From positions 62,001 to 126,000 of the forward strand of contig NZ_FUZE01000004.1 in assembly GCF_900168205.1 (NCBI RefSeq): a stretch of 64,000 nt of DNA. The letters run 5' to 3'. The notes beneath the pieces were generated by a model. That model did not search any database. It was not told where the DNA came from and saw only the letters and a list, made by a program, of their open reading frames with translations. Made by a program: the position numbers and the translations under genes. The first letter of the stretch is position 1. Every line of letters begins with the position of its first letter. The stretch is from Chryseobacterium balustinum. GTDB taxonomy: Bacteria > Bacteroidota > Bacteroidia > Flavobacteriales > Weeksellaceae. Of this stretch, positions 1 to 64,000 are shown one piece after another.

Positions 1-656
1 AAAGTTACTCCGGTCGGTAAAGTTTTAGCTTTAATTCTAAAACGATTTGCATCTTCCAGATTTTTGCTCAATTCAACATTTAAAACCATTAAACGGTCGA
101 AATCTGCTCCGTCAAAATCGGGTGGTTTCTGATCCGGAGAATACCTCCATGTTTTATAAATATCAACAGGAATACTGATAAACTGAATGTAACAATAATA
201 GAAAACCATGGGTACAAAAAATATAAGTACGCTGGTTGCTGACATTACAGGATATCCTGCTCCTTTGCTGATCCAGCCGAAAATCAGAACGAAAAGATAA
301 GCTCCTACAAGAGCACAGGTTAATGATAATATAGATTCAAAAATAATGCTTGAAGTCTGTGACTGAAAGTGCTTTCTGAAAAACGTATGCATTAAATTAA
401 CATGAATAATCCCGAAAATAAGATAAATTATTTGCGAAATAAGATACCAATACGGATTAAACGAATTTCCTGAAAAACCAAAAAGACCAGGCAATGCAAG
501 ACACAAGCTGCACAAGAGTACATAAACAATAATAACTCTGATTTTTATTGCAGGTTTGTTTTTCCTGATTACCCCTAAAATCACCATCATGATGATAGCA
601 ATAAGCGGGACGAAAATATACCTTAAAAATATACCTTTTACTGAAGAAACTTCCAT
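1..656 (-). CDS. tssN: TssN, type VI secretion membrane protein (partial, cut by window start)
   Basis: The reading frame is open from an ATG at 656 to the window edge, so only the first 218 or so residues are visible. They form about five hydrophobic segments (near residues 10-30, 38-60, 66-86, 103-128 and 138-160) and then a soluble part rich in charged residues that starts a predicted coiled region. TssN is an inner-membrane component known only from the Bacteroidota subtype iii type VI secretion system. The match rests on topology and on my memory of the family. The support is the tssG gene 55 bp upstream on the same strand, probably the same operon. Other type VI genes probably lie beyond the left edge. 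Confidence 0.7.
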   Translation of the reverse strand, partial: MEVSSVKGIFLRYIFVPLIAIIMMVILGVIRKNKPAIKIRVIIVYVLLCSLCLALPGLFGFSGNSFNPYWYLISQIIYLIFGIIHVNLMHTFFRKHFQSQTSSIIFESILSLTCALVGAYLFVLIFGWISKGAGYPVMSATSVLIFFVPMVFYYCYIQFISIPVDIYKTWRYSPDQKPPDFDGADFDRLMVLNVELSKNLEDANRFRIKAKTLPTGVT

Positions 657-711
657 TTATTTCTTTTAATATTTAGTTTGATTGATGAATTGTAAATATA
701 ATTAAAATATT

Positions 712-1653
712 TTACAGGAAAGTAGAATAACCAAGCCTGTTTGTATTTCTGTGATCATCTTCCAGCACAAAAGAATAGTCTCTTTTTTCTGTGATAAAAT
801 TTTCTTCAATATCTACAGAAACAGGAAGGCAATAATCGTACAAAGCCTGTAAAACTTTTCTGAAAGGATGACCGGGAATATAATTTTTCATCTCGTCATA
901 CGGGATCGGACCTATATTTACAATCCAGTTTCTTTCACCATCCATATGTTTTCCGCTTGCAATGTAAGTGACACCCAATCTTGAATTTCCCAGAAGTATA
1001 GAAGAATCATCTTCTTTCATTCTGTCGATTTCGTTGGGAGTAAAAGTAATCTCAACGGGAACTTTCAAAAAAGCAGTCATACAACGTTCAAACCATTTTT
1101 TATCGCCTCTGATATTGTGAAAAAATGGTAAAACATGAAGAAAAATATAGGCATTCTGCTTGTCCAGCATTTTAATGATCGGCCAAAGTTCACTGAAGAT
1201 ATTGAGAAGAGAATCGGTATCACTCGCCAAATCAAAATCATATTCTTTCAGCAAAGCGCTGATTTCTGTAAAAAAAATCTCTAACTCAAAAGGCCTGAAA
1301 AACTTTCTAGCATCCTCTTCTACCCTTTTTTGTTTACGGATTTCTTTTACAACACTTTCTACATTTTTTCTGGAAGTATTGAGTGACGGCGGATGAAAAA
1401 CACCTTCCGGAAGATAATCGTAAATACCTTCGCGATACGTTTTAATATTGAGAACTTCCTCGTCAAAACCTAAATAATGACTTGAAATACTTTTAATATC
1501 TTTAAGATAAGCTCTGTCGTTTATTCCTATTCTGTCAATAAAAATATTGCTTACAGATCTGTGATATTTTAAGAGATTTACAGCAACTGCTTCAGCTTTA
1601 AAATCTGTCTGCAGCTTATTGTAATGCATATCTATCGTGCTGTTGTCGTACAT
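712..1653 (-). CDS. tssG: TssG-like type VI secretion baseplate protein
   Basis: A 313-residue soluble protein without signal peptide or membrane segments. Its length and sequence pattern (N-terminal half with the segment YHRSVSNIFIDRIG, C-terminal half with LGNSRLGVTYIASGKH and PIPYDEMKNYIPG) fit the TssG baseplate family as found in Bacteroidota. TssG forms the baseplate wedge with TssF and TssE, on which the contractile sheath assembles. It is followed on the same strand by tssN. Its expected partners tssF and tssE are in this window too, but about 38 kb away. The ATG at 1653 is the first in frame and is kept. Confidence 0.72.
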   Translation of the reverse strand: MYDNSTIDMHYNKLQTDFKAEAVAVNLLKYHRSVSNIFIDRIGINDRAYLKDIKSISSHYLGFDEEVLNIKTYREGIYDYLPEGVFHPPSLNTSRKNVESVVKEIRKQKRVEEDARKFFRPFELEIFFTEISALLKEYDFDLASDTDSLLNIFSELWPIIKMLDKQNAYIFLHVLPFFHNIRGDKKWFERCMTAFLKVPVEITFTPNEIDRMKEDDSSILLGNSRLGVTYIASGKHMDGERNWIVNIGPIPYDEMKNYIPGHPFRKVLQALYDYCLPVSVDIEENFITEKRDYSFVLEDDHRNTNRLGYSTFL

Positions 1654-1916
1654 ATTTTTTTTCCTGTGATCATGTTTGGTATCGTAAAGATAAAATATCT
1701 CTTTATATTGAAAAAGTATTTATCTCAAATTTTTATGTTTAATGATGTAATTTAATATAAATTATTGATTTTCTTATGTATTAATCTTTATTAAAATAGA
1801 AATATTTTAAATTTAAAAGAAATTACCTCAAGGTCTTGTCATAGACTTTACGTAAAATTAACAGTTCCAAAACCAACAAAAAAGAATTTTAAAGTCAAAT
1901 TTCCATAAGGCTGACT

Positions 1917-1924
1917 TATCTTTG
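1917..1924 (+). promoter_or_regulatory. -7 promoter element for the S1/P1 nuclease gene
   Basis: TATCTTTG fits the Bacteroidota -7 consensus TAnnTTTG, 24 bp before the ATG at 1948. No clear -33 TTTG is visible at the usual spacing. Confidence 0.5.
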
Positions 1925-1947
1925 CAATTCGAAAATTATTTAAAGAA

Positions 1948-2739
1948 ATGAAAAGTATTTATTCTAAAATGTTGCTTTTGGCATTTGTGGCAAGTTCAGT
2001 TTATTCTTATGCATGGGGATTAACGGGTCATAGAGTGATTGCTGAGATTGCAGAAAATCATCTTTCCGGAAAAGCAAAGAGAGAAATCAGAAAAATGTTG
2101 GGGCAAGAAAGAATGGCTTATTGGGCAAACTGGCCAGATTTTATTAAATCTGACACTACAGGTGCCTGGAAACAGGCTTCAGCTTGGCATTATGTAAACA
2201 TTGATCCACAGACAGATTTTACAGCATTTGAAAAAGATTTGAAAGCGCAGGCCGGAGCTAATCTTTACTCGCAAATCAAAGTATTGTCTAGCCAGATCAA
2301 GGATGAAAAAACTTCTGAAAAAGACAGAAAAATTGCTTTAATTTTCCTTATTCACATGATGGGAGATTTGGCACAACCAATGCACACTGGAAGATCAGGA
2401 GATTTAGGCGGAAACAAAATTAACGTTACTTATTTTGGAGATAAAACAAATCTTCACTCAGTTTGGGACGGAAAATTGGTAGATTCACAAAAATACAGCT
2501 ACACAGAATATGCAAAGCTTTTGGATATTAAATCTAAGGATGAAGTAAAGCAAATTCAATCGGGGACTTTAGAAAACTGGTTGTATGATTCTCATCAGAT
2601 TGCCAATAAAATCTATGCTCAGACTCCAGATGGTTCTAAATTATCTTACGATTATCAGTACAAATTTAATGATACAATGGAAAGACAGCTTCTTTACGGA
2701 GGTTTGAGATTAGCGAAATTGTTGAATGATTTGTTTTAA
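1948..2739 (+). CDS. Secreted S1/P1-type zinc nuclease
   Basis: 263 aa. A signal peptide of about 22 residues ends just before WGLTGHR, so the mature protein would begin with Trp23. In S1/P1 nucleases the N-terminal Trp itself coordinates zinc. The other ligands can be seen: His28, the Asp of NWPDFIKSD, the His of WHYVNID, the HMMGDLAQPMHTG block (His, Asp, His) and HSVWDGKL (His, Asp). The three-zinc enzyme cuts single-stranded DNA and RNA and removes 3' phosphates. Here it probably works in the periplasm or outside the cell to scavenge nucleotides or phosphate. It is monocistronic, with a -7 element upstream and repeat DNA downstream. Confidence 0.93.
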   Translation: MKSIYSKMLLLAFVASSVYSYAWGLTGHRVIAEIAENHLSGKAKREIRKMLGQERMAYWANWPDFIKSDTTGAWKQASAWHYVNIDPQTDFTAFEKDLKAQAGANLYSQIKVLSSQIKDEKTSEKDRKIALIFLIHMMGDLAQPMHTGRSGDLGGNKINVTYFGDKTNLHSVWDGKLVDSQKYSYTEYAKLLDIKSKDEVKQIQSGTLENWLYDSHQIANKIYAQTPDGSKLSYDYQYKFNDTMERQLLYGGLRLAKLLNDLF

Positions 2740-2846
2740 GAGTTAATAGTTGATGGTTTTTAGTTGATTGTCAAACTATTTTATATTATAGAGCGGAACT
2801 TCGGTTTCGCTTTTTTTGCTTTTAAATTTAATAATTTTTCACATAC

Positions 2847-2952
2847 TTTGTCATGCTGAAACCTTTAGGTTCGACGGAGTCAAAGCATCTCAATATAGTA
2901 TTAGAAAAGAATGGAAGCATTCAAGCGTAGATCCTTTCAGGATGGCAAACTA
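2847..2952. repeat. Dispersed intergenic repeat, TTGTCAT family, copy 1
   Basis: The element begins TTTGTCATGCTGAAACC and ends in GATCCTTTCAGGATGGCAAA, so its ends are roughly complementary. Related copies or fragments lie at 4254-4358, 19261-19290 (inside a gene), 20678-20701 and 10010-10038. Such elements are common between genes in Flavobacteriia. Confidence 0.65.
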
Positions 2953-2991
2953 TATGGATGTTTTTTCGAATATTGAATTTATGACTACAAC

Positions 2992-3098
2992 CATAGCCCC
3001 GATAGAAACGACATCCTTTTTGGTGGCGGACGGAACGAAGTGGAGACCGTTACCAAAAAGATACAGTGGATAGCGGGGAAAAGCTCTTTATAAAAAAT
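2992..3098. repeat. Dispersed intergenic repeat, ATAGCCCCGAT family, copy 1
   Basis: The element starts ATAGCCCCGATAGAAACGAC, has a central part that can fold on itself (CGGAACGAAG region), and ends near TAGCGGGGAAAAGCTC. A second copy with the same start and end is at 41957-42075. I see no transposase, so the mode of spread is unknown. Confidence 0.65.
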
Positions 3099-3257
3099 TT
3101 CAGATTCATTTTTTTGAAAATCCTATAATTTTTTATTTCTAAATACAAAGGGTAATAATTTACAACTAAATTCTCAACATCGTTTTAATTAAATAAAAAA
3201 TAATTGTAACCTGTGTAACCTTTTTAATATTTCGAACGTATAATATAATAGCAACTC

Positions 3258-3265
3258 TATTTTTG
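3258..3265 (+). promoter_or_regulatory. Candidate -7 element directly before rpoD
   Basis: TATTTTTG matches TAnnTTTG but lies only 12 bp before the ATG at 3278. If it is used, the mRNA leader would be just a few bases long. Another promoter may exist further upstream. Confidence 0.35.
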
Positions 3266-3277
3266 AGAATACAATAA

Positions 3278-4144
3278 ATGAGACAATTAAAAATAACCAA
3301 GCAGGTTACCAACAGGGAAACCGCTTCACTAGACAAGTATTTGCAGGAAATTGGTAAAGTAGAACTAATTACAGCAGACGAAGAGGTAGATCTGGCACAA
3401 AAAATCCGCGCAGGCGACAGAGTCGCATTGGAAAAATTGATCAAAGCCAACCTTCGTTTCGTAGTTTCTGTATCGAAGCAGTACCAAAACCAAGGTCTTT
3501 CTTTGCCCGATTTAATTAATGAAGGTAATTTAGGATTGATGAAAGCTGCAAAAAGATATGACGAAACCAGAGGTTTCAAATTTATCTCTTATGCGGTTTG
3601 GTGGATTCGTCAGTCGATTTTACAGGCTTTGGCAGAGCAGTCGAGAATTGTAAGATTGCCTTTGAACAAAATCGGATCGATTAACAAAATCAACAAAGCT
3701 TACGCTCACCTTGAGCAGGAAAATGAAAGACCACCTTCTCCGGAAGAATTGGCTGAAGTTCTTGACATGAGCGAGGAAGATATCAAAGAATCTATGAAAA
3801 ACTCCGGAAGACATTTGTCTATGGATGCGCCTTTGGTAGAAGGTGAAGATTCTAACCTTTATGACGTTTTACGTTCTGGAGAATCTCCAAGCCCGGATAA
3901 AGATTTGATGCTTGAATCTCTTCAAATTGAAATTGAAAGAGCATTAAACACTTTAACTCCGAGAGAGGCTGATTTGGTAAGATTGTATTTCGGATTAAAC
4001 GGAAAACATCCAATGACTTTGGAGGAAATCGGAGAAACTTTTGATCTTACCAGAGAAAGAGTTCGTCAGATTAAAGAAAAAGCAATTAAAAGACTGAAAC
4101 ACAATACAAGAAGTAAGATTTTGAAATCTTATTTAGGTAAATAA
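3278..4144 (+). CDS. rpoD: Primary RNA polymerase sigma factor (RpoD/SigA, short Bacteroidota type)
   Basis: 288 aa, the usual size for Bacteroidota, which lack the long region 1.1. Visible in order: region 1.2 ([15 protein letters not shown], near residue 20), region 2 with the promoter-melting and -10 reading helix ([17 protein letters not shown]), region 3, and region 4.2 with the helix-turn-helix [18 protein letters not shown]. It directs core RNA polymerase to housekeeping promoters of the TAnnTTTG type, many of which can be recognised in this window. The start [10 protein letters not shown] is the standard one for the group. It is followed by a strong terminator and is monocistronic. 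Confidence 0.97.
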
Positions 4145-4168
4145 TTTTTAGTTTACATAATTATTAAG

Positions 4169-4199
4169 CGGAGTTTGATTTTTCAAGCTCCGTTTTTTT
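4169..4199 (+). terminator. Rho-independent terminator after rpoD
   Basis: The 9-bp stem CGGAGTTTG / CAAGCTCCG, with one G-T pair, has a six-base loop and is followed by seven T. Confidence 0.85.
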
Positions 4200-4253
4200 G
4201 TACCTATTTTTTGAGTATCTTCAACTCATTAAAATAATAAATCAACCATCAAG

Positions 4254-4358
4254 TTTGTCATTCAGAACGAAGCGTAGTGGAGTGAAGAATCTCAATATTT
4301 TAAACCGTTAAGATTTAATTTAATTTTAAAAGATTTCTCCTATCGTCGAAATGACAAA
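4254..4358. repeat. Dispersed intergenic repeat, TTGTCAT family, copy 2
   Basis: A complete-looking copy. It starts TTTGTCATTCAGAACGAAGC and ends CGTCGAAATGACAAA, so the outer TTTGTCAT and ATGACAAA are exact inverted repeats. It ends about 20 bp before the next gene. Confidence 0.7.
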
Positions 4359-4378
4359 TCCAATAAAAACAAACAAAT

Positions 4379-4972
4379 ATGAAAAAAATACTTATTGCCT
4401 CTACTCTATTTTTATTAATAGTTTCCTGTTCAAAAAAATCAGAAACAAATCCTTTAGAAAATAATGCGGTTGATAATGTAGAATCATCGGTTTCAAATTC
4501 ATTAAAAAGTGGACGTGGGAAAGGAAATATGGTGCTTGAAATTTATTCTGAACTTCTCAAAAACGACAAAAATTTACAGGATTTGGAACAAAGAATTGAA
4601 AAAGTAAGAACTGAAACTCAATCTACAATTTCTGAATATGAAAAAATAATTTATAAGTCTGATAGTTATTATGATGATGCAAAACAATTAACAAGATCTA
4701 TCAATGATTCTTTGATGAAAAAAGAAATTGAAAGAGAAATTAAATTTAGTTCTGAAAAATATGATTTAAAAACACAGAAAATCAAAGATTTAATTATAAA
4801 AATTAATCAAAATAAAAGCATAATTGAGAATCAACACACGATTTTTAAAATTAAAAAAACACTTCCCGAAATTGAAAAATACCAAAATGCTCATCCTTTG
4901 AAAACGGACAGCTTAAATAATTTCATCAACAAGCAAAATCAATTGTTGAATGAATTGAAAAATTTGAAGTAA
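4379..4972 (+). CDS. Putative coiled-coil lipoprotein, function unknown
   Basis: 197 aa. The N-terminus MKKILIASTLFLLIVSCSKK is a lipoprotein signal with lipobox Cys at residue 17. Residues 50-190 are very rich in Lys, Glu, Ile and Leu with heptad-like spacing (LQDLEQRIEKVRTE, LKTQKIKDLIIKINQNK), which suggests a long coiled coil. I recognise no family. It would be anchored in the outer or inner membrane facing the periplasm. It stands alone between repeat elements on both sides. Confidence 0.7.
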   Translation: MKKILIASTLFLLIVSCSKKSETNPLENNAVDNVESSVSNSLKSGRGKGNMVLEIYSELLKNDKNLQDLEQRIEKVRTETQSTISEYEKIIYKSDSYYDDAKQLTRSINDSLMKKEIEREIKFSSEKYDLKTQKIKDLIIKINQNKSIIENQHTIFKIKKTLPEIEKYQNAHPLKTDSLNNFINKQNQLLNELKNLK

Positions 4973-4978
4973 ATATTT

Positions 4979-5034
4979 GCCACAAATCAACAAATTTTTC
5001 TAATTGTATTTAAAATTATTCGTGTATTCGTGGC
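4979..5034. repeat. Palindromic repeat GCCACGAAT family, copy 1
   Basis: The left arm GCCACAAAT and right arm ATTCGTGTATTCGTGGC form an imperfect inverted repeat with an AT-rich middle. Better-conserved copies are at 6724-6786 and 26351-26401. It lies between two same-strand genes and could act as a hairpin in RNA. Confidence 0.65.
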
Positions 5035-5068
5035 TTATCAATTTTAAAAACAAAACTAAAATCATTAA

Positions 5069-6187
5069 ATGAATCAATTTTCAATCATCGGGGCCGGAAT
5101 CGGAGGTTTAACGTTAGGAAATATTCTAAAACAGCAACATTTAGATTTTATCATTTATGAATCTGCTCCGGAAATAAAACCTGTCGGAGCAGGAATTATG
5201 ATGGCTGTGAATGCGATGCAAATTTTTGGCAAATTGGGTTTAAAAGAGAAAATTGAAAATGCAGGAAATAGAATTCACGGAATATCTATTACGGATGAAA
5301 AGCTGAAAACTATTTCTACAACGAATGTTTTAGCTTTAGAAAAGAAATTCAATTCTTGCAATGTTGCCATTCACAGGGCTGAACTTCAGAATATTTTAGC
5401 TGAAAATTTAGGTCTTGAAAATATAAAACTCAATCATTCTTTATTTGAAATTAATAAGAAAGAAAATTATCTTTTAGAATTTGAAAATGGTTTTACAACA
5501 GAAAGTAAAATTGTTTTTGGAGCCGATGGAATTCATTCTAAGATCAGGAACCAGATCTTTAAAACTGGAAACATTCGAAATGCCGGACAAAAATGTTGGC
5601 GTGGTTTAACCGACCTTGAACTTCCCGAAAAATACAATCATCATGCTTTGGAAATCTGGGGAAAAGGAAAACGTTTTGGTTTTGTAAAAATTTCAGAGCA
5701 AAAAGTCTATTGGTACGCTTTGGTGAATGAAAATAAATTCAGAGAAAACCTTGATTTAATTGAAACCTTCAAAGATTTTGACTCATTGGTTTTGCAAATT
5801 TTAGAAGCAACAAAACCGGAAAATATTATTCTAAATAATATCATAGATCTCACTCCTATTCCGAAATGGTATGCTGAAAATCTTTGTTTGATTGGTGATG
5901 CAGCTCACGCAACCACTCCAAATATGGGACAAGGCGCTTGTCAATCAATTGAAGATGCTTATGTGATTGGAAAATTGTTAGAAAGAAATAGAGATTTTAA
6001 TTCAGTCTTTGAAGAGTTTCAGAAAATCAGAAGAAAAAAAGTTGATACGATCGTTAAAAATAGCTGGACAATCGGTAAAATTTCTCAGTGGGAAAAAGGA
6101 AATCAAATCCGGAATTTTTTGATGCGCTCTATTCCTGAAAGTATTAATCAGAAAATGGTAGAAAAGATTTTAAAACTGGAGATATAA
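5069..6187 (+). CDS. FAD-dependent monooxygenase (group A flavoprotein hydroxylase)
   Basis: 372 aa. The N-terminal Rossmann motif GAGIGG (residues 8-13) binds the FAD ADP part. The family's DG motif (GADGIHSKIR, near residue 150) and GD motif (LIGDAAHATTPNMGQG, near residue 275) follow in order. Such enzymes use NAD(P)H and oxygen to hydroxylate aromatic or heterocyclic substrates. Relatives include urate and salicylate hydroxylases and TetX-type antibiotic hydroxylases. The substrate cannot be told from sequence and no pathway genes are next to it. Monocistronic, ending at a bidirectional terminator. Confidence 0.88.
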   Translation: MNQFSIIGAGIGGLTLGNILKQQHLDFIIYESAPEIKPVGAGIMMAVNAMQIFGKLGLKEKIENAGNRIHGISITDEKLKTISTTNVLALEKKFNSCNVAIHRAELQNILAENLGLENIKLNHSLFEINKKENYLLEFENGFTTESKIVFGADGIHSKIRNQIFKTGNIRNAGQKCWRGLTDLELPEKYNHHALEIWGKGKRFGFVKISEQKVYWYALVNENKFRENLDLIETFKDFDSLVLQILEATKPENIILNNIIDLTPIPKWYAENLCLIGDAAHATTPNMGQGACQSIEDAYVIGKLLERNRDFNSVFEEFQKIRRKKVDTIVKNSWTIGKISQWEKGNQIRNFLMRSIPESINQKMVEKILKLEI

Positions 6188-6218
6188 AAAAAGAAACTCG
6201 CTTTGAGTTTCTTTTTTT
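6185..6218. terminator. Bidirectional terminator between the monooxygenase and DUF3347 genes
   Basis: The stem AAGAAACTC / GAGTTTCTT is flanked by runs of A on the left and T on the right, so it can stop transcription of both convergent genes. Confidence 0.85.
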
Positions 6219-6219
6219 A

Positions 6220-6693
6220 TTATTTTATTTCAGACTTTACTGAGCCGCATTTAAGCATTGAGCTTCCGTAGTAAGGATTGATAATTTGTTTTTCGTTACT
6301 CAGCCAACTCCCTTCAGCCATAGGGCAATATTGTACAAAAATGGTTTTATCAGAGATCTTGTTTTCTTTAGCCACAGCAATCATCACATCAGATAATCTG
6401 TAAAACGGTTTTCTTTGTGCATCGATATTTTTTGCAAAAGAAATTATTTTTGCATCAGATTTTAAAGAATTCAATTTTTTCTCATCTAAAGATTTTGAAT
6501 TTATTGAAGATACAGTTTTAAGAAATTCTCCTGCTGCAACTGAAGTTTTCTTAAAATCATCCGAAGCCAAAGCAGATTTTACAGAAATGTAATTCTGATA
6601 TAGTTTTGATAATTGAGGATTCGTTTTCGACTGTGCAGTTACAGATAAAACGGTAAATACTGAAAACAGAAAAGTGATGATGTATTTTTTCAT
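6220..6693 (-). CDS. Secreted DUF3347 protein
   Basis: 157 aa with a signal peptide (MKKYIITFLFSVFTVLSVTAQ, cut near residue 21). The C-terminal block with FVQYCPMAEGSWLSNE and YYGSSMLKCG is typical of DUF3347. This domain often occurs alone as a periplasmic protein, or at the end of metal-efflux membrane fusion proteins. The Cys, Met and Glu residues could bind copper or another metal; that is inference. It lies just after the monooxygenase on the opposite strand. The TonB-dependent receptor gene upstream is on the same strand, with a palindromic repeat between them. Confidence 0.82.
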   Translation of the reverse strand: MKKYIITFLFSVFTVLSVTAQSKTNPQLSKLYQNYISVKSALASDDFKKTSVAAGEFLKTVSSINSKSLDEKKLNSLKSDAKIISFAKNIDAQRKPFYRLSDVMIAVAKENKISDKTIFVQYCPMAEGSWLSNEKQIINPYYGSSMLKCGSVKSEIK

Positions 6694-6723
6694 TTTAATT
6701 TCACAAATTATGTTTTTTTAAAT

Positions 6724-6786
6724 GCCACGAATGCACGAATAATTTTTAACAAATTAATTTAAATATAAAATTCGTGTATTCGTGGC
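6724..6786. repeat. Palindromic repeat GCCACGAAT family, copy 2
   Basis: The arms GCCACGAATGCACGAA and TTCGTGTATTCGTGGC are inverted repeats of 16 bp with one mismatch around an AT-rich centre. It sits between the 3' end of the receptor gene and the start of the DUF3347 gene. Confidence 0.8.
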
Positions 6787-6804
6787 AAAAAACTTTTATA
6801 TATT

Positions 6805-9033
6805 TTATTTAAGCTTAAATTCAAGCTTTACATTAAAAAATCTTCCAGTCAGACGTACCGGAACCGGATACATGATACTACTATTCGCATCGGTAATCCA
6901 TTGGTTGGCAATTGTATTATTGATATTAAATGCGTTGAAAACCTGAACACCTAAAGTTAATTCATCAAAATTACTCAAGAAACCATAGGTTTGTTTTTTT
7001 GCTTCAGCATCTACAAACGCATATGAAAGCCCCAAATCTACCCTTTTATAAGAAGGTAAAGTTTTTTGATACTGATAAGGATCTGTGAAAACCGGCGCTC
7101 CGTTTGGTAATCCCATCGCATATGTTAAGGTAAGGTTTACACGCATTTGTGGGAATTTTGGCATATAATCCTGATAAAACATTGCAAATCTGAATCTCTG
7201 ATCTGTCGGTCTCGGAATATTTCCTCTTCCGTCAATATTTTCAAAAACTCTTGCATAACTTGCAGAAAGCCAAGAATCTACACCGGGAACAAATTCACCA
7301 AATAATCTTGTATCAATTCCGTAAGCGTAACCTGAAGCATTATTTTGTCCCGAATAACGAATTCTCACATTATCCATATAATACGGAATTACATTATCCA
7401 TTTTTTTATAATATAATTCTGTGGTTAATTTAAATGGTCTGTTTTCAAACTCAAACTCAGTTTCATTAGCTAAAATTGCCTGAATAGATCGTTGAGATTT
7501 TATATTAGGATTAAAATTACCATTCAGATCTTTAATTTCTTTATAAAAAGGAGCTTGATAATACACACCTCCTGAAAGTCTGAACCACATTTCTGTATTC
7601 CAGTCTGGTTTTATTGCAAACTGAGCTCTTGGCGAGAAAATAGTCTCGTCATTGAAACTCCAGTGTGCAACTCTGGCTCCACCATTTACCAAAACTTTAC
7701 TTGCACCCCAGTAAAACTTCTGAGAATACTGTGCATAAGCCGATAATCTTGTTGGCTGAATATGATTAGCTCCAGAAATACTGTAAAATAAATCTAAATC
7801 TGAAGCATCTGGAAACCTAGGATCATCAACTGGATGCGGAATGCTGTAACCCGAAGAGTCTACTAACTTCCATTCGTTGGTTAAATCTCGAAGATTTTCT
7901 TTTTCATATTTAAAACCTAACTCGATATCGGTATTCACATTCGGTGAAAAACGGGTTCTGAATTGTGTTCCATACGTTCTTACAAAAAGATCATTTCTTG
8001 CATGCTCAATTTGTCCTCCAACATCATAAGACGTGATCGGAGTTCCCGTAATAGGATCAAAAGTCTGCAGAATATAGCTTGATGCAATAGAATAATATTC
8101 TCTTTCACGATTTTGATAAGAGAAGCTATCGAGTGTAAATCTCCATTTATCAGACGGTTTATAGTTGGCTGAAACTGTACCCATCATATTTTTATACTGG
8201 TCATTTTCTTTACCGTTATAAAAAACAGATAGATTAATCGGCTGATTTATCGTTCCAAAATCTACGCTTCGTTCTTTAGGAACCATTTCATAATCATTCT
8301 TAGAATAATATCCGATGAATGAAAGTGAAAGTTTGCTGGTTACATGATAATTCAGATACGACTGAAAATCATAATATGTTGGATTAAAATCGGTGTCTTC
8401 ATTTAAAGTATTCAGAACCAGATTGGTATTTCTATATCTTCCGGAAAATAAAGCCGTAAATTTTCTGTTTCCGTTTTCATCTTCTTTTCCTGATGCAAAA
8501 CCTGTAGTCAATCTTCCACCAATTAAACTCGCTTCACCGGAAAGTTCAAACTTTTTAGGTTCACGATAATAAATATTTAAAGCAGAAGACATTTTATCAC
8601 CATATCTAGGTTCAAAACCTCCTGCAGAAAAGTTAACTGCAGAAACCATATCCGGATTGATGATACTTAAACCTTCCTGCTGAGAATTTCTGATTAGGAA
8701 AGGTCTGTAAATTTCAATATCATTAATGTAGATAAGATTTTCGTCATAGTTTCCACCACGCACCATGTATTGTGAAGAAAGCTCGGTGTTTGAGTTTACC
8801 GACGGAAGTGTTTTTAGCATTCCTTCTACACCGCCAGAAATACTTGCGACATTTTTGGCATCTTTAGCTGAAATTCTTACTGCGGTAACATCGTTGGTTC
8901 TCCCGGTAACTTTTTTCTGGAAAACAACTTCCTCAATATTGGTAACCCTTATGGTCGTAGTATCTCTTTTTCTTGCTTGTGAGAATACCAAGACAGGTAC
9001 CATAAGGCTTAGTGGTAAAACTAGTTTTTTCAA
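6805..9033 (-). CDS. TonB-dependent outer membrane receptor
   Basis: 742 aa. The signal peptide MKKLVLPLSLMVPVLVFSQ is followed by a plug domain (residues about 30-150, with GVEGMLKTLPSVNSNTELSS and QYMVRGGNYDENLIYINDIE) and a long beta-barrel ending in FFNVKLEFKLK. It lacks the carboxypeptidase-like N-terminal domain seen in many Bacteroidota receptors, and no SusD partner is adjacent, so it is not a typical Sus-like glycan transporter. The cargo is unknown; metal chelates or another small nutrient are possible. The neighbouring kdsA is on the same strand with 43 bp between. Confidence 0.9.
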   Translation of the reverse strand: MKKLVLPLSLMVPVLVFSQARKRDTTTIRVTNIEEVVFQKKVTGRTNDVTAVRISAKDAKNVASISGGVEGMLKTLPSVNSNTELSSQYMVRGGNYDENLIYINDIEIYRPFLIRNSQQEGLSIINPDMVSAVNFSAGGFEPRYGDKMSSALNIYYREPKKFELSGEASLIGGRLTTGFASGKEDENGNRKFTALFSGRYRNTNLVLNTLNEDTDFNPTYYDFQSYLNYHVTSKLSLSFIGYYSKNDYEMVPKERSVDFGTINQPINLSVFYNGKENDQYKNMMGTVSANYKPSDKWRFTLDSFSYQNREREYYSIASSYILQTFDPITGTPITSYDVGGQIEHARNDLFVRTYGTQFRTRFSPNVNTDIELGFKYEKENLRDLTNEWKLVDSSGYSIPHPVDDPRFPDASDLDLFYSISGANHIQPTRLSAYAQYSQKFYWGASKVLVNGGARVAHWSFNDETIFSPRAQFAIKPDWNTEMWFRLSGGVYYQAPFYKEIKDLNGNFNPNIKSQRSIQAILANETEFEFENRPFKLTTELYYKKMDNVIPYYMDNVRIRYSGQNNASGYAYGIDTRLFGEFVPGVDSWLSASYARVFENIDGRGNIPRPTDQRFRFAMFYQDYMPKFPQMRVNLTLTYAMGLPNGAPVFTDPYQYQKTLPSYKRVDLGLSYAFVDAEAKKQTYGFLSNFDELTLGVQVFNAFNINNTIANQWITDANSSIMYPVPVRLTGRFFNVKLEFKLK

Positions 9034-9076
9034 AAGGAATTATTTATAATTTCTAAAATTAAGTATTTTTTAACAA

Positions 9077-9886
9077 TTATAGTATAGATTCTCTAACTCT
9101 TGTGAGTTTTTGTAATAAATCTTCCAATAAATCTAATCTTAGCATGTTTGCCCCATCAGAAAGCGCCGTTTCTGGAGTAGGATGAGTTTCTATAAAGAGT
9201 CCGTCTGCACCCACAACAATTCCTGCTTTAGCAATCGTTTCGATAAGATCAGGTCTTCCACCTGTAACTCCTGAACTTTGATTAGGCTGCTGTAAAGAAT
9301 GCGTAACATCCAGAATTACCGGAGCATATTCTCTCATCGTAGGAATTCCTCTGTAATCAACGATTAAATCGGTATATCCAAAAGAATTTCCTCTTTCTAT
9401 AATTGCTACTTTTTGATTATTTGAATCAGTAATTTTCTGAACGGCAAACTTCATTGATTCCGGAGAAAGAAATTGCCCTTTTTTCAAAGTAACACACTTT
9501 CCTGTTTCAGCTGCAGCTACCAAAAGATCTGTTTGACGAACTAAAAACGCAGGAATCTGAAGCACATCAACATATTGTGCCGCCAAAGCAGCGTGCTCGT
9601 TTTCGTGAATATCTGTTGTTGTAGGAATATTGAACGTCTCTCCTACTTTTTTAAGAATTTCCAAAGATCTTTCTTCGCCAATTGTTGTGAAAGAATCTAC
9701 TCTACTACGGTTGGCTTTTTTAAAACTTCCTTTAAAAATATAAGGAATATTATATTTATTGGTCAGCTCAATTACTTTTTCAGCAATTCTTAATGCCATG
9801 TCTTCGCCTTCGATAATGCATGGTCCTGCAATTAAGAAAAAGTTTTTTGAATCTTTGTGCTGTATGTTATCTAAATGTTGAATCAT
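9077..9886 (-). CDS. kdsA: KDO-8-phosphate synthase
   Basis: 269 aa, normal length. It joins phosphoenolpyruvate and arabinose-5-phosphate to make KDO-8-phosphate, the first committed step to the KDO sugar of the lipopolysaccharide core. Visible family blocks: IAGPCIIEGEDMALR near the N-terminus, FKGSFKKANRSRVDSFTTIG, DIHENEHA, LKKGQFLSPESMK, GNSFGYTDLIVDYRGIP, DVTHSLQQP and IETHPTPETALSDGAN. It lies next to the two glycosyltransferase-like membrane genes in the 10-16 kb region, but is separated from them by the DUF1697 gene. Confidence 0.97.
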   Translation of the reverse strand: MIQHLDNIQHKDSKNFFLIAGPCIIEGEDMALRIAEKVIELTNKYNIPYIFKGSFKKANRSRVDSFTTIGEERSLEILKKVGETFNIPTTTDIHENEHAALAAQYVDVLQIPAFLVRQTDLLVAAAETGKCVTLKKGQFLSPESMKFAVQKITDSNNQKVAIIERGNSFGYTDLIVDYRGIPTMREYAPVILDVTHSLQQPNQSSGVTGGRPDLIETIAKAGIVVGADGLFIETHPTPETALSDGANMLRLDLLEDLLQKLTRVRESIL

Positions 9887-10009
9887 TATTTTTATTTAAA
9901 TTAAAAGTTCAGTAAAAATACTGAGAAAGTTTTATAATTGGAAATTATTTATAGACTTAACCTGTAAACGATTTTTAGGATTAAAAATTATTTTTAAAAA
10001 TAAAAATTA

Positions 10010-10038
10010 AAGATTGCTTCGTTTCTCGCAATGACAAG
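10010..10038. repeat. Fragment of a dispersed repeat (ATTGCTTCGTTTCTCGCAATGACA)
   Basis: The segment AGATTGCTTCGTTTCTCGCA followed by ATGACAAG resembles the inner end of TTGTCAT-type elements. It folds as a short hairpin (GATTGC / GCAAT) 9 bp past the end of the DUF1697 gene and may have been kept as a transcription stop. Confidence 0.45.
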
Positions 10039-10046
10039 AAAAAGTA

Positions 10047-10571
10047 TTAAATTTTCTTAAGAATCTTCTCAAAAGTATTAATATTTCTGCTGGTAAATTG
10101 ATCTTTCAGACTTTTTTTACCTAAAACTTTTCCAAAGCTGGAATCTAATGTATTTCCTTTTGAAACCTGCCAATAAAAGATATTATTGACAATTTCTGAT
10201 TTTTCGTTTTCAGATTTTGAAGCATTTTCAAACTCATTCATTAATACATTCTCTACATTTTCGCTTCCTACAAAAGCGTATGTATGGAAATTTTCATTCT
10301 TTTCAAAAGGATTTTTAGTCCAATACAACTCTGTTTCTTCTGCTGTTTTTACAAACAGAAATGCTTCATAATTAAAATATTCAGACATTGCTTTTTCGAG
10401 AATTGTTTTAAGATCACTTATATTTTTATCTGAACTGAAAATAATATTTCCCGAAGCTAAAACCGAGCTTACATTTTCCATTCCTGCATCATTGAAAACT
10501 TTGCAGACTTCTGCCATTTTCATGTTGGTTCCTTTTACGTTAACGCCACGGAGAAAAGCACAGTATTGCAT
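10047..10571 (-). CDS. DUF1697 family protein
   Basis: 174 aa, cytoplasmic. The start MQYCAFLRGVNVKGTNMKMA and the following VSSVLASGNIIFSS block are diagnostic of DUF1697, a widespread small family of unknown function. The fold is thought to be a ferredoxin-like pair; that is from memory. An 8-bp tandem repeat lies directly before the start codon, so promoter spacing could vary. Confidence 0.88.
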   Translation of the reverse strand: MQYCAFLRGVNVKGTNMKMAEVCKVFNDAGMENVSSVLASGNIIFSSDKNISDLKTILEKAMSEYFNYEAFLFVKTAEETELYWTKNPFEKNENFHTYAFVGSENVENVLMNEFENASKSENEKSEIVNNIFYWQVSKGNTLDSSFGKVLGKKSLKDQFTSRNINTFEKILKKI

Positions 10572-10580
10572 AAGTTTTAA

Positions 10581-10616
10581 AGTTTTAGAGTTTTAGAGTT
10601 TTAGAGTTTTAGAGTT
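10581..10616. repeat. 8-bp microsatellite (AGTTTTAG) x 4.5 before the DUF1697 gene
   Basis: Four exact AGTTTTAG units plus a half unit start 10 bp upstream of the ATG of the minus-strand DUF1697 gene. Just beyond them (10621-10641) is a second short run of TTTTTAC-like units. Confidence 0.9.
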
Positions 10617-10650
10617 CAAAATTACTTTTTACTTTTTACTTTAATATAAG

Positions 10651-12138
10651 TTATTTTACCTTTTCATATAAGTTATAATCTGTTCCTGAAGGTTTCAGCT
10701 TATAAATTTTTTCTAAAATAGAATATTCACTTTTCAGATGATTTTTTATTCTGAATTCATTCAAAAGACGGTAATGTGTTTTATAATATTCTGCATCTTT
10801 GCCTTCAAAAAGATTATTGTAAGAAAGTAAATATTTCGGTTTTCTGTGTTTAACGGTGTTTAACCAATAATTGGGTTTATCTTTTTTTATTTCTTCCTGA
10901 ATTTGTTTATCAACCAATCCGACTTCATCAATCGTTTTTAAGCCTGAAAAATAAGGAACATAACCAGCTGGTTCTAATAAAATCCACTGTTTTTTATCTT
11001 TTTCATAAACATTTAAAAACAATCCGATTGATCTTCTATAGTTCCATTCGCCATTTCCTGTTGCAATAGAATGTACAGTTTGAAAAGCTACCATCGGTAA
11101 GATATAAATGAGAATCAATAAAGTCAGCCAGAGGTTTCTTTTCACTTTCTGCTCTAAAATAAAGATCAAGACAGGAACAAAAAGTAAGATCTGCGGAACC
11201 CAATAATACCAGTCGAATAAACTTTTTTGCGAAAGAAAAACAATTTGTTTTGTCCACGCAAACAGAAAAATAATCCAAAGAAAATAGTTTCTTTTTTCGC
11301 GCTGTCTTATTAAATAAATAAAACAAAGAAGCTCAAAAAGAGCAATCACAATAGTAATCGGATTAAAATCTCCAGGTAATTTCAGCATTCCCCAAAAGTT
11401 CCCATAATTTAATCTGAAATATTCTATATTTTGCTGTAGAGTAAATACTTGATCATACGCTAGTTTTTTTGCTACAATCGTATTATTCACCCACTCACCA
11501 AAATAAAACCAGTTGAAAGAAACACATATAGCAATTCCTAAAATTCCACCTAAAATATAATTCCATCGGAGTTTTTTGTTCCAAAAAATATCAACTAAAA
11601 AAACAATTCCGAGAAAAATGACAGTATCGATTCTTGTGAATAATATTAAAATAGGAAGTAAAATAAAAGCCCATTTTTTCTCTTTTTTAAAGCCATAATA
11701 AAGCAAAGCCATTTCAAGGAAAAACAGAATTCCATATTCCATTCCGAGGATTGAAATCTTTATTGAAGGAGGTAAAATCCCAAATAAAAAGATGAAAATT
11801 GCTTTATGCCAATTGTTTTTAAATAAAAGATGTGACAGAAATAAGCTTCCAATCGTAAAAAGTATGGTATTGAAAATAAGCAAAGGCTCTATAAAATTCT
11901 CTTTTCCGAAAATAATATTGAAAATATAGGATACAAAAACGTACAAATGCGTTGTAGAAGCCGAAATTTTAGTGGCACCATTAAAGCCGATCACTCCATA
12001 ATCCATGAGATTTTGAGCAACCCGCCAAGTGATAAATGCATCCTCCTGAATGTGGTGCGTGAGTAAAAAATAAAGTTTTGCAATAATTGCAAAAAATACG
12101 GCGTAGATTGGGAGATTCTTGTTTTGAGATTCAGCCAT
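10651..12138 (-). CDS. GT-C type membrane glycosyltransferase-like protein
   Basis: 495 aa with about ten or more membrane segments. The first loop after membrane segment 1 carries QEDAFITWRVAQNLMDYG. An acidic pair in this loop is the usual catalytic mark of GT-C enzymes, which use lipid-linked sugar donors. The C-terminal 110 residues are soluble and probably periplasmic. Acceptor and sugar are unknown. It neighbours the larger DUF2723 gene but has its own promoter, because the DUF2723 terminator lies between them. Confidence 0.68.
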   Translation of the reverse strand: MAESQNKNLPIYAVFFAIIAKLYFLLTHHIQEDAFITWRVAQNLMDYGVIGFNGATKISASTTHLYVFVSYIFNIIFGKENFIEPLLIFNTILFTIGSLFLSHLLFKNNWHKAIFIFLFGILPPSIKISILGMEYGILFFLEMALLYYGFKKEKKWAFILLPILILFTRIDTVIFLGIVFLVDIFWNKKLRWNYILGGILGIAICVSFNWFYFGEWVNNTIVAKKLAYDQVFTLQQNIEYFRLNYGNFWGMLKLPGDFNPITIVIALFELLCFIYLIRQREKRNYFLWIIFLFAWTKQIVFLSQKSLFDWYYWVPQILLFVPVLIFILEQKVKRNLWLTLLILIYILPMVAFQTVHSIATGNGEWNYRRSIGLFLNVYEKDKKQWILLEPAGYVPYFSGLKTIDEVGLVDKQIQEEIKKDKPNYWLNTVKHRKPKYLLSYNNLFEGKDAEYYKTHYRLLNEFRIKNHLKSEYSILEKIYKLKPSGTDYNLYEKVK

Positions 12139-12156
12139 TGCGTTTTTTTAGTTACA

Positions 12157-12164
12157 CAAAGATA
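12157..12164 (-). promoter_or_regulatory. -7 element for the GT-C gene
   Basis: On the minus strand TATCTTTG matches TAnnTTTG and lies 18 bp before the start at 12138. Confidence 0.5.
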
Positions 12165-12190
12165 ATTCTAAATTTCAGGAATATCAACAT

Positions 12191-12220
12191 AAAAAAAACG
12201 GAACCGAAGTTCCGTTTTAA
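12191..12220 (-). terminator. Terminator after the DUF2723 gene
   Basis: The stem AAAACGGAAC / GTTCCGTTTT has a CGAA loop, and a run of T follows on the minus strand. Confidence 0.88.
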
Positions 12221-12229
12221 GTATTTATT

Positions 12230-15200
12230 TTATTGTGTTGCTTTAATAATTGCGCTGGTAATCTGATCTTCTTTTTCTTTAGCATAAGTAGAATCAAACG
12301 GCTCCATTATATCAAATAAATATTGATAAAATGGCGTTATTTTCTGTACTTTTTCAGATTCTTTCATTGCTTTTTCTTTGCCCATTTGCTGAAGGTCTTT
12401 AATGAATACATTAAATTTCTTATCAACAGGCTCAATAGATTTCACAAGATAATTGTAAGCTTTCTCAGGTTGTCCTAATTTTTTATAAGCATCGGTTACT
12501 GAGGTTACAACTAATGAATATTCCATAGGTTTTGATCTCATTGGTCTTCCTGCGAATCTCTGCTCAGAAGGACTTAAAGATAAATAATAATCATATTCTT
12601 CAAAAATTCCTTTTTTAAGAATTTCAGCCAGTTTCAAGCCTTTCTCTTCTTGTCCTGCAACGATATATCCGTAAACCATTGAACTTAAAGAACGAGGATC
12701 ATTATATTTTTCTGCAGGAATTTCTTTTGATGCAAGATCTAATAATTCTAAAGCTTTTGCTTTCTGACCAGATAATGCTAAAGCTGCAGCTGCTCTGCTT
12801 GCAGAACTTCTGTAGCTCATAATATTTGAAGTTGCCGTTTCATCAAAATGAACCTTCAAGTCTTTGAAATTACCCCATCTGTAGTTTTTCACAACATTAT
12901 ATAATGAGTTTGCATCTACTCTTCCCATTTCTCCGTCACTACTTCTTGGCGTATGAATCGGAACCAATCTGTAGCTGAAACCGTCAAATTGAAGATATTC
13001 GTCTAAGAAGAAAATATTTTCGCTTTCATAAACACCTCCTGAAGAGAAATTAATCGGACGTTTCCAATCGAAGTTTGCCAAAATATCAAACATCATCAGG
13101 TTATTTTTGTATAAAGTTCCTGATTTATAATCAACCACAATCTGATCTACCGTATTAGGAAGGTCTGAAGCATTGATGATTCCTGCTTTCACCGCGTTTG
13201 CTTTGTTTACAGGAATTACAAATTTATTTACCGGAAGGAAATTATATTTTTCGTAACGCTCCTCACCAAAAATCATTTTTAAAACTTCATCTTTTTCAGG
13301 AGATTTCATTTTAATAAAATTCATTGCCTCTTTCAAAGTCATAGAATCCTGAACCAAATATTTCTGGAACGGCGCTATTGCACTTTCTGGAGCCCCAGCT
13401 TCTTGTAGATTAGCGATGATATTTTTCCAATCATTCTTTTTCATTAGATAAATCTGGTCATTCACACCATCTCTGTAATCTTCATGATTAAGCTGACTAG
13501 GAATAGGATTAGAATTATAGGTTTTTCTTTTTACTTGATCAATATTCCAAGGAGTTGATAGTAAAGTAAAATTAACCACTTTCACATCATCACGGAATCT
13601 CTCTGTCTCCTGCATTGCCCAAACCGGATAAGTATCATTATCACCGTAAACAAATAAAATATCTTCTTTTGGTAATGATTTTAATACTGAATAAGAATAA
13701 TCGTATGCTGTATATCTGTTGCTTCTGTCGTGTACATTATAGTTTTGGAAACCCATCATAAATGGAACTCCTAACAAAATAACTCCGAAGCCTATATTTG
13801 CTGCGTTCGACTTTACTTTAGACTGTAAATACCATAAAATTCCTCCGGCTCCCAGACCAATCCAAATAGCGAAAGCATAGAACGAACCAACCATTGCATA
13901 ATCTCTTTCTCTCGGTTCGAAAGGTTTTACTCCGGTATAGAAAATAATTCCGACACTTGTTAAAATAAATAAAGATAATATTGCATAAAATCTTCCAAAA
14001 TCTCTGTTAAACTGGAAATAACATCCTAAAATACCTAATAATAATGGTAAGAAGAAAAATGCTACTGTACTTTCATTTTTGAATTTTGCAGGCATCGCAT
14101 CCTGATTTCCCCAAAGAGCATTATCGATTGGTGCAATTCCTGAAATCCAGTTTCCTTTTGTGTTTTCGCTGTTTCCTTCAAGGTCATTCTGTCTTCCAAC
14201 ATAGTTCCACATCAAATATCTCAAGAAATAATATCCATTTTGGAATGAAATAAAATAATCCATATTCTGAGCCAAAGAAGGCTTTTGAACCGTGATTAAA
14301 TTATAAGGTCTTACTTTTAAATAATCTGATGCGGTAATCGTTCCGTCTTCATATTTCGCTCTCAGTTCGTCGAAAATTTGTTTTGCTTCCGGGCTGTCTG
14401 CCACATCTTCATTTGCATAATTAAATTTAAAATCCGGTGCGCCGTACATAGAAATGTAATTTGACATTACATCTTTATCATCGTTGAACATTCTTGGCAT
14501 TAAGCTCACATGAGACTTATCAAAAATATAATTAAAACGCTCACTCGTTTTTCTGTAAGTACCTGTTTTTTCGTCTTTTTCGTAAACTTCTCCGGTCTTT
14601 TTAGTTTTAAAACTACCGTCTTCGTTTTTCTGAATTCCGTTTGCATCCAGGAAAGCAGTATAGTTTTGACCATAAATTGTAGGCCAGTCTCCATATTGTT
14701 CTCTGTTGTAATAATCAAGCATACCAATTGCAGTATCCGGATCATTCAGGTTCATTGGCGGATTAGCATTGGCTCTGATTGGAATTACCATCCAACAAGA
14801 GAAACCAATAATCATATAAACTATAGATAAGGCTACCGTTTGAAAAATATTTTTCTTAGACTGTCTTGCATATTTTATAAGGAAATAGCAAAGCGCTACC
14901 ATTATGATAAAGCCAGCAATTGTTCCAGAGTGGAAAGGTAATCCTAAACCATTTACAAAGAAGATTTCAAGTTTTCCAAATAAAGACATGATTACAGGGA
15001 AGATAATTTTAAATACAAGAATTAAAATTCCTAAAGTAATCAAGTTTGCAAAAATGAAGTTTTTCCAGGTAAATGTATAGTTTCTTGCGTAGTAAACTAA
15101 ACATACAGCAGGAATAGCAAGCATTCCCATCATGTGAACTCCTACAGAAAGCCCCAAAATAAAGAAGATTAAAATAATCCATCTTTCATTGTCTTTCTCA

Positions 15201-15715
15201 AGATATTCGTTTTCCCATTTCGTAATCAACCAAACCAGAAGAGCAATAAACATCGATGTCATCGAGTATACTTCTCCTTCCACTGCTGAAAACCAAAACG
15301 TATCAGAAAAGGTAAAACACAAAGCACCGATAAGTCCTGCAAAAAGAATAGAAATCTCCTGATGTTTTGTAATTTCTTCAAAATCTTTGTTGAGAAGTCT
15401 TCTTACAAAATGAGTAATCGTCCAGAACAAAAACAAAATTGTAAATGCACTGAATAATGCCGACATTCCGTTGATAACAATAGAGTAATTTTCACCTTTA
15501 CCAAAAGCAAAAATGGCAGCTACTGCTCCCACAATCTGAAATAAAGCAGCTCCGGGAGCATGCGTTACTTCTAATTTTACTGCTGAAGAAATGTACTCAC
15601 CACAATCCCAAAAACTAAAATTGGGTTCCATAGTTGATAAGTACGTGAAAAATGCAATAACGAAAGTCACCCATCCGAGAAGGGTATTCCATTGCCTAAA
15701 AGTCCAGTTTTTCAT
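12230..15715 (-). CDS. DUF2723 (GT117-type) integral membrane glycosyltransferase with C-terminal soluble domain
   Basis: 1161 aa. The N-terminus (LGWVTFVIAFFTYLSTMEP, then SFWDCGEYISSAVKLEVTHAPGA) is the conserved DUF2723 block. The acidic residues of that first loop are the likely catalytic site by analogy with O-mannosyltransferase-like GT-C enzymes. About a dozen membrane segments cover residues 10-330 and 560-700, with the motif FEPRERDYAMVGSFYAFAIW between. The last 450 residues are soluble and end in helical, TPR-like repeats. The family is almost confined to Bacteroidota, where protein O-glycosylation in the periplasm is a suggested role. Monocistronic. Confidence 0.9.
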   Translation of the reverse strand: MKNWTFRQWNTLLGWVTFVIAFFTYLSTMEPNFSFWDCGEYISSAVKLEVTHAPGAALFQIVGAVAAIFAFGKGENYSIVINGMSALFSAFTILFLFWTITHFVRRLLNKDFEEITKHQEISILFAGLIGALCFTFSDTFWFSAVEGEVYSMTSMFIALLVWLITKWENEYLEKDNERWIILIFFILGLSVGVHMMGMLAIPAVCLVYYARNYTFTWKNFIFANLITLGILILVFKIIFPVIMSLFGKLEIFFVNGLGLPFHSGTIAGFIIMVALCYFLIKYARQSKKNIFQTVALSIVYMIIGFSCWMVIPIRANANPPMNLNDPDTAIGMLDYYNREQYGDWPTIYGQNYTAFLDANGIQKNEDGSFKTKKTGEVYEKDEKTGTYRKTSERFNYIFDKSHVSLMPRMFNDDKDVMSNYISMYGAPDFKFNYANEDVADSPEAKQIFDELRAKYEDGTITASDYLKVRPYNLITVQKPSLAQNMDYFISFQNGYYFLRYLMWNYVGRQNDLEGNSENTKGNWISGIAPIDNALWGNQDAMPAKFKNESTVAFFFLPLLLGILGCYFQFNRDFGRFYAILSLFILTSVGIIFYTGVKPFEPRERDYAMVGSFYAFAIWIGLGAGGILWYLQSKVKSNAANIGFGVILLGVPFMMGFQNYNVHDRSNRYTAYDYSYSVLKSLPKEDILFVYGDNDTYPVWAMQETERFRDDVKVVNFTLLSTPWNIDQVKRKTYNSNPIPSQLNHEDYRDGVNDQIYLMKKNDWKNIIANLQEAGAPESAIAPFQKYLVQDSMTLKEAMNFIKMKSPEKDEVLKMIFGEERYEKYNFLPVNKFVIPVNKANAVKAGIINASDLPNTVDQIVVDYKSGTLYKNNLMMFDILANFDWKRPINFSSGGVYESENIFFLDEYLQFDGFSYRLVPIHTPRSSDGEMGRVDANSLYNVVKNYRWGNFKDLKVHFDETATSNIMSYRSSASRAAAALALSGQKAKALELLDLASKEIPAEKYNDPRSLSSMVYGYIVAGQEEKGLKLAEILKKGIFEEYDYYLSLSPSEQRFAGRPMRSKPMEYSLVVTSVTDAYKKLGQPEKAYNYLVKSIEPVDKKFNVFIKDLQQMGKEKAMKESEKVQKITPFYQYLFDIMEPFDSTYAKEKEDQITSAIIKATQ

Positions 15716-15898
15716 AGTATAAAATCAATTATGCGAAAATAAGGTTTTTAGATTAGTTTAAATTAATTTTAACAAAATTTAAAAATTATGGCGTGGTTTT
15801 TGTGTAGTTCGGTAGGCTGCAAGCAAAAATAAATCACCTATTTATACAAATAGCGAACTTATAATTGAGTAAAAGTTTAAGAATTATTTATTTTTTTG

Positions 15899-15906
15899 TA
15901 TTTTTG
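15899..15906 (+). promoter_or_regulatory. -7 element for the cysteate-synthase-like gene
   Basis: TATTTTTG matches TAnnTTTG, 33 bp before the ATG at 15939. Confidence 0.55.
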
Positions 15907-15938
15907 CGGTCAGATTTTTATTTGAAAAATAACAAATA

Positions 15939-16976
15939 ATGAGTAATGTTTACGATAATATTCTTGGCTTGATTGGGAACACTCCTTTAGTGAAACTTAA
16001 TACAGTGACTAAAGAAATTCCTGCAAAAATTTATGCCAAGTTAGAATCATATAATCCTGGACATTCCACAAAAGATAGAATCGCACTTCATATTATTGAA
16101 AACGCTGAGAAAAAAGGTTTATTAAAGGAAGATTCAGTAGTTGTAGAAACTACTTCCGGAAATACAGGTTTTTCACTTGCAATGGTTTGCATCATCAAAG
16201 GATACAAATGTATTCTTGCCGTAAGTGATAAAACAAAAGCTGAAAAAATAGCTTATCTGAAAGCTCTTGGTGCTACAGTATATATATGTCCTGCGAATGT
16301 ACCTGCGAATGACCCGAGATCGTATTATGAAGTAGCAAAAAGAATTGCTGCAGAAACCCCCAATTCCGTTTATATCAATCAGTATTTTAATGAACTGAAT
16401 ATTGATGCCCACTATCAGACCACAGGTCCTGAAATTTGGGAACAGACTGAAGGTAAAATCACTCACCTTTTTGCATGTACAGGAACTGGTGGAACTTTAT
16501 CTGGTTCTGCAAAATTCTTAAAAGAGAAAAATCCAGATATTAAAATTATCGGTGTTGATGCAGACGGATCTATTTTGAAGAGTTTCCATGAAACCGGTAA
16601 AATTCACAAAGAAGATGTACATCCTTACCAAATTGAAGGAATGGGAAAAAATTTAATTCCTTCTGCTCTTTTATTTGATAAAGTAGATGAATTTGTGAGA
16701 GTAAATGACGAAATGTCGGCTTACAGAACCCGTGAACTTGCTTTGAAAGAAGCCATCATGGGCGGTTATACAACAGGAGCTGTTACTCAGGGATTAATGC
16801 AATATGCACAGTCTCATGAGCTAACTGAAAATGACTTTGTGGTGATGATTTATCCGGATCACGGCTCACGTTATATTACAAAAGTATACAGTGATAAATG
16901 GATGGAGGAACAAGGTTTTATTAATAACTGTTTCCATAACTATGATGAAGTTTTCAAAACAGAATTCATCAAATAA
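15939..16976 (+). CDS. PLP-dependent cysteine-synthase-like enzyme, probable cysteate synthase of sulfonolipid synthesis
   Basis: 345 aa, fold type II PLP enzyme. The N-terminal LGLIGNTPLVKL, the PLP lysine segment HSTKDRIALHI (Lys near residue 47), the cofactor phosphate loops ETTSGNTG and CTGTGGTLSG, and the C-terminal YPDHGSRY block are all present. General cysteine synthases use this fold. The next gene is a serine-palmitoyltransferase-like acyltransferase, so I favour cysteate synthase, which makes cysteate from O-phosphoserine and sulfite as the first step to capnine/sulfobacin lipids. That pathway is established in Bacteroidota including Chryseobacterium. Ordinary CysK or CysM activity is the alternative. 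A hairpin separates it from the next gene, so co-transcription may be partial. Confidence 0.72.
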   Translation: MSNVYDNILGLIGNTPLVKLNTVTKEIPAKIYAKLESYNPGHSTKDRIALHIIENAEKKGLLKEDSVVVETTSGNTGFSLAMVCIIKGYKCILAVSDKTKAEKIAYLKALGATVYICPANVPANDPRSYYEVAKRIAAETPNSVYINQYFNELNIDAHYQTTGPEIWEQTEGKITHLFACTGTGGTLSGSAKFLKEKNPDIKIIGVDADGSILKSFHETGKIHKEDVHPYQIEGMGKNLIPSALLFDKVDEFVRVNDEMSAYRTRELALKEAIMGGYTTGAVTQGLMQYAQSHELTENDFVVMIYPDHGSRYITKVYSDKWMEEQGFINNCFHNYDEVFKTEFIK

Positions 16977-16997
16977 CAAGAATAAATTAATACAAAT

Positions 16998-17031
16998 TAA
17001 GCCTTTTAGTAAATTACAAAGGGCTTTTTTA
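16998..17031 (+). terminator. Terminator or attenuating hairpin between the two sulfonolipid-type genes
   Basis: AAGCCTTTTAGT pairs with ACAAAGGGCTT with a small bulge and is followed by six T. It lies only about 20 bp before the next start, so it may lower read-through and not separate the genes fully. Confidence 0.65.
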
Positions 17032-17050
17032 CATAAAACATACTCATACA

Positions 17051-18313
17051 ATGGTAGATATTTTTGAAAGAATAAAACAAAATCCAGGCCCACTAGGTCA
17101 GTTTGCAGATTACGCAGAAGGATATTTTGTATTCCCAAAACTTGAAGGTCCAATTGGCCCGAGAATGAAATTTCAAGGTAAAGATGTAATTTTTTGGAGC
17201 GCTAACGATTATTTAGGATTGTGTAATCATCCTGAAGTTTTAGAAGCGGATGCAAAAGCGGCTGCAGAATTCGGAATGTTTTATCCGATGGGTGCAAGAG
17301 CGATGTCTGGAGAAACTCAGCAACATCAACAATTAGAAAAAGAATTGGCCGAATTTACTCAAAAAGATGCAGCTTATCTTCTAAATTTCGGTTATCAAGG
17401 GATGGTTTCATGTATTGATGCTTTGGTAACAAGACATGATGTTATCGTTTATGATGCAGATTCTCACGCTTGTATCGTAGATGGAGTTCGTCTTCACATG
17501 GGAAAAAGTTTTACTTTCAAACATAATGACATCGAGAGTTTAGAGAAAAACTTAGCGAGAGCAACCAAAGTGGCTGAAGAAAACGGCGGAGGGATCTTAG
17601 TGATTACTGAAGGAGTTTTCGGAATGAGAGGAATGCAGGGGAAACTAAAAGAAATTTGTGATTTAAAATCTAAATTCAATTTCAGACTTTTGGTTGATGA
17701 TGCACACGGTTTCGGAACTTTAGGTAAAACCGGAGCTGGAGCTGGTGAAGAGCAAGGATGTCAAGATCAGATCGATGTTTACTTCTCAACGTTTACTAAA
17801 TCTATGGCTGGTTTCGGAGCATTTCTTTCTGCGGATGAAAATATTATTAGATTTTTAAAATACAATCTTCGTTCTCAGATTTTCGCAAAATCTTTAACAA
17901 TGCCAATGGTAATTGGAGGTTTAAAAAGATTAGAATTATTAAGAACGCGCCCAGAAATTAAAGATAAATTATGGGAAAACGTAACTAAACTTCAAAACGG
18001 ATTAAAAGAAAGAGGTTTCAATCTTGGAAACACTAATACTTGTGTAACGCCAGTTTTCATAAAAGGAACGACAATTGAAGCTACACTTTTAGCAAAAGAT
18101 TTAAGAGAAAATTACGGTGTATTTACTTCAGTTGTAGTATATCCTGTAATTCCAAAAGGAATGATTTTATTGAGATTAATTCCTACTGCTTCACACACAG
18201 ATTCAGAAATTAATGAAACTTTAGCTGCTTTTGAAGGCATCAAAGAAAAATTAGAATCTGGAGAATATGCCGAAATGGAAAAACAAATGAACATCGAGTA
18301 CAAACAAATGTAA
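17051..18313 (+). CDS. Alpha-oxoamine synthase family acyltransferase, probable cysteate C-acyltransferase (or serine palmitoyltransferase)
   Basis: 420 aa, fold type I PLP enzyme of the serine palmitoyltransferase/KBL group. Visible: FWSANDYLGLCNHPEV, ARAMSGETQQHQQLEKELA, the cofactor Asp-His segment LLVDDAHGFGTLG, and the PLP lysine in YFSTFTKSMAGFGAF (near residue 250). The family joins an amino acid to an acyl thioester with loss of CO2. After a cysteate-synthase-like gene the likely product is 3-keto-capnine from cysteate, giving sulfonolipids in the envelope. A serine-using sphingolipid enzyme would look very similar, so substrate choice is inference from the neighbour. It ends at a clear terminator. 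Confidence 0.78.
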   Translation: MVDIFERIKQNPGPLGQFADYAEGYFVFPKLEGPIGPRMKFQGKDVIFWSANDYLGLCNHPEVLEADAKAAAEFGMFYPMGARAMSGETQQHQQLEKELAEFTQKDAAYLLNFGYQGMVSCIDALVTRHDVIVYDADSHACIVDGVRLHMGKSFTFKHNDIESLEKNLARATKVAEENGGGILVITEGVFGMRGMQGKLKEICDLKSKFNFRLLVDDAHGFGTLGKTGAGAGEEQGCQDQIDVYFSTFTKSMAGFGAFLSADENIIRFLKYNLRSQIFAKSLTMPMVIGGLKRLELLRTRPEIKDKLWENVTKLQNGLKERGFNLGNTNTCVTPVFIKGTTIEATLLAKDLRENYGVFTSVVVYPVIPKGMILLRLIPTASHTDSEINETLAAFEGIKEKLESGEYAEMEKQMNIEYKQM

Positions 18314-18339
18314 TTTGATTTCGTTTAAATATATATATA

Positions 18340-18370
18340 GAACCGTTAGAATTTTCTAGCGGTTTTTTTC
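18340..18370 (+). terminator. Terminator after the acyltransferase gene
   Basis: The stem AACCGTTAG / CTAGCGGTT has one G-T pair, a short T-rich loop and seven T after it. Confidence 0.88.
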
Positions 18371-18407
18371 AAAACAAATTCATCTGAAAAATCTTAAAGA
18401 TTTAAAA

Positions 18408-18415
18408 TAACTTTG
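18408..18415 (+). promoter_or_regulatory. -7 element supporting the TTG start of the radical SAM gene
   Basis: TAACTTTG matches TAnnTTTG and ends 13 bp before the TTG at 18429. The transcript would start about 8 bases before that codon, which supports the TTG as the real start. Confidence 0.55.
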
Positions 18416-18428
18416 TAAAAAATTCCTT

Positions 18429-20624
18429 TTGAAAGATCTTCTTCTCATCACTCCTCCTTTTACGCAACTCAACACTCCTTATCCGGCGACAGCTTATATT
18501 AAAGGTTTTCTTAATACTAAAAATATTTCAAGCTATCAAATCGATTTGGGGATAGAAGTGATCTTGGAGTTATTTTCAAGAGATGGAATTCAAAAAATAT
18601 TTGATACTGAAATTGATCTACAGAATATTTCAGAAAACTCACAGCGGATTTTTGCTTTAAGAGATGAATATTTAAAAACAATAGATCAGGTTATTTTATT
18701 TCTTCAGAATAAAAATCCTACTTTGGCAAGGCAGATTTGTTCGATGAATTTTCTTCCCGAAGCTTCCCGATTCAATCAGCTTGATGATATGGAATTTGCT
18801 TTCGGAAATATGGGTCTTCAGGATAAAGCTAAACATTTGGCTACATTATATTTAGAAGATTTATCTGATTATATTGTTGAAAATGTAGATTCTGATTTTG
18901 GTTTCAGCAGATATGCCGAAAGATTAGGAAAATCTGCCAATTCTTTTGATGAATTATATTCGAAATTAAATGACAGTCAGACATTTATTGATGATTTTAC
19001 TTTAAAAATTCTCCATGAAAAATTAGAATCAGTTCAGCCAAAATTGGTGTGCTTTTCAATTCCTTTTCCTGGAAATTTGTATTCTGCTTTTCGATCTGCA
19101 AAATTTATAAAAGAAAATTATCCTCACATTAAAACTGCGATGGGTGGTGGTTTTCCGAATACTGAATTAAGAGAAATTAAAGATGAAAGAGTTTTTGAAT
19201 TTTTCGATTTCATCACTTTAGATGATGGTGAAGTTCCTCTTGAGTTGGTGTATGAAAACGTTTGTCATTCTGAGCGAAGCGAAGAATCTCGATTCAAAAG
19301 AACTTTTTTAATTGAAAACCAAGAAGTTACTTACAAAAATAATTCTACCAAGCACGATTACAAACAATCGGAAATAGGAACTCCGGATTATACTGATTTA
19401 CAATTAGATAAATATATTTCTGTCATTGAAATTGCCAATCCGATGCACAGTTTATGGAGCGACGGAAGATGGAATAAATTGACAATGGCACATGGTTGCT
19501 ATTGGGGAAAATGTACTTTCTGTGATATTTCTTTAGATTACATAAAAATTTATGAACCCATTTCTGCCAAAATTTTGGTTGACAGAATGGAAGAATTAAT
19601 TAAAACAACCGGTGAAACCGGATTTCATTTTGTAGACGAAGCTGCTCCTCCCGCTCTGATGCGAGAAGTTGCTTTGGAAATTTTACGAAGAAATTTGGTT
19701 GTAACCTGGTGGACAAATATTCGTTTTGAAAAAAGTTTCACTCAGGATCTATGTTTTCTTTTAAAACTTTCGGGTTGCGTTGCGGTTTCGGGCGGTCTTG
19801 AAGTTGCAAGTGACCGATTGCTAAAGTTAATCGACAAAGGAGTTTCTGTAGATCAGGTGGCAAAAGTTACCAAAAATTTTACTGAGGCAGGAATTATGGT
19901 TCATGCCTATTTGATGTACGGCTACCCTACTCAAACCATTCAGGAAACTGTAGATTCTTTGGAAATGGTTCGTCAGCTTTTTGAAATGGGAATTTTACAG
20001 AGTGGTTTTTGGCATCAGTTTGCAATGACGGCACATTCTCCGGTCGGACAAAATCCTGAAGAATTCGGAGTTACTCCAATTAAGCAGGAAATTAAGTTTG
20101 CCAATAACGATATTGATTTTACAGATAAAACCGGAATCGATCACAGCAAATTTAGTTTTGGGTTGAAAAAATCACTGTTCAATTTCATGCACGGAATTAA
20201 TTTTGAAATTCCTCTGCAGGATTGGTTTGATTTTAAAATTCCAAAAACAACCGTTCATCCTGACTATGTTCATGATTGTTTATTAGATGAAGATCAATTT
20301 AGTTTTAAAGGAAATTCTAAAATTGTATTTTTAGCGAAAAACGTAATCGCTGAGAATTACATAAAAACAAAAAAACACAACTCATGGACGTACACCAGCA
20401 TTACGTTCCATTTACGAACCAACATTGTTAAGATAGAATTAGAGCAGGAAAAAGCAGATTGGCTGATAAAAATCATTTTTGAAAATACTTTTGAAAATCC
20501 GAAACGCATTACGCTTCAGCAACTGAAGGTTAATTTTGAAGAAAACTTTGAAGATTTTGAATTGTTCTGGTTTTCAAAACCAATACAACAGCTAAAAGAA
20601 AACGGAATTATTTTGAGTTTGTAA
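18429..20624 (+). CDS. Radical SAM protein with B12-binding-like N-terminal region, carrying an in-frame repeat insertion
   Basis: 731 aa from a TTG codon; no in-frame ATG occurs for a long distance, and the first residues (MKDLLLITPPFTQLNTPYP) are typical of B12-binding radical SAM proteins. The iron-sulfur cluster motif is GCYWGKCTFCD with Cys357, Cys362 and Cys365, a CX4CX2C spacing instead of the usual CX3CX2C. The rest of the SAM barrel follows (FHFVDEAAPPALM, GGLEVASDRLL, HAYLMYGYPTQT). I see no DxHxxG motif for base-off B12, so cobalamin use is uncertain. Residues 279-287 (CHSERSEES) are the translation of an intergenic repeat fused into the reading frame. The function is unknown; related proteins modify peptides or small molecules. 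Confidence 0.82.
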   Translation: MKDLLLITPPFTQLNTPYPATAYIKGFLNTKNISSYQIDLGIEVILELFSRDGIQKIFDTEIDLQNISENSQRIFALRDEYLKTIDQVILFLQNKNPTLARQICSMNFLPEASRFNQLDDMEFAFGNMGLQDKAKHLATLYLEDLSDYIVENVDSDFGFSRYAERLGKSANSFDELYSKLNDSQTFIDDFTLKILHEKLESVQPKLVCFSIPFPGNLYSAFRSAKFIKENYPHIKTAMGGGFPNTELREIKDERVFEFFDFITLDDGEVPLELVYENVCHSERSEESRFKRTFLIENQEVTYKNNSTKHDYKQSEIGTPDYTDLQLDKYISVIEIANPMHSLWSDGRWNKLTMAHGCYWGKCTFCDISLDYIKIYEPISAKILVDRMEELIKTTGETGFHFVDEAAPPALMREVALEILRRNLVVTWWTNIRFEKSFTQDLCFLLKLSGCVAVSGGLEVASDRLLKLIDKGVSVDQVAKVTKNFTEAGIMVHAYLMYGYPTQTIQETVDSLEMVRQLFEMGILQSGFWHQFAMTAHSPVGQNPEEFGVTPIKQEIKFANNDIDFTDKTGIDHSKFSFGLKKSLFNFMHGINFEIPLQDWFDFKIPKTTVHPDYVHDCLLDEDQFSFKGNSKIVFLAKNVIAENYIKTKKHNSWTYTSITFHLRTNIVKIELEQEKADWLIKIIFENTFENPKRITLQQLKVNFEENFEDFELFWFSKPIQQLKENGIILSL
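19261..19290 (+). repeat. TTGTCAT-family repeat fragment inside the radical SAM gene
   Basis: TTTGTCATTCTGAGCGAAGC followed by GAAGAATCTC is the 5' part of the intergenic repeat seen at 4254 and 20678. Here it is translated in frame as CHSERSEES between the B12-like region and the SAM barrel. Confidence 0.8.
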
Positions 20625-20958
20625 ATTTTGAATAATTTTTGTCCAAAAATTTTTATTGTATAGAAAATAAACATCAATTTGTCATCCCGAAAGAATCTTC
20701 GTATTAATATTAAAAAATAGATAATCATTTTTACTCGTAACACATAATTTAACGCAAAGGCAAACAAAGGATATTAAAATCTAACCGTTTTCAAGCTTAC
20801 ACTTAGCAAAAAATACAAAAATTATAAAATATTAGAGATTGCAGATAAGTATTTAAAAAATTATTGTTTAGATTAATATGGAAATACAAGCTTTAAAATA
20901 AAAAATCCTGAAAATAATTTTCAGGATTTTTTTGTTTTGGCTAGAAGCTAATTAAACT
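20625..20958. other. Gene-free stretch between convergent genes
   Basis: It holds a fragment of a TTGTCAT-type repeat (20678-20701), an AAC-rich remnant (TTTAACGCAAAGGCAAAC) of another common intergenic repeat, and a bidirectional terminator at 20900-20935. No gene is visible. Confidence 0.7.
20900..20935. terminator. Bidirectional terminator
   Basis: AAAATCCTGAAAAT pairs with ATTTTCAGGATTTT, with A before and T after. It serves the radical SAM gene and the convergent gene at 20959. Confidence 0.85.
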
Positions 20959-21789
20959 TTATTTTTTGTCTTTTTCAACCCCATCTTTTATTACTTCACC
21001 AACAATTATCTTGTCCTGAACTTTAATAAAATTAGGATCTAAAATTGCCATTCTCTCGGCAAGAGCTTTATAAGTGGGAAATTTCAAGATAGAAGCCCTG
21101 CCAGACATTTCTCTGTACAAAGTAAAAACTTTACCACCTGCTGTGGTAATTCTTTTTGTGGTGGTACTGTATCTGCCTATTAATTTACTTTTAGCATCAT
21201 AAATTTCAATATCTATAAATGTTTTATCCGAAATAGTATCTTCAGAACCAAAACTTACGGGTAAATTGGTGAAATACCCAACAGGAACACCATTACTTAA
21301 AATTTCACCTACATTGTTGACTGTAATATTTAATCTGTCAATTTTAGATCGTATACTATAAGCTTCTTTTGTTTTTGTATCCAGCTTACGTTTGGGCATA
21401 TTTTTGAAAAGCTCATCTAGATTTTTCACATTAATTCCTCTATCATCAATAATTTTCAAAGCTTTAATTGAAGTATAAACTGCAGATTTTTCATCTCCCG
21501 AAAATGCCGACGGAGAAATATAGTCCATATCTAAAGTTTTATCGCGATTATAGACACGATTAAGCTTTATATAGCTGTCTCTTACAGAATCTACTACGCT
21601 TTTATCAATAAACTCCATCGTGAAAATAGGAGTTTCCTTTAGATCCATAAAAGTATATTCCCCAGATTTACTGGCGATTTTTGCAACATGAATTCCGTCT
21701 AAACTAACAATGCCTCTTTTCGTTTTAATAATTTGAGCATTTAGAATGAAGCCCAAAACTGTAAAGAACATGATTAAACTTTGTTTCAT
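20959..21789 (-). CDS. Secreted protein of unknown function
   Basis: 276 aa from the ATG at 21789, beginning MKQSLIMFFTVLGFILNAQ, a good signal peptide. The open frame runs 39 bp further to 21828, but that part overlaps the atpC terminator hairpin, so the inner ATG is chosen. The protein has a basic, beta-rich pattern (TKRGIVSLDGIHVAKIASKS near the mature N-terminus and IEIYDAKSKLIGRYSTTTKR in the middle) and a charged C-terminal tail. I recognise no family. It follows atpC on the same strand but is separated from it by a terminator. Confidence 0.72.
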   Translation of the reverse strand: MKQSLIMFFTVLGFILNAQIIKTKRGIVSLDGIHVAKIASKSGEYTFMDLKETPIFTMEFIDKSVVDSVRDSYIKLNRVYNRDKTLDMDYISPSAFSGDEKSAVYTSIKALKIIDDRGINVKNLDELFKNMPKRKLDTKTKEAYSIRSKIDRLNITVNNVGEILSNGVPVGYFTNLPVSFGSEDTISDKTFIDIEIYDAKSKLIGRYSTTTKRITTAGGKVFTLYREMSGRASILKFPTYKALAERMAILDPNFIKVQDKIIVGEVIKDGVEKDKK

Positions 21790-21811
21790 AAAATCAGATT
21801 TTACAAAGCAT

Positions 21812-21842
21812 AAAAAAAGTGTAACCAAAGTTACACTTTTTT
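21812..21842 (-). terminator. Terminator after atpC
   Basis: AAAAAAGTGTAAC pairs with GTTACACTTTTTT around a CAAA loop, a strong hairpin with T-runs. Confidence 0.9.
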
Positions 21843-21868
21843 GAAAATATATTTAGCTTCGATTTTAA

Positions 21869-22153
21869 TTATTCGCAAAGGATAATTCCTTTTTCATTAT
21901 TAAATTCTACAACACCGCTTTTGATAGGGTAAGAGAAAAACTCGCTTTGATTTTCATTTTCTTTGGTAAAATTATTAGCATAAGCCTCCCCTACAGATTT
22001 TGTAAAAAGCTTTACTTTACCGCCAGATAATGAAGAAACAATTCCTGCGTGGTTTTTCATAAGGTGAAATTCACCATTTTTCCCAGGCAGCAATACTGAG
22101 TCTACTTCTCCTTCAAAAACTACGTATTCTGGTGTTAAAATTTTTATATTCAT
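21869..22153 (-). CDS. atpC: ATP synthase F1 epsilon subunit
   Basis: 94 aa, containing only the N-terminal beta-sandwich (ILTPEYVVFEGEVDSVLLPG, then GEFHLMKNHAGIVSSL) and lacking the C-terminal helical hairpin of longer epsilon subunits, as is usual in Bacteroidota. It sits in the central stalk and couples rotation to catalysis. It follows atpD with 96 bp between, unusually roomy, and that gap contains a short AGATTAAA tandem repeat. The other ATP synthase genes are not in the window; a separate atpD-atpC pair is typical of the phylum. Confidence 0.93.
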   Translation of the reverse strand: MNIKILTPEYVVFEGEVDSVLLPGKNGEFHLMKNHAGIVSSLSGGKVKLFTKSVGEAYANNFTKENENQSEFFSYPIKSGVVEFNNEKGIILCE

Positions 22154-22161
22154 TTTAATTT

Positions 22162-22197
22162 AGATTAAAAGATTAAAAGATTGAAGATTAAAAGATT
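22162..22197. repeat. AGATTAAA microsatellite between atpD and atpC
   Basis: Four AGATTAAA-like units (one is AGATTGA) lie directly upstream of the atpC start. Confidence 0.8.
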
Positions 22198-22249
22198 TTT
22201 GACAAAAACTGTCTCTCATCTCAGGTCTAAAAATCTTATGTCTAATTTA

Positions 22250-23808
<1,559 letters not shown>

Positions 23809-23868
23809 TTGCTAAAAAAAAGATTTTTATCATACTTTTTTTAACAATTTAGCAATATAACAATCTAG

Positions 23869-23935
23869 CAATTTACCAATAAATGACTCCATAAAGTGCT
23901 TATTTTTATTGTTACATTATTACATTGGTAAATTG
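23869..23935. repeat. Inverted repeat between atpD and ribF promoters
   Basis: CAATTTACCAAT (23869-23880) and ATTGGTAAATTG (23924-23935) are a perfect 12-bp inverted repeat 43 bp apart, with several more TTACATT copies to the right. This could be a cruciform or a leftover of a dispersed repeat. Confidence 0.6.
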
Positions 23936-23959
23936 TTACATTAATAAGTACATTATACC

Positions 23960-23967
23960 TATATTTG
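23960..23967 (+). promoter_or_regulatory. -7 element for ribF
   Basis: TATATTTG matches TAnnTTTG, 20 bp before the TTG start codon, and supports that start. Confidence 0.6.
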
Positions 23968-23986
23968 CAGTCAAATTTTTTTCATC

Positions 23987-24907
23987 TTGAAAGTTTTCAG
24001 AAATTTTAGTGATTATCCCTCTCAAAAGCCTCTGGCGTTATCTTTGGGAATGTTTGACGGAGTTCATCTCGGTCATAAATGTATCATCGACGAACTAAAA
24101 AAAGTGGGCTCTTCCCATCATCTGGAAACTGCAGTTCTTACTTTTTGGCCACATCCTAGATTTGTGTTCAATCCTAATGAAGACCTTAAACTTCTAAATA
24201 CATTAGATGAAAAGACTTTATTAATGGAAAAATATGGCATTAATAATTTATTTTTAAAAGAATTTGATGATGAGTTCAGAAATCTTACGGGTGAAGAATT
24301 TGTGCGTCAGATCTTAATTGATAAATTAAACGTAAAATATTTAATCATTGGTTATGATCATTCTTTCGGTAAAAATAAAAGCGGAAATTTTGAATTGCTT
24401 CAAAAACTTTCTAAAGAATTAGATTTTGAGGTAGAGCAAATGGAAGCTATTAACATCCACGAAAATAATATCAGCTCAACAAAAATCAGAAATGCTTTAT
24501 TGGCAGGTAATATTTTAGAGGCTAATGAAATGTTGGGTTACTCCTACTCTGTTTCCGGAACGGTTGTACATGGGAAAAAATTAGGAAGAACGATCGGTTA
24601 TCCAACCGCCAATATCGAAATAGAATCTATTAAACTTTTACCTAAAAAAGGAGCTTATATTGTTGAAGTTCTAGTAAATAATCAGCAATATAAAGGAATG
24701 TTGAGTGTAGGAACCAACCCGACCGTTAATGGTGACAAGTTAACCGTTGAAGTTTATATTCTTGATTTTGAAGGAGATATTTACGATGAAAAAATCACTG
24801 TGAAATTCAGAGATTTTCTTCATGAGGAAATTAAATTTGAAGGTTTAGAAAAATTGATTGAAAGGCTGGATGAGGATAAAAGACTAACTGAGGCTTTTAG
24901 TTTTTAG
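23987..24907 (+). CDS. ribF: Bifunctional riboflavin kinase / FAD synthetase
   Basis: 306 aa from a TTG codon. The first residues KVFRNFSDYPSQKPLALSLG lead directly into the nucleotidyltransferase motif GMFDGVHLGH, and no ATG lies in frame before that motif, so TTG is the likely start. The FAD synthetase half continues with YDHSFGKNKSGN and ISSTKIRNAL. The kinase half has LGRTIGYPTANIE (near residue 200) and the later VGTNPTVNG. The enzyme phosphorylates riboflavin to FMN and adenylates it to FAD, needed here by, for example, the monooxygenase, the ETF proteins and proline dehydrogenase. Divergent from atpD. Confidence 0.96.
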   Translation: MKVFRNFSDYPSQKPLALSLGMFDGVHLGHKCIIDELKKVGSSHHLETAVLTFWPHPRFVFNPNEDLKLLNTLDEKTLLMEKYGINNLFLKEFDDEFRNLTGEEFVRQILIDKLNVKYLIIGYDHSFGKNKSGNFELLQKLSKELDFEVEQMEAINIHENNISSTKIRNALLAGNILEANEMLGYSYSVSGTVVHGKKLGRTIGYPTANIEIESIKLLPKKGAYIVEVLVNNQQYKGMLSVGTNPTVNGDKLTVEVYILDFEGDIYDEKITVKFRDFLHEEIKFEGLEKLIERLDEDKRLTEAFSF

Positions 24908-25083
24908 AAAAAAATATTCTTAAATATTCTTAGGAATCAAAAGCTTAAAACAGCAGATCGTAAAGAAATAATTAAGCTTTCATTCAATTCAAATTTTGCA
25001 ATATATCTGAAAATGATACATCCGAGAATAAAAGCAAAGATTGTTATACCAATTTATTTCGTCATTTTGTTTATTGATTTTAT

Positions 25084-25437
25084 TTAAGAATTTTCAATTT
25101 CTTCTTTCGCTTTTTTCGTCAACGATTTAAACACCAAATCATATGATTGGTCAATCATTTTTAAAATTAAATCTCTTTTTAAACCATCCATAGAAACAGA
25201 ATTCCAGTGGGTTTTATTCATGTGAAAAGCACCTGTAATCTGTGGATGCTGCTCACGAAGTTCTTCGCTCCATTCGGGATCAGTTTTTACATTGATACTT
25301 AAAGGCTGTCTTTCTAAAGACATCAACAGAAAAATTTTGATTCCTACTTTTAAAACTAAAGTTTCGTTATCGAACGGAAAACTTTCTGTCACTCCTTTTT
25401 TTGCAAGACAATAATCTAAAATTTCGTTGGCATTCAT
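25084..25437 (-). CDS. MmcQ/YjbR family DNA-binding-like protein
   Basis: 117 aa, with the family features: N-terminal LDYCLAKKGVTESFPFDNETLVLKVG and later LSINVKTDPEWSEELREQ and HMNKTHWNSVSMDG. Members have a CyaY-like fold and are thought to bind DNA weakly; the biological role is unclear. It is monocistronic. The start MNANEILDYC is normal for the family. Confidence 0.9.
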   Translation of the reverse strand: MNANEILDYCLAKKGVTESFPFDNETLVLKVGIKIFLLMSLERQPLSINVKTDPEWSEELREQHPQITGAFHMNKTHWNSVSMDGLKRDLILKMIDQSYDLVFKSLTKKAKEEIENS

Positions 25438-25531
25438 TTCGTATGAGTAATAAGTAATTGGTAATGAATAATAATCAATAAACGATAATTGATGAATAAA
25501 AATTATAATTAATATTTTAATTTAACTGAAA

Positions 25532-25565
25532 GATCTTTTATCTTTTATCTTTTATCTTTTATCTT
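25532..25565. repeat. 7-bp microsatellite (CTTTTAT) x 4 upstream of the NAD(P)-binding protein gene
   Basis: Four CTTTTAT-type units in tandem, about 65 bp before the next start codon. Confidence 0.85.
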
Positions 25566-25629
25566 AAATAATTATCTCAAATTTAGTAAATTTAAGAAAG
25601 AAAAATACCATCATACAAACTACATTATT

Positions 25630-26286
25630 ATGAAAGCTTTAGTAATCGGTGCTACAGGTGCTACAGGAAAAGATTTGGTACATCAACTTTTACAGGATAA
25701 CGATTTTGAAGAGGTTACTGTTTTTGTAAGAAAACCAATATCTATTCAAAATGAAAAGTTAAAGACTCATGTCGTTGATTTTGAAAAATATGAAGACTGG
25801 AAAAATCTTGTGAAAGGTGATGTCGCTTTTTCTTGCCTCGGAACGACTCTAAAAGCTGCCGGAAGCAAAGATGCACAACGAAAAGTTGATTTTGATTATC
25901 AGTACCAGTTTGCAAAAGCAGCAAAAGAAAATAATGTAGATGATTATATTCTGGTTTCGGCTTATGGAGCTAATCCTAAATCCAAAATATTTTACTCTAA
26001 AATGAAAGGCGAATTGGAAGAAGCCGTAAAAAAACTTCATTTTAATAAAATCACAATTTTTAAACCTGGAATGCTCGAAAGAAAAGATTCTGAAAGAACC
26101 GGGGAAGTCTTAGGAAGCAGAATTATTAAATTTGCCAATAAGCTAGGTCTTTTTGAAAGCCAAAAACCTTTACCTACCGATATCTTAGCTAAAGCAATGA
26201 TTAATTCTTCCAAAATAAAAAGCAATGGCTATTCGAGTATCAAGCTTGGAAATATTTTTTGTTTTGCTGAGAAAAGCAATACTTAA
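25630..26286 (+). CDS. NAD(P)-binding Rossmann protein, atypical SDR (NmrA/HTATIP2-like)
   Basis: 218 aa. The N-terminal MKALVIGATGATGKDLVHQL contains GATGATG, the dinucleotide motif of atypical short-chain dehydrogenases. AFSCLGTTLKAAGSK (residues about 67-81) and YILVSAYGANPKSKIFYSKMKGELE match the family, with a Tyr-x-x-x-Lys-like pair (YSKMK). Members act as reductases or redox sensors; the substrate is unknown. Monocistronic, followed by a palindromic repeat. Confidence 0.85.
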   Translation: MKALVIGATGATGKDLVHQLLQDNDFEEVTVFVRKPISIQNEKLKTHVVDFEKYEDWKNLVKGDVAFSCLGTTLKAAGSKDAQRKVDFDYQYQFAKAAKENNVDDYILVSAYGANPKSKIFYSKMKGELEEAVKKLHFNKITIFKPGMLERKDSERTGEVLGSRIIKFANKLGLFESQKPLPTDILAKAMINSSKIKSNGYSSIKLGNIFCFAEKSNT

Positions 26287-26350
26287 AGCCTCCTAAAAAC
26301 TTCAATTAAAATAAACTCATTGTCTCACAGATCTTAAAAATTGTTAAACT

Positions 26351-26401
26351 GCCACGAATGCACGAAATACATTTGTTAAAAAATATTCGTGAATTCGTGG
26401 C
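26351..26401. repeat. Palindromic repeat GCCACGAAT family, copy 3
   Basis: The arms GCCACGAATGCACGAA and TTCGTGAATTCGTGGC are inverted repeats around 19 bp of AT-rich DNA. It lies 65 bp after the preceding gene and may help end its transcript. Confidence 0.8.
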
Positions 26402-26461
26402 AGTTTTACTTTTATATTTTAAAATCATAAAATTTAGGCAAACTGTTAATTATTTAAAAAC

Positions 26462-26493
26462 AAAAAAATCGCCTCAAAATGAGACGATTTTCT
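26462..26493 (-). terminator. Terminator after the gyrA-TPR operon
   Basis: On the minus strand AAAATCGTCTC pairs with GAGGCGATTTT (one G-T pair) and is followed by seven T. Confidence 0.85.
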
Positions 26494-26514
26494 TTATAAT
26501 AAATCTTTAAAAGA

Positions 26515-27567
26515 TTATTTTGCTTTAGCTTGAAGTTCAGCTTCTTTAGCTTTTAATTCAGCAACTTTGGCCTGGTTTTTTAACATACCGTAAATATCTT
26601 TCAAAGTTCCAACGGCATCAATGTTGTTAGGACTTGCCTGATACCATTTTTCAGCATAAGGAAGCGCTTTAGCAAATCTCTCCTTTCTTGCTTCAATTAA
26701 AGTTGTCGCTTTATCTGGATCTGATTTTCTTATTGCATTGATTTCTTTTACAGCCTTATCATCATCACCAATAGTAGTATATACTAGGTTTTGATAAGCA
26801 TTGTCCTTTAATTTTGTATCAGTAGCAGCAAGCTCTATCGCCTTATTGAATGAAGCAACTGCATCAGCTTCTGTAGCAGGATTTTTGGATTGTAAAACTC
26901 CTAAGTTGTACCAATTGGTAGCATCATTAGGGTTCTTTGCCAACTGCTCTTTAAGATTTGTCATAAACTGATCAGTCTTACCTGCAGCGTATAAAGCAGA
27001 ACCGTGATACTCTTTTAATTTAGCATTATTAGGGTATTTTGCTAACCCTTTTTCAATCAACGCTAAAGCTTCATCATTTTTCTTTGCATTTAAAAGTAAA
27101 GTTGATAAAGTTTCATATAAATCTGGCTCTACGCTTTTAGATTGTTCAGTTTTGAAATCAGAATAATCCTTTGATGAACTTTTTTTCAATAGATCCCAAG
27201 TTGCTTTATCATAAGCAGAAACTTGTCCGGTTTTATTTTCTTTTGCTGTATAAGTTGTCTGAACCCCAGTATACCCAGAATTAATTAAATCTGTATATAT
27301 TTTTATAGATTCATCTAAATTATTTGCCAAAGCATAACTTAAACCAGCATAATACTTGTAAATTTTATCCTCTTGGCCATTTGCTTTTAACAAATCATAA
27401 AGTTCTATGAACTTTGGCCCTGCAACCGTATAATTTTTTGCATTATATGCATCCATTGCCACTTTATTAGTAGCTTGCACTTGAGCATTTATTTCTTTCT
27501 TATCATCTTTCTGCCCAAAAGCAAAAACTGAAGAAACGATTGCTATGCCTAAAATTAGCTTTTTCAT
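26515..27567 (-). CDS. Secreted TPR-repeat protein downstream of gyrA
   Basis: 350 aa with the signal peptide MKKLILGIAIVSSVFAFGQ. The mature part is helical and made of about six tetratricopeptide-like repeats (for example NAKNYTVAGPKFIELYDLLK, ALIEKGLAKYPNNAKLKEYH and ATNWYNLGVLQSKNPATEAD), ending in an Ala/Lys/Glu-rich helix. It probably works in the periplasm as a protein-binding scaffold. It begins 29 bp after the end of gyrA on the same strand, so it is probably co-transcribed. This pairing is, as far as I recall, conserved in Flavobacteriia. Confidence 0.82.
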   Translation of the reverse strand: MKKLILGIAIVSSVFAFGQKDDKKEINAQVQATNKVAMDAYNAKNYTVAGPKFIELYDLLKANGQEDKIYKYYAGLSYALANNLDESIKIYTDLINSGYTGVQTTYTAKENKTGQVSAYDKATWDLLKKSSSKDYSDFKTEQSKSVEPDLYETLSTLLLNAKKNDEALALIEKGLAKYPNNAKLKEYHGSALYAAGKTDQFMTNLKEQLAKNPNDATNWYNLGVLQSKNPATEADAVASFNKAIELAATDTKLKDNAYQNLVYTTIGDDDKAVKEINAIRKSDPDKATTLIEARKERFAKALPYAEKWYQASPNNIDAVGTLKDIYGMLKNQAKVAELKAKEAELQAKAK

Positions 27568-27596
27568 AAATATGAATTTTTAATTATATTGTTATA

Positions 27597-30188
27597 TTAT
27601 TCTTCAGATTCTGAATTTTCAGTTTCGTCAACCGGATTTTCATTTTCTGCATTATTTTCCGTTTGTGGCGAAACGTTTTCTTCAGTTGAACTATCTTCTG
27701 CAGATTCTTCACCTTCAAGACCTTCTTCTTCTACATCTTTGTCCATTTCAACTTTTGCAATGGCAGCAATTTCGTCATTCTTCTTAAGATTGATCATTCT
27801 TACCCCCTGAGTATTTCTACCCATCACACGCATTTCATCCATATTCATTCTGATTGCAACACCCGATTTATTAATAATCATCAATCCATCTTCATCTGTA
27901 ACATTCTGAATTGCAATAAGATTACCTGTTTTTTCAGTGATATTAAGGGTAATAACTCCTTTACCACCTCTGTTGGTAATTCTGTAGTCTTCTACTGCAG
28001 TTCTCTTACCGTACCCTTTCTCAGACACCACAAGAACCGTTTCGCGCTCTACATCGTTAACAACAATCATACCAATAACCTCATCATTTTCCTCCATCAT
28101 AATACCACGTACACCGATAGATCCTCTACCCACTTCTCTTACTTTCTCTTCAGGGAAACGAATACATTTACCGTTTTTCGTAGCAATCATGATTTGAGAC
28201 TCACCATTGGTAAGATAAGCACTTAGCAATTGATCGTTTTCTCTGATCTCAATAGCGTTGATACCATTTACTCTTGGTCTTGAGTAAGCCTCTAAAGATG
28301 TCTTTTTGATAGTACCATTTTTAGTAATCATTACCACACTCATCTGGTTGATGTAATCTACATCTTTCAGGTCATTGGTTCTGATATATGCTTTAATCTT
28401 ATCATCCGGTTCAATGTTGATTAAGTTTTGTACCGCTCTTCCTTTTGCAGTTTTAGAACCTTCAGGAATTTCGAATACTCTTAACCAATAACACTTCCCT
28501 TTTTCTGTAAAGAACAACATATACTGGTGGTTAGTTGCAGACACGATATATTCCAAGAAATCTGAATCTCTTGTTGTCGCTGCTTTATTACCAACACCAC
28601 CTCTACTTTGAATTTTGTATTCTGATAGCAACGTTCTCTTCACATATCCTGCATGAGAAATGGTAAGAACAACCGCTTCGTTCGGAATAATATCTTCAAT
28701 AGACATTTCACCTCCCGAATAATCAATTTCCGTTCTTCTTTCGTCGCCGTATTTTTCTTTTATTTCTGCTAATTCTTCCTTAATAATTTGGAATCTTCTC
28801 GGTTCATTTGCCAAAATATCTTCTAAATTATTAATCTCTTTCATAATAGCATCGTACTCATCGCGAATCTTATCAAGCTCCATTCCTGTAAGACGAGCCA
28901 AACGAAGATCAAGAATTGCCTGTGCCTGAGTTTCTGATAAATCAAACGCTTCAATCAATCCTTCTTTTGCACCTTGTGGATTGGCGCTGTGACGAATAAT
29001 TGCAATAGCTCTGTCTAAAGAATCCTGAGAACCAATCACTTTCATGAAACCTTCAAGAATGTGGGCTCTTTCTTTAGCTTTTTTAAGCTCGTATTCAGTT
29101 CTTCTTACAATTACCACATGTCTGTGCTCAACAAAATGGTGAATAATGTCTTTTAAATTCAACTGCTCTGGTCTTCCGTGTACCAAAGCGATATTGTTTA
29201 CACTGAAAGACGTTTGTAGTGAAGTATATTTATACAACATATTCAGAACAACATTAGGAATTGCGTCGTTTTTCAATTCATAAACGATACGCATTCCGTT
29301 TCTGTCTGACTCATCTCTGATTTCGTAGATACCCACGATTTTATCATCTTTTACCAGCTCAGCAGTTCTGGCAATCATTTCAGCTTTGTTAACCTGATAC
29401 GGAATCTCGGTTACAATAATTGCGTTTCTGTTATGAACCTCTTCAAAACCTACTTTTGCTCTTAAAACCACTCTTCCTCTTCCTGTATGGAAAGCATCTC
29501 TTACACCATCGTATCCGTAGATAATTCCACCGGTAGGAAAATCTGGAGCAATAATGTGCTGCATCAGTTCATCGATGCTAATTTCTTTGTTATCAATATA
29601 TGCATTGATTGCATCTACAGCTTCAGAAAGATTATGAGGGGCCATATTAGTTGCCATACCTACTGCGATACCTGAAGTACCGTTAACCAAAAGATTTGGA
29701 ATTTTTGTAGGCATTACAGTGGGCTCCGTTAAGCTGTCATCAAAGTTATTTTGAAAATCTACCGTTTCTTTATCAAGGTCTGATAAGATATCATCTGAAA
29801 TTTTCTTTAACCTTGCTTCGGTATAACGCATTGCTGCAGGTGGATCACCATCCATAGAACCGAAGTTACCCTGACCGTCAACCTGTGGATAACGTAAACT
29901 CCAAGGCTGAGCCATTCTTACCATTGCGTCATAAACTGAAGAATCTCCATGTGGGTGATATTTACCTAAAACATCCCCAACAATTCTCGCTGACTTTAAG
30001 TATTTTCTGTTTGAGAAAACCCCTAAACCATACATACCATAAAGCACTCTTCGGTGTACTGGCTTAAGACCATCTCTTACATCCGGTAATGCTCTCGAAA
30101 CAATAACCGACATCGAATAATCAATGTAAGATGATTTCATTTCATCAACAATGTTGATAGGAATTAATCTTTCTCCTTCTTTTTGCAT
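27597..30188 (-). CDS. gyrA: DNA gyrase subunit A
   Basis: 863 aa. The N-terminal domain shows [20 protein letters not shown], the quinolone-resistance region ([20 protein letters not shown]) and the catalytic Tyr in [10 protein letters not shown] (near residue 120). In the quinolone region position 83 (E. coli) is Ser in [10 protein letters not shown], the susceptible type. The C-terminal domain has the six-blade DNA-wrapping repeats with the GyrA box (near [13 protein letters not shown]). The tail is very acidic (about 40 residues of Glu, Asp and Asn), common in the phylum. With GyrB it puts negative supercoils into DNA. It is the first gene of an operon with the TPR gene. Confidence 0.98.
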
Positions 30189-30336
30189 ATATAAGTTTTA
30201 TTGTAATGATAATCAGACTTTTAAAAATCGGTCTGAAAACTATTTATTTTGAATAATTAATAACGTGCTAAGTTACAAAATTTTTACCGATTTTTGCCTG
30301 AGAAATCAAGCAAAATATCTTAAAAAATATTAAAAT

Positions 30337-30651
30337 ATGAGTGTATTAAGTATAACTTTTCATTGCATAAAAAGCAGCATCGATGAGTGGGAAAATTATG
30401 TAGACGAAACTTTAGTTTTAATGGCTGAAAACCTTCTGGATGTTGATAAATACATCTTGTCTGAAGTTCACAGCGATTTTATTGAAGAAGGGAAAAACTA
30501 CAATCTTCTTTTGATTTTTGATAACGAAGAAAAGAGAACAGATTTTATGGAAAGTGAATTATTAAACATCTCCGAAAGAATCGAAACTAAATTCGGGCAA
30601 GATGTTATGATTTTCAATACTTCTTTAAATCCTAAGAAGAAAAATCTTTAG
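30337..30651 (+). CDS. DUF4286 family protein
   Basis: 104 aa, small and soluble, with the pattern VLSITFHCIKSSIDEWENYV and NYNLLLIFDNEEKRTDFMES of DUF4286, a ferredoxin-like single-domain family of unknown function found mostly in Bacteroidota. It is divergent from gyrA and followed by a terminator. Confidence 0.85.
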   Translation: MSVLSITFHCIKSSIDEWENYVDETLVLMAENLLDVDKYILSEVHSDFIEEGKNYNLLLIFDNEEKRTDFMESELLNISERIETKFGQDVMIFNTSLNPKKKNL

Positions 30652-30674
30652 TAAAACCCCAACTTAAAGGATAA

Positions 30675-30713
30675 ATAAAAAGGCTGTCTCAAAAATTGAA
30701 ACAGCCTTTTTTT
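30675..30713. terminator. Bidirectional terminator
   Basis: AAAAAGGCTGTCTCAA pairs with TTGAAACAGCCTTTTT with one mismatch. It separates the convergent DUF4286 and His-rich protein genes. Confidence 0.88.
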
Positions 30714-30993
30714 ATAAATTAACGACAATTACCGGTCTGCTATGATAAACTCGCGGATGTCTGTTTTTTTTATGAGAATAATGATACGGTCTTGCTGGTT
30801 TGTAATAATGCTTCTTATAATGTTTTGGGGCTTTATAATACACAACTTTTTTATACTTTGGCTTGTGATGACCATGATAATGATGTTTTTTATGCGAGCC
30901 ATGACCGTGCCCTCTTTGAAACGGTGCAGCCTGATAAAACACAATCGAAAACACAATTAAAAACAGTCCAATTACTTTAGTTACCAATTTCAT
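30712..30993 (-). CDS. Small secreted His/Lys/Tyr-rich protein
   Basis: 93 aa from the ATG at 30993. The open frame can start 27 bp earlier, but the signal peptide MKLVTKVIGLFLIVFSIVFY fits best from the inner ATG. The mature protein is strongly basic and almost entirely His, Lys, Tyr, Pro and Arg, with runs such as GHGHGSHKKHHYHGHH and YKAPKHYKKHYYKPARPYHY. Such composition could bind metals or polyanions, but no family is recognised. Genes for two other small basic envelope proteins lie at 31120 and 33117. Confidence 0.75.
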   Translation of the reverse strand: MKLVTKVIGLFLIVFSIVFYQAAPFQRGHGHGSHKKHHYHGHHKPKYKKVVYYKAPKHYKKHYYKPARPYHYSHKKNRHPRVYHSRPVIVVNL

Positions 30994-31119
30994 AATAATC
31001 AATTTCAAATTAAAAATCAAAATTACAATACTGATGCCAATAATTGTTTACCACTATATATTTCACAATTTTTAAGAAATTTTATTATTATTTCAGAATA
31101 ATTATAACAATAACATCAA

Positions 31120-31272
31120 TTACCTATTTCTATTTCGCGGATGATGCTCTTTTAATTTTTCAACTTTTTTATCATGGCCAGGTGGCATTGGTCTTCGGCT
31201 CGGATGCGGAATGCAAGAAGAAATAAATCCTGCTGTAATGATTATAGCGATTGTATTTTTCAAGAGTTTCAT
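31120..31272 (-). CDS. Small lipoprotein, 50 aa
   Basis: I found this short frame by reading the minus strand. It begins MKLLKNTIAIIITAGFISSC, a lipoprotein signal with the Cys at residue 20. It continues IPHPSRRPMPPGHDKKVEKL and ends in the basic tail KEHHPRNRNR. The motif PMPPG followed by a Lys-Lys-Val pair also occurs in the broken gene at 33117, so the two are probably paralogues of a small Flavobacteriia lipoprotein family with unknown role. No overlapping alternative on the plus strand looks real. Confidence 0.7.
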   Translation of the reverse strand: MKLLKNTIAIIITAGFISSCIPHPSRRPMPPGHDKKVEKLKEHHPRNRNR

Positions 31273-31339
31273 AATTTTAAAATTTAAATTGATGAAATGA
31301 ATTGTACAATCAAAATGCCAAAAGACTGATATTTAATAT

Positions 31340-31834
31340 TTAAAAAATATTCGGGCTTCTTTTCTCCAACATAACAAGATCTTTCCATTCACCGTGAAGC
31401 TGGCCAACTTTATCTCTTTTACCGACAATTCTGAAACCGTTTTTCTGATGAAATTTTATAGATGCTTCATTTTCTGGAAAAATATTTGACTGTAAAGTCC
31501 AGAATCCGTGGTTTTCACTATCGAGAATCAGTTTTTTTAAAAGAACCGAACCCAAACCTTTCCCAAGGTAATTATTATCAAAATAAATACTTACTTCGGC
31601 AACTCCTTTAAAACAATCTCTTTTACTTACAGGTTTTAAAGCACACCAACCGATCACTTCGCTATTTTCATTTTCCAAAACCCATCTGCAGTCATTTAAA
31701 AAGCTGGAATTCCAGGCTCCTGAACTTGGCAATTCGGTGTCGAATGTGGCAATTCCGCTATCAATTCCCTGCTGAAAAATTTCTAAAACTTTAGTTTCGT
31801 CATGCGGAAGCATTTCTCTTATCTCGTAGTTCAT
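31340..31834 (-). CDS. GNAT acetyltransferase, phosphinothricin-acetyltransferase-like
   Basis: 164 aa. The N-terminal segment IFQQGIDSGIATFDTELPS is typical of the PAT/MnaT subgroup of GNAT enzymes. The acetyl-CoA binding motif is NNYLGKGLGSVLLKKL (near residue 90), and NEASIKFHQKNGFRIVGKRD follows. It probably acetylates small amines such as amino acid analogues. It starts 4 bp after the stop of the DUF421 gene, so the two are one transcript. Confidence 0.88.
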   Translation of the reverse strand: MNYEIREMLPHDETKVLEIFQQGIDSGIATFDTELPSSGAWNSSFLNDCRWVLENENSEVIGWCALKPVSKRDCFKGVAEVSIYFDNNYLGKGLGSVLLKKLILDSENHGFWTLQSNIFPENEASIKFHQKNGFRIVGKRDKVGQLHGEWKDLVMLEKRSPNIF

Positions 31835-31837
31835 TTT

Positions 31838-32350
31838 TTAATGATATTTTCTTTTATTTTTCCTTTTAATTCTGGAATAATGAGTCTGTTGATCATCTTT
31901 ATCTTCAGAAATCACACTGATATTTCCATCAACTTCCAAAATAGCAAGCTTTACATTTTCCATTGTTTCTACTCCATGTTCTCTGATTGCTTCGTTCAGT
32001 TCATCAAAAGTAATTTTTACTTTTCTTAAAGCAACCTGATCTACCCTTCCGTCTTTTACTAAAATCACAGGATCAGCTTCCATAAAACTTGCAAAACCAC
32101 GATTGGCGAACATTAATCTTTTCAATGTAAAATTAGAAGCAAATAAAACGAGCGCCGCAACAATTCCACCTTCTAAGGAAGTATTTTCACCAACCATTGC
32201 ATTCTGTACAGCATTTGAAATCAGCAACAGCAAAACAACATCTCCTGCGTTGAGTTGTGAAAGCTGATTTTTCCCAAACAAACGGATTGCGATTACCATA
32301 AAAAGATAAACGCAAAGCGAACGGACAACTACATCAAGAATAGGATTCAA
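31838..32350 (-). CDS. DUF421 (YetF-like) membrane protein
   Basis: 170 aa. Three membrane segments fill the first 75 residues (LDVVVRSLCVYLFMVIAIRL, then GDVVLLLLISNAVQNAM). The cytoplasmic C-terminal domain has the family core ADPVILVKDGRVDQVALRKV and a Lys/Arg-rich tail. The function is unknown; relatives occur in spore formers and many other bacteria. First gene of a two-gene operon with the GNAT gene. Confidence 0.88.
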   Translation of the reverse strand: MNPILDVVVRSLCVYLFMVIAIRLFGKNQLSQLNAGDVVLLLLISNAVQNAMVGENTSLEGGIVAALVLFASNFTLKRLMFANRGFASFMEADPVILVKDGRVDQVALRKVKITFDELNEAIREHGVETMENVKLAILEVDGNISVISEDKDDQQTHYSRIKRKNKRKYH

Positions 32351-32393
32351 AGTATAGAAAATTTTAAATCAAATGTATACAATTACCCGAAAT

Positions 32394-32420
32394 AAAAAAA
32401 CTGCTTTTTCAAGCAGTTTA
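32394..32420 (-). terminator. Terminator after the gene at 32452
   Basis: AAACTGCTT pairs with AAGCAGTTT around a short loop, followed on the minus strand by seven T. Confidence 0.85.
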
Positions 32421-32451
32421 AAGAAAATTATATAGTTTGTTTCTTTCTAAA

Positions 32452-32856
32452 TTATCTGTTGCTGATGTCTACTCTTACAGGCATTACAAAAGATGAAGCC
32501 AGCATATTTTCATTCAGTTTGTTGGCATCCACTTTATATTGAAGATGAGACAATACATTTTCTATTTCTTTGCTTACATTTTTGCAGTCTCCTTTTGAAC
32601 GTACATTTACAATTTTACCGTTTTCCGCAATATCAAACTTCACTTCAGAATTTACAACTCCCTGCTTATAATCAGAGTTTGTAAAATCAAAATTAGCCAT
32701 CAAAAGATTTCTGATTTCGCTGAACGCATCGTTTTTATTTAACTGAACTTCCTGAATGGTATTGTTTGAAGTTGCCTGAGCTTTTACGTTCCCTGCAATT
32801 GCTGTTAATCCTAATGCGAAAAGAGAAGCAACAAATATTTGAATTTTATTTTTCAT
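32452..32856 (-). CDS. Small secreted protein with TonB-C-like pattern
   Basis: 134 aa, signal peptide of about 26 residues (ends VKAQ). The mature protein has the rhythm of a TonB C-terminal fold: GVVNSEVKFDIAENGKIVNV and then a helix and strand with HLQYKVD and FVMPVRVDI. There is no membrane anchor, so it is not a full TonB. Similar short secreted proteins are common in Chryseobacterium and have no known function. Monocistronic with its own terminator. Confidence 0.65.
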   Translation of the reverse strand: MKNKIQIFVASLFALGLTAIAGNVKAQATSNNTIQEVQLNKNDAFSEIRNLLMANFDFTNSDYKQGVVNSEVKFDIAENGKIVNVRSKGDCKNVSKEIENVLSHLQYKVDANKLNENMLASSFVMPVRVDISNR

Positions 32857-33060
32857 ATGTATTTGATTTTAAATTAGATATTAAACTTGTTTTGAATTCT
32901 AAATCAAAGATATAAAAAAATATTCATACAAATTTCACATTGAGTTAACATTGAGTTAACATTGAAATATAAAATATTGATATTCAATTAATTGTACTTT
33001 AAAAATAATTAAATTGTTAACATTGGAGATTAAATTAGCTTTAAGTTAAAATCACTTTTA

Positions 33061-33095
33061 AAAAGAAAAAGCTACAAACATCAGTTGTAGCTTTA
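33061..33095 (-). terminator. Terminator after the broken small lipoprotein gene
   Basis: AAAGCTACAA pairs with TTGTAGCTTT; a T-rich stretch follows on the minus strand. Confidence 0.8.
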
Positions 33096-33116
33096 TATAA
33101 TTCTGTAATTAATTAC

Positions 33117-33294
33117 TTACTTATTTTGCCCTGGAGCAAACGGTTTTGCAGATTTTGTTCCAAAAACCTTTTTAGCTTGTCCAGGAGGCATAGGTTTTGA
33201 TTGAAGCTTTAACGTGCGTTGATGATCTTACTTCACAAGACACAATGGTCAAGGAAAAAGCCATTAGAGCTAAATAAATTTTAATTGATTTCAT
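33117..33294 (-). pseudogene. Frameshifted small lipoprotein gene
   Basis: The minus-strand frame from the ATG at 33294 encodes a lipoprotein signal (MKSIKIYLALMAFSLTIVSC, Cys20) but soon ends at 33172 after 40 residues with no family-like sequence. Changing frame by one base near 33228, just after residue 23, gives HQRTLKLQSKPMPPGQAKKV followed by FGTKSAKPFAPGQNK and a stop at 33117. That second part shares PMPPG and the Lys-Lys-Val with the intact paralogue at 31120. The 178-bp span is one base over a multiple of three. So a single indel has broken the gene, or the assembly has an error here. It still has a terminator. Confidence 0.7.
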
Positions 33295-33330
33295 AAGATT
33301 TTTTTTAGATAAGGCAAGTATGAGACCAAG

Positions 33331-36159
33331 TTACATTTCCTTCTTCAAATACTTCCCTGTCAAACTTTTCTTCGACTTAATAATTTCCTCAGGAGTTCCT
33401 TTAGCAATAATCTCACCGCCGTATTTTCCGCCTTCCGGTCCAACGTCAATAATGTGATCTGCCAATTTGATAACATCCATATTATGTTCAATAATAATAA
33501 ATGAATTTCCTAGTTCTACCAACTTATTAATGGCATCCATTAGAATCTTCACATCTTCAAAATGAAGTCCGGTTGTTGGTTCATCAAGAATATATAAAGT
33601 ATTTCCGGTTTGTCTTTTTGCTAATTCTGTTGCCAGTTTTATACGCTGTGCTTCACCTCCGGAAAGTGTGGTCGACTGTTGTCCCATTGTAATGTAACCC
33701 AAACCAACATCCTGCAAAGTTTTCACTCTTGCAAAAATCTTAGGAATCGGCTGGAAGAAATCTACCGCTTCATCAATCGTCATATCCAACACATCGGAAA
33801 TCGATTTTCCTTTGTAACGAACTTCCAAAGTTTCTCTGTTGAAACGTTTTCCGTTGCAGGTTTCACAATGAACATAAACATCCGGTAAAAAGTTCATTTC
33901 AATCACTTTCAAACCACCACCCTGACAAGTTTCGCATCTTCCGCCTTTTACGTTGAAAGAAAATCTTCCAGGTTTGTATCCACGAATTTTAGATTCAGGC
34001 AATTCTGAAAATAAGTTTCTGATATCGGTAAACATTCCTGTATAAGTCGCAGGATTTGAACGAGGCGTTCTACCAATCGGAGTCTGGTCTACATCTACAA
34101 TTTTATCAATATTGTCAAGACCTTCAATTTTTTTGTATGGTAAAGGTTCCTGAACGGCTCTATAAAAATGTTTGTTTAGAATCGGATATAAAGTTCCGTT
34201 GATCAAAGAAGACTTTCCACTTCCTGAAATTCCCGTAACTACAACCAATTTTCCCAAAGGAATATCAAGCGTTACATTTTTAAGATTGTTTCCTGTTGCT
34301 CCTTTTAATATTATATTTTTACCGTTTCCTTCTCTTCTCACTTCCGGAATGGCAATTTTTCTTTTTCCTGTAATATAATCTGCAGTAATTGTATCAGCGT
34401 TTAGCAAATCTTTCGGTTTTCCCTGCCAAAGAATTTCGCCACCAAATTTTCCGGCTCTCGGACCAATGTCTAAAACCTCATCGGCTTCCATGATCATATC
34501 TTTGTCGTGCTCTACAACCAAAACAGAGTTTCCGATATCACGAAGATTTTTTAATGAATTAATCAGTCTTTCGTTATCTCTTTGGTGCAATCCGATACTT
34601 GGCTCATCCAAAATATAAAGTACATTCACCAATTGAGAACCAATTTGTGTTGCCAAACGGATTCTTTGAGATTCTCCACCGGAAAGGGTTTTTGAACTTC
34701 TGCTCAAACTTAAATAATCTAAACCTACATCCAATAAAAACTGAAGTCTGGTTTCGATTTCCTTTAAAATTTCATGAGCAATGATCGATTTTTTTTCTGA
34801 GAATTTATCTTTTACATCAGCCAACCATTCTTTTAAGTCTGATAAACTTAAACCGTTGATTTCAGCGATATTTTTACCATCGATTTTAAAACTCAAACTT
34901 GAAGACTGAAGACGAGCTCCTTTACATTCGGGACAGGTTTCTTCTGTTGTGAAATGTCTTTCCAGCAAAATTGCTTCGTAAGATTCTCTTTCCTCAATCA
35001 TTTCCTCCATAAAAGGAATCAAACCATCAAAATTGATTTTTATCTTTTTGGAAATTCCTGCGTATTTTAAATCTTTATTAAATTCTTTGTTACAACCGTT
35101 ATAAATATAATCCAACGCTTCTTCCGGAATATCTTTAAAAGGTGTTGCCAATCCTAAACCAAAAATTTCAAGAATATTTTTAATTTGAGTAAGTACAAAT
35201 TTATTAGATTTGATATCTTCCAATGGCAATAAAGCTCCCTGATTGATTGATAATTTAGGATTTTCAACAAAATAATCGGTGTTGATTTTTTTAATTGTTC
35301 CTAACCCTTTACAACTTGGGCAACTTCCTTTCGGCGAATTAAAAGAAAAAGTATTAGGTTCCGGTAAAGCTAATGAATGACCGGTTTCGGCATCCATCAA
35401 ATTTTTTGAGAAATATTCAATCTCTGTACTTCCCAGTTTTTGAATTCCAATTAAACCTTCACCCATTTCCATTGCGGTACGCAACGATTTTTCCATTCTG
35501 GCTTCGGATGCGCTCTCCCCGATAATCCAACGGTCGATGACGATATCAATATCGTGGGTTTTGTAACGGTCAAGTTTTAAATCATATTCAATATCCTGTA
35601 ATTCACCATCAATTCTTGCCTGTCCGTATCCTTTTTTGGCCATCTGAACAAAAAGCTCATGATAATGCCCTTTTCTGGAACGCACCACCGGAGCCATCAA
35701 CATTATTTTTTCGTTCTTATAATTTTCTTTAATAGCATCCAGAATCTGGTCTTCAGTGTAGCTTACCAACTTCTTGCCTGTTGTTTGAGAATAAGCATCA
35801 GAAACTCTTGCAAACAAAAGACGAAGGTAATCGTATAGTTCCGTAACAGTTCCTACAGTAGAACGAGGGTTTTTATTGGTTGTCTTTTGTTCAATAGCAA
35901 TTACGGGCGAAAGACCTTCGATTTTATCAACATCAGGACGTTCTAATCCACCCAAAAACTGCCTTGCATAGGCAGAAAAAGTTTCGATATAACGACGCTG
36001 ACCTTCCGCAAAAATAGTATCAAAAGCTAATGACGATTTCCCGCTTCCCGAAAGCCCGGTAATTACCACCAATTCGTTGCGCGGTATTTTTACGTTAATA
36101 TTTTTAAGGTTGTGTTCACGAGCTCCGTAAACTTCTATATATTCAGTTGATTTACTCAT
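33331..36159 (-). CDS. uvrA: Excinuclease ABC subunit A
   Basis: 942 aa, normal length. Two ABC ATPase halves are visible, each with a P-loop ([16 protein letters not shown] near residue 32; [16 protein letters not shown] near residue 640) and an ABC signature ([12 protein letters not shown] and [12 protein letters not shown]). Zinc-binding CxxC pairs occur at CPSCKG, CPECKG, CETCQG and CETCNG. It finds damaged DNA and hands it to UvrB in nucleotide excision repair. Monocistronic with its own promoter. Confidence 0.98.
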
Positions 36160-36194
36160 AATTTGGAGTGACTTTACCTGAAAATCACGATGTG

Positions 36195-36202
36195 CAAAAT
36201 TA
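36195..36202 (-). promoter_or_regulatory. -7 element for uvrA
   Basis: On the minus strand TAATTTTG matches TAnnTTTG, 35 bp before the ATG at 36159. Confidence 0.55.
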
Positions 36203-36350
36203 CGGAATTTTATGGACTTTATTGTGTTAAAAAATGTTATGAATTGTTGATTTAATTAAGTGAAAAAAATTGAGTTTTAATTCTTTGTAAGATTATAAAT
36301 GATTTAAAAAAAATATTCTTGTTTTTCCCTAAATTTACACTGATTTAAAC

Positions 36351-36926
36351 ATGAACATGAACAGACTACGAGAGCATATTGAGGAGATTATTTCTTTGAC
36401 AGATGAAGAATTCGATTATATAAAAACATTCTTTACCTTTAAAAATGTTCGCAAAAATCAGTTTTTGGTGCATGAAGGTGATGAAGTAAAATTTGAATTT
36501 CTTACGTTAGACGGAATTTATAAAGTTTTTTACATCGACGAAAACGGAAAAGAACATATTCTTCAGTTTGCCAAAAAGGATTGGTGGATGACCGATTACA
36601 TTGGGTTTTTCAAAGAGAAAAATGCAACTATGTTTGTAGAATGTTTGCAGGATGGTGCAGTAGCTTGCCTCACTTTAGAAGGGAGAGAAAAATTAGCATC
36701 AGAATTTCATAAAATGGAATATTTCTTCAGAACAAAACTCACCAATGGTTATATCGCCTTACAACAAAGGATTATTCTTTTACTATCAAGTACCCCTCAA
36801 CAACGTTATGAAGAGTTTTCAAAATTATATCCGGATTTGATTTCACAGATACCTAAAAAATATGTTGCAGAATATTTGGGAGTAAGCCGAGAAACTTTAA
36901 GCCGACTGTATTCAAACAATAAATAA
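36351..36926 (+). CDS. Crp/Fnr family transcription regulator
   Basis: 191 aa. The N-terminal cyclic-nucleotide-binding-like barrel runs from about residue 20 to 120 (KNQFLVHEGDEVKFEFLTLD and FAKKDWWMTDYIGF). A long linker helix follows, then a winged helix with YVAEYLGVSRETLSRLYSNN. The barrel lacks the Arg-containing phosphate-binding cassette of true cAMP binders, so the signal is unknown. The DJ-1 and monooxygenase genes follow on the same strand, but a terminator lies between; they may be its targets. Confidence 0.9.
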   Translation: MNMNRLREHIEEIISLTDEEFDYIKTFFTFKNVRKNQFLVHEGDEVKFEFLTLDGIYKVFYIDENGKEHILQFAKKDWWMTDYIGFFKEKNATMFVECLQDGAVACLTLEGREKLASEFHKMEYFFRTKLTNGYIALQQRIILLLSSTPQQRYEEFSKLYPDLISQIPKKYVAEYLGVSRETLSRLYSNNK

Positions 36927-36929
36927 AAC

Positions 36930-36959
36930 TTAAGTGTGATTTTGATCACACTTTTTTTG
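36930..36959 (+). terminator. Terminator after the Crp/Fnr gene
   Basis: The stem AAGTGTGA / TCACACTT has a TTTTGA-type loop and a T-run. The stem also resembles a Crp-type site (TGTGA...TCACA), so it could serve as a binding site as well. Confidence 0.8.
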
Positions 36960-37071
36960 TGACTTTATTCCTTCTATTAAAGCATGGAACAGACATAGAT
37001 TTGCTATAGAAATTAAAACGATTTCAAAAAGACAAAACAAAAATATTTATTTAACTAAAAAATTTCAAATT

Positions 37072-37752
37072 ATGAAACCAAAAGTTTTAATTATTGTTTC
37101 TAATGCAAACTCAATAGGACCCAATAACAGAAGAACCGGAATCTTTTTACCTGAAGTAGCCCATCCTTATGCAGAATTTGAAAAAGCAGATTATCAAATA
37201 GATTTTGCAAGTTTAACTGGTGAATCGCCATTTTTGGATGCTTTAAATTTAGCCAATGATCCGGAAAATTTAAAATTTTTAACCGGAAAAGGTTGGGAAG
37301 ACATGCAGAAAGCGGCTAAAATATCGGAAGTTAACGTACACATTTACGATGCAGTTTTTATTCCCGGCGGTTTGGCTCCAATGGTTGATATGCCTGAAAA
37401 TAGTGAACTGAAAAAAGTGATCGCCGAAGTTTACGAGAGAAATGGTCTTGTAGGTGCGGTTTGTCACGGTCCTGTTTCTTTACTCAACGTACAATTAAGC
37501 GACGGAACTTATCTTGTAAATGGCAAAAACATTGCTTCTTTTACTACCGAAGAAGAAAATAACTATGCAAAAGCTGATGTTCCTTTTGATCTGCAGACTG
37601 CATTAACTGAGCAAGGTGCAATTTTTCATGCTGCGGAAGCCTGGTCTGCTAACATCATCGCTGACGGAAATCTGGTAACCGGGCAAAACCCAGCTTCAGC
37701 AAAAGGTGTAGGAGAAAAAATGGTAGCGATTTTAGAATCTAAAAATGCATAA
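37072..37752 (+). CDS. DJ-1/PfpI family protein (Hsp31-like)
   Basis: 226 aa. The nucleophile elbow is GAVCHGPVSLLNV (Cys near residue 128, followed by His). The oxyanion loop is FIPGGLAPMVDM, and the acidic partner is in GIFLPEVAHPY. This is the layout of Hsp31/YhbO-like type 1 glutamine-amidotransferase-fold proteins, which remove glyoxal damage or act as chaperones. It forms an operon with the small monooxygenase 15 bp downstream, which suggests a response to reactive electrophiles. Confidence 0.88.
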   Translation: MKPKVLIIVSNANSIGPNNRRTGIFLPEVAHPYAEFEKADYQIDFASLTGESPFLDALNLANDPENLKFLTGKGWEDMQKAAKISEVNVHIYDAVFIPGGLAPMVDMPENSELKKVIAEVYERNGLVGAVCHGPVSLLNVQLSDGTYLVNGKNIASFTTEEENNYAKADVPFDLQTALTEQGAIFHAAEAWSANIIADGNLVTGQNPASAKGVGEKMVAILESKNA

Positions 37753-37767
37753 TTTAATTTAGAAAAG

Positions 37768-38067
37768 ATGAACGAACAAGCAATTTACGTGTATGCCAAA
37801 TGGCAGGTACAAGCAGGAAAATTGGATGCAGTATTGCAGATTATGAAAGAGGCTGCTGAAAAGAGTTCTGAAGAAAAAGGAAATTTATTTTACAAAATCC
37901 ATCAAAGTAAAACCGATAAGAACACATTAATTCTTTTTGAAGGGTATGAAAATGAATCGGCGGTAGAATTTCACCGTAATTCTGAGCATTATCAAAATTT
38001 AGTTGTAAATCAAATTATTCCTCTACTAGAAAACAGAGAAGTGATTCTAATGAATCAGATTATTTAA
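37768..38067 (+). CDS. Antibiotic-biosynthesis monooxygenase (YgiN-like) domain protein
   Basis: 99 aa, one ABM domain: YVYAKWQVQAGKLDAVLQIM at the start, LFYKIHQSKTDKNTLILFEG in the middle, and VEFHRNSEHYQNLVVNQIIP. These dimeric ferredoxin-fold proteins oxidise quinols or other small phenolics without cofactors. It follows the DJ-1 gene with a 15-bp gap, so it is in the same transcript. Confidence 0.87.
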   Translation: MNEQAIYVYAKWQVQAGKLDAVLQIMKEAAEKSSEEKGNLFYKIHQSKTDKNTLILFEGYENESAVEFHRNSEHYQNLVVNQIIPLLENREVILMNQII

Positions 38068-38070
38068 TGT

Positions 38071-38117
38071 AAAATTCCTAAAAACTTAGATAAAGTAAAG
38101 TTTTTAGGAATTTTTTT
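38071..38117. terminator. Bidirectional terminator
   Basis: AAAATTCCTAAAAACTT pairs with AAGTTTTTAGGAATTTT with a 10-base loop. It separates the convergent ABM and lipoprotein genes. Confidence 0.9.
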
Positions 38118-38147
38118 GCTATAAGAGTTTTAATTTCTCTTTAATCG

Positions 38148-39074
38148 TTACTTCACAAACGAATTATATGAATTCAAAACAGATTCATAAGCAGAATCCA
38201 TTTCCTGAATATTGCTGTCCGGAATTTTTCCTGTAGATTTTGAATCTCTGATTAGCTTTCTGAATTTATCTAAAAAGTCAGAGGCTTTTTGGTTTACACT
38301 TTCAAACTGAGTTTTTTTGTAAGCGTACTGCTGTTCTTTTACATTAAAAACTTTTTTGCTATTATCTGTTACTATTTTTTCAAACTCATCATATTTTTTC
38401 TGTGCTTCGGTCTCATTAAAACTTCCTGTGTATTGTTTATCTAAAAGATCCATTACGGAATCCATTGAGCTCATCAAACCTTTAGAAGAAACTATAAATT
38501 CTTTCATGGGATGATCTTTAAGAATAACTTCTTCTGCCGCATCGGTTGCAGGTTTTATTTTCGTTAAAATATTTTCTCCTGCCGTAAAAAATGCCTGTGC
38601 TTCTGTATCGATATCTTTTTTCAAAGCTTCTGCTTTTGCGCCCTTATCATCTTTATAATCTTCGGAAGTAATATATGATTTCAGTTCCTCAAACTTTTTA
38701 TTAATACTTTCTCTTTTCGCTTTGTAGCTATTAAAATCGGTTTCAATTACCTTTTTATCATTTTCGAAACCAGAAGGAACTTCTTTTATTTTGCTAAGCG
38801 AATAATCCATAGAGCCAATTACAACCGGCATGCTGTACACTGTTTCACCTTTAGATTTTTTAACTGCTGCTTCAGCATATTTTACAATATTTTCAATATG
38901 TCTTGAAGAGGTTTTGTAAGAATCTAAAAAGTCATTATTAAAATCTATAATAGCCTGAGATTCGTTTTCTCCGGCTTTCAGAACGGCATTCCCTATTTTA
39001 TCCATTCCTTTTTTACAGCTTACACTTGCTACACTCAGCGACAAAGCCAGTGCAACCATCATTACTTTTTTCAT
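38148..39074 (-). CDS. YiiG/DUF3829-like lipoprotein downstream of tssF
   Basis: 308 aa. The N-terminus MKKVMMVALALSLSVASVSC is a lipoprotein signal (Cys20). The mature protein is all helical, rich in Lys, Glu and Asp (for example AVLKAGENESQAIIDFNNDF and LKKDIDTEAQAFFTAGENIL), a pattern of DUF3829/YiiG. It starts 23 bp after tssF on the same strand, so it is probably expressed with the baseplate genes. It could be an accessory envelope lipoprotein of this type VI system; that is inference from position. Confidence 0.72.
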   Translation of the reverse strand: MKKVMMVALALSLSVASVSCKKGMDKIGNAVLKAGENESQAIIDFNNDFLDSYKTSSRHIENIVKYAEAAVKKSKGETVYSMPVVIGSMDYSLSKIKEVPSGFENDKKVIETDFNSYKAKRESINKKFEELKSYITSEDYKDDKGAKAEALKKDIDTEAQAFFTAGENILTKIKPATDAAEEVILKDHPMKEFIVSSKGLMSSMDSVMDLLDKQYTGSFNETEAQKKYDEFEKIVTDNSKKVFNVKEQQYAYKKTQFESVNQKASDFLDKFRKLIRDSKSTGKIPDSNIQEMDSAYESVLNSYNSFVK

Positions 39075-39097
39075 ATTTTATAGTTGGATGTTAAAAT

Positions 39098-40975
39098 TTA
39101 ATTTTCAAAAAAATCGGTGTCTTCGTTGCTTATTTTTACGAGATATTCTATCCCGTCAATTGCTTTTGCTACAATTTGGTTTCGCAGAATGTTTGCCATG
39201 TTTTCCCAATACATTCTTCCGTAGAAAGAATAATTGTTGGGTACAATTTCCACCTCAACGGTTCTTACAAAACCTTCTTTTGGTTTGTTGCTGATCATGG
39301 TTCCGCGTTTTACACGAACATCTTTCAGCTCATCTTTCAAAACCATTCGGCAATAGTTTTTTACATCTTCCAGAGAAATTATTTTATCTCTCGTCGTTAA
39401 AGCATATTTGTAAGCCTGAATACTGTCTGAACCTTTCTGCTCTTCTGCTCCGCCGATTGTTTCTGTCAGCAAAATCATAGACTGAGATTTCAATTGGTTT
39501 GAAAGTTCGGTTCCGGGACGCATATGATTGGCAAAAGTGCAATGCGTGATCCAAAATGCAGCGTAAGTATGATCTGTTTTTTCTACAGGTTCCATGATCA
39601 CATAGTTGAGTTCCTGTCTTATATTTCTTTTGGCGTTGTTTACTTTCTGCACCATCGATTTCATCTTATCAGACATTTCGCCAAGCATTCCTTTTACATT
39701 ATCTCTGTTTAGCAAAGAAAATGCCGCAATCTCATCTCTTGTCAATTCAAGAACATTAGAAATCATATCAACCGCATTCCTGTTATTGAAACGTTCCATG
39801 CCGCCTTTTCTTACCGTGTATAAACCTTTTTTAAGATTGTCTGAAGGAGTGAAGGGGATTTCAGTATATTTTCTTCCTTCTCCGTCCTGAACTTCATCTA
39901 CATATAAAAAATGTTCGGCTTCTTCGGTAATCAACGGAATGTTATTTCCCATGATATCTAAGCTATACTCTGTTTTTTTCCAGCCACGATTGTACACAGG
40001 AAAAGCATTTAAAACAAACGTAAAGTTGTCTAAGATTTCTGCAGAAAATTGCGGAGGAAATTCAAAAGTGAGCCACAAATATTCTTTTCCGTTCAGATAT
40101 TTCTCAATTTCTTCTCTTCCTTTTAAGAAATCTAAATTCTCCGGAAGTTCTTTAGTGAAAAGATCCCTCGAAAGACCTGTAACCTCAACAAATCTATGAC
40201 GGTAAATATTTTTAATATCATCAATAATTTTTGTTTTTATCGACTGCTCATGAAATAACTGTTCGTATCCTTCTGCTTCTTTATTTTTCACATAAGATAT
40301 TCCTTCTTTGATGAACATAGGATTTCCGTTGCTGGAAACCGTACTGTAAGGTAAAAGCTTGTAAACAAAATCAAGATGCTCAAACGCGGGATTTGAACAG
40401 TAAAGGCTCAATGTTTTCGGAAACTTTTCGTTTGTAAATTTTGAAACATCAATTCCAATGGTTACTTTTCTGTAATCTTCCGGCCTTCCCTGAAATCTGG
40501 AAATTGGAATTTTATTTAATCTTTCATCTAAACTGTAGCATGTATTTCCTACAAACATAATTGCAGTCTGTGCTTTGTTTGTTCTTACACTGCCAACTGG
40601 TGTGAAAGGAATATTCAGCTGTTTATCTGATTCCGATTTTACAGTGGAGTTCATGTGTTTTTTGAAAAAAAACTCGGTATGTTCCAGCAAAATTTCTGAT
40701 GACTCATATGGCGCGGTGTAAGCTAAAGCATGAGCCGGAATCGGGTGTGTATAAATGGAGGGTGTTAATAGCTTGGCAAGCTTTTCTAAGATTCTTGCAT
40801 TAACGGTTTGAATTTCATTATTCGCTTTAAAAACTTCGGTGCTGAATGCATCAATCAATAATTTTACAAAAGGATCTAGCGACTGAGGGCTTTTCAGTCC
40901 CCAAACTTTTGTAGCATTCTGAAGCATTCTTGCTTTTACGGATTCTTTGGAATAAATATTCTGATCTAAATTCAT
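39098..40975 (-). CDS. tssF: TssF-like type VI secretion baseplate protein
   Basis: 625 aa, soluble. The N-terminus (YSKESVKARMLQNATKVWGL, then LDPFVKLLIDAFSTEVFKAN) and C-terminus (DKIISLEDVKNYCRMVLKDE followed by VRVKRG) fit the TssF baseplate family, related to phage T4 gp6. Two TssF with one TssG make each wedge of the baseplate. It is preceded by the gp25-like tssE gene 23 bp upstream and followed by a lipoprotein gene, all on the minus strand. Its partner tssG is at the left end of the window. Confidence 0.82.
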   Translation of the reverse strand: MNLDQNIYSKESVKARMLQNATKVWGLKSPQSLDPFVKLLIDAFSTEVFKANNEIQTVNARILEKLAKLLTPSIYTHPIPAHALAYTAPYESSEILLEHTEFFFKKHMNSTVKSESDKQLNIPFTPVGSVRTNKAQTAIMFVGNTCYSLDERLNKIPISRFQGRPEDYRKVTIGIDVSKFTNEKFPKTLSLYCSNPAFEHLDFVYKLLPYSTVSSNGNPMFIKEGISYVKNKEAEGYEQLFHEQSIKTKIIDDIKNIYRHRFVEVTGLSRDLFTKELPENLDFLKGREEIEKYLNGKEYLWLTFEFPPQFSAEILDNFTFVLNAFPVYNRGWKKTEYSLDIMGNNIPLITEEAEHFLYVDEVQDGEGRKYTEIPFTPSDNLKKGLYTVRKGGMERFNNRNAVDMISNVLELTRDEIAAFSLLNRDNVKGMLGEMSDKMKSMVQKVNNAKRNIRQELNYVIMEPVEKTDHTYAAFWITHCTFANHMRPGTELSNQLKSQSMILLTETIGGAEEQKGSDSIQAYKYALTTRDKIISLEDVKNYCRMVLKDELKDVRVKRGTMISNKPKEGFVRTVEVEIVPNNYSFYGRMYWENMANILRNQIVAKAIDGIEYLVKISNEDTDFFEN

Positions 40976-40998
40976 AAAATTTTTTTACAAATAAATAT

Positions 40999-41439
40999 TT
41001 AGTCGATGGACATCGGGCTTAGAAAAAGTTCGGTAGAAAAACTGAAACGCTCGCCTGTAGCTTCCATTTTTGCATTGATCCCTATTTTCACTTTTTTCTT
41101 GATTTCCGTATGTTCTTTGGTATCATAGTTATGCTCTACAAGTTTTACATGGGCATCAACTTGTGGCTGTACAATTCGTGGCTCGTATTGTAAGATTTGT
41201 CTTTTAAGACTTTTTACAAATACACTTTCCCAAACTGCTGATGTTACGCCATTATCGAATTCAAGACTCCAAACATCGTTTCCGTAGTTGTCATCATATC
41301 TGTTCTCGCCTTTTTTTGTCGTGATTAAAAGCATAATGTTGTGAGCAATGCTTTCTCCCATATCGCAGGTATCGATACTTCCCCCTTCAGACATGAGTAT
41401 AGAAGGTACAAAAGGCATTCTGTAATTTGGTGTGTCCAT
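40999..41439 (-). CDS. tssE: TssE-like (GPW/gp25 family) baseplate protein
   Basis: 146 aa with the gp25 core: ESIAHNIMLLITTKKGENRY (where phage gp25 has its conserved EPR-like segment) and the paired VKSLKRQILQYEPRIVQPQV, in which the Glu-Pro-Arg is intact. gp25/TssE nucleates sheath polymerisation on the baseplate. It is the first gene of a three-gene minus-strand operon with tssF and the lipoprotein. Confidence 0.85.
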   Translation of the reverse strand: MDTPNYRMPFVPSILMSEGGSIDTCDMGESIAHNIMLLITTKKGENRYDDNYGNDVWSLEFDNGVTSAVWESVFVKSLKRQILQYEPRIVQPQVDAHVKLVEHNYDTKEHTEIKKKVKIGINAKMEATGERFSFSTELFLSPMSID

Positions 41440-41867
41440 AAGTGATATTTCGCTTTTTTCTTTGGTGTTACTTAAAATGAAATACCAATTTAATCATTTT
41501 TGATAAATAATGAGTTATTGAATATTAAAATTATTATTAAAAGAAGGTTTTTTGTCCGTTTTGAAAACCTACGAACTTTCACATGAAAATTTATTGATGT
41601 ATTAGGCAAAATTTGAAATAAGAATACTACTGAATTTTTCACATCATTTTACAAATTTTTTTTAACGCAAAGATTTAGAATTAAATTTTATATTTAAGAA
41701 ATAAAGGCCAATAAATTTGCTTCGCTAAGCTTGACAAAAAACTGTAAAATCAACTTGGTGATTTTGTTTAATTAATTAAAGAATATGAATTAAATTTTGT
41801 GTAAAAAATACAACGATAATTAAAATGAATACTTTTCAGTTACTTCTTTATTTGAACTTTCTAAAAA

Positions 41868-41900
41868 AACGATGTCAAGGTTTGAAACCTTGACATCGTT
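41868..41900. repeat. Perfect 16-bp inverted repeat with one-base spacer
   Basis: AACGATGTCAAGGTTT and AAACCTTGACATCGTT are exact reverse complements separated by a single G. It is preceded by A-runs but lacks a clear T-run after it, so it is more likely a mobile palindrome or protein site than a plain terminator. Confidence 0.85.
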
Positions 41901-41956
41901 AATCTTAAATTTAATCAGTTGATGAATGGGATATTTTTTGAATAGTGCCAAATTTT

Positions 41957-42075
41957 ATAGCCCCGATTGAACGACATGTTTGAGCTCTTTTTATTGATTT
42001 TTTGGAGATGGTAAAGCTACTGCCGAAAAAGCAATAAAAAAGCGAGTAGTGAAAGCGGGAATTAGCTTCTAAAAA
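41957..42075. repeat. Dispersed intergenic repeat, ATAGCCCCGAT family, copy 2
   Basis: It begins ATAGCCCCGATTGAACGACA and ends GTGAAAGCGGGAATTAGCTT like the copy at 2992, with a different middle part. It abuts the end of the permease gene. Confidence 0.65.
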
Positions 42076-42078
42076 AAA

Positions 42079-43500
42079 TTATTGATCTGTTTTTTTATTT
42101 CTATTGATAAGATAGTAAACGGGCAAACCGAGAAGAACAATTAAAAATCCTGGCCAAGTGTATTGTTGTTTATAAATTAAAAGCAATACGCAAAAAGCGG
42201 TTCCGATTAAAAGATAAATTATCGGAGTGATTGGATATAGCCAGGTTTTGTAAGGTCTTTCAAGATTGGGTTGTTTAATTCTTAAATAAATAACTCCGAA
42301 AACCGTAATCATGTAAAACAATACGATGACAAACGAGATCATATCTAAAAGGTTTCCGTATTGTCCGCTCAAGCAAAGTAATGAAGCCCAAATCCCCTGC
42401 ATCCAAAGTGCATTTCCGGGAACCTGATTTTTATTATTCTCAACAGCTGATTTAAAAAACAGGCCGTCTTTTGCCATCGTCTGAAAAACTCTTGCTCCTG
42501 CTAAAATCAATCCGTTGTTACAACCGAATGTGGAGACCATTACTAAAACAGCAATAATTACGGTTCCTGCACTTCCAAAAATATTCTGTGAAGCCGCAAC
42601 CGCCACTCTGTCATTAGCCGCAAACGCAATTGAATCTCTGTCTAAAGCATTGATATAAACAAAATTTACGGCGATGTACAACAACATCACTGCTGAAGTT
42701 CCTAAGATCATTGCTTTCACAACATTTTTCTTAGGATTCTCAATTTCGCCAGAAACAAAAGTTACGCTCTCCCAAGCAACGGAACTAAACACCGAACCAA
42801 CCATTGCGGCAGCGATTCCACCCATCAAAGTCATTCCGGAGATAGATTCCCACCCCGACTGTAAAAAGACGCCTTTATCGTCCTGTTTTAAGTTATTGAA
42901 AGAATCTGTTCCAAAACTGAAATTTTCAGCCAAGTGAGAGAAATCGACTAATATAAATCCTAAAGCGATTAAACCAAGCAATGCCAGAATTTTTGATCCT
43001 GTAAAGACATTTTGAAGTATTTTTCCACTTTCTACCCCTCTTGTATTAATGTAGGTCAATAAAATAATAACTGCAATTGCCAAAATCTGAATCCAGGTAA
43101 TCTGAAATGTTCCGCTTTGAAAAATAGGTGCGGCATTATTTAATTCTGGAACAAGATATGCGGTAAACTTTCCGAATGCCATTGCAACAGCAGCAATTGT
43201 TCCGGTCTGAATCACGGTAAACAATCCCCATCCATAAAGAAAACCCATTTTTTTACCGAAAATTTCTGTGAGGTAAGTATATTGTCCACCAGCTTTCGGG
43301 AAAAGCGAAGACAGTTCACCATAACTAATTGCTGCAGCAACGGTCATAATTCCTGTGATTACCCAAACGACAATCATCCAGTATCCAGAACCCAGATTCC
43401 GCATCATATCTGCGCTTACGATAAAAATTCCGCTTCCGATCATCGAACCCATTACCAACATAATGGCGTCCCATAGTTTTAGTTTTTTCTGCATATTCAA
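42079..43500 (-). CDS. APC-family amino acid permease
   Basis: 473 aa, twelve membrane segments. The first segment holds the substrate-binding GSMIGSGIFIVSADMM, and SLFPKAGGQYTYLTEIFGKK and SVAWESVTFVSGEIENPKKN follow as in APC transporters. It imports or exchanges amino acids; specificity cannot be read off. Near relatives in Bacteroidota are annotated as amino acid permeases of the LAT type. Monocistronic, with a promoter 11 bp before the start. Confidence 0.9.
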   Translation of the reverse strand: MNMQKKLKLWDAIMLVMGSMIGSGIFIVSADMMRNLGSGYWMIVVWVITGIMTVAAAISYGELSSLFPKAGGQYTYLTEIFGKKMGFLYGWGLFTVIQTGTIAAVAMAFGKFTAYLVPELNNAAPIFQSGTFQITWIQILAIAVIILLTYINTRGVESGKILQNVFTGSKILALLGLIALGFILVDFSHLAENFSFGTDSFNNLKQDDKGVFLQSGWESISGMTLMGGIAAAMVGSVFSSVAWESVTFVSGEIENPKKNVVKAMILGTSAVMLLYIAVNFVYINALDRDSIAFAANDRVAVAASQNIFGSAGTVIIAVLVMVSTFGCNNGLILAGARVFQTMAKDGLFFKSAVENNKNQVPGNALWMQGIWASLLCLSGQYGNLLDMISFVIVLFYMITVFGVIYLRIKQPNLERPYKTWLYPITPIIYLLIGTAFCVLLLIYKQQYTWPGFLIVLLGLPVYYLINRNKKTDQ

Positions 43501-43510
43501 ATATTGCGTT

Positions 43511-43518
43511 CAAATATA
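43511..43518 (-). promoter_or_regulatory. -7 element for the amino acid permease gene
   Basis: On the minus strand TATATTTG matches TAnnTTTG, 10 bp before the ATG at 43500, so the leader would be very short. Confidence 0.45.
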
Positions 43519-43613
43519 GATAAATCTGCAATTGTTTTTCATTTTTGTTTTCGATTTCTAAATGACCTGTTATTTATCAAGTTTATAATCATTCTAAATT
43601 CAAATATTATTGT

Positions 43614-43621
43614 TAATTTTG
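43614..43621 (+). promoter_or_regulatory. -7 element for the DUF4920 gene
   Basis: TAATTTTG matches TAnnTTTG. It lies inside the longest open frame (which could begin with TTG at 43610), and so argues for the ATG at 43637 as the real start. Confidence 0.55.
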
Positions 43622-43636
43622 GAAAAAATATTAATA

Positions 43637-44146
43637 ATGAAATTTAAGGCAATATTAGTTTTAGCAGCAGTAAGCGTATCTACTTTAGCGTTCGCTCAGG
43701 AAAAGAAAAAAATGGGTCCGCCGGAAGGTAATGCAATCGTGGGAGACACTTACGGTTCGGCTGTAGCTTCTTCTGTAGAATCTAAAGCTATCTCTGTTGA
43801 AAAATTAGGCAAAAAGCTTAAAAAAGAAAATAAAAAAGTTGAGAACGTAGCCGTAAAAGGTAAAGTAACAGACGTTTGTGAGAAAAAAGGATGTTGGTTA
43901 ACCATTCAAACTGAAGACAATTCTCAGTTTTTTGTAAAAATGAAAGATTATGCATTCTTCGTTCCAACAGCTTTGAAAGGAAAAACAGTTGTATTAGACG
44001 GAACTGCTGAAAGAAAAGTAACTTCTATTGACGAACAGAAACACTACGCAGAAGATGCTAAAAAACCTCAGGCAGAAATTGATGCAATTACTCAGCCTAA
44101 AGAAGAGATCAGATTCGTAGCCAACGGAATTAAAGTGGTCAACTAA
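43637..44146 (+). CDS. Secreted DUF4920 protein
   Basis: 169 aa from the ATG at 43637, with the signal peptide MKFKAILVLAAVSVSTLAFA. The mature part shows the DUF4920 core: VKGKVTDVCEKKGCWLTIQ, in which the two Cys (CEKKGC) are conserved, and FFVKMKDYAFFVPTALKGKT. An OB-like fold with a metal site at the Cys pair is possible but not shown. Periplasmic, function unknown. The upstream TTG start is rejected because the promoter overlaps it. Confidence 0.85.
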   Translation: MKFKAILVLAAVSVSTLAFAQEKKKMGPPEGNAIVGDTYGSAVASSVESKAISVEKLGKKLKKENKKVENVAVKGKVTDVCEKKGCWLTIQTEDNSQFFVKMKDYAFFVPTALKGKTVVLDGTAERKVTSIDEQKHYAEDAKKPQAEIDAITQPKEEIRFVANGIKVVN

Positions 44147-44207
44147 TCAGATTTAAAAATATTGTTTTGGTATGCTTTGATCTTGATCGGCATGAAAGAA
44201 TATAAAA

Positions 44208-44241
44208 ATAAAACGCGGAACAAATTGTTCCGCGTTTTTTA
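44208..44241. terminator. Bidirectional terminator
   Basis: AAACGCGGAACA pairs with TGTTCCGCGTTT around a three-base loop, with A before and T after. It separates two convergent genes. Confidence 0.92.
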
Positions 44242-45348
44242 GTCTTCTATTTTGAAATTTACTTCCGCTTCCAGTTTAGGATATTTGGTATCGGAAATAT
44301 ATTTTTTTCCGGTACAGTCAATTTCCAGCCAGCCTTTTCTTTTCTTCACATCTCCCGCCTCTATCACAAAAGGGATAAATGAGATTTCATCTTTACCTTC
44401 TTCGAAAACTTCTCTGTACTGAACTGCGATATCCAAAATACATTCATGATCCGTATTTAATTTTACGTTTCTGTACACAACATCATAATGCGTTTCCTGG
44501 TTTTCAGGAATCTCCTGATAAGCTTCCCAACCTGAAACGTCAGAGTCAAGTTCACTTATTGCTTTTAACGCATAATACAAAGCAATCGTATAATATTTTC
44601 TTGTTTCTTTCCTTGAATAATCATCTGCGAAATGTCCACCTTCAAAAAGGATGGTCGGCATTCCTGCTTTTATAAAATTATCTCCCGTAGAAGTGGGATA
44701 GAACTCATCAGAATATCTTCCAATTTGATTAGGTATTAATTCTTTCAAGTGGTTGTAAACATCCGCAATTACCGCCATGCATTTTTTACGGTTATCAGTA
44801 ACAGTTCGCTCTACATTTTCTGAAGGCGCCAAAAAGGAAAGTGTTGCAGGATGAATTCCATCAGTAGTGAAAATTGTACGCTGCTCATGAAGATTCAGCG
44901 CATAGTCGTATTTTTTTGATGCAGCCAGATTTTTCAGAAATTTAATCTCTTTACTCGCTTCATTATGAAAGTCTCTATTCAGATCTATTTCCGAAGCATT
45001 CAGCCTAGTCCATTTTTCAGAACCATCAGGATTTAACATAAAAATAAAATCTAAACTGATCTTGCTGAACAACTCTTCTTTTAATTCGGGTGTTTTATCT
45101 AAACTCTTCAATAGGTCCAGCATTGCATGGGTCGCATTAGATTCGTTCCCGTGCATTTGTGACCAAGCAAGAATATTGATCTCACCAGTTCCTAAACCTA
45201 ACTTATAAATTGGTTTATCTAAATAAGACCTTCCAATCTCTTGAATGTAATCTTTGAGATTCGTCTGTAAGTAAGAAAATAATTTTTCAGGAGAAATATA
45301 TCGATTAGGGAAATCAGGGTTTGCAGTGTAGAAATGTTTAAAGTTCAT
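44239..45348 (-). CDS. M14-type zinc carboxypeptidase
   Basis: 369 aa from the ATG at 45348 (MNFKHFYTANPDFPNRYISP). The open frame runs 78 bp further up, but a -7 element and an operator-like motif lie inside that extension. The zinc motif is SQMHGNESNATHA (His and Glu), a second His is in ALNLHEQRT, and the catalytic Glu is in TILFEGGHFADDYS. The family removes C-terminal residues or cleaves peptidoglycan-type peptides. There is no signal peptide, so it probably acts in the cytoplasm. Its promoter region shares a 14-bp motif with the XRE regulator gene. Confidence 0.85.
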   Translation of the reverse strand: MNFKHFYTANPDFPNRYISPEKLFSYLQTNLKDYIQEIGRSYLDKPIYKLGLGTGEINILAWSQMHGNESNATHAMLDLLKSLDKTPELKEELFSKISLDFIFMLNPDGSEKWTRLNASEIDLNRDFHNEASKEIKFLKNLAASKKYDYALNLHEQRTIFTTDGIHPATLSFLAPSENVERTVTDNRKKCMAVIADVYNHLKELIPNQIGRYSDEFYPTSTGDNFIKAGMPTILFEGGHFADDYSRKETRKYYTIALYYALKAISELDSDVSGWEAYQEIPENQETHYDVVYRNVKLNTDHECILDIAVQYREVFEEGKDEISFIPFVIEAGDVKKRKGWLEIDCTGKKYISDTKYPKLEAEVNFKIED

Positions 45349-45368
45349 TAATAATAATTTACATTTTT

Positions 45369-45376
45369 CAAAATTA
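45369..45376 (-). promoter_or_regulatory. -7 element for the M14 peptidase gene
   Basis: On the minus strand TAATTTTG matches TAnnTTTG, 20 bp before the ATG at 45348. Confidence 0.6.
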
Positions 45377-45400
45377 ACTATTTTCACTATAAAAATAAAA

Positions 45401-45414
45401 TTTACATCTGTAAT
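45401..45414. promoter_or_regulatory. Operator-like motif over the -33 region of the M14 gene
   Basis: TTTACATCTGTAAT differs at two positions from the palindrome TTTACATTTGTAAA found before the XRE regulator gene. It lies about 25-38 bp upstream of the M14 -7 element, where a bound protein would block the promoter. Confidence 0.45.
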
Positions 45415-45457
45415 AATATTAAACAATACATATTGCCATTTTGTCTGTTAGTTAAAT

Positions 45458-46017
45458 TGTGGATTAACAATAATTCAAAACAATATACTTAAAACACTTA
45501 AAGTCAATTAATTACAATATTTAAATAAAGTAATAAATGAAATGTTCTTTAAGTTGAAATATTACCATTTCTACCAAAATGAGCATAACTAACTCAAACA
45601 AATAATTTGTGGAGAAAATCAACAATTAACCCAATATACAAATGTTAATTGCGGATAACTTTAATTTTAATTCATTCTAATAAGTGTAAAACGAATCTTT
45701 AAATATGGCTTTTAAGACAATATTTTAAAAATGAACATTCGTATATAGAATATTATCCTTAAAAATGAGTAAAAGTAACCATCAATAGTAAAAGGCACCC
45801 ATTTTATTCTATTTTATCAATAGGAACAACTTACAAAACTTACCTTTCAGTGATACCTAGGCCCTTATCCTACTCTATAAAGTTTTAACTCTTATTAATC
45901 ACTAAAAACCGAATTTAACAGCCTATTTTATTCGCAATTATTTTTCAAATTTACATTATCCATCTTATATCTTCATTTACTTTAAATGGAATTTTATCCG
46001 CAATAGATTGTGGAAAC
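45458..46017. other. Cluster of DnaA-box-like motifs (candidate origin or DnaA-binding region)
   Basis: Relative to the DnaA box TTATCCACA, four sites have one mismatch: TAATCCACA (45458-45466, minus strand), TTCTCCACA (45608-45616, minus), TTATCCGCA (45650-45658, minus) and TTATCCGCA (45994-46002, plus). A fifth (TGTGGAAAC, 46009-46017) has two. The sites flank AT-rich DNA. By a rough hand estimate with one third A and one third T, well under one such site is expected in this length. There is no dnaA or dnaN gene in the window, so an origin is only a possibility. Confidence 0.3.
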
Positions 46018-46044
46018 ATTGTTTAGTAATTTACTTGACCAAAT

Positions 46045-46168
46045 TTTACATTTGTAATAAAATACTGATTGATAAGCACTTAAAAGTATTTACTTTTGTA
46101 TATTTAACAATTTAGGATTATTTACATTTGTATTTGTGTTTTGTAAATTTATTATTTACATTTGTAAA
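46045..46168 (+). promoter_or_regulatory. Four operator-like sites TTTACATTTGTAAA overlapping promoter -7 elements
   Basis: The sites are TTTACATTTGTAAT (46045-46058), TTTACTTTTGTATA (46089-46102), TTTACATTTGTATT (46121-46134) and the perfect palindrome TTTACATTTGTAAA (46155-46168). Start-to-start spacing is 44, 32 and 34 bp, near whole helical turns. Each contains TACATTTG or TACTTTTG, which is also a TAnnTTTG promoter element. A protein bound here would hide the promoters. The last site ends 21 bp before the ATG of the XRE regulator, so autoregulation is likely. Confidence 0.6.
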
Positions 46169-46189
46169 TACAATTTTACATCTTCTTGT

Positions 46190-46717
46190 ATGAGTTTAAA
46201 TGAGAGAATTTCAAAAGTTATAGAATATTCAGGGTTTACTCCCTCTGAATTTGCGGATGAAGTAGATGTACAACGGTCGTCTATTTCTCACGTAACGTCA
46301 GGAAGAAATAAACCTTCTCTAGAGTTTATCATCAAAATAAAATCTCGTTTTCCAGAAATTTTATGGGATTGGTTGGTTACTGGAGAGGGTGAAATGTTAA
46401 AGTCTGAACTTCCCGATACAGAAGAACCAGTAACGGAAGAAAAGGTAAAACCTACTTCCCTGCCCGATTTATTTACCATGATAAATAGCGATAAAGATTT
46501 TGGCAGCAAAGAGTTTGAAGAACCAGCCATTATTGAGAGTCCCTCAGAATCGGTTAAAACATATCAAAGTAAAGCAAACGAAAAAATATTCGATTCTCAG
46601 CGATTAGAAAAATCAAATGAAGAAATCATTAATCAAGTCACTGAAAATCAACCTAATAAAATAAAACGCATTATCTTATTTTATGAAAATGGAAAATTTG
46701 AAAGTTTTGAACCATAA
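46190..46717 (+). CDS. XRE-type helix-turn-helix regulator beside the satellite array
   Basis: 175 aa from the ATG at 46190. An upstream GTG would add 18 residues but would include the last operator site. Residues 1-65 are an XRE DNA-binding domain: LNERISKVIEYSGFTPSEFA, then the recognition part VQRSSISHVTSGRNKPSLEF, then ILWDWLVTGEGEML. Residues 70-150 are acidic and probably disordered. The tail KRIILFYENGKFESFEP is, from memory, a conserved C-terminal end in Flavobacteriia relatives. The gene is preceded by four operator-like palindromes and followed by a strong terminator, then by 3.5 kb of tandem repeats. Its target is unknown. Confidence 0.85.
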   Translation: MSLNERISKVIEYSGFTPSEFADEVDVQRSSISHVTSGRNKPSLEFIIKIKSRFPEILWDWLVTGEGEMLKSELPDTEEPVTEEKVKPTSLPDLFTMINSDKDFGSKEFEEPAIIESPSESVKTYQSKANEKIFDSQRLEKSNEEIINQVTENQPNKIKRIILFYENGKFESFEP

Positions 46718-46750
46718 GAAAGCCTAATTTAAAAAATTAGGCTTTCTTTA
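46717..46750. terminator. Strong terminator between the XRE gene and the satellite array
   Basis: AGAAAGCCTAATTT pairs with AAATTAGGCTTTCT, about a 14-bp stem with A and T on both sides, so it works in both directions. Confidence 0.92.
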
Positions 46751-46819
46751 AAGATTGTCCCCGTCCTAAAATAAGCTTAGCAAACTTTGAAGTCTTACTT
46801 TTACCCTTTAAAATATATT

Positions 46820-49800
46820 TTTCATTTCGGTGAATTTGGCAACATATATTCTTCTAAAACGTTCAAAATTTCAGTAATTCTTCCGGCCAAATTCATAATT
46901 TCAATAGAGATAATTTGAACTTTCTTAAGGTTATTTATCTTAAAATTTTGAGAAAAAAAACAATAATTTAAACTCAAATTTTAGTTCTAAAACAAAAAAA
47001 CAACTGTTATTTTTAGCAATTCTCAACCTTGAAAATGCATTTTTGTCCCGCCTATTTGATGTAATTTACTCATATAAAACTTTGAAAACTTCCGTAATTC
47101 TTCCTGCCAAATTCATAATTTGAATAGAGATAAATACATTTTTGTCCCATCGATTTGATGCAATTTGTTCATCTAAAACTTTCTAAATTTTCGTAATTCT
47201 TCCTGCCAAATTCATAATTTGAATAAAGGTAATTTGAATTTTTTTAGGATTATTTATCTAAAAACTTTAGGGAATTTGACAATAATTCATGTTCTTTTTT
47301 TAGTTTTCAAACACAAAAAACAACTGTTATTTTAGCAATTCTCAACCTTGAAAATGCATTTTTGTTCCATCGATTTGATGCAATTTGTTCATCTGAAGCT
47401 TTCAAAATTCCCATAATTATTTCTTCCAAATTCATAATCTCAATAGAAATAATTTGAACTTTCTTAGGGCTATTTACCTTAAAATTTCGAGAAAAAAAAC
47501 AATAATTTAAAATCAAATTTTAGTTCTAAAACAAAAAACCAACTGTTATTTTTAGCAATTCTCAACCTTGAAAATGCATTTTTGCCCCGCCTATTTGATG
47601 TAATTTACTCATCTAAAACTTTCTAAATTTTCATAAATTCTTCCTGCCAAATCCATAATTTGAATAGAGGTAATTTGAATTTTTTTAGGATTATTTATCT
47701 AAAAAAATTGAAAGAATTTTACAATAATTTTAGCTCAACTTATAGTTTTCCAGCCAAAAAAATACTGTTATTTTAGTAATTTTCAACCCTGAAATTATAC
47801 TTTTGTTCCTTCAATTTAATGCAATTTCTTTGTCTAAATGTTCAAAATCTCCGTGATCATTCATGCCAAATCCGTAATTTGATTAAAAATAATTTGAACT
47901 TTTTTAGGATTATGTATCTAAAAACTTTTAAGATAAATCACATAATTTATGCTCGTTTTTTAGTTTTAAGCACAAAAAATCAATCGTTATTTTAGCTTTC
48001 ACAACCCTGAAAATGCATTTTTGTTCCATTGATTTGATACAATTTACTCATCTAAAACTTTGAAAATTCCCGTAATTATTCCGGTTAAATTCATAATTTG
48101 AATAGATATAATTTGACATTTTTTAGGATTATTTACTTTAAAATTTCGAGAAAAAAACAATAATTTAAGCTCAATTTTTAGTTTTCAAAGACAAAAAAAC
48201 AACTGTTATTTTAGCAATTCTGAGCCTTAAAATACATTTTTGTCCCGTCGGTTTGATGTAATTTACTCATCTAAACCTTTAAAAATTCTCATGATTTTTA
48301 AAGGTTTTTCTAGTTTTCAAGCCAAAAAAGTAACTATTGTTTCAGAAATTTTCAACCCTTACAATACATTTTTGTCCCATCGATTTTATGCAATTTAATC
48401 ATTTGAATCTTTAAAAATCTCCATAATTTTTCACGCCAAAATCATATTTTTAATAGAGTTTGTTTAAACTTTTCAAGGGTTATTTATCTTGACGAAAAAT
48501 AACAATAACTTAAGCTCGATTTTTAGTTTTCAAACTAAAAAAATAACTTTTATTTCGACAATTTCCAACGCATAAAATATATTTTTGTATCGTGTATTTG
48601 ATCTGATTTACTCATCTGAATCTTTGAAAATTTTCATAATTTTTCACTCAGAAATCATATTTCTAATAGAGTTTATTTGAACTTTTTTAGGATTATATAT
48701 CTAAAAACTTTAAGCTAAATCACATAATTCATGCTCATTTTTTAATTTTTAAGCACAAAAAAGTAACTGTTATTTTAGCAATTCTCAATCATGAAAACAA
48801 ACTTTTATTCTTTCAATTTGGTGTAATTTACTCATCTAAAAACTTTCAAAATCTCTGTAATTTTTTTTACTAAATTTATAATTTGAATATAGATTATTTG
48901 AGCTTTTTTATGATTATTTATCTTAAAAATTTGAAAGAATTTTAGCTCAACTTTTAGTTTTCAAGCCAAAAAAAACTACTGCTATTTTAGCAATTCTCAA
49001 CCCTGAAATTATACTTTTGTTCCTTCAATTTAATGCAATTTCTTCGTCTAAATTTTCAAAATCTTCGTGATCATTCCTGCCAAATCCGTAATTTGATTAA
49101 AGGTAATTTGAACTTTTCAGGATTATTTACCTTGAAATTTCGAGAAAAAATCATAGTAATTTAAGCTTAATTTTTAATTTTCAAACACAGAAAAGCAACT
49201 GTTATTTTGGAAATTCTCAGCCTTGAAAACATACTTTTATTACTTCAGTTTGATGCAATTTACTCATCTAAAACTTTCAAAATCTCCGTAATTTGTCCTG
49301 TTAAATTCATAATTTCAAAATAGATTATTTAAATTTTTCAGGATTATTTACCTTGAAATTTCGAGAAAAAATCATAGTAATTTAAGCTTAATTTTTAATT
49401 TTCAAACACAGAAAAGCAACTGCTATTTTGGAAATTCTCAGCCTTGAAAACACACTTTATTCTTTCAATTTGGTGTAATTTACTCATCTAAAACTTTCAA
49501 AATCTCTGTAATTTTCCTACAAATTCATAATTTGAATAGAGATAATTTGAACTTTTTTAGGATTATTTATCTTTAAAACTTCAAGAAAAACTATAATAAT
49601 TTGAGCTCGCTTTTTAGTTTTCAAGCAAAAAAACAACTGCTATTTTAGCAATTTTCAATCATGAAAACACACTTTTATTCTTTCAATTTGATGCAAATTA
49701 TTCATCTAAAACTTTGAAAACTTCCGTTATTTTTCCTGCCAAATCCGTAATTTGATTAAAGGTAATTAGAACTTTTTAGGATTATTTAACTTGAAATTTC

Positions 49801-50290
49801 GAGAAAAAATCATAGCAATTTAAGCTTAATTTTTAATTTTCAAACACAGAAAAGCAACTGTTATTTTGGAAATTCTCAGCCTTGAAAACATACTTTTATT
49901 ACTTCAGTTTGATGCAATTTACTCATCTAAAACTTTCAAAATCTCCGTAATTTGTCCTGTTAAATTCATAATTTCAAAATAGATTATTTAAATTTTTCAG
50001 GATTATTTACCTTGAAATTTCGAGAAAAAATCATAGTAATTTTAGCTTAATTTTTAATTTTCAAACACAGAAAAGCAACTGCTATTTTAGGAATTTTCAA
50101 CTTTGAAAATGCATTTTTGTTCCCTCTACTTGATGCGATTTATCCACCCAAATACTTTGAAAATCTTTATAATTTTCACCACTGAATTCATACTTTTAAT
50201 AGAATTTATTTGAAATTTTTCGGGCTATCTTTCTTTAAAATTTAATAAGAATATCACAATAATCTAAACTCAATTTTTAAGAATATTATA
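46820..50290. repeat. Non-coding satellite: about 15 tandem units of roughly 220 bp
   Basis: The anchor AACTGTTATTTTAGCAATTC, in exact or variant form, recurs at about 47002, 47322, 47541, 47762, 47982, 48201, 48331, 48544, 48764, 48976, 49198, 49419, 49634, 49856 and 50078. Spacing is 212-222 bp except for one 320-bp interval (an internal 100-bp duplication near 47040-47220) and one 130-bp interval (a 90-bp deletion). Partial units flank both ends. Other conserved parts of the unit are TTTGATGCAATTTACTCATC, CCAAATTCATAATTTGAATA, TTTTTTAGGATTATTTATCT and TTTTTAGTTTTCAAGCAC. Length changes are not multiples of three and stops fill all frames, so it is not coding. Units differ by roughly 10-30 percent by eye. 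Terminators stand at both ends. No transposase, CRISPR-like short repeat or tRNA is near. Confidence 0.92.
49076..50098. repeat. Three-unit higher-order repeat at the right end of the satellite
   Basis: Positions from about 49076 to 49440 recur from about 49735 to 50098 with an offset of 658-659 bp, that is three units. Line-by-line comparison shows only a few differences in more than 300 bp, far fewer than between neighbouring units. The block was therefore copied as a trimer recently. Confidence 0.88.
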
Positions 50291-50311
50291 CACTGCTTGA
50301 AATTTCTAAAA

Positions 50312-50346
50312 TGAAAAAGCTCGATCATTTTGACCGAGCTTTTATA
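50312..50346. terminator. Bidirectional terminator between the satellite and the proline dehydrogenase gene
   Basis: AAAAGCTCGATCA pairs with TGACCGAGCTTTT with one mismatch, flanked by A and T. It ends the proline dehydrogenase transcript before the array. Confidence 0.9.
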
Positions 50347-50363
50347 CTATTCTAAAAAGAAAA

Positions 50364-51530
50364 TTATTTTCTTCTTCTATCTAATTCTTTCTTAATTAAA
50401 CCTAATTCTCTCCCGGTCTGTCCGGCCACCGAAGTGTTTTCTCTAGCTCTTCTGGTAAGATAGGGAACAACGTCTTTTACAGGTCCGTAAGGCAAATATT
50501 TAGCTACATTATAGCCTTTATCAGACAAATAAAAACTAATGTTATCACTCATCCCATAAAGCTGTCCAAAATAGATGTGAGGATTGTTGTTTTCCAATCC
50601 TTTAGCCTTCATTTTATCCATGACCAATTCAGATGAAATCTCGTTATGAGTTCCGAAGAACGCAGAAACTTTATCTAAATGATTCATCACAAAATCAATT
50701 CCGGCATTGTAATTTTTATCGGAAGCATCTTTGGTTGGCTGAATAGGATCTGCATATCCTTTTTCTGCAGCTCTCGCTCTTTCTTTTTCCATGTAAGCGC
50801 CACGAACAATCTTATAACCAATAAAATAATTCTTTTCTCGGGCTCTCTGAAGATTTTCCTCCATATATTCAAGACGACCAATTCTGTACATTTGAATCGT
50901 GTTCCAGACAATCGGTTTTTCCTGATTATATTTTTCCATCATCTCTTCGCAAAGCTGATCTGCTGAACCCTGCATCCAGGTTTCTTCTGCATCAATCATT
51001 ACTTTTTTATCATGCTCATGACAAAGCTTGCATACCTCATCAAATCTTTTTACCACTCTCGCCCATTCTTCTTTTTGGCTTGAAGTCAGCTCAGAGCCGT
51101 TTCCAACAGCTTCATACAAATCAATTCTTCCGAAAGCAGTAGGTTTGAAAACGATAAAAGGAATCGCAGGATTTCCTACAGAAAATTTAATGATATCTTT
51201 AATTTCCTGACATACCGCGTCAAAAGTTTCCTCATCTTCTTTCCCTTCAATTGAATAATCGAAAATACTTCCAACTTCTCTTTTGAAAAGCTGTTTTACC
51301 ACTTTCATACTCTCTTCACGCGTTTCTCCACCTACAAATTGCTCAAACAAAGTGTTTTTTACAATTCCGGTAACGAATGGAAAATTATTATGAACGGTAA
51401 AATTCAGGACAGAAGTTCCAAGACTTGTTAAAGCAGGCTGTTCAATCATTTTAAACATCCAATAGGCTTTTCTTAATTGTGCATCAGTTTTATCGGCAAA
51501 TGCAACTTTAGTATCGTTGAAAATGGGCAT
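50364..51530 (-). CDS. Proline dehydrogenase
   Basis: 388 aa, a single-domain FAD enzyme (TIM barrel). Visible: KVMIDAEETWMQGSADQLCE, YFIGYKIVRGAYMEKERARA, and the C-terminal substrate-binding helix RRARENTSVAGQTGRELGLI with the paired Arg residues. It oxidises proline to pyrroline-5-carboxylate at the membrane, feeding electrons to quinone; the second step enzyme is not in the window. Bacteroidota have this monofunctional form, not the fused PutA. Monocistronic, with its terminator at the edge of the satellite. Confidence 0.95.
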   Translation of the reverse strand: MPIFNDTKVAFADKTDAQLRKAYWMFKMIEQPALTSLGTSVLNFTVHNNFPFVTGIVKNTLFEQFVGGETREESMKVVKQLFKREVGSIFDYSIEGKEDEETFDAVCQEIKDIIKFSVGNPAIPFIVFKPTAFGRIDLYEAVGNGSELTSSQKEEWARVVKRFDEVCKLCHEHDKKVMIDAEETWMQGSADQLCEEMMEKYNQEKPIVWNTIQMYRIGRLEYMEENLQRAREKNYFIGYKIVRGAYMEKERARAAEKGYADPIQPTKDASDKNYNAGIDFVMNHLDKVSAFFGTHNEISSELVMDKMKAKGLENNNPHIYFGQLYGMSDNISFYLSDKGYNVAKYLPYGPVKDVVPYLTRRARENTSVAGQTGRELGLIKKELDRRRK

Positions 51531-51549
51531 TCCTTTTTGTTAATTTAAT

Positions 51550-51563
51550 TTTGCAAATGTAAG
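51550..51563 (-). promoter_or_regulatory. -7 element for proline dehydrogenase, resembling the XRE operator
   Basis: The minus strand reads CTTACATTTGCAAA. It contains the -7 element TACATTTG (51561-51554) and matches the operator TTTACATTTGTAAA at 12 of 14 positions. It lies about 24 bp before the ATG. Confidence 0.45.
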
Positions 51564-51593
51564 AATAACCTAAGCTTTTTTAAAGCTTTTTTT

Positions 51594-52523
51594 CTACAAT
51601 TTACCTTCAATTCCGTTCAGCAGCATTGCAAGAATTCCAATGAAAACCCAGAAGCGTAAAATATTGAGCGTAAGAAACTTAGTTCGTCTTGAAGAATTTA
51701 AAAGCAGATAAACACAGATAACCATGACAAACAGGCCTCCGGTAAAATAATAAGACATAAAACCTGAAATTCCGGTTTTAAGGATAAGCTTCATCGAAAC
51801 TGCCATTGTTACAATCAACAATGAGATAAGAATGATCTTGGTATTTTTACTTTTAAAATAGTTAGGAATTGTAGTATAACCAAAAGCTTTATCCACACTT
51901 TTCGTTAGTGTATCTTTCACAATATCAATACATAAAAGAATCAAAAACAGAAAAATAGCCATTAAAAATACTTTCTTTGAAAAAGTCTGATAATAAACCA
52001 TCATTCCAAAAAAAGGATATAATGTTAAACTGACAAAAGTGAAATTATTGAGAATTAAAATTCGGCTTAGTTTATGGCTGTAAAACCACATAAAAAACTG
52101 ATAAACAACAAAGAAAATTAAAACCCGATACGAAATAAAACTTGCTACTCCGAGCGAAATTACCGTTAAAGCCAAATAAACATACAGAAAATATTTCTGC
52201 TGAATGAAACTCTGAATTCTTGTACGGAACGGTTTTACAATATGATCTTTTTCAAAATCGTAAAACTGATTAATGATTCCACCTGCAAGAATGCTTAAAA
52301 CGGTACAGAAAATAATGCCGTGAACTTTGAAGTCAAAGACAAATTTCCTGAAACTTTCCTCCTGATTAAACAGAAAAAAAGTAGAAACGTATAATGCAAA
52401 AGTAAGTAAAGCGGCAACGAAAAACCTAGCTCCCAAAAGAAAGCCCACAAGCTGAGAAAACCTATAAAACAAAGATTTCGAAACAAAATTTTTCTGTTGA
52501 AAACTTTCTTTTTCAGAATTCAT
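51594..52523 (-). CDS. UbiA-family prenyltransferase
   Basis: 309 aa from the ATG at 52523; a TTG two codons earlier is less likely. About eight membrane segments. The first Asp-rich motif is NQFYDFEKDHIVKPFRTR (N-x3-D-x3-D) and the second is DIVKDTLTKSVDKAFGYTTI. Both bind the magnesium-diphosphate of a prenyl donor. Its position just after mevalonate kinase suggests isoprenoid lipid synthesis; related genes in Flavobacteriia are annotated as geranylgeranylglycerol-phosphate geranylgeranyltransferase. It begins 10 bp after the mevalonate kinase stop, so it is in the same operon. Confidence 0.87.
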   Translation of the reverse strand: MNSEKESFQQKNFVSKSLFYRFSQLVGFLLGARFFVAALLTFALYVSTFFLFNQEESFRKFVFDFKVHGIIFCTVLSILAGGIINQFYDFEKDHIVKPFRTRIQSFIQQKYFLYVYLALTVISLGVASFISYRVLIFFVVYQFFMWFYSHKLSRILILNNFTFVSLTLYPFFGMMVYYQTFSKKVFLMAIFLFLILLCIDIVKDTLTKSVDKAFGYTTIPNYFKSKNTKIILISLLIVTMAVSMKLILKTGISGFMSYYFTGGLFVMVICVYLLLNSSRRTKFLTLNILRFWVFIGILAMLLNGIEGKL

Positions 52524-52533
52524 TCCCAACTTT

Positions 52534-53460
52534 TTAGAATCTATAAATCACTTCTTTCTGGAAACCATCAAGCATTTTTTCTGCTTTTTCGTAGTCTTTG
52601 GTGAAACCTAAAATATAGCCACCACCACCACTTCCACAAAGTTTAAGGTAATACGCATTAGAATCTAAACCTTTTTTCCAGATGTTGAAAATACTTTCAG
52701 GAATCATCGGACGGAAATGTTCGTAAGCCCAGTGAGAAAGCTTTTTAAGGTTTCTAAAAAACGGATTCATATCTTTTTTAAGGAAAGATTCGATACAAGC
52801 GTTATTGTAACGAATAAACTCTTCTTTCAATGTTTTACGGAAACCTTCGGTCTTCATTTTTTCAAAGAAAATCTGAATCATCGGTCCTGTTTCGCCTGTA
52901 ATTCCTGAATCGATTAAGAAAATTGCTCCTTTTCCTTGTTCTTCTTTTGGAATCGCTACTTTATCTAAATTTTCTTTATTTTCGATAAGAATCGGAAGAT
53001 TCATGTAGCAGATCAAAGGATCCATTCCAGAACTTTTACCGTGGAAATAGCTTTCCATTTCGCCAAAAACGGCTTTTATATTTTTAAGGTTTTCTTTTGA
53101 AATACTTTCAGGATCATGTTTTGTGAAGCTGTATTTTTCGAAAATTGCAGCAACCAAAGCTCCTGAACTTCCCACCCCATATCCTTGAGGAATATTAGAA
53201 TCGAAGAAAAGTCCGTTTGAAATATCTTCTTTTAAACGGTTTACATCTAATCTGAATTGTTCGGGAAGACTTAAATTCTCCAGAAAATCAGCATATTTTT
53301 GTAAATGCTCATTTGATTTTTTCTCAAATTCTGAATCTGAGTCTGAAAATTTTAAAGTGCCTTTATAAAAGCTGTAAGGAACTACAAGACCTTGTGAGTC
53401 TTCTATCATTCCGTACTCTCCGAAAAGGATAATTTTAGCGTAAAATAAAGGGTTCGTCAT
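52534..53460 (-). CDS. Mevalonate kinase (GHMP kinase)
   Basis: 308 aa. The start NPLFYAKIILFGEYGMIEDS, the GHMP ATP loop IPQGYGVGSSGALVAAIFEK (near residue 92), the HGKSSGMDPLICY segment with the catalytic Asp, and the C-terminal LKLCGSGGGGYILGF loop fit mevalonate kinase. It phosphorylates mevalonate in the mevalonate route to isoprenoids, which Flavobacteriia use in place of the MEP route. Other GHMP kinases share the fold, but the order of motifs and the UbiA neighbour favour this call. Confidence 0.88.
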   Translation of the reverse strand: MTNPLFYAKIILFGEYGMIEDSQGLVVPYSFYKGTLKFSDSDSEFEKKSNEHLQKYADFLENLSLPEQFRLDVNRLKEDISNGLFFDSNIPQGYGVGSSGALVAAIFEKYSFTKHDPESISKENLKNIKAVFGEMESYFHGKSSGMDPLICYMNLPILIENKENLDKVAIPKEEQGKGAIFLIDSGITGETGPMIQIFFEKMKTEGFRKTLKEEFIRYNNACIESFLKKDMNPFFRNLKKLSHWAYEHFRPMIPESIFNIWKKGLDSNAYYLKLCGSGGGGYILGFTKDYEKAEKMLDGFQKEVIYRF

Positions 53461-53481
53461 TTTGTGTTAAAAATCTTTATG

Positions 53482-53489
53482 CAAAGTTA
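53482..53489 (-). promoter_or_regulatory. -7 element for the mevalonate kinase-UbiA operon
   Basis: On the minus strand TAACTTTG matches TAnnTTTG, 21 bp before the ATG at 53460. Confidence 0.55.
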
Positions 53490-53534
53490 CTATTATTCTG
53501 CTGAATATTAACAAATTTTAAGCCATTCTACAAC

Positions 53535-55033
53535 TTATATCTTTGTTTTTAAGAATCTGATAAGAATTGCACCCGTCGCAAAAAATGCTGACATTGAGAT
53601 AAATGCATATTGCATATTATGAAACCTTTGAATAAACACACTGAAAATAAGCATTCCGCAAATGATTGCAATTTTTTCAAGTACATCATAAAAACTGAAA
53701 TACGTTGTGTTTTCCATAGAATTTTCAGGTAAAAGTTTTGAATAAGTTGATCTCGACATTGCCTGAAGACCACCCATTACCAAACCAATTAGACCCGCCA
53801 ATCCGTAAAACTGAAGCTGTACATTTGGATTTTCTTTATTTAAAGAATAAGCAGATAAACAACAGGCAATCCAGATAAACAACAGGCAATCCAGATAATC
53901 ACAGCAATGGTAATCACGTTTTTGTTTCCAATTTTTTTAGATAATCTTGAAAATAAGAATGCTCCGAAAATCGCAATGATCTGAATAACTAAGATTGTAA
54001 TGATCAATTTGTATTTATCAACTTCTTTAGGAAATATCACTGTACTTCCGAAAGGAACTGCCATTAAAAATATGGTCTGCATTCCGACACTGTAAAAGAA
54101 GAAACTCGACAAGAAAAATTTCAAAGCTTTATCTGAAAAAAGCTTGTTTCCCACTCTGAATAATTCTCTGAAACTCTCTTTCGCAATATCTTTATAGAAA
54201 CTGATATTATCTTTTAAAACTTCAAAAAAGCCTCCTTGCTCTTCATGCTTTTTAAAAATATTCTTATAATTTAAAAGCACTAAATCTTTAGGAAGTTTCT
54301 CCTTCACATCTCCAAACTGCGGTAAATGTTTGAATGTATATTGTGAGAAACCAAACCACCAAGCTCCTGTTAATAAAAAGCTAATTCTGATATAAATTTT
54401 AGCCTGATCCGGTCCTTTTGCAACCACCTGAATTAAAACCAAACAGATAATCAATAAAACTACAGAACCAATATAACCGTAAATATATCCTTTTGCAGAT
54501 AATGCGTCCTGTTTATCGGGAGTAGCGATATCTGGTAAAAATGAGTTGTAAAACACCAAACTTCCCCAAAAACCTACACTCGCCGTAATACTGAAAAGGA
54601 GTCCTAAAAAGACGTTTTCCATACCTGTAAACATGGCCAATCCCATACAAGAAGTTGCCCCCAAATAACAGAAAAACTGAAGAAATGACTTTTTATTTCC
54701 AATTGTATCTGCCAAAGAAGATAAGAATGGAGACAATAGTACCACTAAAAAGAATGAAATAGCGTAAGAAAAACTTAAAACCGCTTCCGGTTCATAAGCT
54801 TCTCCAAAAACCTTGATCATATTTCTCACAGGAATTTCCTGAATTTCTCCTGCTTCCGGAACAAATTCCTTTTTATTGTAAGCAGTCGTGAGAATTGTAT
54901 AGTAAATTGGGAATATCGCAGACGTAATTACCAAAGAATACACAGAGTTTGCCCAGTCATAGACTGCCCAAGCTTTCATGATCTTTGGATTATTCTTTAT
55001 ATTTTGAGTTGGTTGAATTTCAGTTTCAGACAT
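53535..55033 (-). pseudogene. MFS (UMF1-type) transporter broken by a 20-bp tandem duplication
   Basis: The first part from the ATG at 55033 (MSETEIQPTQN, then MKAWAVYDWANSVYSLVITS, typical of UMF1/Atg22-like MFS proteins) runs through about ten membrane segments to IIWIACCLS, then goes out of frame and stops at 53840. The second part (53535-53882) starts with the same IWIACCLS and continues AYSLNKENPNVQLQFYGLAG to a normal end. The cause is an exact duplication of GATAAACAACAGGCAATCCA at 53854-53873 and 53874-53893. Removing one copy joins the halves into one 492-aa frame. A promoter is present. Either it is a recent inactivation, an on/off switch by slippage, or an assembly error. Confidence 0.9.
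53854..53893. repeat. Exact 20-bp tandem duplication in the MFS gene
   Basis: GATAAACAACAGGCAATCCA occurs twice in direct succession, shifting the reading frame by two. This is the frameshift that splits the transporter. Confidence 0.97.
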
Positions 55034-55053
55034 TTTCAAACGAATTAGTTGCA

Positions 55054-55061
55054 CAAAAATA
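55054..55061 (-). promoter_or_regulatory. -7 element for the MFS gene
   Basis: On the minus strand TATTTTTG matches TAnnTTTG, 20 bp before the ATG at 55033, which supports that start over the longer frame to 55078. Confidence 0.55.
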
Positions 55062-55156
55062 GAAAAACCGTTGAACATTCGGCTGTTTTTATTTTTTTTA
55101 GTCTAAATTTTATTGATTTGTTAAAATTAGAAGTGATTAAAAAATGTATAAGCATT

Positions 55157-55234
55157 AACAAAGGTGTCGCTCCTACGGAGCTTAATATCTTTTAGCACCT
55201 TTATCTACAAAGGTTTTTGCTCCTACGACGCAAG
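55157..55234. repeat. Paired GCTCCTACG repeat units
   Basis: ACAAAGGTGTCGCTCCTACG (55157 on) and ACAAAGGTTTTTGCTCCTAC (55206 on) are two related copies about 49 bp apart. The first ends in a small hairpin (GCTCC...GGAGC). Confidence 0.6.
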
Positions 55235-55280
55235 TTTTAGTTCAAATATTTTAAAAGAGAAAATTTAAAATTCAGACATA

Positions 55281-55315
55281 AAAAAAACCAAAAACACGAA
55301 TGCTTTTGGTTTTCA
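55281..55315 (-). terminator. Terminator after the thiolase gene
   Basis: On the minus strand AAAACCAAAAGCA is followed by a loop and then TTTTTGGTTTTTTT, giving a stem of about nine pairs and a T-run. Confidence 0.8.
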
Positions 55316-55334
55316 ATATAACAATAAACTAAAT

Positions 55335-56513
55335 TTACATATTTTCAATAACGATTGCAGATGCACCACCGCCTCCATTACAGATAGCTGCAGCACCGTA
55401 TTTAGCGTTATTTTGTTTTAAAACGTTGATTAACGTTACGATGATTCTTGAACCAGAACTTCCAAGTGGATGTCCTAAAGCTACCGCTCCACCGTTTACG
55501 TTTACTTTAGCAGCGTCTAATCCTAAGATTTTATTGTTTGCCAAGCCAACTACAGAAAAAGCCTCGTTGAATTCGAAGAAATCGATATCTGAAATTTCAA
55601 GACCTGCTTTTTTAAGAGCGATTGGTAAAGCTTTTGCAGGAGCTGTGGTAAAATTTTCTGGCTCGTGAGCTGCATCAGCATAAGAAACAATTTTTGCCAA
55701 AGGCTTCAATCCTAATTCTTCCATTTTCTCTTTAGAAACAAGGATTAGAGCAGAAGCACCATCATTTAAAGTAGATGCATTCGCTGCAGTAACCGTTCCT
55801 TCTTCTTTTTTGAAAACTGTAGGAAGCGTAGGAAGTCTGTCGAAATTTACTGCTTTATACTCTTCATCTTCAGCGAAAATGATAGGATCCCCTTTTCTCT
55901 GTGGAATTGAAACAGGAACAACTTCTTCAGCGAATTTCCCTTCGCTCCAAGCTTTTGCAGATCTTGTGTAAGATTGTATTGCAAAATTATCCTGATCTTC
56001 TCTTGTAATGCTATAATCTGTTGCACATTTTTCTGCGCAAACTCCCATGTGAACTTTGTTGTAAACGTCTGTAAGACCATCCAGAATCATTCCGTCCTGC
56101 ATTTTTACATCGCCTAATTTTGTAGCATTTCTTGCATTGTAGTAATGAGGAACCATTGACATGTTTTCCATGCCTCCTGCAACAATTACGTCTGCATCAC
56201 CTGCTTTAATTGCCTGTGCCGCCATTGAAACAGCTTTCATTCCTGAAGCACACACTTTATTGATTGTAGTAGACGGAGTTTCGTTTGATAATCCTGCACC
56301 TAAAGCAACCTGTCTTGCCGGAGCCTGACCTTCACCTGCCTGAAGCACATTTCCCATATAGATTTCCTGAACGTTTTTGGGGTCAAGGTTTATTTTATCT
56401 AATGCTCCTTTTACCGCTGCAGCTCCTAATTTTGTAGCAGGAACTGTAGCTAAACTTCCCATAAAACTTCCAATTGGAGTTCTTACTGCAGAAACGATGA
56501 ATACTTCTTTCAT
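55335..56513 (-). CDS. Acetyl-CoA C-acyltransferase (thiolase)
   Basis: 392 aa. The nucleophile Cys is in TTINKVCASGMKAVSMAAQ (near residue 88), the His of the FNEAFSVVGL to GHPLGSSGSR stretch is the second base, and the C-terminal CNGGGGASA loop carries the last catalytic Cys. It condenses or splits acetyl-CoA units. The biosynthetic type is favoured because it is near mevalonate pathway genes, but beta-oxidation use is possible, especially with etfA/etfB nearby. Monocistronic or co-transcribed with the small membrane gene upstream (52 bp gap). Confidence 0.95.
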   Translation of the reverse strand: MKEVFIVSAVRTPIGSFMGSLATVPATKLGAAAVKGALDKINLDPKNVQEIYMGNVLQAGEGQAPARQVALGAGLSNETPSTTINKVCASGMKAVSMAAQAIKAGDADVIVAGGMENMSMVPHYYNARNATKLGDVKMQDGMILDGLTDVYNKVHMGVCAEKCATDYSITREDQDNFAIQSYTRSAKAWSEGKFAEEVVPVSIPQRKGDPIIFAEDEEYKAVNFDRLPTLPTVFKKEEGTVTAANASTLNDGASALILVSKEKMEELGLKPLAKIVSYADAAHEPENFTTAPAKALPIALKKAGLEISDIDFFEFNEAFSVVGLANNKILGLDAAKVNVNGGAVALGHPLGSSGSRIIVTLINVLKQNNAKYGAAAICNGGGGASAIVIENM

Positions 56514-56565
56514 ATCTTTTTTAATTTTATTAATTAATTTTTAGTTGAATTGAATGATAAAAAAT

Positions 56566-56955
56566 TTATTGCGCTTTCGGCTTATTTTTAACAAAAAGCA
56601 TAATAAGAGCTCCCAAAAACTCTACCAACCAGCCCCATTTTAGTTTTACTGTTCCTGCCAAAGCATTAGTCCAAGATTTAAATGGTAAAAAACTGAAATA
56701 GCTTGCTGCTTGATATTTTACTGCAAATAAAGTAAATACAAAAAGTATCAATAGAAATACCGCAAAAGTATTGACTAAAACCGAACGGTTATTTACAATC
56801 CCGAAAACGGCGCAGGCACAGAATATCCAGCAAAATATTGCCAGATAGTGATCGAGTTGCCAATAGTTCCAATTTCCGATGATAGGAACATGAACAAGCG
56901 GAAGAAAACTTCCTACAATCACTAAGATTAATCCTAAAAGCTGTAAATTTTTCAT
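56566..56955 (-). CDS. Small four-helix membrane protein, unknown
   Basis: 129 aa with four membrane segments (residues about 5-22, 36-54, 60-82 and 100-122) and a short basic tail (KNKPKAQ). A Pro-rich first loop (PLVHVPIIGNWNYWQLDHYL) lies outside. I recognise no family. It is 52 bp upstream of the thiolase gene on the same strand. Confidence 0.65.
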   Translation of the reverse strand: MKNLQLLGLILVIVGSFLPLVHVPIIGNWNYWQLDHYLAIFCWIFCACAVFGIVNNRSVLVNTFAVFLLILFVFTLFAVKYQAASYFSFLPFKSWTNALAGTVKLKWGWLVEFLGALIMLFVKNKPKAQ

Positions 56956-56979
56956 TGTTCTTAAAATGCCAAAATACGA

Positions 56980-57012
56980 AAAAAAACATACTTTTTATAA
57001 GTATGTTTTAAA
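56980..57012 (-). terminator. Terminator of the ECF sigma operon
   Basis: On the minus strand AAACATACTT pairs with AAGTATGTTT and is followed by eight T. It is about 190 bp after the last gene, so the operon has a long 3' leader-free tail with no gene in it. Confidence 0.8.
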
Positions 57013-57202
57013 ATCAAATAATTAAAACTTAAACCTCAGTTTAGGTAAAATTATCTACTAAAAATTATTGATTATTTAATATTGATTTAATTATATTAAT
57101 AATTTAAAAATCAATACAATGTAATTCTAAACCAATTTACAGTCCATATTAACTATTTAACAAGCTATTATCATTAAAAGTATTGTAAAATATTTCTGAA
57201 AA

Positions 57203-58297
57203 CTAAAACGTCAATGCCCAAAGATCTATACCAATTTGTACTCCTTTTTTATTGCGAATTAATGCATCATTATTGAAAATAGGTGTAAAATCTTTCATCA
57301 CATAAATATTAAACCCGAAGTATTCTATCGAAATTTTACCTCCAAATATAAATGGATTTAATCCTTTTGATACGGCTTCACGGTTATAAACACGATTTCC
57401 AAAATCATTTTTATATTGAAGATGAATTTTGTCATTTATTTTAGTTCCACCATAAAGCCCTACTCCTACACGCAATTGTTTTTTGGTATTATCGATATAG
57501 CTTACGCCTTTATAATCTTTATATTTTGGATTTAATACGAAAATCGTTTCTACCGGAATATAAATATAGTCGGTTCTCAACCAAGCGCTTTTAAGGTTAT
57601 TCCCTGTAAACTCTGTCAAATAAAGGTTTTTATCATCTTGAGCAAAAATTCTGTCATTGGAAGGAACGATAGTTTCAAGTCTCCACCCTAATCCTACACG
57701 ATAAAAAACAGGACTTGTCGTTTTACCTAGTTGATTTTCATAACGCAGAGAGAAGTTTCCGGACATAGAGTTTTTCAGTTCATTTCCTTTAGAAAAATTG
57801 AAAAACTTTTTATCGGTAAAATTGATCATAGAGATCCCTGCAACGTATCCAAAACTTTCCAGATAATTTTTAGGATCTTCAGGCTCGTCAAACTCAGGTT
57901 GTTCAAATGTAAGATCCAGTAAAGCGCCTCTTGCTGTTCTGAATAAATTATTATTTTTAGTAAGATTGCTTTTGAAAAGTGCTCTTCTTACCGTTTTCCC
58001 TGTTATTTCTTCGTATTCATCTTTTTGTCGATCGATCTCGTCATTAATAATCGCTTCGTATCGAATGGCTGCTATATTTTTCTGTTCATTCATCTCACTT
58101 TCAGAGATCTCACCAGCTTTCATTTTCTTTTCAAGCAAATCAAACTCAGCATTCATTTTGTTTCGTTCTTCAACAACCACACTGTCGATTTTGTTTGTAT
58201 AATTTTCCATCTGTTTTCTCAAAGTTGTTTTACTTTGGGAAAAACCGATTAAGAATAGAAACACAAAAGCTCCTGTTAATAGTATTTTTTGTTTCAT
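57203..58297 (-). CDS. Outer-membrane beta-barrel-like protein of the ECF operon
   Basis: 364 aa with the signal peptide MKQKILLTGAFVFLFLIGFS. Residues 22-100 are a charged coiled coil (KTTLRKQMENYTNKIDSVVV, EFDLLEKKMKAGEISESEMN). Residues 140-364 alternate like beta-strands (SFGYVAGISMINF, FSLRYENQLGK, QLRVGVGLYGGTK, KISIEYFGFNIYVMK) and end GVQIGIDLWALTF with a terminal Phe, as outer-membrane barrels do. No named family. It is the third gene of an operon after the sigma factor and membrane protein. Confidence 0.72.
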   Translation of the reverse strand: MKQKILLTGAFVFLFLIGFSQSKTTLRKQMENYTNKIDSVVVEERNKMNAEFDLLEKKMKAGEISESEMNEQKNIAAIRYEAIINDEIDRQKDEYEEITGKTVRRALFKSNLTKNNNLFRTARGALLDLTFEQPEFDEPEDPKNYLESFGYVAGISMINFTDKKFFNFSKGNELKNSMSGNFSLRYENQLGKTTSPVFYRVGLGWRLETIVPSNDRIFAQDDKNLYLTEFTGNNLKSAWLRTDYIYIPVETIFVLNPKYKDYKGVSYIDNTKKQLRVGVGLYGGTKINDKIHLQYKNDFGNRVYNREAVSKGLNPFIFGGKISIEYFGFNIYVMKDFTPIFNNDALIRNKKGVQIGIDLWALTF

Positions 58298-58307
58298 ATT
58301 TGATGAA

Positions 58308-59024
58308 TTATTTTTGTTCGCTTGTATTGTTATTACTACCGTTAAAAATGGTAATAAACTCTGGACTTACATTGATTCTGTTAATCATAATAATACCAAG
58401 TCTTTTCACATTTTCCTGAGCATTCTCTTTCTTTTCAATGCTGTATTTTCGCTGAAAAATCAGATCATTTGCTGTGATATATTTTACTTTAGCTTCTTTT
58501 ACAGCAGGTTGGGCTGTTGCTAACTGAGGAGATTCGGGAATTAGCTGTTCAGGTTTATTATTAATCTCAATCTCAGATTTTATACTAATTTGAGTTTCTG
58601 CATTGGTCATTTTCGGAGTTTCTTTTAAGACTTCAGATTGGCTTTGAACCAATATCTCCGATTGTTTTTTCTGAGTCTTTTCTGATTTAATAATTATTTC
58701 AGAAATATTATTGAGTTCTTCATTTTTATTATCTGCGACAACCTCAATATTCTCTGTTGGTTTACTATTACTTTCCACAGCTTTTTTAACCGCAATTATT
58801 TCTTCAGGTTTTAGAAGCCGATCAGAATTATAATAAAACAAAGCTCCAAATGAGAGTAAAAGAACAATTACTGCAGCATATTTCCACCACTGAAACAGTG
58901 GTTTTTGTACCGTTTCAGAATCATTATCTAATCCAAGTTCGATTTGATTCCAAAGACTTGCAGAGGGCTTTATTTCGAGGTTTTCGTAATCAGTTTTTAA
59001 CGGTTTCCGTATGTTTTTGTCCAT
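58308..59024 (-). CDS. Single-pass membrane protein, probable anti-sigma partner
   Basis: 238 aa. The N-terminal 45 residues are cytoplasmic (DYENLEIKPSASLWNQIELG), one membrane segment follows at about 47-65 (WKYAAVIVLLLSFGALFYYN), and the periplasmic part is low-complexity and rich in Glu, Lys, Asn and Gln. The start overlaps the end of the ECF sigma gene by 35 bp, which suggests translational coupling. Position and topology fit an anti-sigma factor, but no zinc-binding or named anti-sigma motif is visible, so the role is inference. Confidence 0.65.
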   Translation of the reverse strand: MDKNIRKPLKTDYENLEIKPSASLWNQIELGLDNDSETVQKPLFQWWKYAAVIVLLLSFGALFYYNSDRLLKPEEIIAVKKAVESNSKPTENIEVVADNKNEELNNISEIIIKSEKTQKKQSEILVQSQSEVLKETPKMTNAETQISIKSEIEINNKPEQLIPESPQLATAQPAVKEAKVKYITANDLIFQRKYSIEKKENAQENVKRLGIIMINRINVSPEFITIFNGSNNNTSEQK

Positions 59025-59544
59025 TTTCTTTTGCTTTTAAATAATCTGCAATCCACTTTTTGGCTTTGCTGAGTTGGCTTTTGCTGGTTCCTTCAGAAAT
59101 ATTCAGAATTTCAGCAATTTCCTGATGTTTTTTATCTTCAAAAACATAGAGATTAAAAATCAATCGGTAACCAGTCGGCATTTGAGAAAAAATTTCTTCG
59201 ATATTAATTTTGTTTAGACTTTCATCTAATTCCTCTTCCGGATAATCATCGGCAATTTCGATATCTGAATAAAGAATATTCTTATTTTTCCTGACGAAGC
59301 TTATCGAATCGTTGACGACAATTTTCCTCAGCCAAAACGGAAAACTTTTCCAGTCTTTACAATCGTTGATTTTATTGAAACATTTCAGAAAAGCATTTAG
59401 TAAAATATCTTCAGCATCATGAATATTATTCGTATAAGAATTTGAAACTGCCAACATTTTAGCTGAAAACAAATCGTAAAGTGCTTTTTGGGCTCTCCGA
59501 TCCTGTTTTTTGGCAAGTTTAAAATTCTCTTCTAAATGCTTCAT
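58990..59544 (-). CDS. ECF-type sigma-70 factor
   Basis: 184 aa with region 2 (HDAEDILLNAFLKCFNKIND, SFPFWLRKIVVNDSISFVRK) and region 4 (HQEIAEILNISEGTSKSQLS). It is first in an operon with the membrane protein and the outer-membrane protein. A signal sensed outside probably frees it to transcribe this operon or other envelope genes. The exact subgroup is not known. Confidence 0.92.
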   Translation of the reverse strand: MKHLEENFKLAKKQDRRAQKALYDLFSAKMLAVSNSYTNNIHDAEDILLNAFLKCFNKINDCKDWKSFPFWLRKIVVNDSISFVRKNKNILYSDIEIADDYPEEELDESLNKINIEEIFSQMPTGYRLIFNLYVFEDKKHQEIAEILNISEGTSKSQLSKAKKWIADYLKAKENGQKHTETVKN

Positions 59545-59599
59545 TGATTAGTTTCTATCTATAAGACGGTACAATTTGAAAATGGTTGCCTAAAAGTAA

Positions 59600-59632
59600 A
59601 AAAAATTGCACTTTTTTTCAAAAGTGCAATGT
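59600..59632 (-). terminator. Terminator after the nucleoside permease gene
   Basis: On the minus strand ATTGCACTTTT pairs with AAAAGTGCAAT and is followed by eight T. Confidence 0.88.
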
Positions 59633-59653
59633 AATATTTAAGTATCAATTCAA

Positions 59654-60988
59654 TTAATGATTAATATTTTCGACAGCTTTAGGATCATGTTTATGTTTAA
59701 AAATAATAGCAAAAGCAATAGTTACTATTAACGCATAACCTGCAAAAATATACCATGAAGTTTGCCATCCTGCAAGTTGTAAAGAAGGGTCTGTTTGTGA
59801 GAAAACATAATGATTTACCACTTCCTGGGCTCCCAACATCCCAATTGTTGCCCCAAAACCATTAGTCATCATCATGAAAACTCCCTGTGCACTTGAACGA
59901 ATGCTTTTATCTGTCTCTTTATCAACAAATAGTGATCCTGAAACATTGAAGAAATCGAATGCGATACCGTAAACGATCATTGATAAAACAAACATCCAAA
60001 CTCCTCCTCCAGGATTTCCTGTTGCAAATAATCCGAATCTTAAAACCCAGGCAAACATTGCCATTAACATTACTTTTTTAATTCCATATCGTTTTAAAAA
60101 GAAAGGAATTAATAAGATACAAAGTGTTTCTGAAACCTGCGAAAGAGAAATTAAAGCATTAGCATTATTTGAGCCCCATGTATTTGCAAATTCAGGAATT
60201 TCTTTGAAACTCGTTATGAACGGATTTGCATAACCATTGGTAATCTGTAAAGAAACACCCAAGAACATTGAGAATATAAAGAAAATTGCCATTTTTTTCT
60301 CTTTAAACAAAGCAAAAGCCTTCAAGCCTAAAGCATCAGATAAAGTTCTTTTTTCATCACTTTTATTAACAGGACAATTCGGTAAAGTAAATGAATAAAT
60401 AAAAAGAATAATTCCTAAAACACCCGAAACAAAAAATTGGCTGTAACTATTCTGAAAACTTGGGAAACCCGCTTCATTTGAAAAATTAAAACTAAAATTT
60501 CCATCTTGAATACCTGCAAAATTCACAAATAACATCGCACAGATAAAACCTACTGTTCCCAAAGTACGAATTGGTGGGAAAGACTTAATGGTATCATAAT
60601 TATTATTTACCAAAACTGTGTACGCAACAGAATTGGAAAGTGCAATGGATGGCATATAGAAAGTGACACTTAAGCCGTAAAGAAGAAAAAGTTTTGAAAA
60701 TTCAACATTTTCTCCTGCTGACATTCCATAATAACCTGCCCATATCAAAAAAACGGCTGCAAGAAAATGCGAAATGCCTAGAAGCTTTTGAGCTTGAATC
60801 CATCGGTCTGCAATAATACCCATAATAGCAGGCATAAAAATCGATACAATTCCTTGCATTGCATAGAATAGTCCAATTTTAGATCCCAATCCTACCGATC
60901 CCAAATAATTCCCCATGGAAGTAAGATAGGCTCCCCAAACCCCAAACTGTAGAAAGCTCAGGATGGTCAATCGTAATTTTAAATTCAT
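59654..60988 (-). CDS. NupG/XapB-like nucleoside:H+ symporter (MFS)
   Basis: 444 aa, twelve membrane segments. The start LRLTILSFLQFGVWGAYLTS and the segments AMQGIVSIFMPAIMGIIADR and SFPPIRTLGTVGFICAMLFV are typical of the nucleoside-H+ symporter family. It imports nucleosides, which the secreted nuclease at the left of the window could supply, although no direct link is shown. It is 21 bp after the DUF151 gene, so probably the same transcript. Confidence 0.9.
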   Translation of the reverse strand: MNLKLRLTILSFLQFGVWGAYLTSMGNYLGSVGLGSKIGLFYAMQGIVSIFMPAIMGIIADRWIQAQKLLGISHFLAAVFLIWAGYYGMSAGENVEFSKLFLLYGLSVTFYMPSIALSNSVAYTVLVNNNYDTIKSFPPIRTLGTVGFICAMLFVNFAGIQDGNFSFNFSNEAGFPSFQNSYSQFFVSGVLGIILFIYSFTLPNCPVNKSDEKRTLSDALGLKAFALFKEKKMAIFFIFSMFLGVSLQITNGYANPFITSFKEIPEFANTWGSNNANALISLSQVSETLCILLIPFFLKRYGIKKVMLMAMFAWVLRFGLFATGNPGGGVWMFVLSMIVYGIAFDFFNVSGSLFVDKETDKSIRSSAQGVFMMMTNGFGATIGMLGAQEVVNHYVFSQTDPSLQLAGWQTSWYIFAGYALIVTIAFAIIFKHKHDPKAVENINH

Positions 60989-61009
60989 TTTTTAATTGTA
61001 AATATCTCT

Positions 61010-61609
61010 TTAATCTATTTTCTTTTTTCGCCTTTTGATTTCCTCCTGAATTTCAAGAGCAGTATCAAAATCTTCTTCTTTTACAGCTTCATCCAACAAT
61101 TTCTGCAATTCGTCCATTGAAGCAGAGGTTAAACTGTCTTCGGCATCAATGGTTTCAGAGAAAGTTTCATCTTCTTTAGCCACTTCTTCCAATTCCAGTA
61201 AAATTCCGGCTTCGTTTAAAACTTGCTGTGTGGTATAAATTGGTGCATCGAATCTTACTGCCATTGCGACAGCATCTGAAGTTCTAGCATCAAGAATAAG
61301 CTCTTCCTCGGTTTCGGAATTTTTAAAATTGATATTCGAAAAGAAAACACCGTCTACAATCTGATAAATGATTACAGAAATCAATTTATAATGGGTAGAA
61401 ATAATAAATTTTGTAAATAAATCGTGCGTAAGGGGACGTGGCGGATGAATATCTTTTTCTAAGCCTAAAGAAATGGATTGCGCTTCAAAATTACCGATAA
61501 CCACGGGTAATTTAATGTTTGTTTCCTCATGTTCCAATAGCAATGCGTAAGCCCCAGACTGGGTCTGGCTGTACGATATTCCGCGTATGATTAGCTGTTT
61601 ATAATCCAT
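61010..61609 (-). CDS. Bifunctional nuclease (DUF151) with C-terminal UVR motif
   Basis: 199 aa. Residues 1-130 are the DUF151 domain (LPVVIGNFEAQSISLGLEKD, RPLTHDLFTKFI, LDARTSDAVAMAVRFDAPIY). Residues 160-195 form a UVR helix pair as in UvrB/UvrC (SMDELQKLLDEAVKEEDFDT), which binds partner proteins. The DUF151 family has reported RNase and DNase activity in some members. Start ATG at 61609 with a promoter just upstream. Confidence 0.9.
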   Translation of the reverse strand: MDYKQLIIRGISYSQTQSGAYALLLEHEETNIKLPVVIGNFEAQSISLGLEKDIHPPRPLTHDLFTKFIISTHYKLISVIIYQIVDGVFFSNINFKNSETEEELILDARTSDAVAMAVRFDAPIYTTQQVLNEAGILLELEEVAKEDETFSETIDAEDSLTSASMDELQKLLDEAVKEEDFDTALEIQEEIKRRKKKID

Positions 61610-61614
61610 GACTA

Positions 61615-61622
61615 CAAATATA
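61615..61622 (-). promoter_or_regulatory. -7 element for the DUF151 gene
   Basis: On the minus strand TATATTTG matches TAnnTTTG but lies only 5 bp before the ATG at 61609, so the message would be leaderless or the true start lies a little later. Confidence 0.45.
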
Positions 61623-61658
61623 AATTAATTTTTTATTGTAGGTTTTACTTTTTAGACA

Positions 61659-61690
61659 AAAATAAAAGCCCGGAAGCCGAGCTTTTATTG
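61659..61690 (-). terminator. Terminator after etfA
   Basis: AATAAAAGCCCGG pairs with CCGAGCTTTTATT with one mismatch; T-rich DNA follows on the minus strand. Confidence 0.75.
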
Positions 61691-61789
61691 TATTTATTGA
61701 AATTATGAATAGTCAAATGTCAATTCACTTCATTGTCAATTTTAAAAATTCACTATTGACCTGCGAAGTAGAATTCACTATTAACCTTT

Positions 61790-62737
61790 CTATCCTTTAA
61801 GAGCTTTAATTTTCTCAGTTAATGCAGGGATAATCTGGAAAGCATCTCCTACAACACCGTAATCAGCTGATTTGAAGAACGGAGCTTCAGCATCACTGTT
61901 GATTACAACGATTGTTTTAGAAGAGTTTACTCCAGCTAAATGCTGAATCGCTCCAGAAATACCGATTGCAATATAAAGATTAGGTGCAATTGCTTTACCA
62001 GTTTGTCCAACGTGCTCTGTGTGAGGTCTCCATCCGATATCTGAAACCGGTTTTGAACATGCCGTTGCAGCACCTAAAACATTTGCTAAATCTTCTACCA
62101 TTCCCCAGTTTTCAGGACCTTTCATTCCTCTACCTGCAGACACTACTACTTCAGCTTCTTTTAAGTCTAATTTACCTGAACTTTGCTCGTGAGAGATTAC
62201 TTTAGTATCTTCATTAGCAACAGAAAGATTTTTCACTTCTTCTGAACCAGAAACTGCATTTTCTTTAACACCGAAAGCGTTTTGAGAAACAGTAAGGATC
62301 ACTCCTGTTCCTTCAGCTTTTGCATGCATGAAACCTTTCCCAGAGAATGCCTTTCTTTTCACCTGAAAAGGAGCTTGACTTTCAGGAGCTTCCAAAACAT
62401 TGGTAATAAGAGAATAATTTTTCATTACAGCCAACATTGGCGCTACAGAAGAAGCATCTGTTGTGTGAGGAAAAACAAGGATATTTCCGTCTGCAACTTC
62501 ACTTAGCGCTTGTGCATAAGCTTTTGCCGAGAAATTTTTAAGACCCTCGTCTTTGATGTTGATTACGTTTGTTGCTCCATATTTATACAATAAATCTGAA
62601 GAATCTGTTGGGTTTACAGAGATCGCTGTAACGGTATCACCCGCCTGATCTGCCACTGCTTTAGCATAAGAAACTGCCTCAAAAGCTGCTTTCTTGTAAA
62701 CTCCATTTATATTTTCTGCGTATACGAATACTGCCAT
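61790..62737 (-). CDS. etfA: Electron transfer flavoprotein alpha subunit
   Basis: 315 aa. The C-terminal FAD domain is clear: GRGMKGPENWGMVEDLANVL, KPVSDIGWRPHTEHVGQTGK, NLYIAIGISGAIQHLAGVNS and INSDAEAPFFKSADYGVVGD. With EtfB it takes electrons from acyl-CoA and other dehydrogenases and passes them to the quinone pool. It follows etfB on the same strand with 95 bp between. Confidence 0.97.
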   Translation of the reverse strand: MAVFVYAENINGVYKKAAFEAVSYAKAVADQAGDTVTAISVNPTDSSDLLYKYGATNVINIKDEGLKNFSAKAYAQALSEVADGNILVFPHTTDASSVAPMLAVMKNYSLITNVLEAPESQAPFQVKRKAFSGKGFMHAKAEGTGVILTVSQNAFGVKENAVSGSEEVKNLSVANEDTKVISHEQSSGKLDLKEAEVVVSAGRGMKGPENWGMVEDLANVLGAATACSKPVSDIGWRPHTEHVGQTGKAIAPNLYIAIGISGAIQHLAGVNSSKTIVVINSDAEAPFFKSADYGVVGDAFQIIPALTEKIKALKG

Positions 62738-62832
62738 TTTTTTAATTTTTAGGTTTTAGGAATTAGATGTTAAAAATTAGGTTAGAAATAGTTTTAAACT
62801 ATGACCTTATACCTAAAATCTGTTATCTTTTT

Positions 62833-63579
62833 TTAAATTACTTTAGCTTCCTCGTGAAGAAGTCTTACTAACTCATCTAAATTATCAGGAGAAACGATTT
62901 TCACAGCTGCTCTTGGCGGAACAGAGTCATAAGATACACCCTGAACTTTCACTTCAGAAGAAGTAGGCTCTACCACCTGCAAAGGTTTTGTTCTTGCAGA
63001 CATAATCCCTCTCATGTTTGGAATAATCAAATCTTTTTCGTCAACTAATCCTTTCTGACCAGCGATTACAGCAGGCAATTTAACAGAAATAGTTTCTTTA
63101 CCACCTTCAATTTCTCTCACTGCAGTCGCTTCAGCTCCGTTCACATCTAAACCAACAGAAGCGTTTACGAAAGGTTGATTCAACAACTGAGCAACCATTC
63201 CAGGAACAGAACCACCGTTATAATCAATTGATTCTTTACCACAAAGAATTAAGTCGTATCCTCCATTCTGTGCTACAGAAGCAATTTCTTTCGCTGTAGA
63301 ATAGCTATCTTTCGGGTCAAGATTTACTCTTACTCCGTCATTTGCACCAATTGCCAAAGCTTTTCTGATTACCGGCTCAGTTCCAGCATCTCCTACGTTT
63401 AAAACCGTAACTGTAGCTCCCTGAGATTCTTGTAACTTGATCGCTTTTGTTAATGCGAACTCATCTAACGGATTGATTACCCACTGAATTCCGTTTTTGT
63501 CGAATGCAGATTTATCTGCTGTAAAATTGATTTTTGAAGTAGTATCTGGAACACTACTGATGCAAACTAATATTTTCAT
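62833..63579 (-). CDS. etfB: Electron transfer flavoprotein beta subunit
   Basis: 248 aa. Start MKILVCISSVPDTTSKINFT; the AMP-binding region is LILCGKESIDYNGGSVPGMV, and the signature LPAVIAGQKGLVDEKDLIIP with NMRGIMSARTKPLQVV follows. Partner of EtfA in electron transfer. Normal length. Confidence 0.97.
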   Translation of the reverse strand: MKILVCISSVPDTTSKINFTADKSAFDKNGIQWVINPLDEFALTKAIKLQESQGATVTVLNVGDAGTEPVIRKALAIGANDGVRVNLDPKDSYSTAKEIASVAQNGGYDLILCGKESIDYNGGSVPGMVAQLLNQPFVNASVGLDVNGAEATAVREIEGGKETISVKLPAVIAGQKGLVDEKDLIIPNMRGIMSARTKPLQVVEPTSSEVKVQGVSYDSVPPRAAVKIVSPDNLDELVRLLHEEAKVI

Positions 63580-63775
63580 ATGTTGTTTTAATTATTTTCA
63601 TTTACCATATGTCACCTTACGGCTCCATGTGTGTTATAAATTTTTATTTTCAGCCTATTAAAATCCTGAGATTTTTGGAAGCTGTTTTTGTTTGTTAAGT
63701 TTTGTAAATATAAATAAAAAATATATTATGCATGCATAATACTTATTTAATTATTATTCAGCGCATTATAAGTTT

Positions 63776-64000
63776 CTAAGACTTTGGTTTTGTTGCTCTA
63801 AACTCAATCTTGCTTGGTAAAACTCTTTGGTTCATCTTCAAAATATCCAGTACCAAGCTCCCCATATCTTCGGGCTGAATTTTCCAGGCATCTTTTTCTG
63901 ACGGAACATTCCCATTAAAATGGGTTGCTACAGAACCCGGCATAATAACAGTAGATTTAATATTATACTTTCTCAAATCAATCATTGCAGCTTGGGTGAA
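63776..64000 (-). CDS. Short-chain dehydrogenase/reductase (partial, cut by window end)
   Basis: The open frame continues past the right edge (FTQAAMIDLRKYNIKSTVIM is in frame up to base 64000), so the ATG at 63985 is internal. The visible 74 residues are the C-terminal part of a classical SDR: the PGSVATHFNG segment after the active site, then DMGSLVLDILKMNQRVLPSK. The Tyr-x-x-x-Lys site and the cofactor motif lie outside the window. Substrate unknown. Confidence 0.85.
   Translation of the reverse strand, partial: FTQAAMIDLRKYNIKSTVIMPGSVATHFNGNVPSEKDAWKIQPEDMGSLVLDILKMNQRVLPSKIEFRATKPKS

Follow-up and report, generated by a model that had tools for sequence, protein, structure and literature searches.

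Conserved palindromes at the promoters of an XRE-family regulator gene and its divergent M14 carboxypeptidase neighbour in Chryseobacterium balustinum: a probable autorepressor with a likely second target

In the 64,000-nucleotide stretch of Chryseobacterium balustinum DNA analysed here (the window), an XRE-family regulator gene and a divergently transcribed gene for an M14 zinc carboxypeptidase flank an intergenic region (45349-46189) that carries palindromic TTTACANNTGTAAA-type sites at both ends, one set next to each gene. These sites are conserved, they lie on promoter-like elements and the two genes stay paired in other genomes; taken together, this makes it likely that the XRE protein is an autorepressor acting through the palindromes that also sets transcription of the M14 gene, most likely by repression, activation of the M14 gene being the less likely alternative. 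The two genes are:

46190..46717, plus strand: XRE/HTH_3 regulator gene (175 aa, start ATG at 46190)
44239..45348, minus strand: gene for the M14 zinc carboxypeptidase, the divergently read partner and probable target, recognised by profile match and neighbourhood comparison

The architecture is known in kind, as divergent regulator-target pairs are a general arrangement that likewise has a shared control region, genes reading outward and sites at both promoters, whereas the present locus stands out by its conservation across families, by the way in which operators interleave with both promoter boxes and by its location at the likely replication terminus. In the open-licence literature, as covered by titles and the beginnings of abstracts, we found no paper describing this regulator, its site or its pairing with the M14 gene. 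For a regulator that is widespread in a large bacterial order and apparently uncharacterised, the analysis supplies a testable operator, a promoter map and a candidate target.

Palindromes and promoter elements upstream of the XRE gene

A pattern scan recovered the four XRE-side sites of the original prediction at 46045, 46089, 46121 and 46155, with the same spacing of 44, 32 and 34 bp, and all four are real; the array is larger than had been proposed, comprising a fifth XRE-side site at 46134 and three further sites (45358, 45401 and 45635) on the M14 side. We compared the region in a footprint set of 81 sequences, consisting of the window and 80 relatives (79 titled Chryseobacterium and one Weeksellaceae MAG, 80 being compared of 134 found), scoring each site by the number of matched palindrome positions out of 12. 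The XRE-side features are as follows:

46045..46058: palindrome O5, 11/12 in the window; weakly conserved, scoring at least 10 in 5/81
46089..46102: palindrome O4, 10/12 in the window; at least 10 of 12 in 80/81, central dinucleotide variable
46121..46134: palindrome O3, 10/12 in the window; at least 10 in 63/81 and at least 9 in 78/81
46133..46136, plus strand: -33 element TTTG, separated by N20 from the -7 element
46134..46147: palindrome O2, the fifth site; degenerate in the window (8/12)
46155..46168: palindrome O1, perfect (12/12) in the window; spans about -14 to -1 of the predicted promoter
46157..46164, plus strand: -7 element TACATTTG (TAnnTTTG) within O1, present in 81/81

Twelve of the 14 bases of O1, TTACATTTGTAA, are invariant in all 81 sequences, and O2, degenerate as it is in the window, reads TTTGCATTTGTAAA in many relatives and scores at least 10 in 58/81. 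Of all the sites in the array, that at 46045 shows the lowest conservation, the TACANNTGTA core being kept in that interval in 30/81. The distance from O4 to O1 is constant (66-68 bp in the 81 sequences), whereas that from O4 to O3, with the search for O3 restricted to -79 to -66, is 32-34 bp in 72 sequences and 23 bp in the other nine, indicating that O3 is displaced by one helical turn. Such a shift suggests phased and possibly cooperative binding, in line with the cooperativity that had been predicted from the close phasing of the sites, although the nine shifted sequences may trace to a single ancestral event. Since O2 and O3 overlap by one base, the two may not be occupied at once.

The promoter elements are embedded in these operators. 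A TTTG, which we take to be the -33 consensus element, is present at N19 or N20 upstream of the -7 element in 75/81 sequences, against a background of 3.7% for three spacings. It lies at the left edge of O2 (in the window TTTG begins one base ahead of O2), and the left half of O2 departs from the palindrome by an A-to-G change in 68/81, as expected if O2 doubles as the -33 box. The sequence within O1 corresponds to the TAnnTTTG consensus located at -12 to -5 (PMC9723704, in whose main text neither 'XRE' nor 'carboxypeptidase' occurs), placing the presumptive XRE transcription start at about 46169. The proposal that operator and promoter are one sequence is firm only at 46155, because TAnnTTTG is lost from O4 in most sequences (36/81 retain it) and matches O2 in 0/81; as the O4 palindrome persists in 80/81, it is the palindrome and not a promoter that has been retained at 46089. 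At its own promoter the XRE protein, probably as a dimer, would thus bind TTTACANNTGTAAA palindromes of which O1 covers the -7 box, O2 overlaps the -33 box, and O3 and O4 lie upstream in helical phase. Binding on the -7 and -33 boxes should block RNA polymerase, which would amount to negative autoregulation through binding that is phased and probably cooperative, and would mean that Bacteroidota promoters of the -33/-7 type can be embedded within the operators of their own repressor.

The array also stands out by its density. Allowing up to two mismatches, the window holds 11 matches (46155 being counted on both strands) compared to a mean of 4.81 after shuffling, and 2 of 100 shuffles reached 11. 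The expectation that the motif would be enriched genome-wide held for paired sites and failed for single ones: single sites with at most one mismatch number 79 in the genome versus 70 for the reversed control, whereas two sites within 4-34 bp of each other, a pattern derived from the XRE locus itself, occur three times, all at the XRE locus, versus 0 for the control. A hand tally over 30 further genomes of the order gave 51 paired matches (matches on both strands at one place being counted separately), 44 of them at the XRE locus (in 22/30 genomes) and 7 elsewhere, equal to the control total of 7. A large regulon, considered as another role for the sites, was rejected in view of the missing enrichment of single sites across the genome.

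Sites at the M14 gene and the extent of the pairing

Across the window and its 80 relatives, conservation rises again beside the M14 gene, where the following features lie:

45358..45371: M14-side site, 10/12; overlaps the putative M14 -7 box and transcription start, the latter predicted near 45364 on the minus strand
45369..45376, minus strand: putative M14 -7 element TAATTTTG (TAnnTTTG), conserved upstream of the ATG
45401..45414: M14-side site, 11/12; near the putative M14 -33 region
45635..45648: third site on the M14 side, at a distance of 287 bp from the gene start; scores at least 10 in 80/81

The 72-bp block next to the M14 gene holds a site scoring at least 10 in 80/81 sequences, compared to 83 of 6000 random 72-bp stretches (1.4%), and a minus-strand TAnnTTTG is present 27-33 bp upstream of the M14 ATG in 79/79 sequences listed (81 examined). 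With conserved sites and a promoter-like element at this end too, the array spans both promoters, and the same protein would be expected to bind the sites on and around the M14 -7/-33 region and to set M14 transcription, repression being the most likely outcome.

To see how far the pairing extends, we relied on a profile of the regulator family (A1, with a threshold of E 1e-12 or better), which matches 138 of 196 genomes of the order, once in 134 and twice in four; among the misses that were listed, 13/20 fall in family f16, whose genomes here measure 0.3-0.6 Mb, and 38 further misses are unlisted. Outside the genus we compared 20 genomes (ten of family f3, one of f4, three of f7, one of f12 and five of other f1 genera) and found the M14 gene no more than 2.5 kb upstream of the XRE gene in 19 of them, directly adjacent in 14 and separated by a single gene in five; in the remaining genome, G108, no M14 gene was found near XRE. 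Among these 19 M14-XRE genomes, 15 have a site no farther than 100 bp from the M14 start and 18 have one no farther than 160 bp from the XRE start, counts in which the M14 start of G090 and the XRE start of G099 are uncertain. G090, G068, G097 and G105 yielded no site in the 100 bp nearest the M14 start, and G068 has none at XRE either at the threshold used. When a gene intervenes, as in G165, G196 and G067, site sets persist at both M14 and XRE, and the M14-side offsets (54-58 and 289-293) match those of the window (53 and 287). The intervening gene in these three related genera (loci L199, L200 and L201) encodes a membrane protein, presumably TerC-like as judged by eye.

The regulator extends beyond the order, as 32 of 119 genomes of the wider class match its profile, five of them from the order. 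At 25 of the 27 matching outside-order genomes we compared the surrounding sequences and found a site within 400 bp upstream of the gene in 22/25, versus 3/25 in a downstream control that used default starts for several loci, wrong for L308 and L314. An M14 gene was found in none of these 25 relatives in up to 1.5 kb upstream (only 117 bp for L314), and the same search recovered M14 in 4/4 loci from the order that served as a positive control. With sites present outside the order and no M14 gene found there, autoregulation looks older than the M14 link, and control of M14 looks like the derived part of the system. The same distribution could be read to mean that the gene is purely autoregulatory, with the M14-side sites being leftovers or serving looping while M14 expression is independent of the regulator. 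We regard this as unlikely, because the M14-side sites are conserved as well as the XRE-side ones and stay with the M14 gene despite an intervening gene, as described above. Joint control of both genes by the XRE protein is the reading we retain.

The regulator and the carboxypeptidase

The XRE identity that had been assigned by the original prediction was borne out by PF01381 (HTH_3), which the protein matches with 25.3 bits, above the gathering cut-off of 23. An AlphaFold2 model (mean pLDDT 62, pTM 0.36) predicts the five-helix fold with helices at residues 3-14, 18-25, 29-36, 44-53 and 59-64, and divides the protein into an HTH block (residues 3-64, pLDDT 68-80), a linker of low confidence and a beta-hairpin at the C-terminus (161-173). 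The five-helix N-terminal HTH and the palindromes on its own promoter are shared with HTH_3/XRE repressors of the Cro-CI-SinR type (PF01381), and CylR2 and SinR are among the PDB sequence matches, whereas the present regulator, a widespread chromosomal gene, shows a linker and beta-hairpin tail and no CI-type C-terminal domain was seen. The tail motif can be recognised in an alignment of 13 proteins, where I161 and Y165 do not vary.

The original prediction had likened the protein to phage-type repressors. A bistable repressor of this kind, captured from a mobile element and using cooperative operators to control a switch, would account for the several phased sites and for the weak resemblance to two phage repressor families. 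However, both matches fall under the curated cut-offs, with 21.1 bits versus 22 for Phage_CI_repr (PF07022) and 29.7 versus 80 for the phage RstR repressors (NF041951, to which the HTH region aligns). Moreover, the gene is widespread and mostly single-copy in the order, its neighbour is conserved in several families and no phage gene was noticed among the genes around it, leaving a phage origin of this kind only a very slight chance. The widespread chromosomal autorepressor is the interpretation that better fits these matches and this distribution.

The M14 protein matches PF00246 with 31.6 bits (cut-off 21.6), and H66, E69, N124, R125, H154 and E236 (HxxE, H, NR, E) are invariant in 20/20 aligned sequences; we assume these to be the zinc and carboxylate-binding residues of the active site. 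The closest NCBIfam hit, the murein tripeptide amidase MpaA (NF007897), was scored at 27.7 bits, far under the cut-off of 157. By eye no signal peptide is apparent. XRE-ImmA pairs are a known regulator-peptidase system, and by analogy the M14 enzyme might trim the C-terminal tail of the regulator and so relieve repression. The position of the tail motif at the extreme C-terminus with its two invariant residues, the retained active-site residues and the seeming lack of a signal peptide are in keeping with such a role, which is nonetheless exceedingly improbable: the profile matches reach into the tail (position 138-140) in 14/27 outside-order genomes, where no adjacent M14 gene was found, and the nearest named family is that of MpaA. 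We continue to view the M14 gene as a probable transcriptional target of the XRE protein.

Position near the replication terminus and neighbouring sequences

An unexpected feature of the XRE gene is its chromosomal position. In 29/29 genomes (a set of 28 genomes of one or two contigs each, plus G002) it falls within the terminus arc that 16S orientation defines, compared to 23/27 for ProDH, with arcs that are wide (12-50% of the circle). Outside the genus the counts are 18/18 for XRE and 13/17 for ProDH, and in ten Chryseobacterium genomes XRE lies within 3.6% of the genome from the arc midpoint. ProDH is the sole control gene and is itself linked to XRE in those ten genomes and many others; G068 and G097, which gave no 16S match, are outside the count, and six genome lengths entered as rounded values. 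The window genome, with its 72 contigs, is absent from the terminus counts as well. Fits of total GC skew, with a sampling step of 0.13-0.28 Mb, place the flip at or beside XRE in 5/5 sampled genomes from 3 families:

G013: total-skew flip at 2.54-2.62 Mb, XRE at 2.517
G105: total-skew flip at 0.64-0.80 Mb, XRE at 0.650
G097: total-skew flip at 0.89-1.03 Mb, XRE at 0.989
G130: total-skew flip at 5.29-5.51 Mb, XRE at 5.291
G067: total-skew flip at 0.16-0.27 Mb, XRE at 0.291

Cumulative skew across 400 kb of G105, in 1-kb steps, peaks at 646,001, 4 kb from the start of the gene at 649,919; a change-point fit with two means favours 557-567 kb, although 646,001 remains within 2 log units. Other fits partly disagree, third-codon-position skew giving 3.11-3.28 for G013 and 4.47-4.69 for G130, and gene strand giving a reversed result for G105, 0.56-0.66 for G067 and 5.02-5.24 for G130, somewhat before the gene. 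In the window no skew flip was seen at XRE, the skew being negative on both sides from about 26 kb to the end, and a search of 6 genomes with a dif pattern brought up no site that recurs next to XRE. On balance, the proximity of XRE to the terminus is likely real.

This position raises the idea that the array is a nucleoprotein landmark at the terminus, acting in arrest, segregation or dimer resolution, with autoregulation setting the level of the protein. There are precedents: the genes for RTP and Tus adjoin their own binding sites at the terminus (RTP with TerI/TerII and Tus with TerB), and they resemble the XRE gene in lying there beside their own sites and in being autoregulated. Both have folds unrelated to that of the XRE regulator, which further differs from them in that its sites are symmetric and that no dispersed perfect sites of note accompany them. 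The arc counts, the skew flips and the finding that paired sites elsewhere are no commoner than in the control speak for a landmark. Against it, the M14 gene, a conventional target, accounts for the sites; perfect palindromes away from the XRE locus are few and scattered (14 genomes); inversions symmetric about the origin-terminus axis could hold the gene in place without any role there; and the position itself is judged by one control gene, with skew fits that disagree in G013, G130, G105 and G067 and a window in which the skew keeps its sign across XRE. We thus consider a landmark function very improbable, although, if the position were functional, it would offer a handle on replication termination in this order. 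The regulation of XRE and M14 transcription is, as before, the function that we favour for the array.

The intergenic region also contains four DnaA-box-like sequences within 545 bp of the window, found in a motif scan with what we take to be the DnaA box consensus:

45458, 45608 and 45650 (M14 control region, 45458..45658): DnaA-box-like, one mismatch each
45994: DnaA-box-like, one mismatch

In the 80 relatives, the 840 bp upstream of XRE hold 3.1 boxes per kb with at most one mismatch, compared to 0.41 in the rest of the loci, and 0.91 versus 0.013 exact boxes per kb, a density about 70 times higher. In 77/80 loci a DnaA-like box is present no more than 330 bp from where the M14 match starts, versus 353 of 3000 random 330-bp stretches. 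The boxes are mostly located in the M14 control region, though the locus sits close to the terminus rather than to the origin. The density of boxes had suggested an oriC, which was dropped because 16S orientation places the locus opposite the origin. That the regulator might be a hitherto uncharacterised Flavobacteriales terminus protein, its complex with the array marking or acting at the terminus while the M14 gene and the DnaA-like boxes link a peptidase to completion of the replication cycle, has in our estimation a very faint prospect.

On the other side of the XRE gene, a tandem array of AT-rich units of about 220 bp (46844-50234) occupies the gap to ProDH, which elsewhere has a median of 465 bp (76 loci). 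All 9 matches of the unit in the genome lie in 46844-50234 (40 of 153 candidates scored), and among the 80 relatives the unit is present in only two, L047 (16 hits) and L046 (2 hits before the contig end), the array being lineage-specific. A regulator dedicated to these repeats was rejected, the regulator and its sites being far more widely distributed than the unit. If the original prediction that the protein organises the locus next to it referred to the repeats, it does not hold; the regulator appears to serve its opposite neighbour, the M14 gene. In L065, L072 and L082 the XRE-ProDH gap contains tandem repeats with different periods. Farther away in the window, minus-strand open reading frames at 38148-41439 presumably encode proteins resembling type VI secretion baseplate components, as judged by eye.
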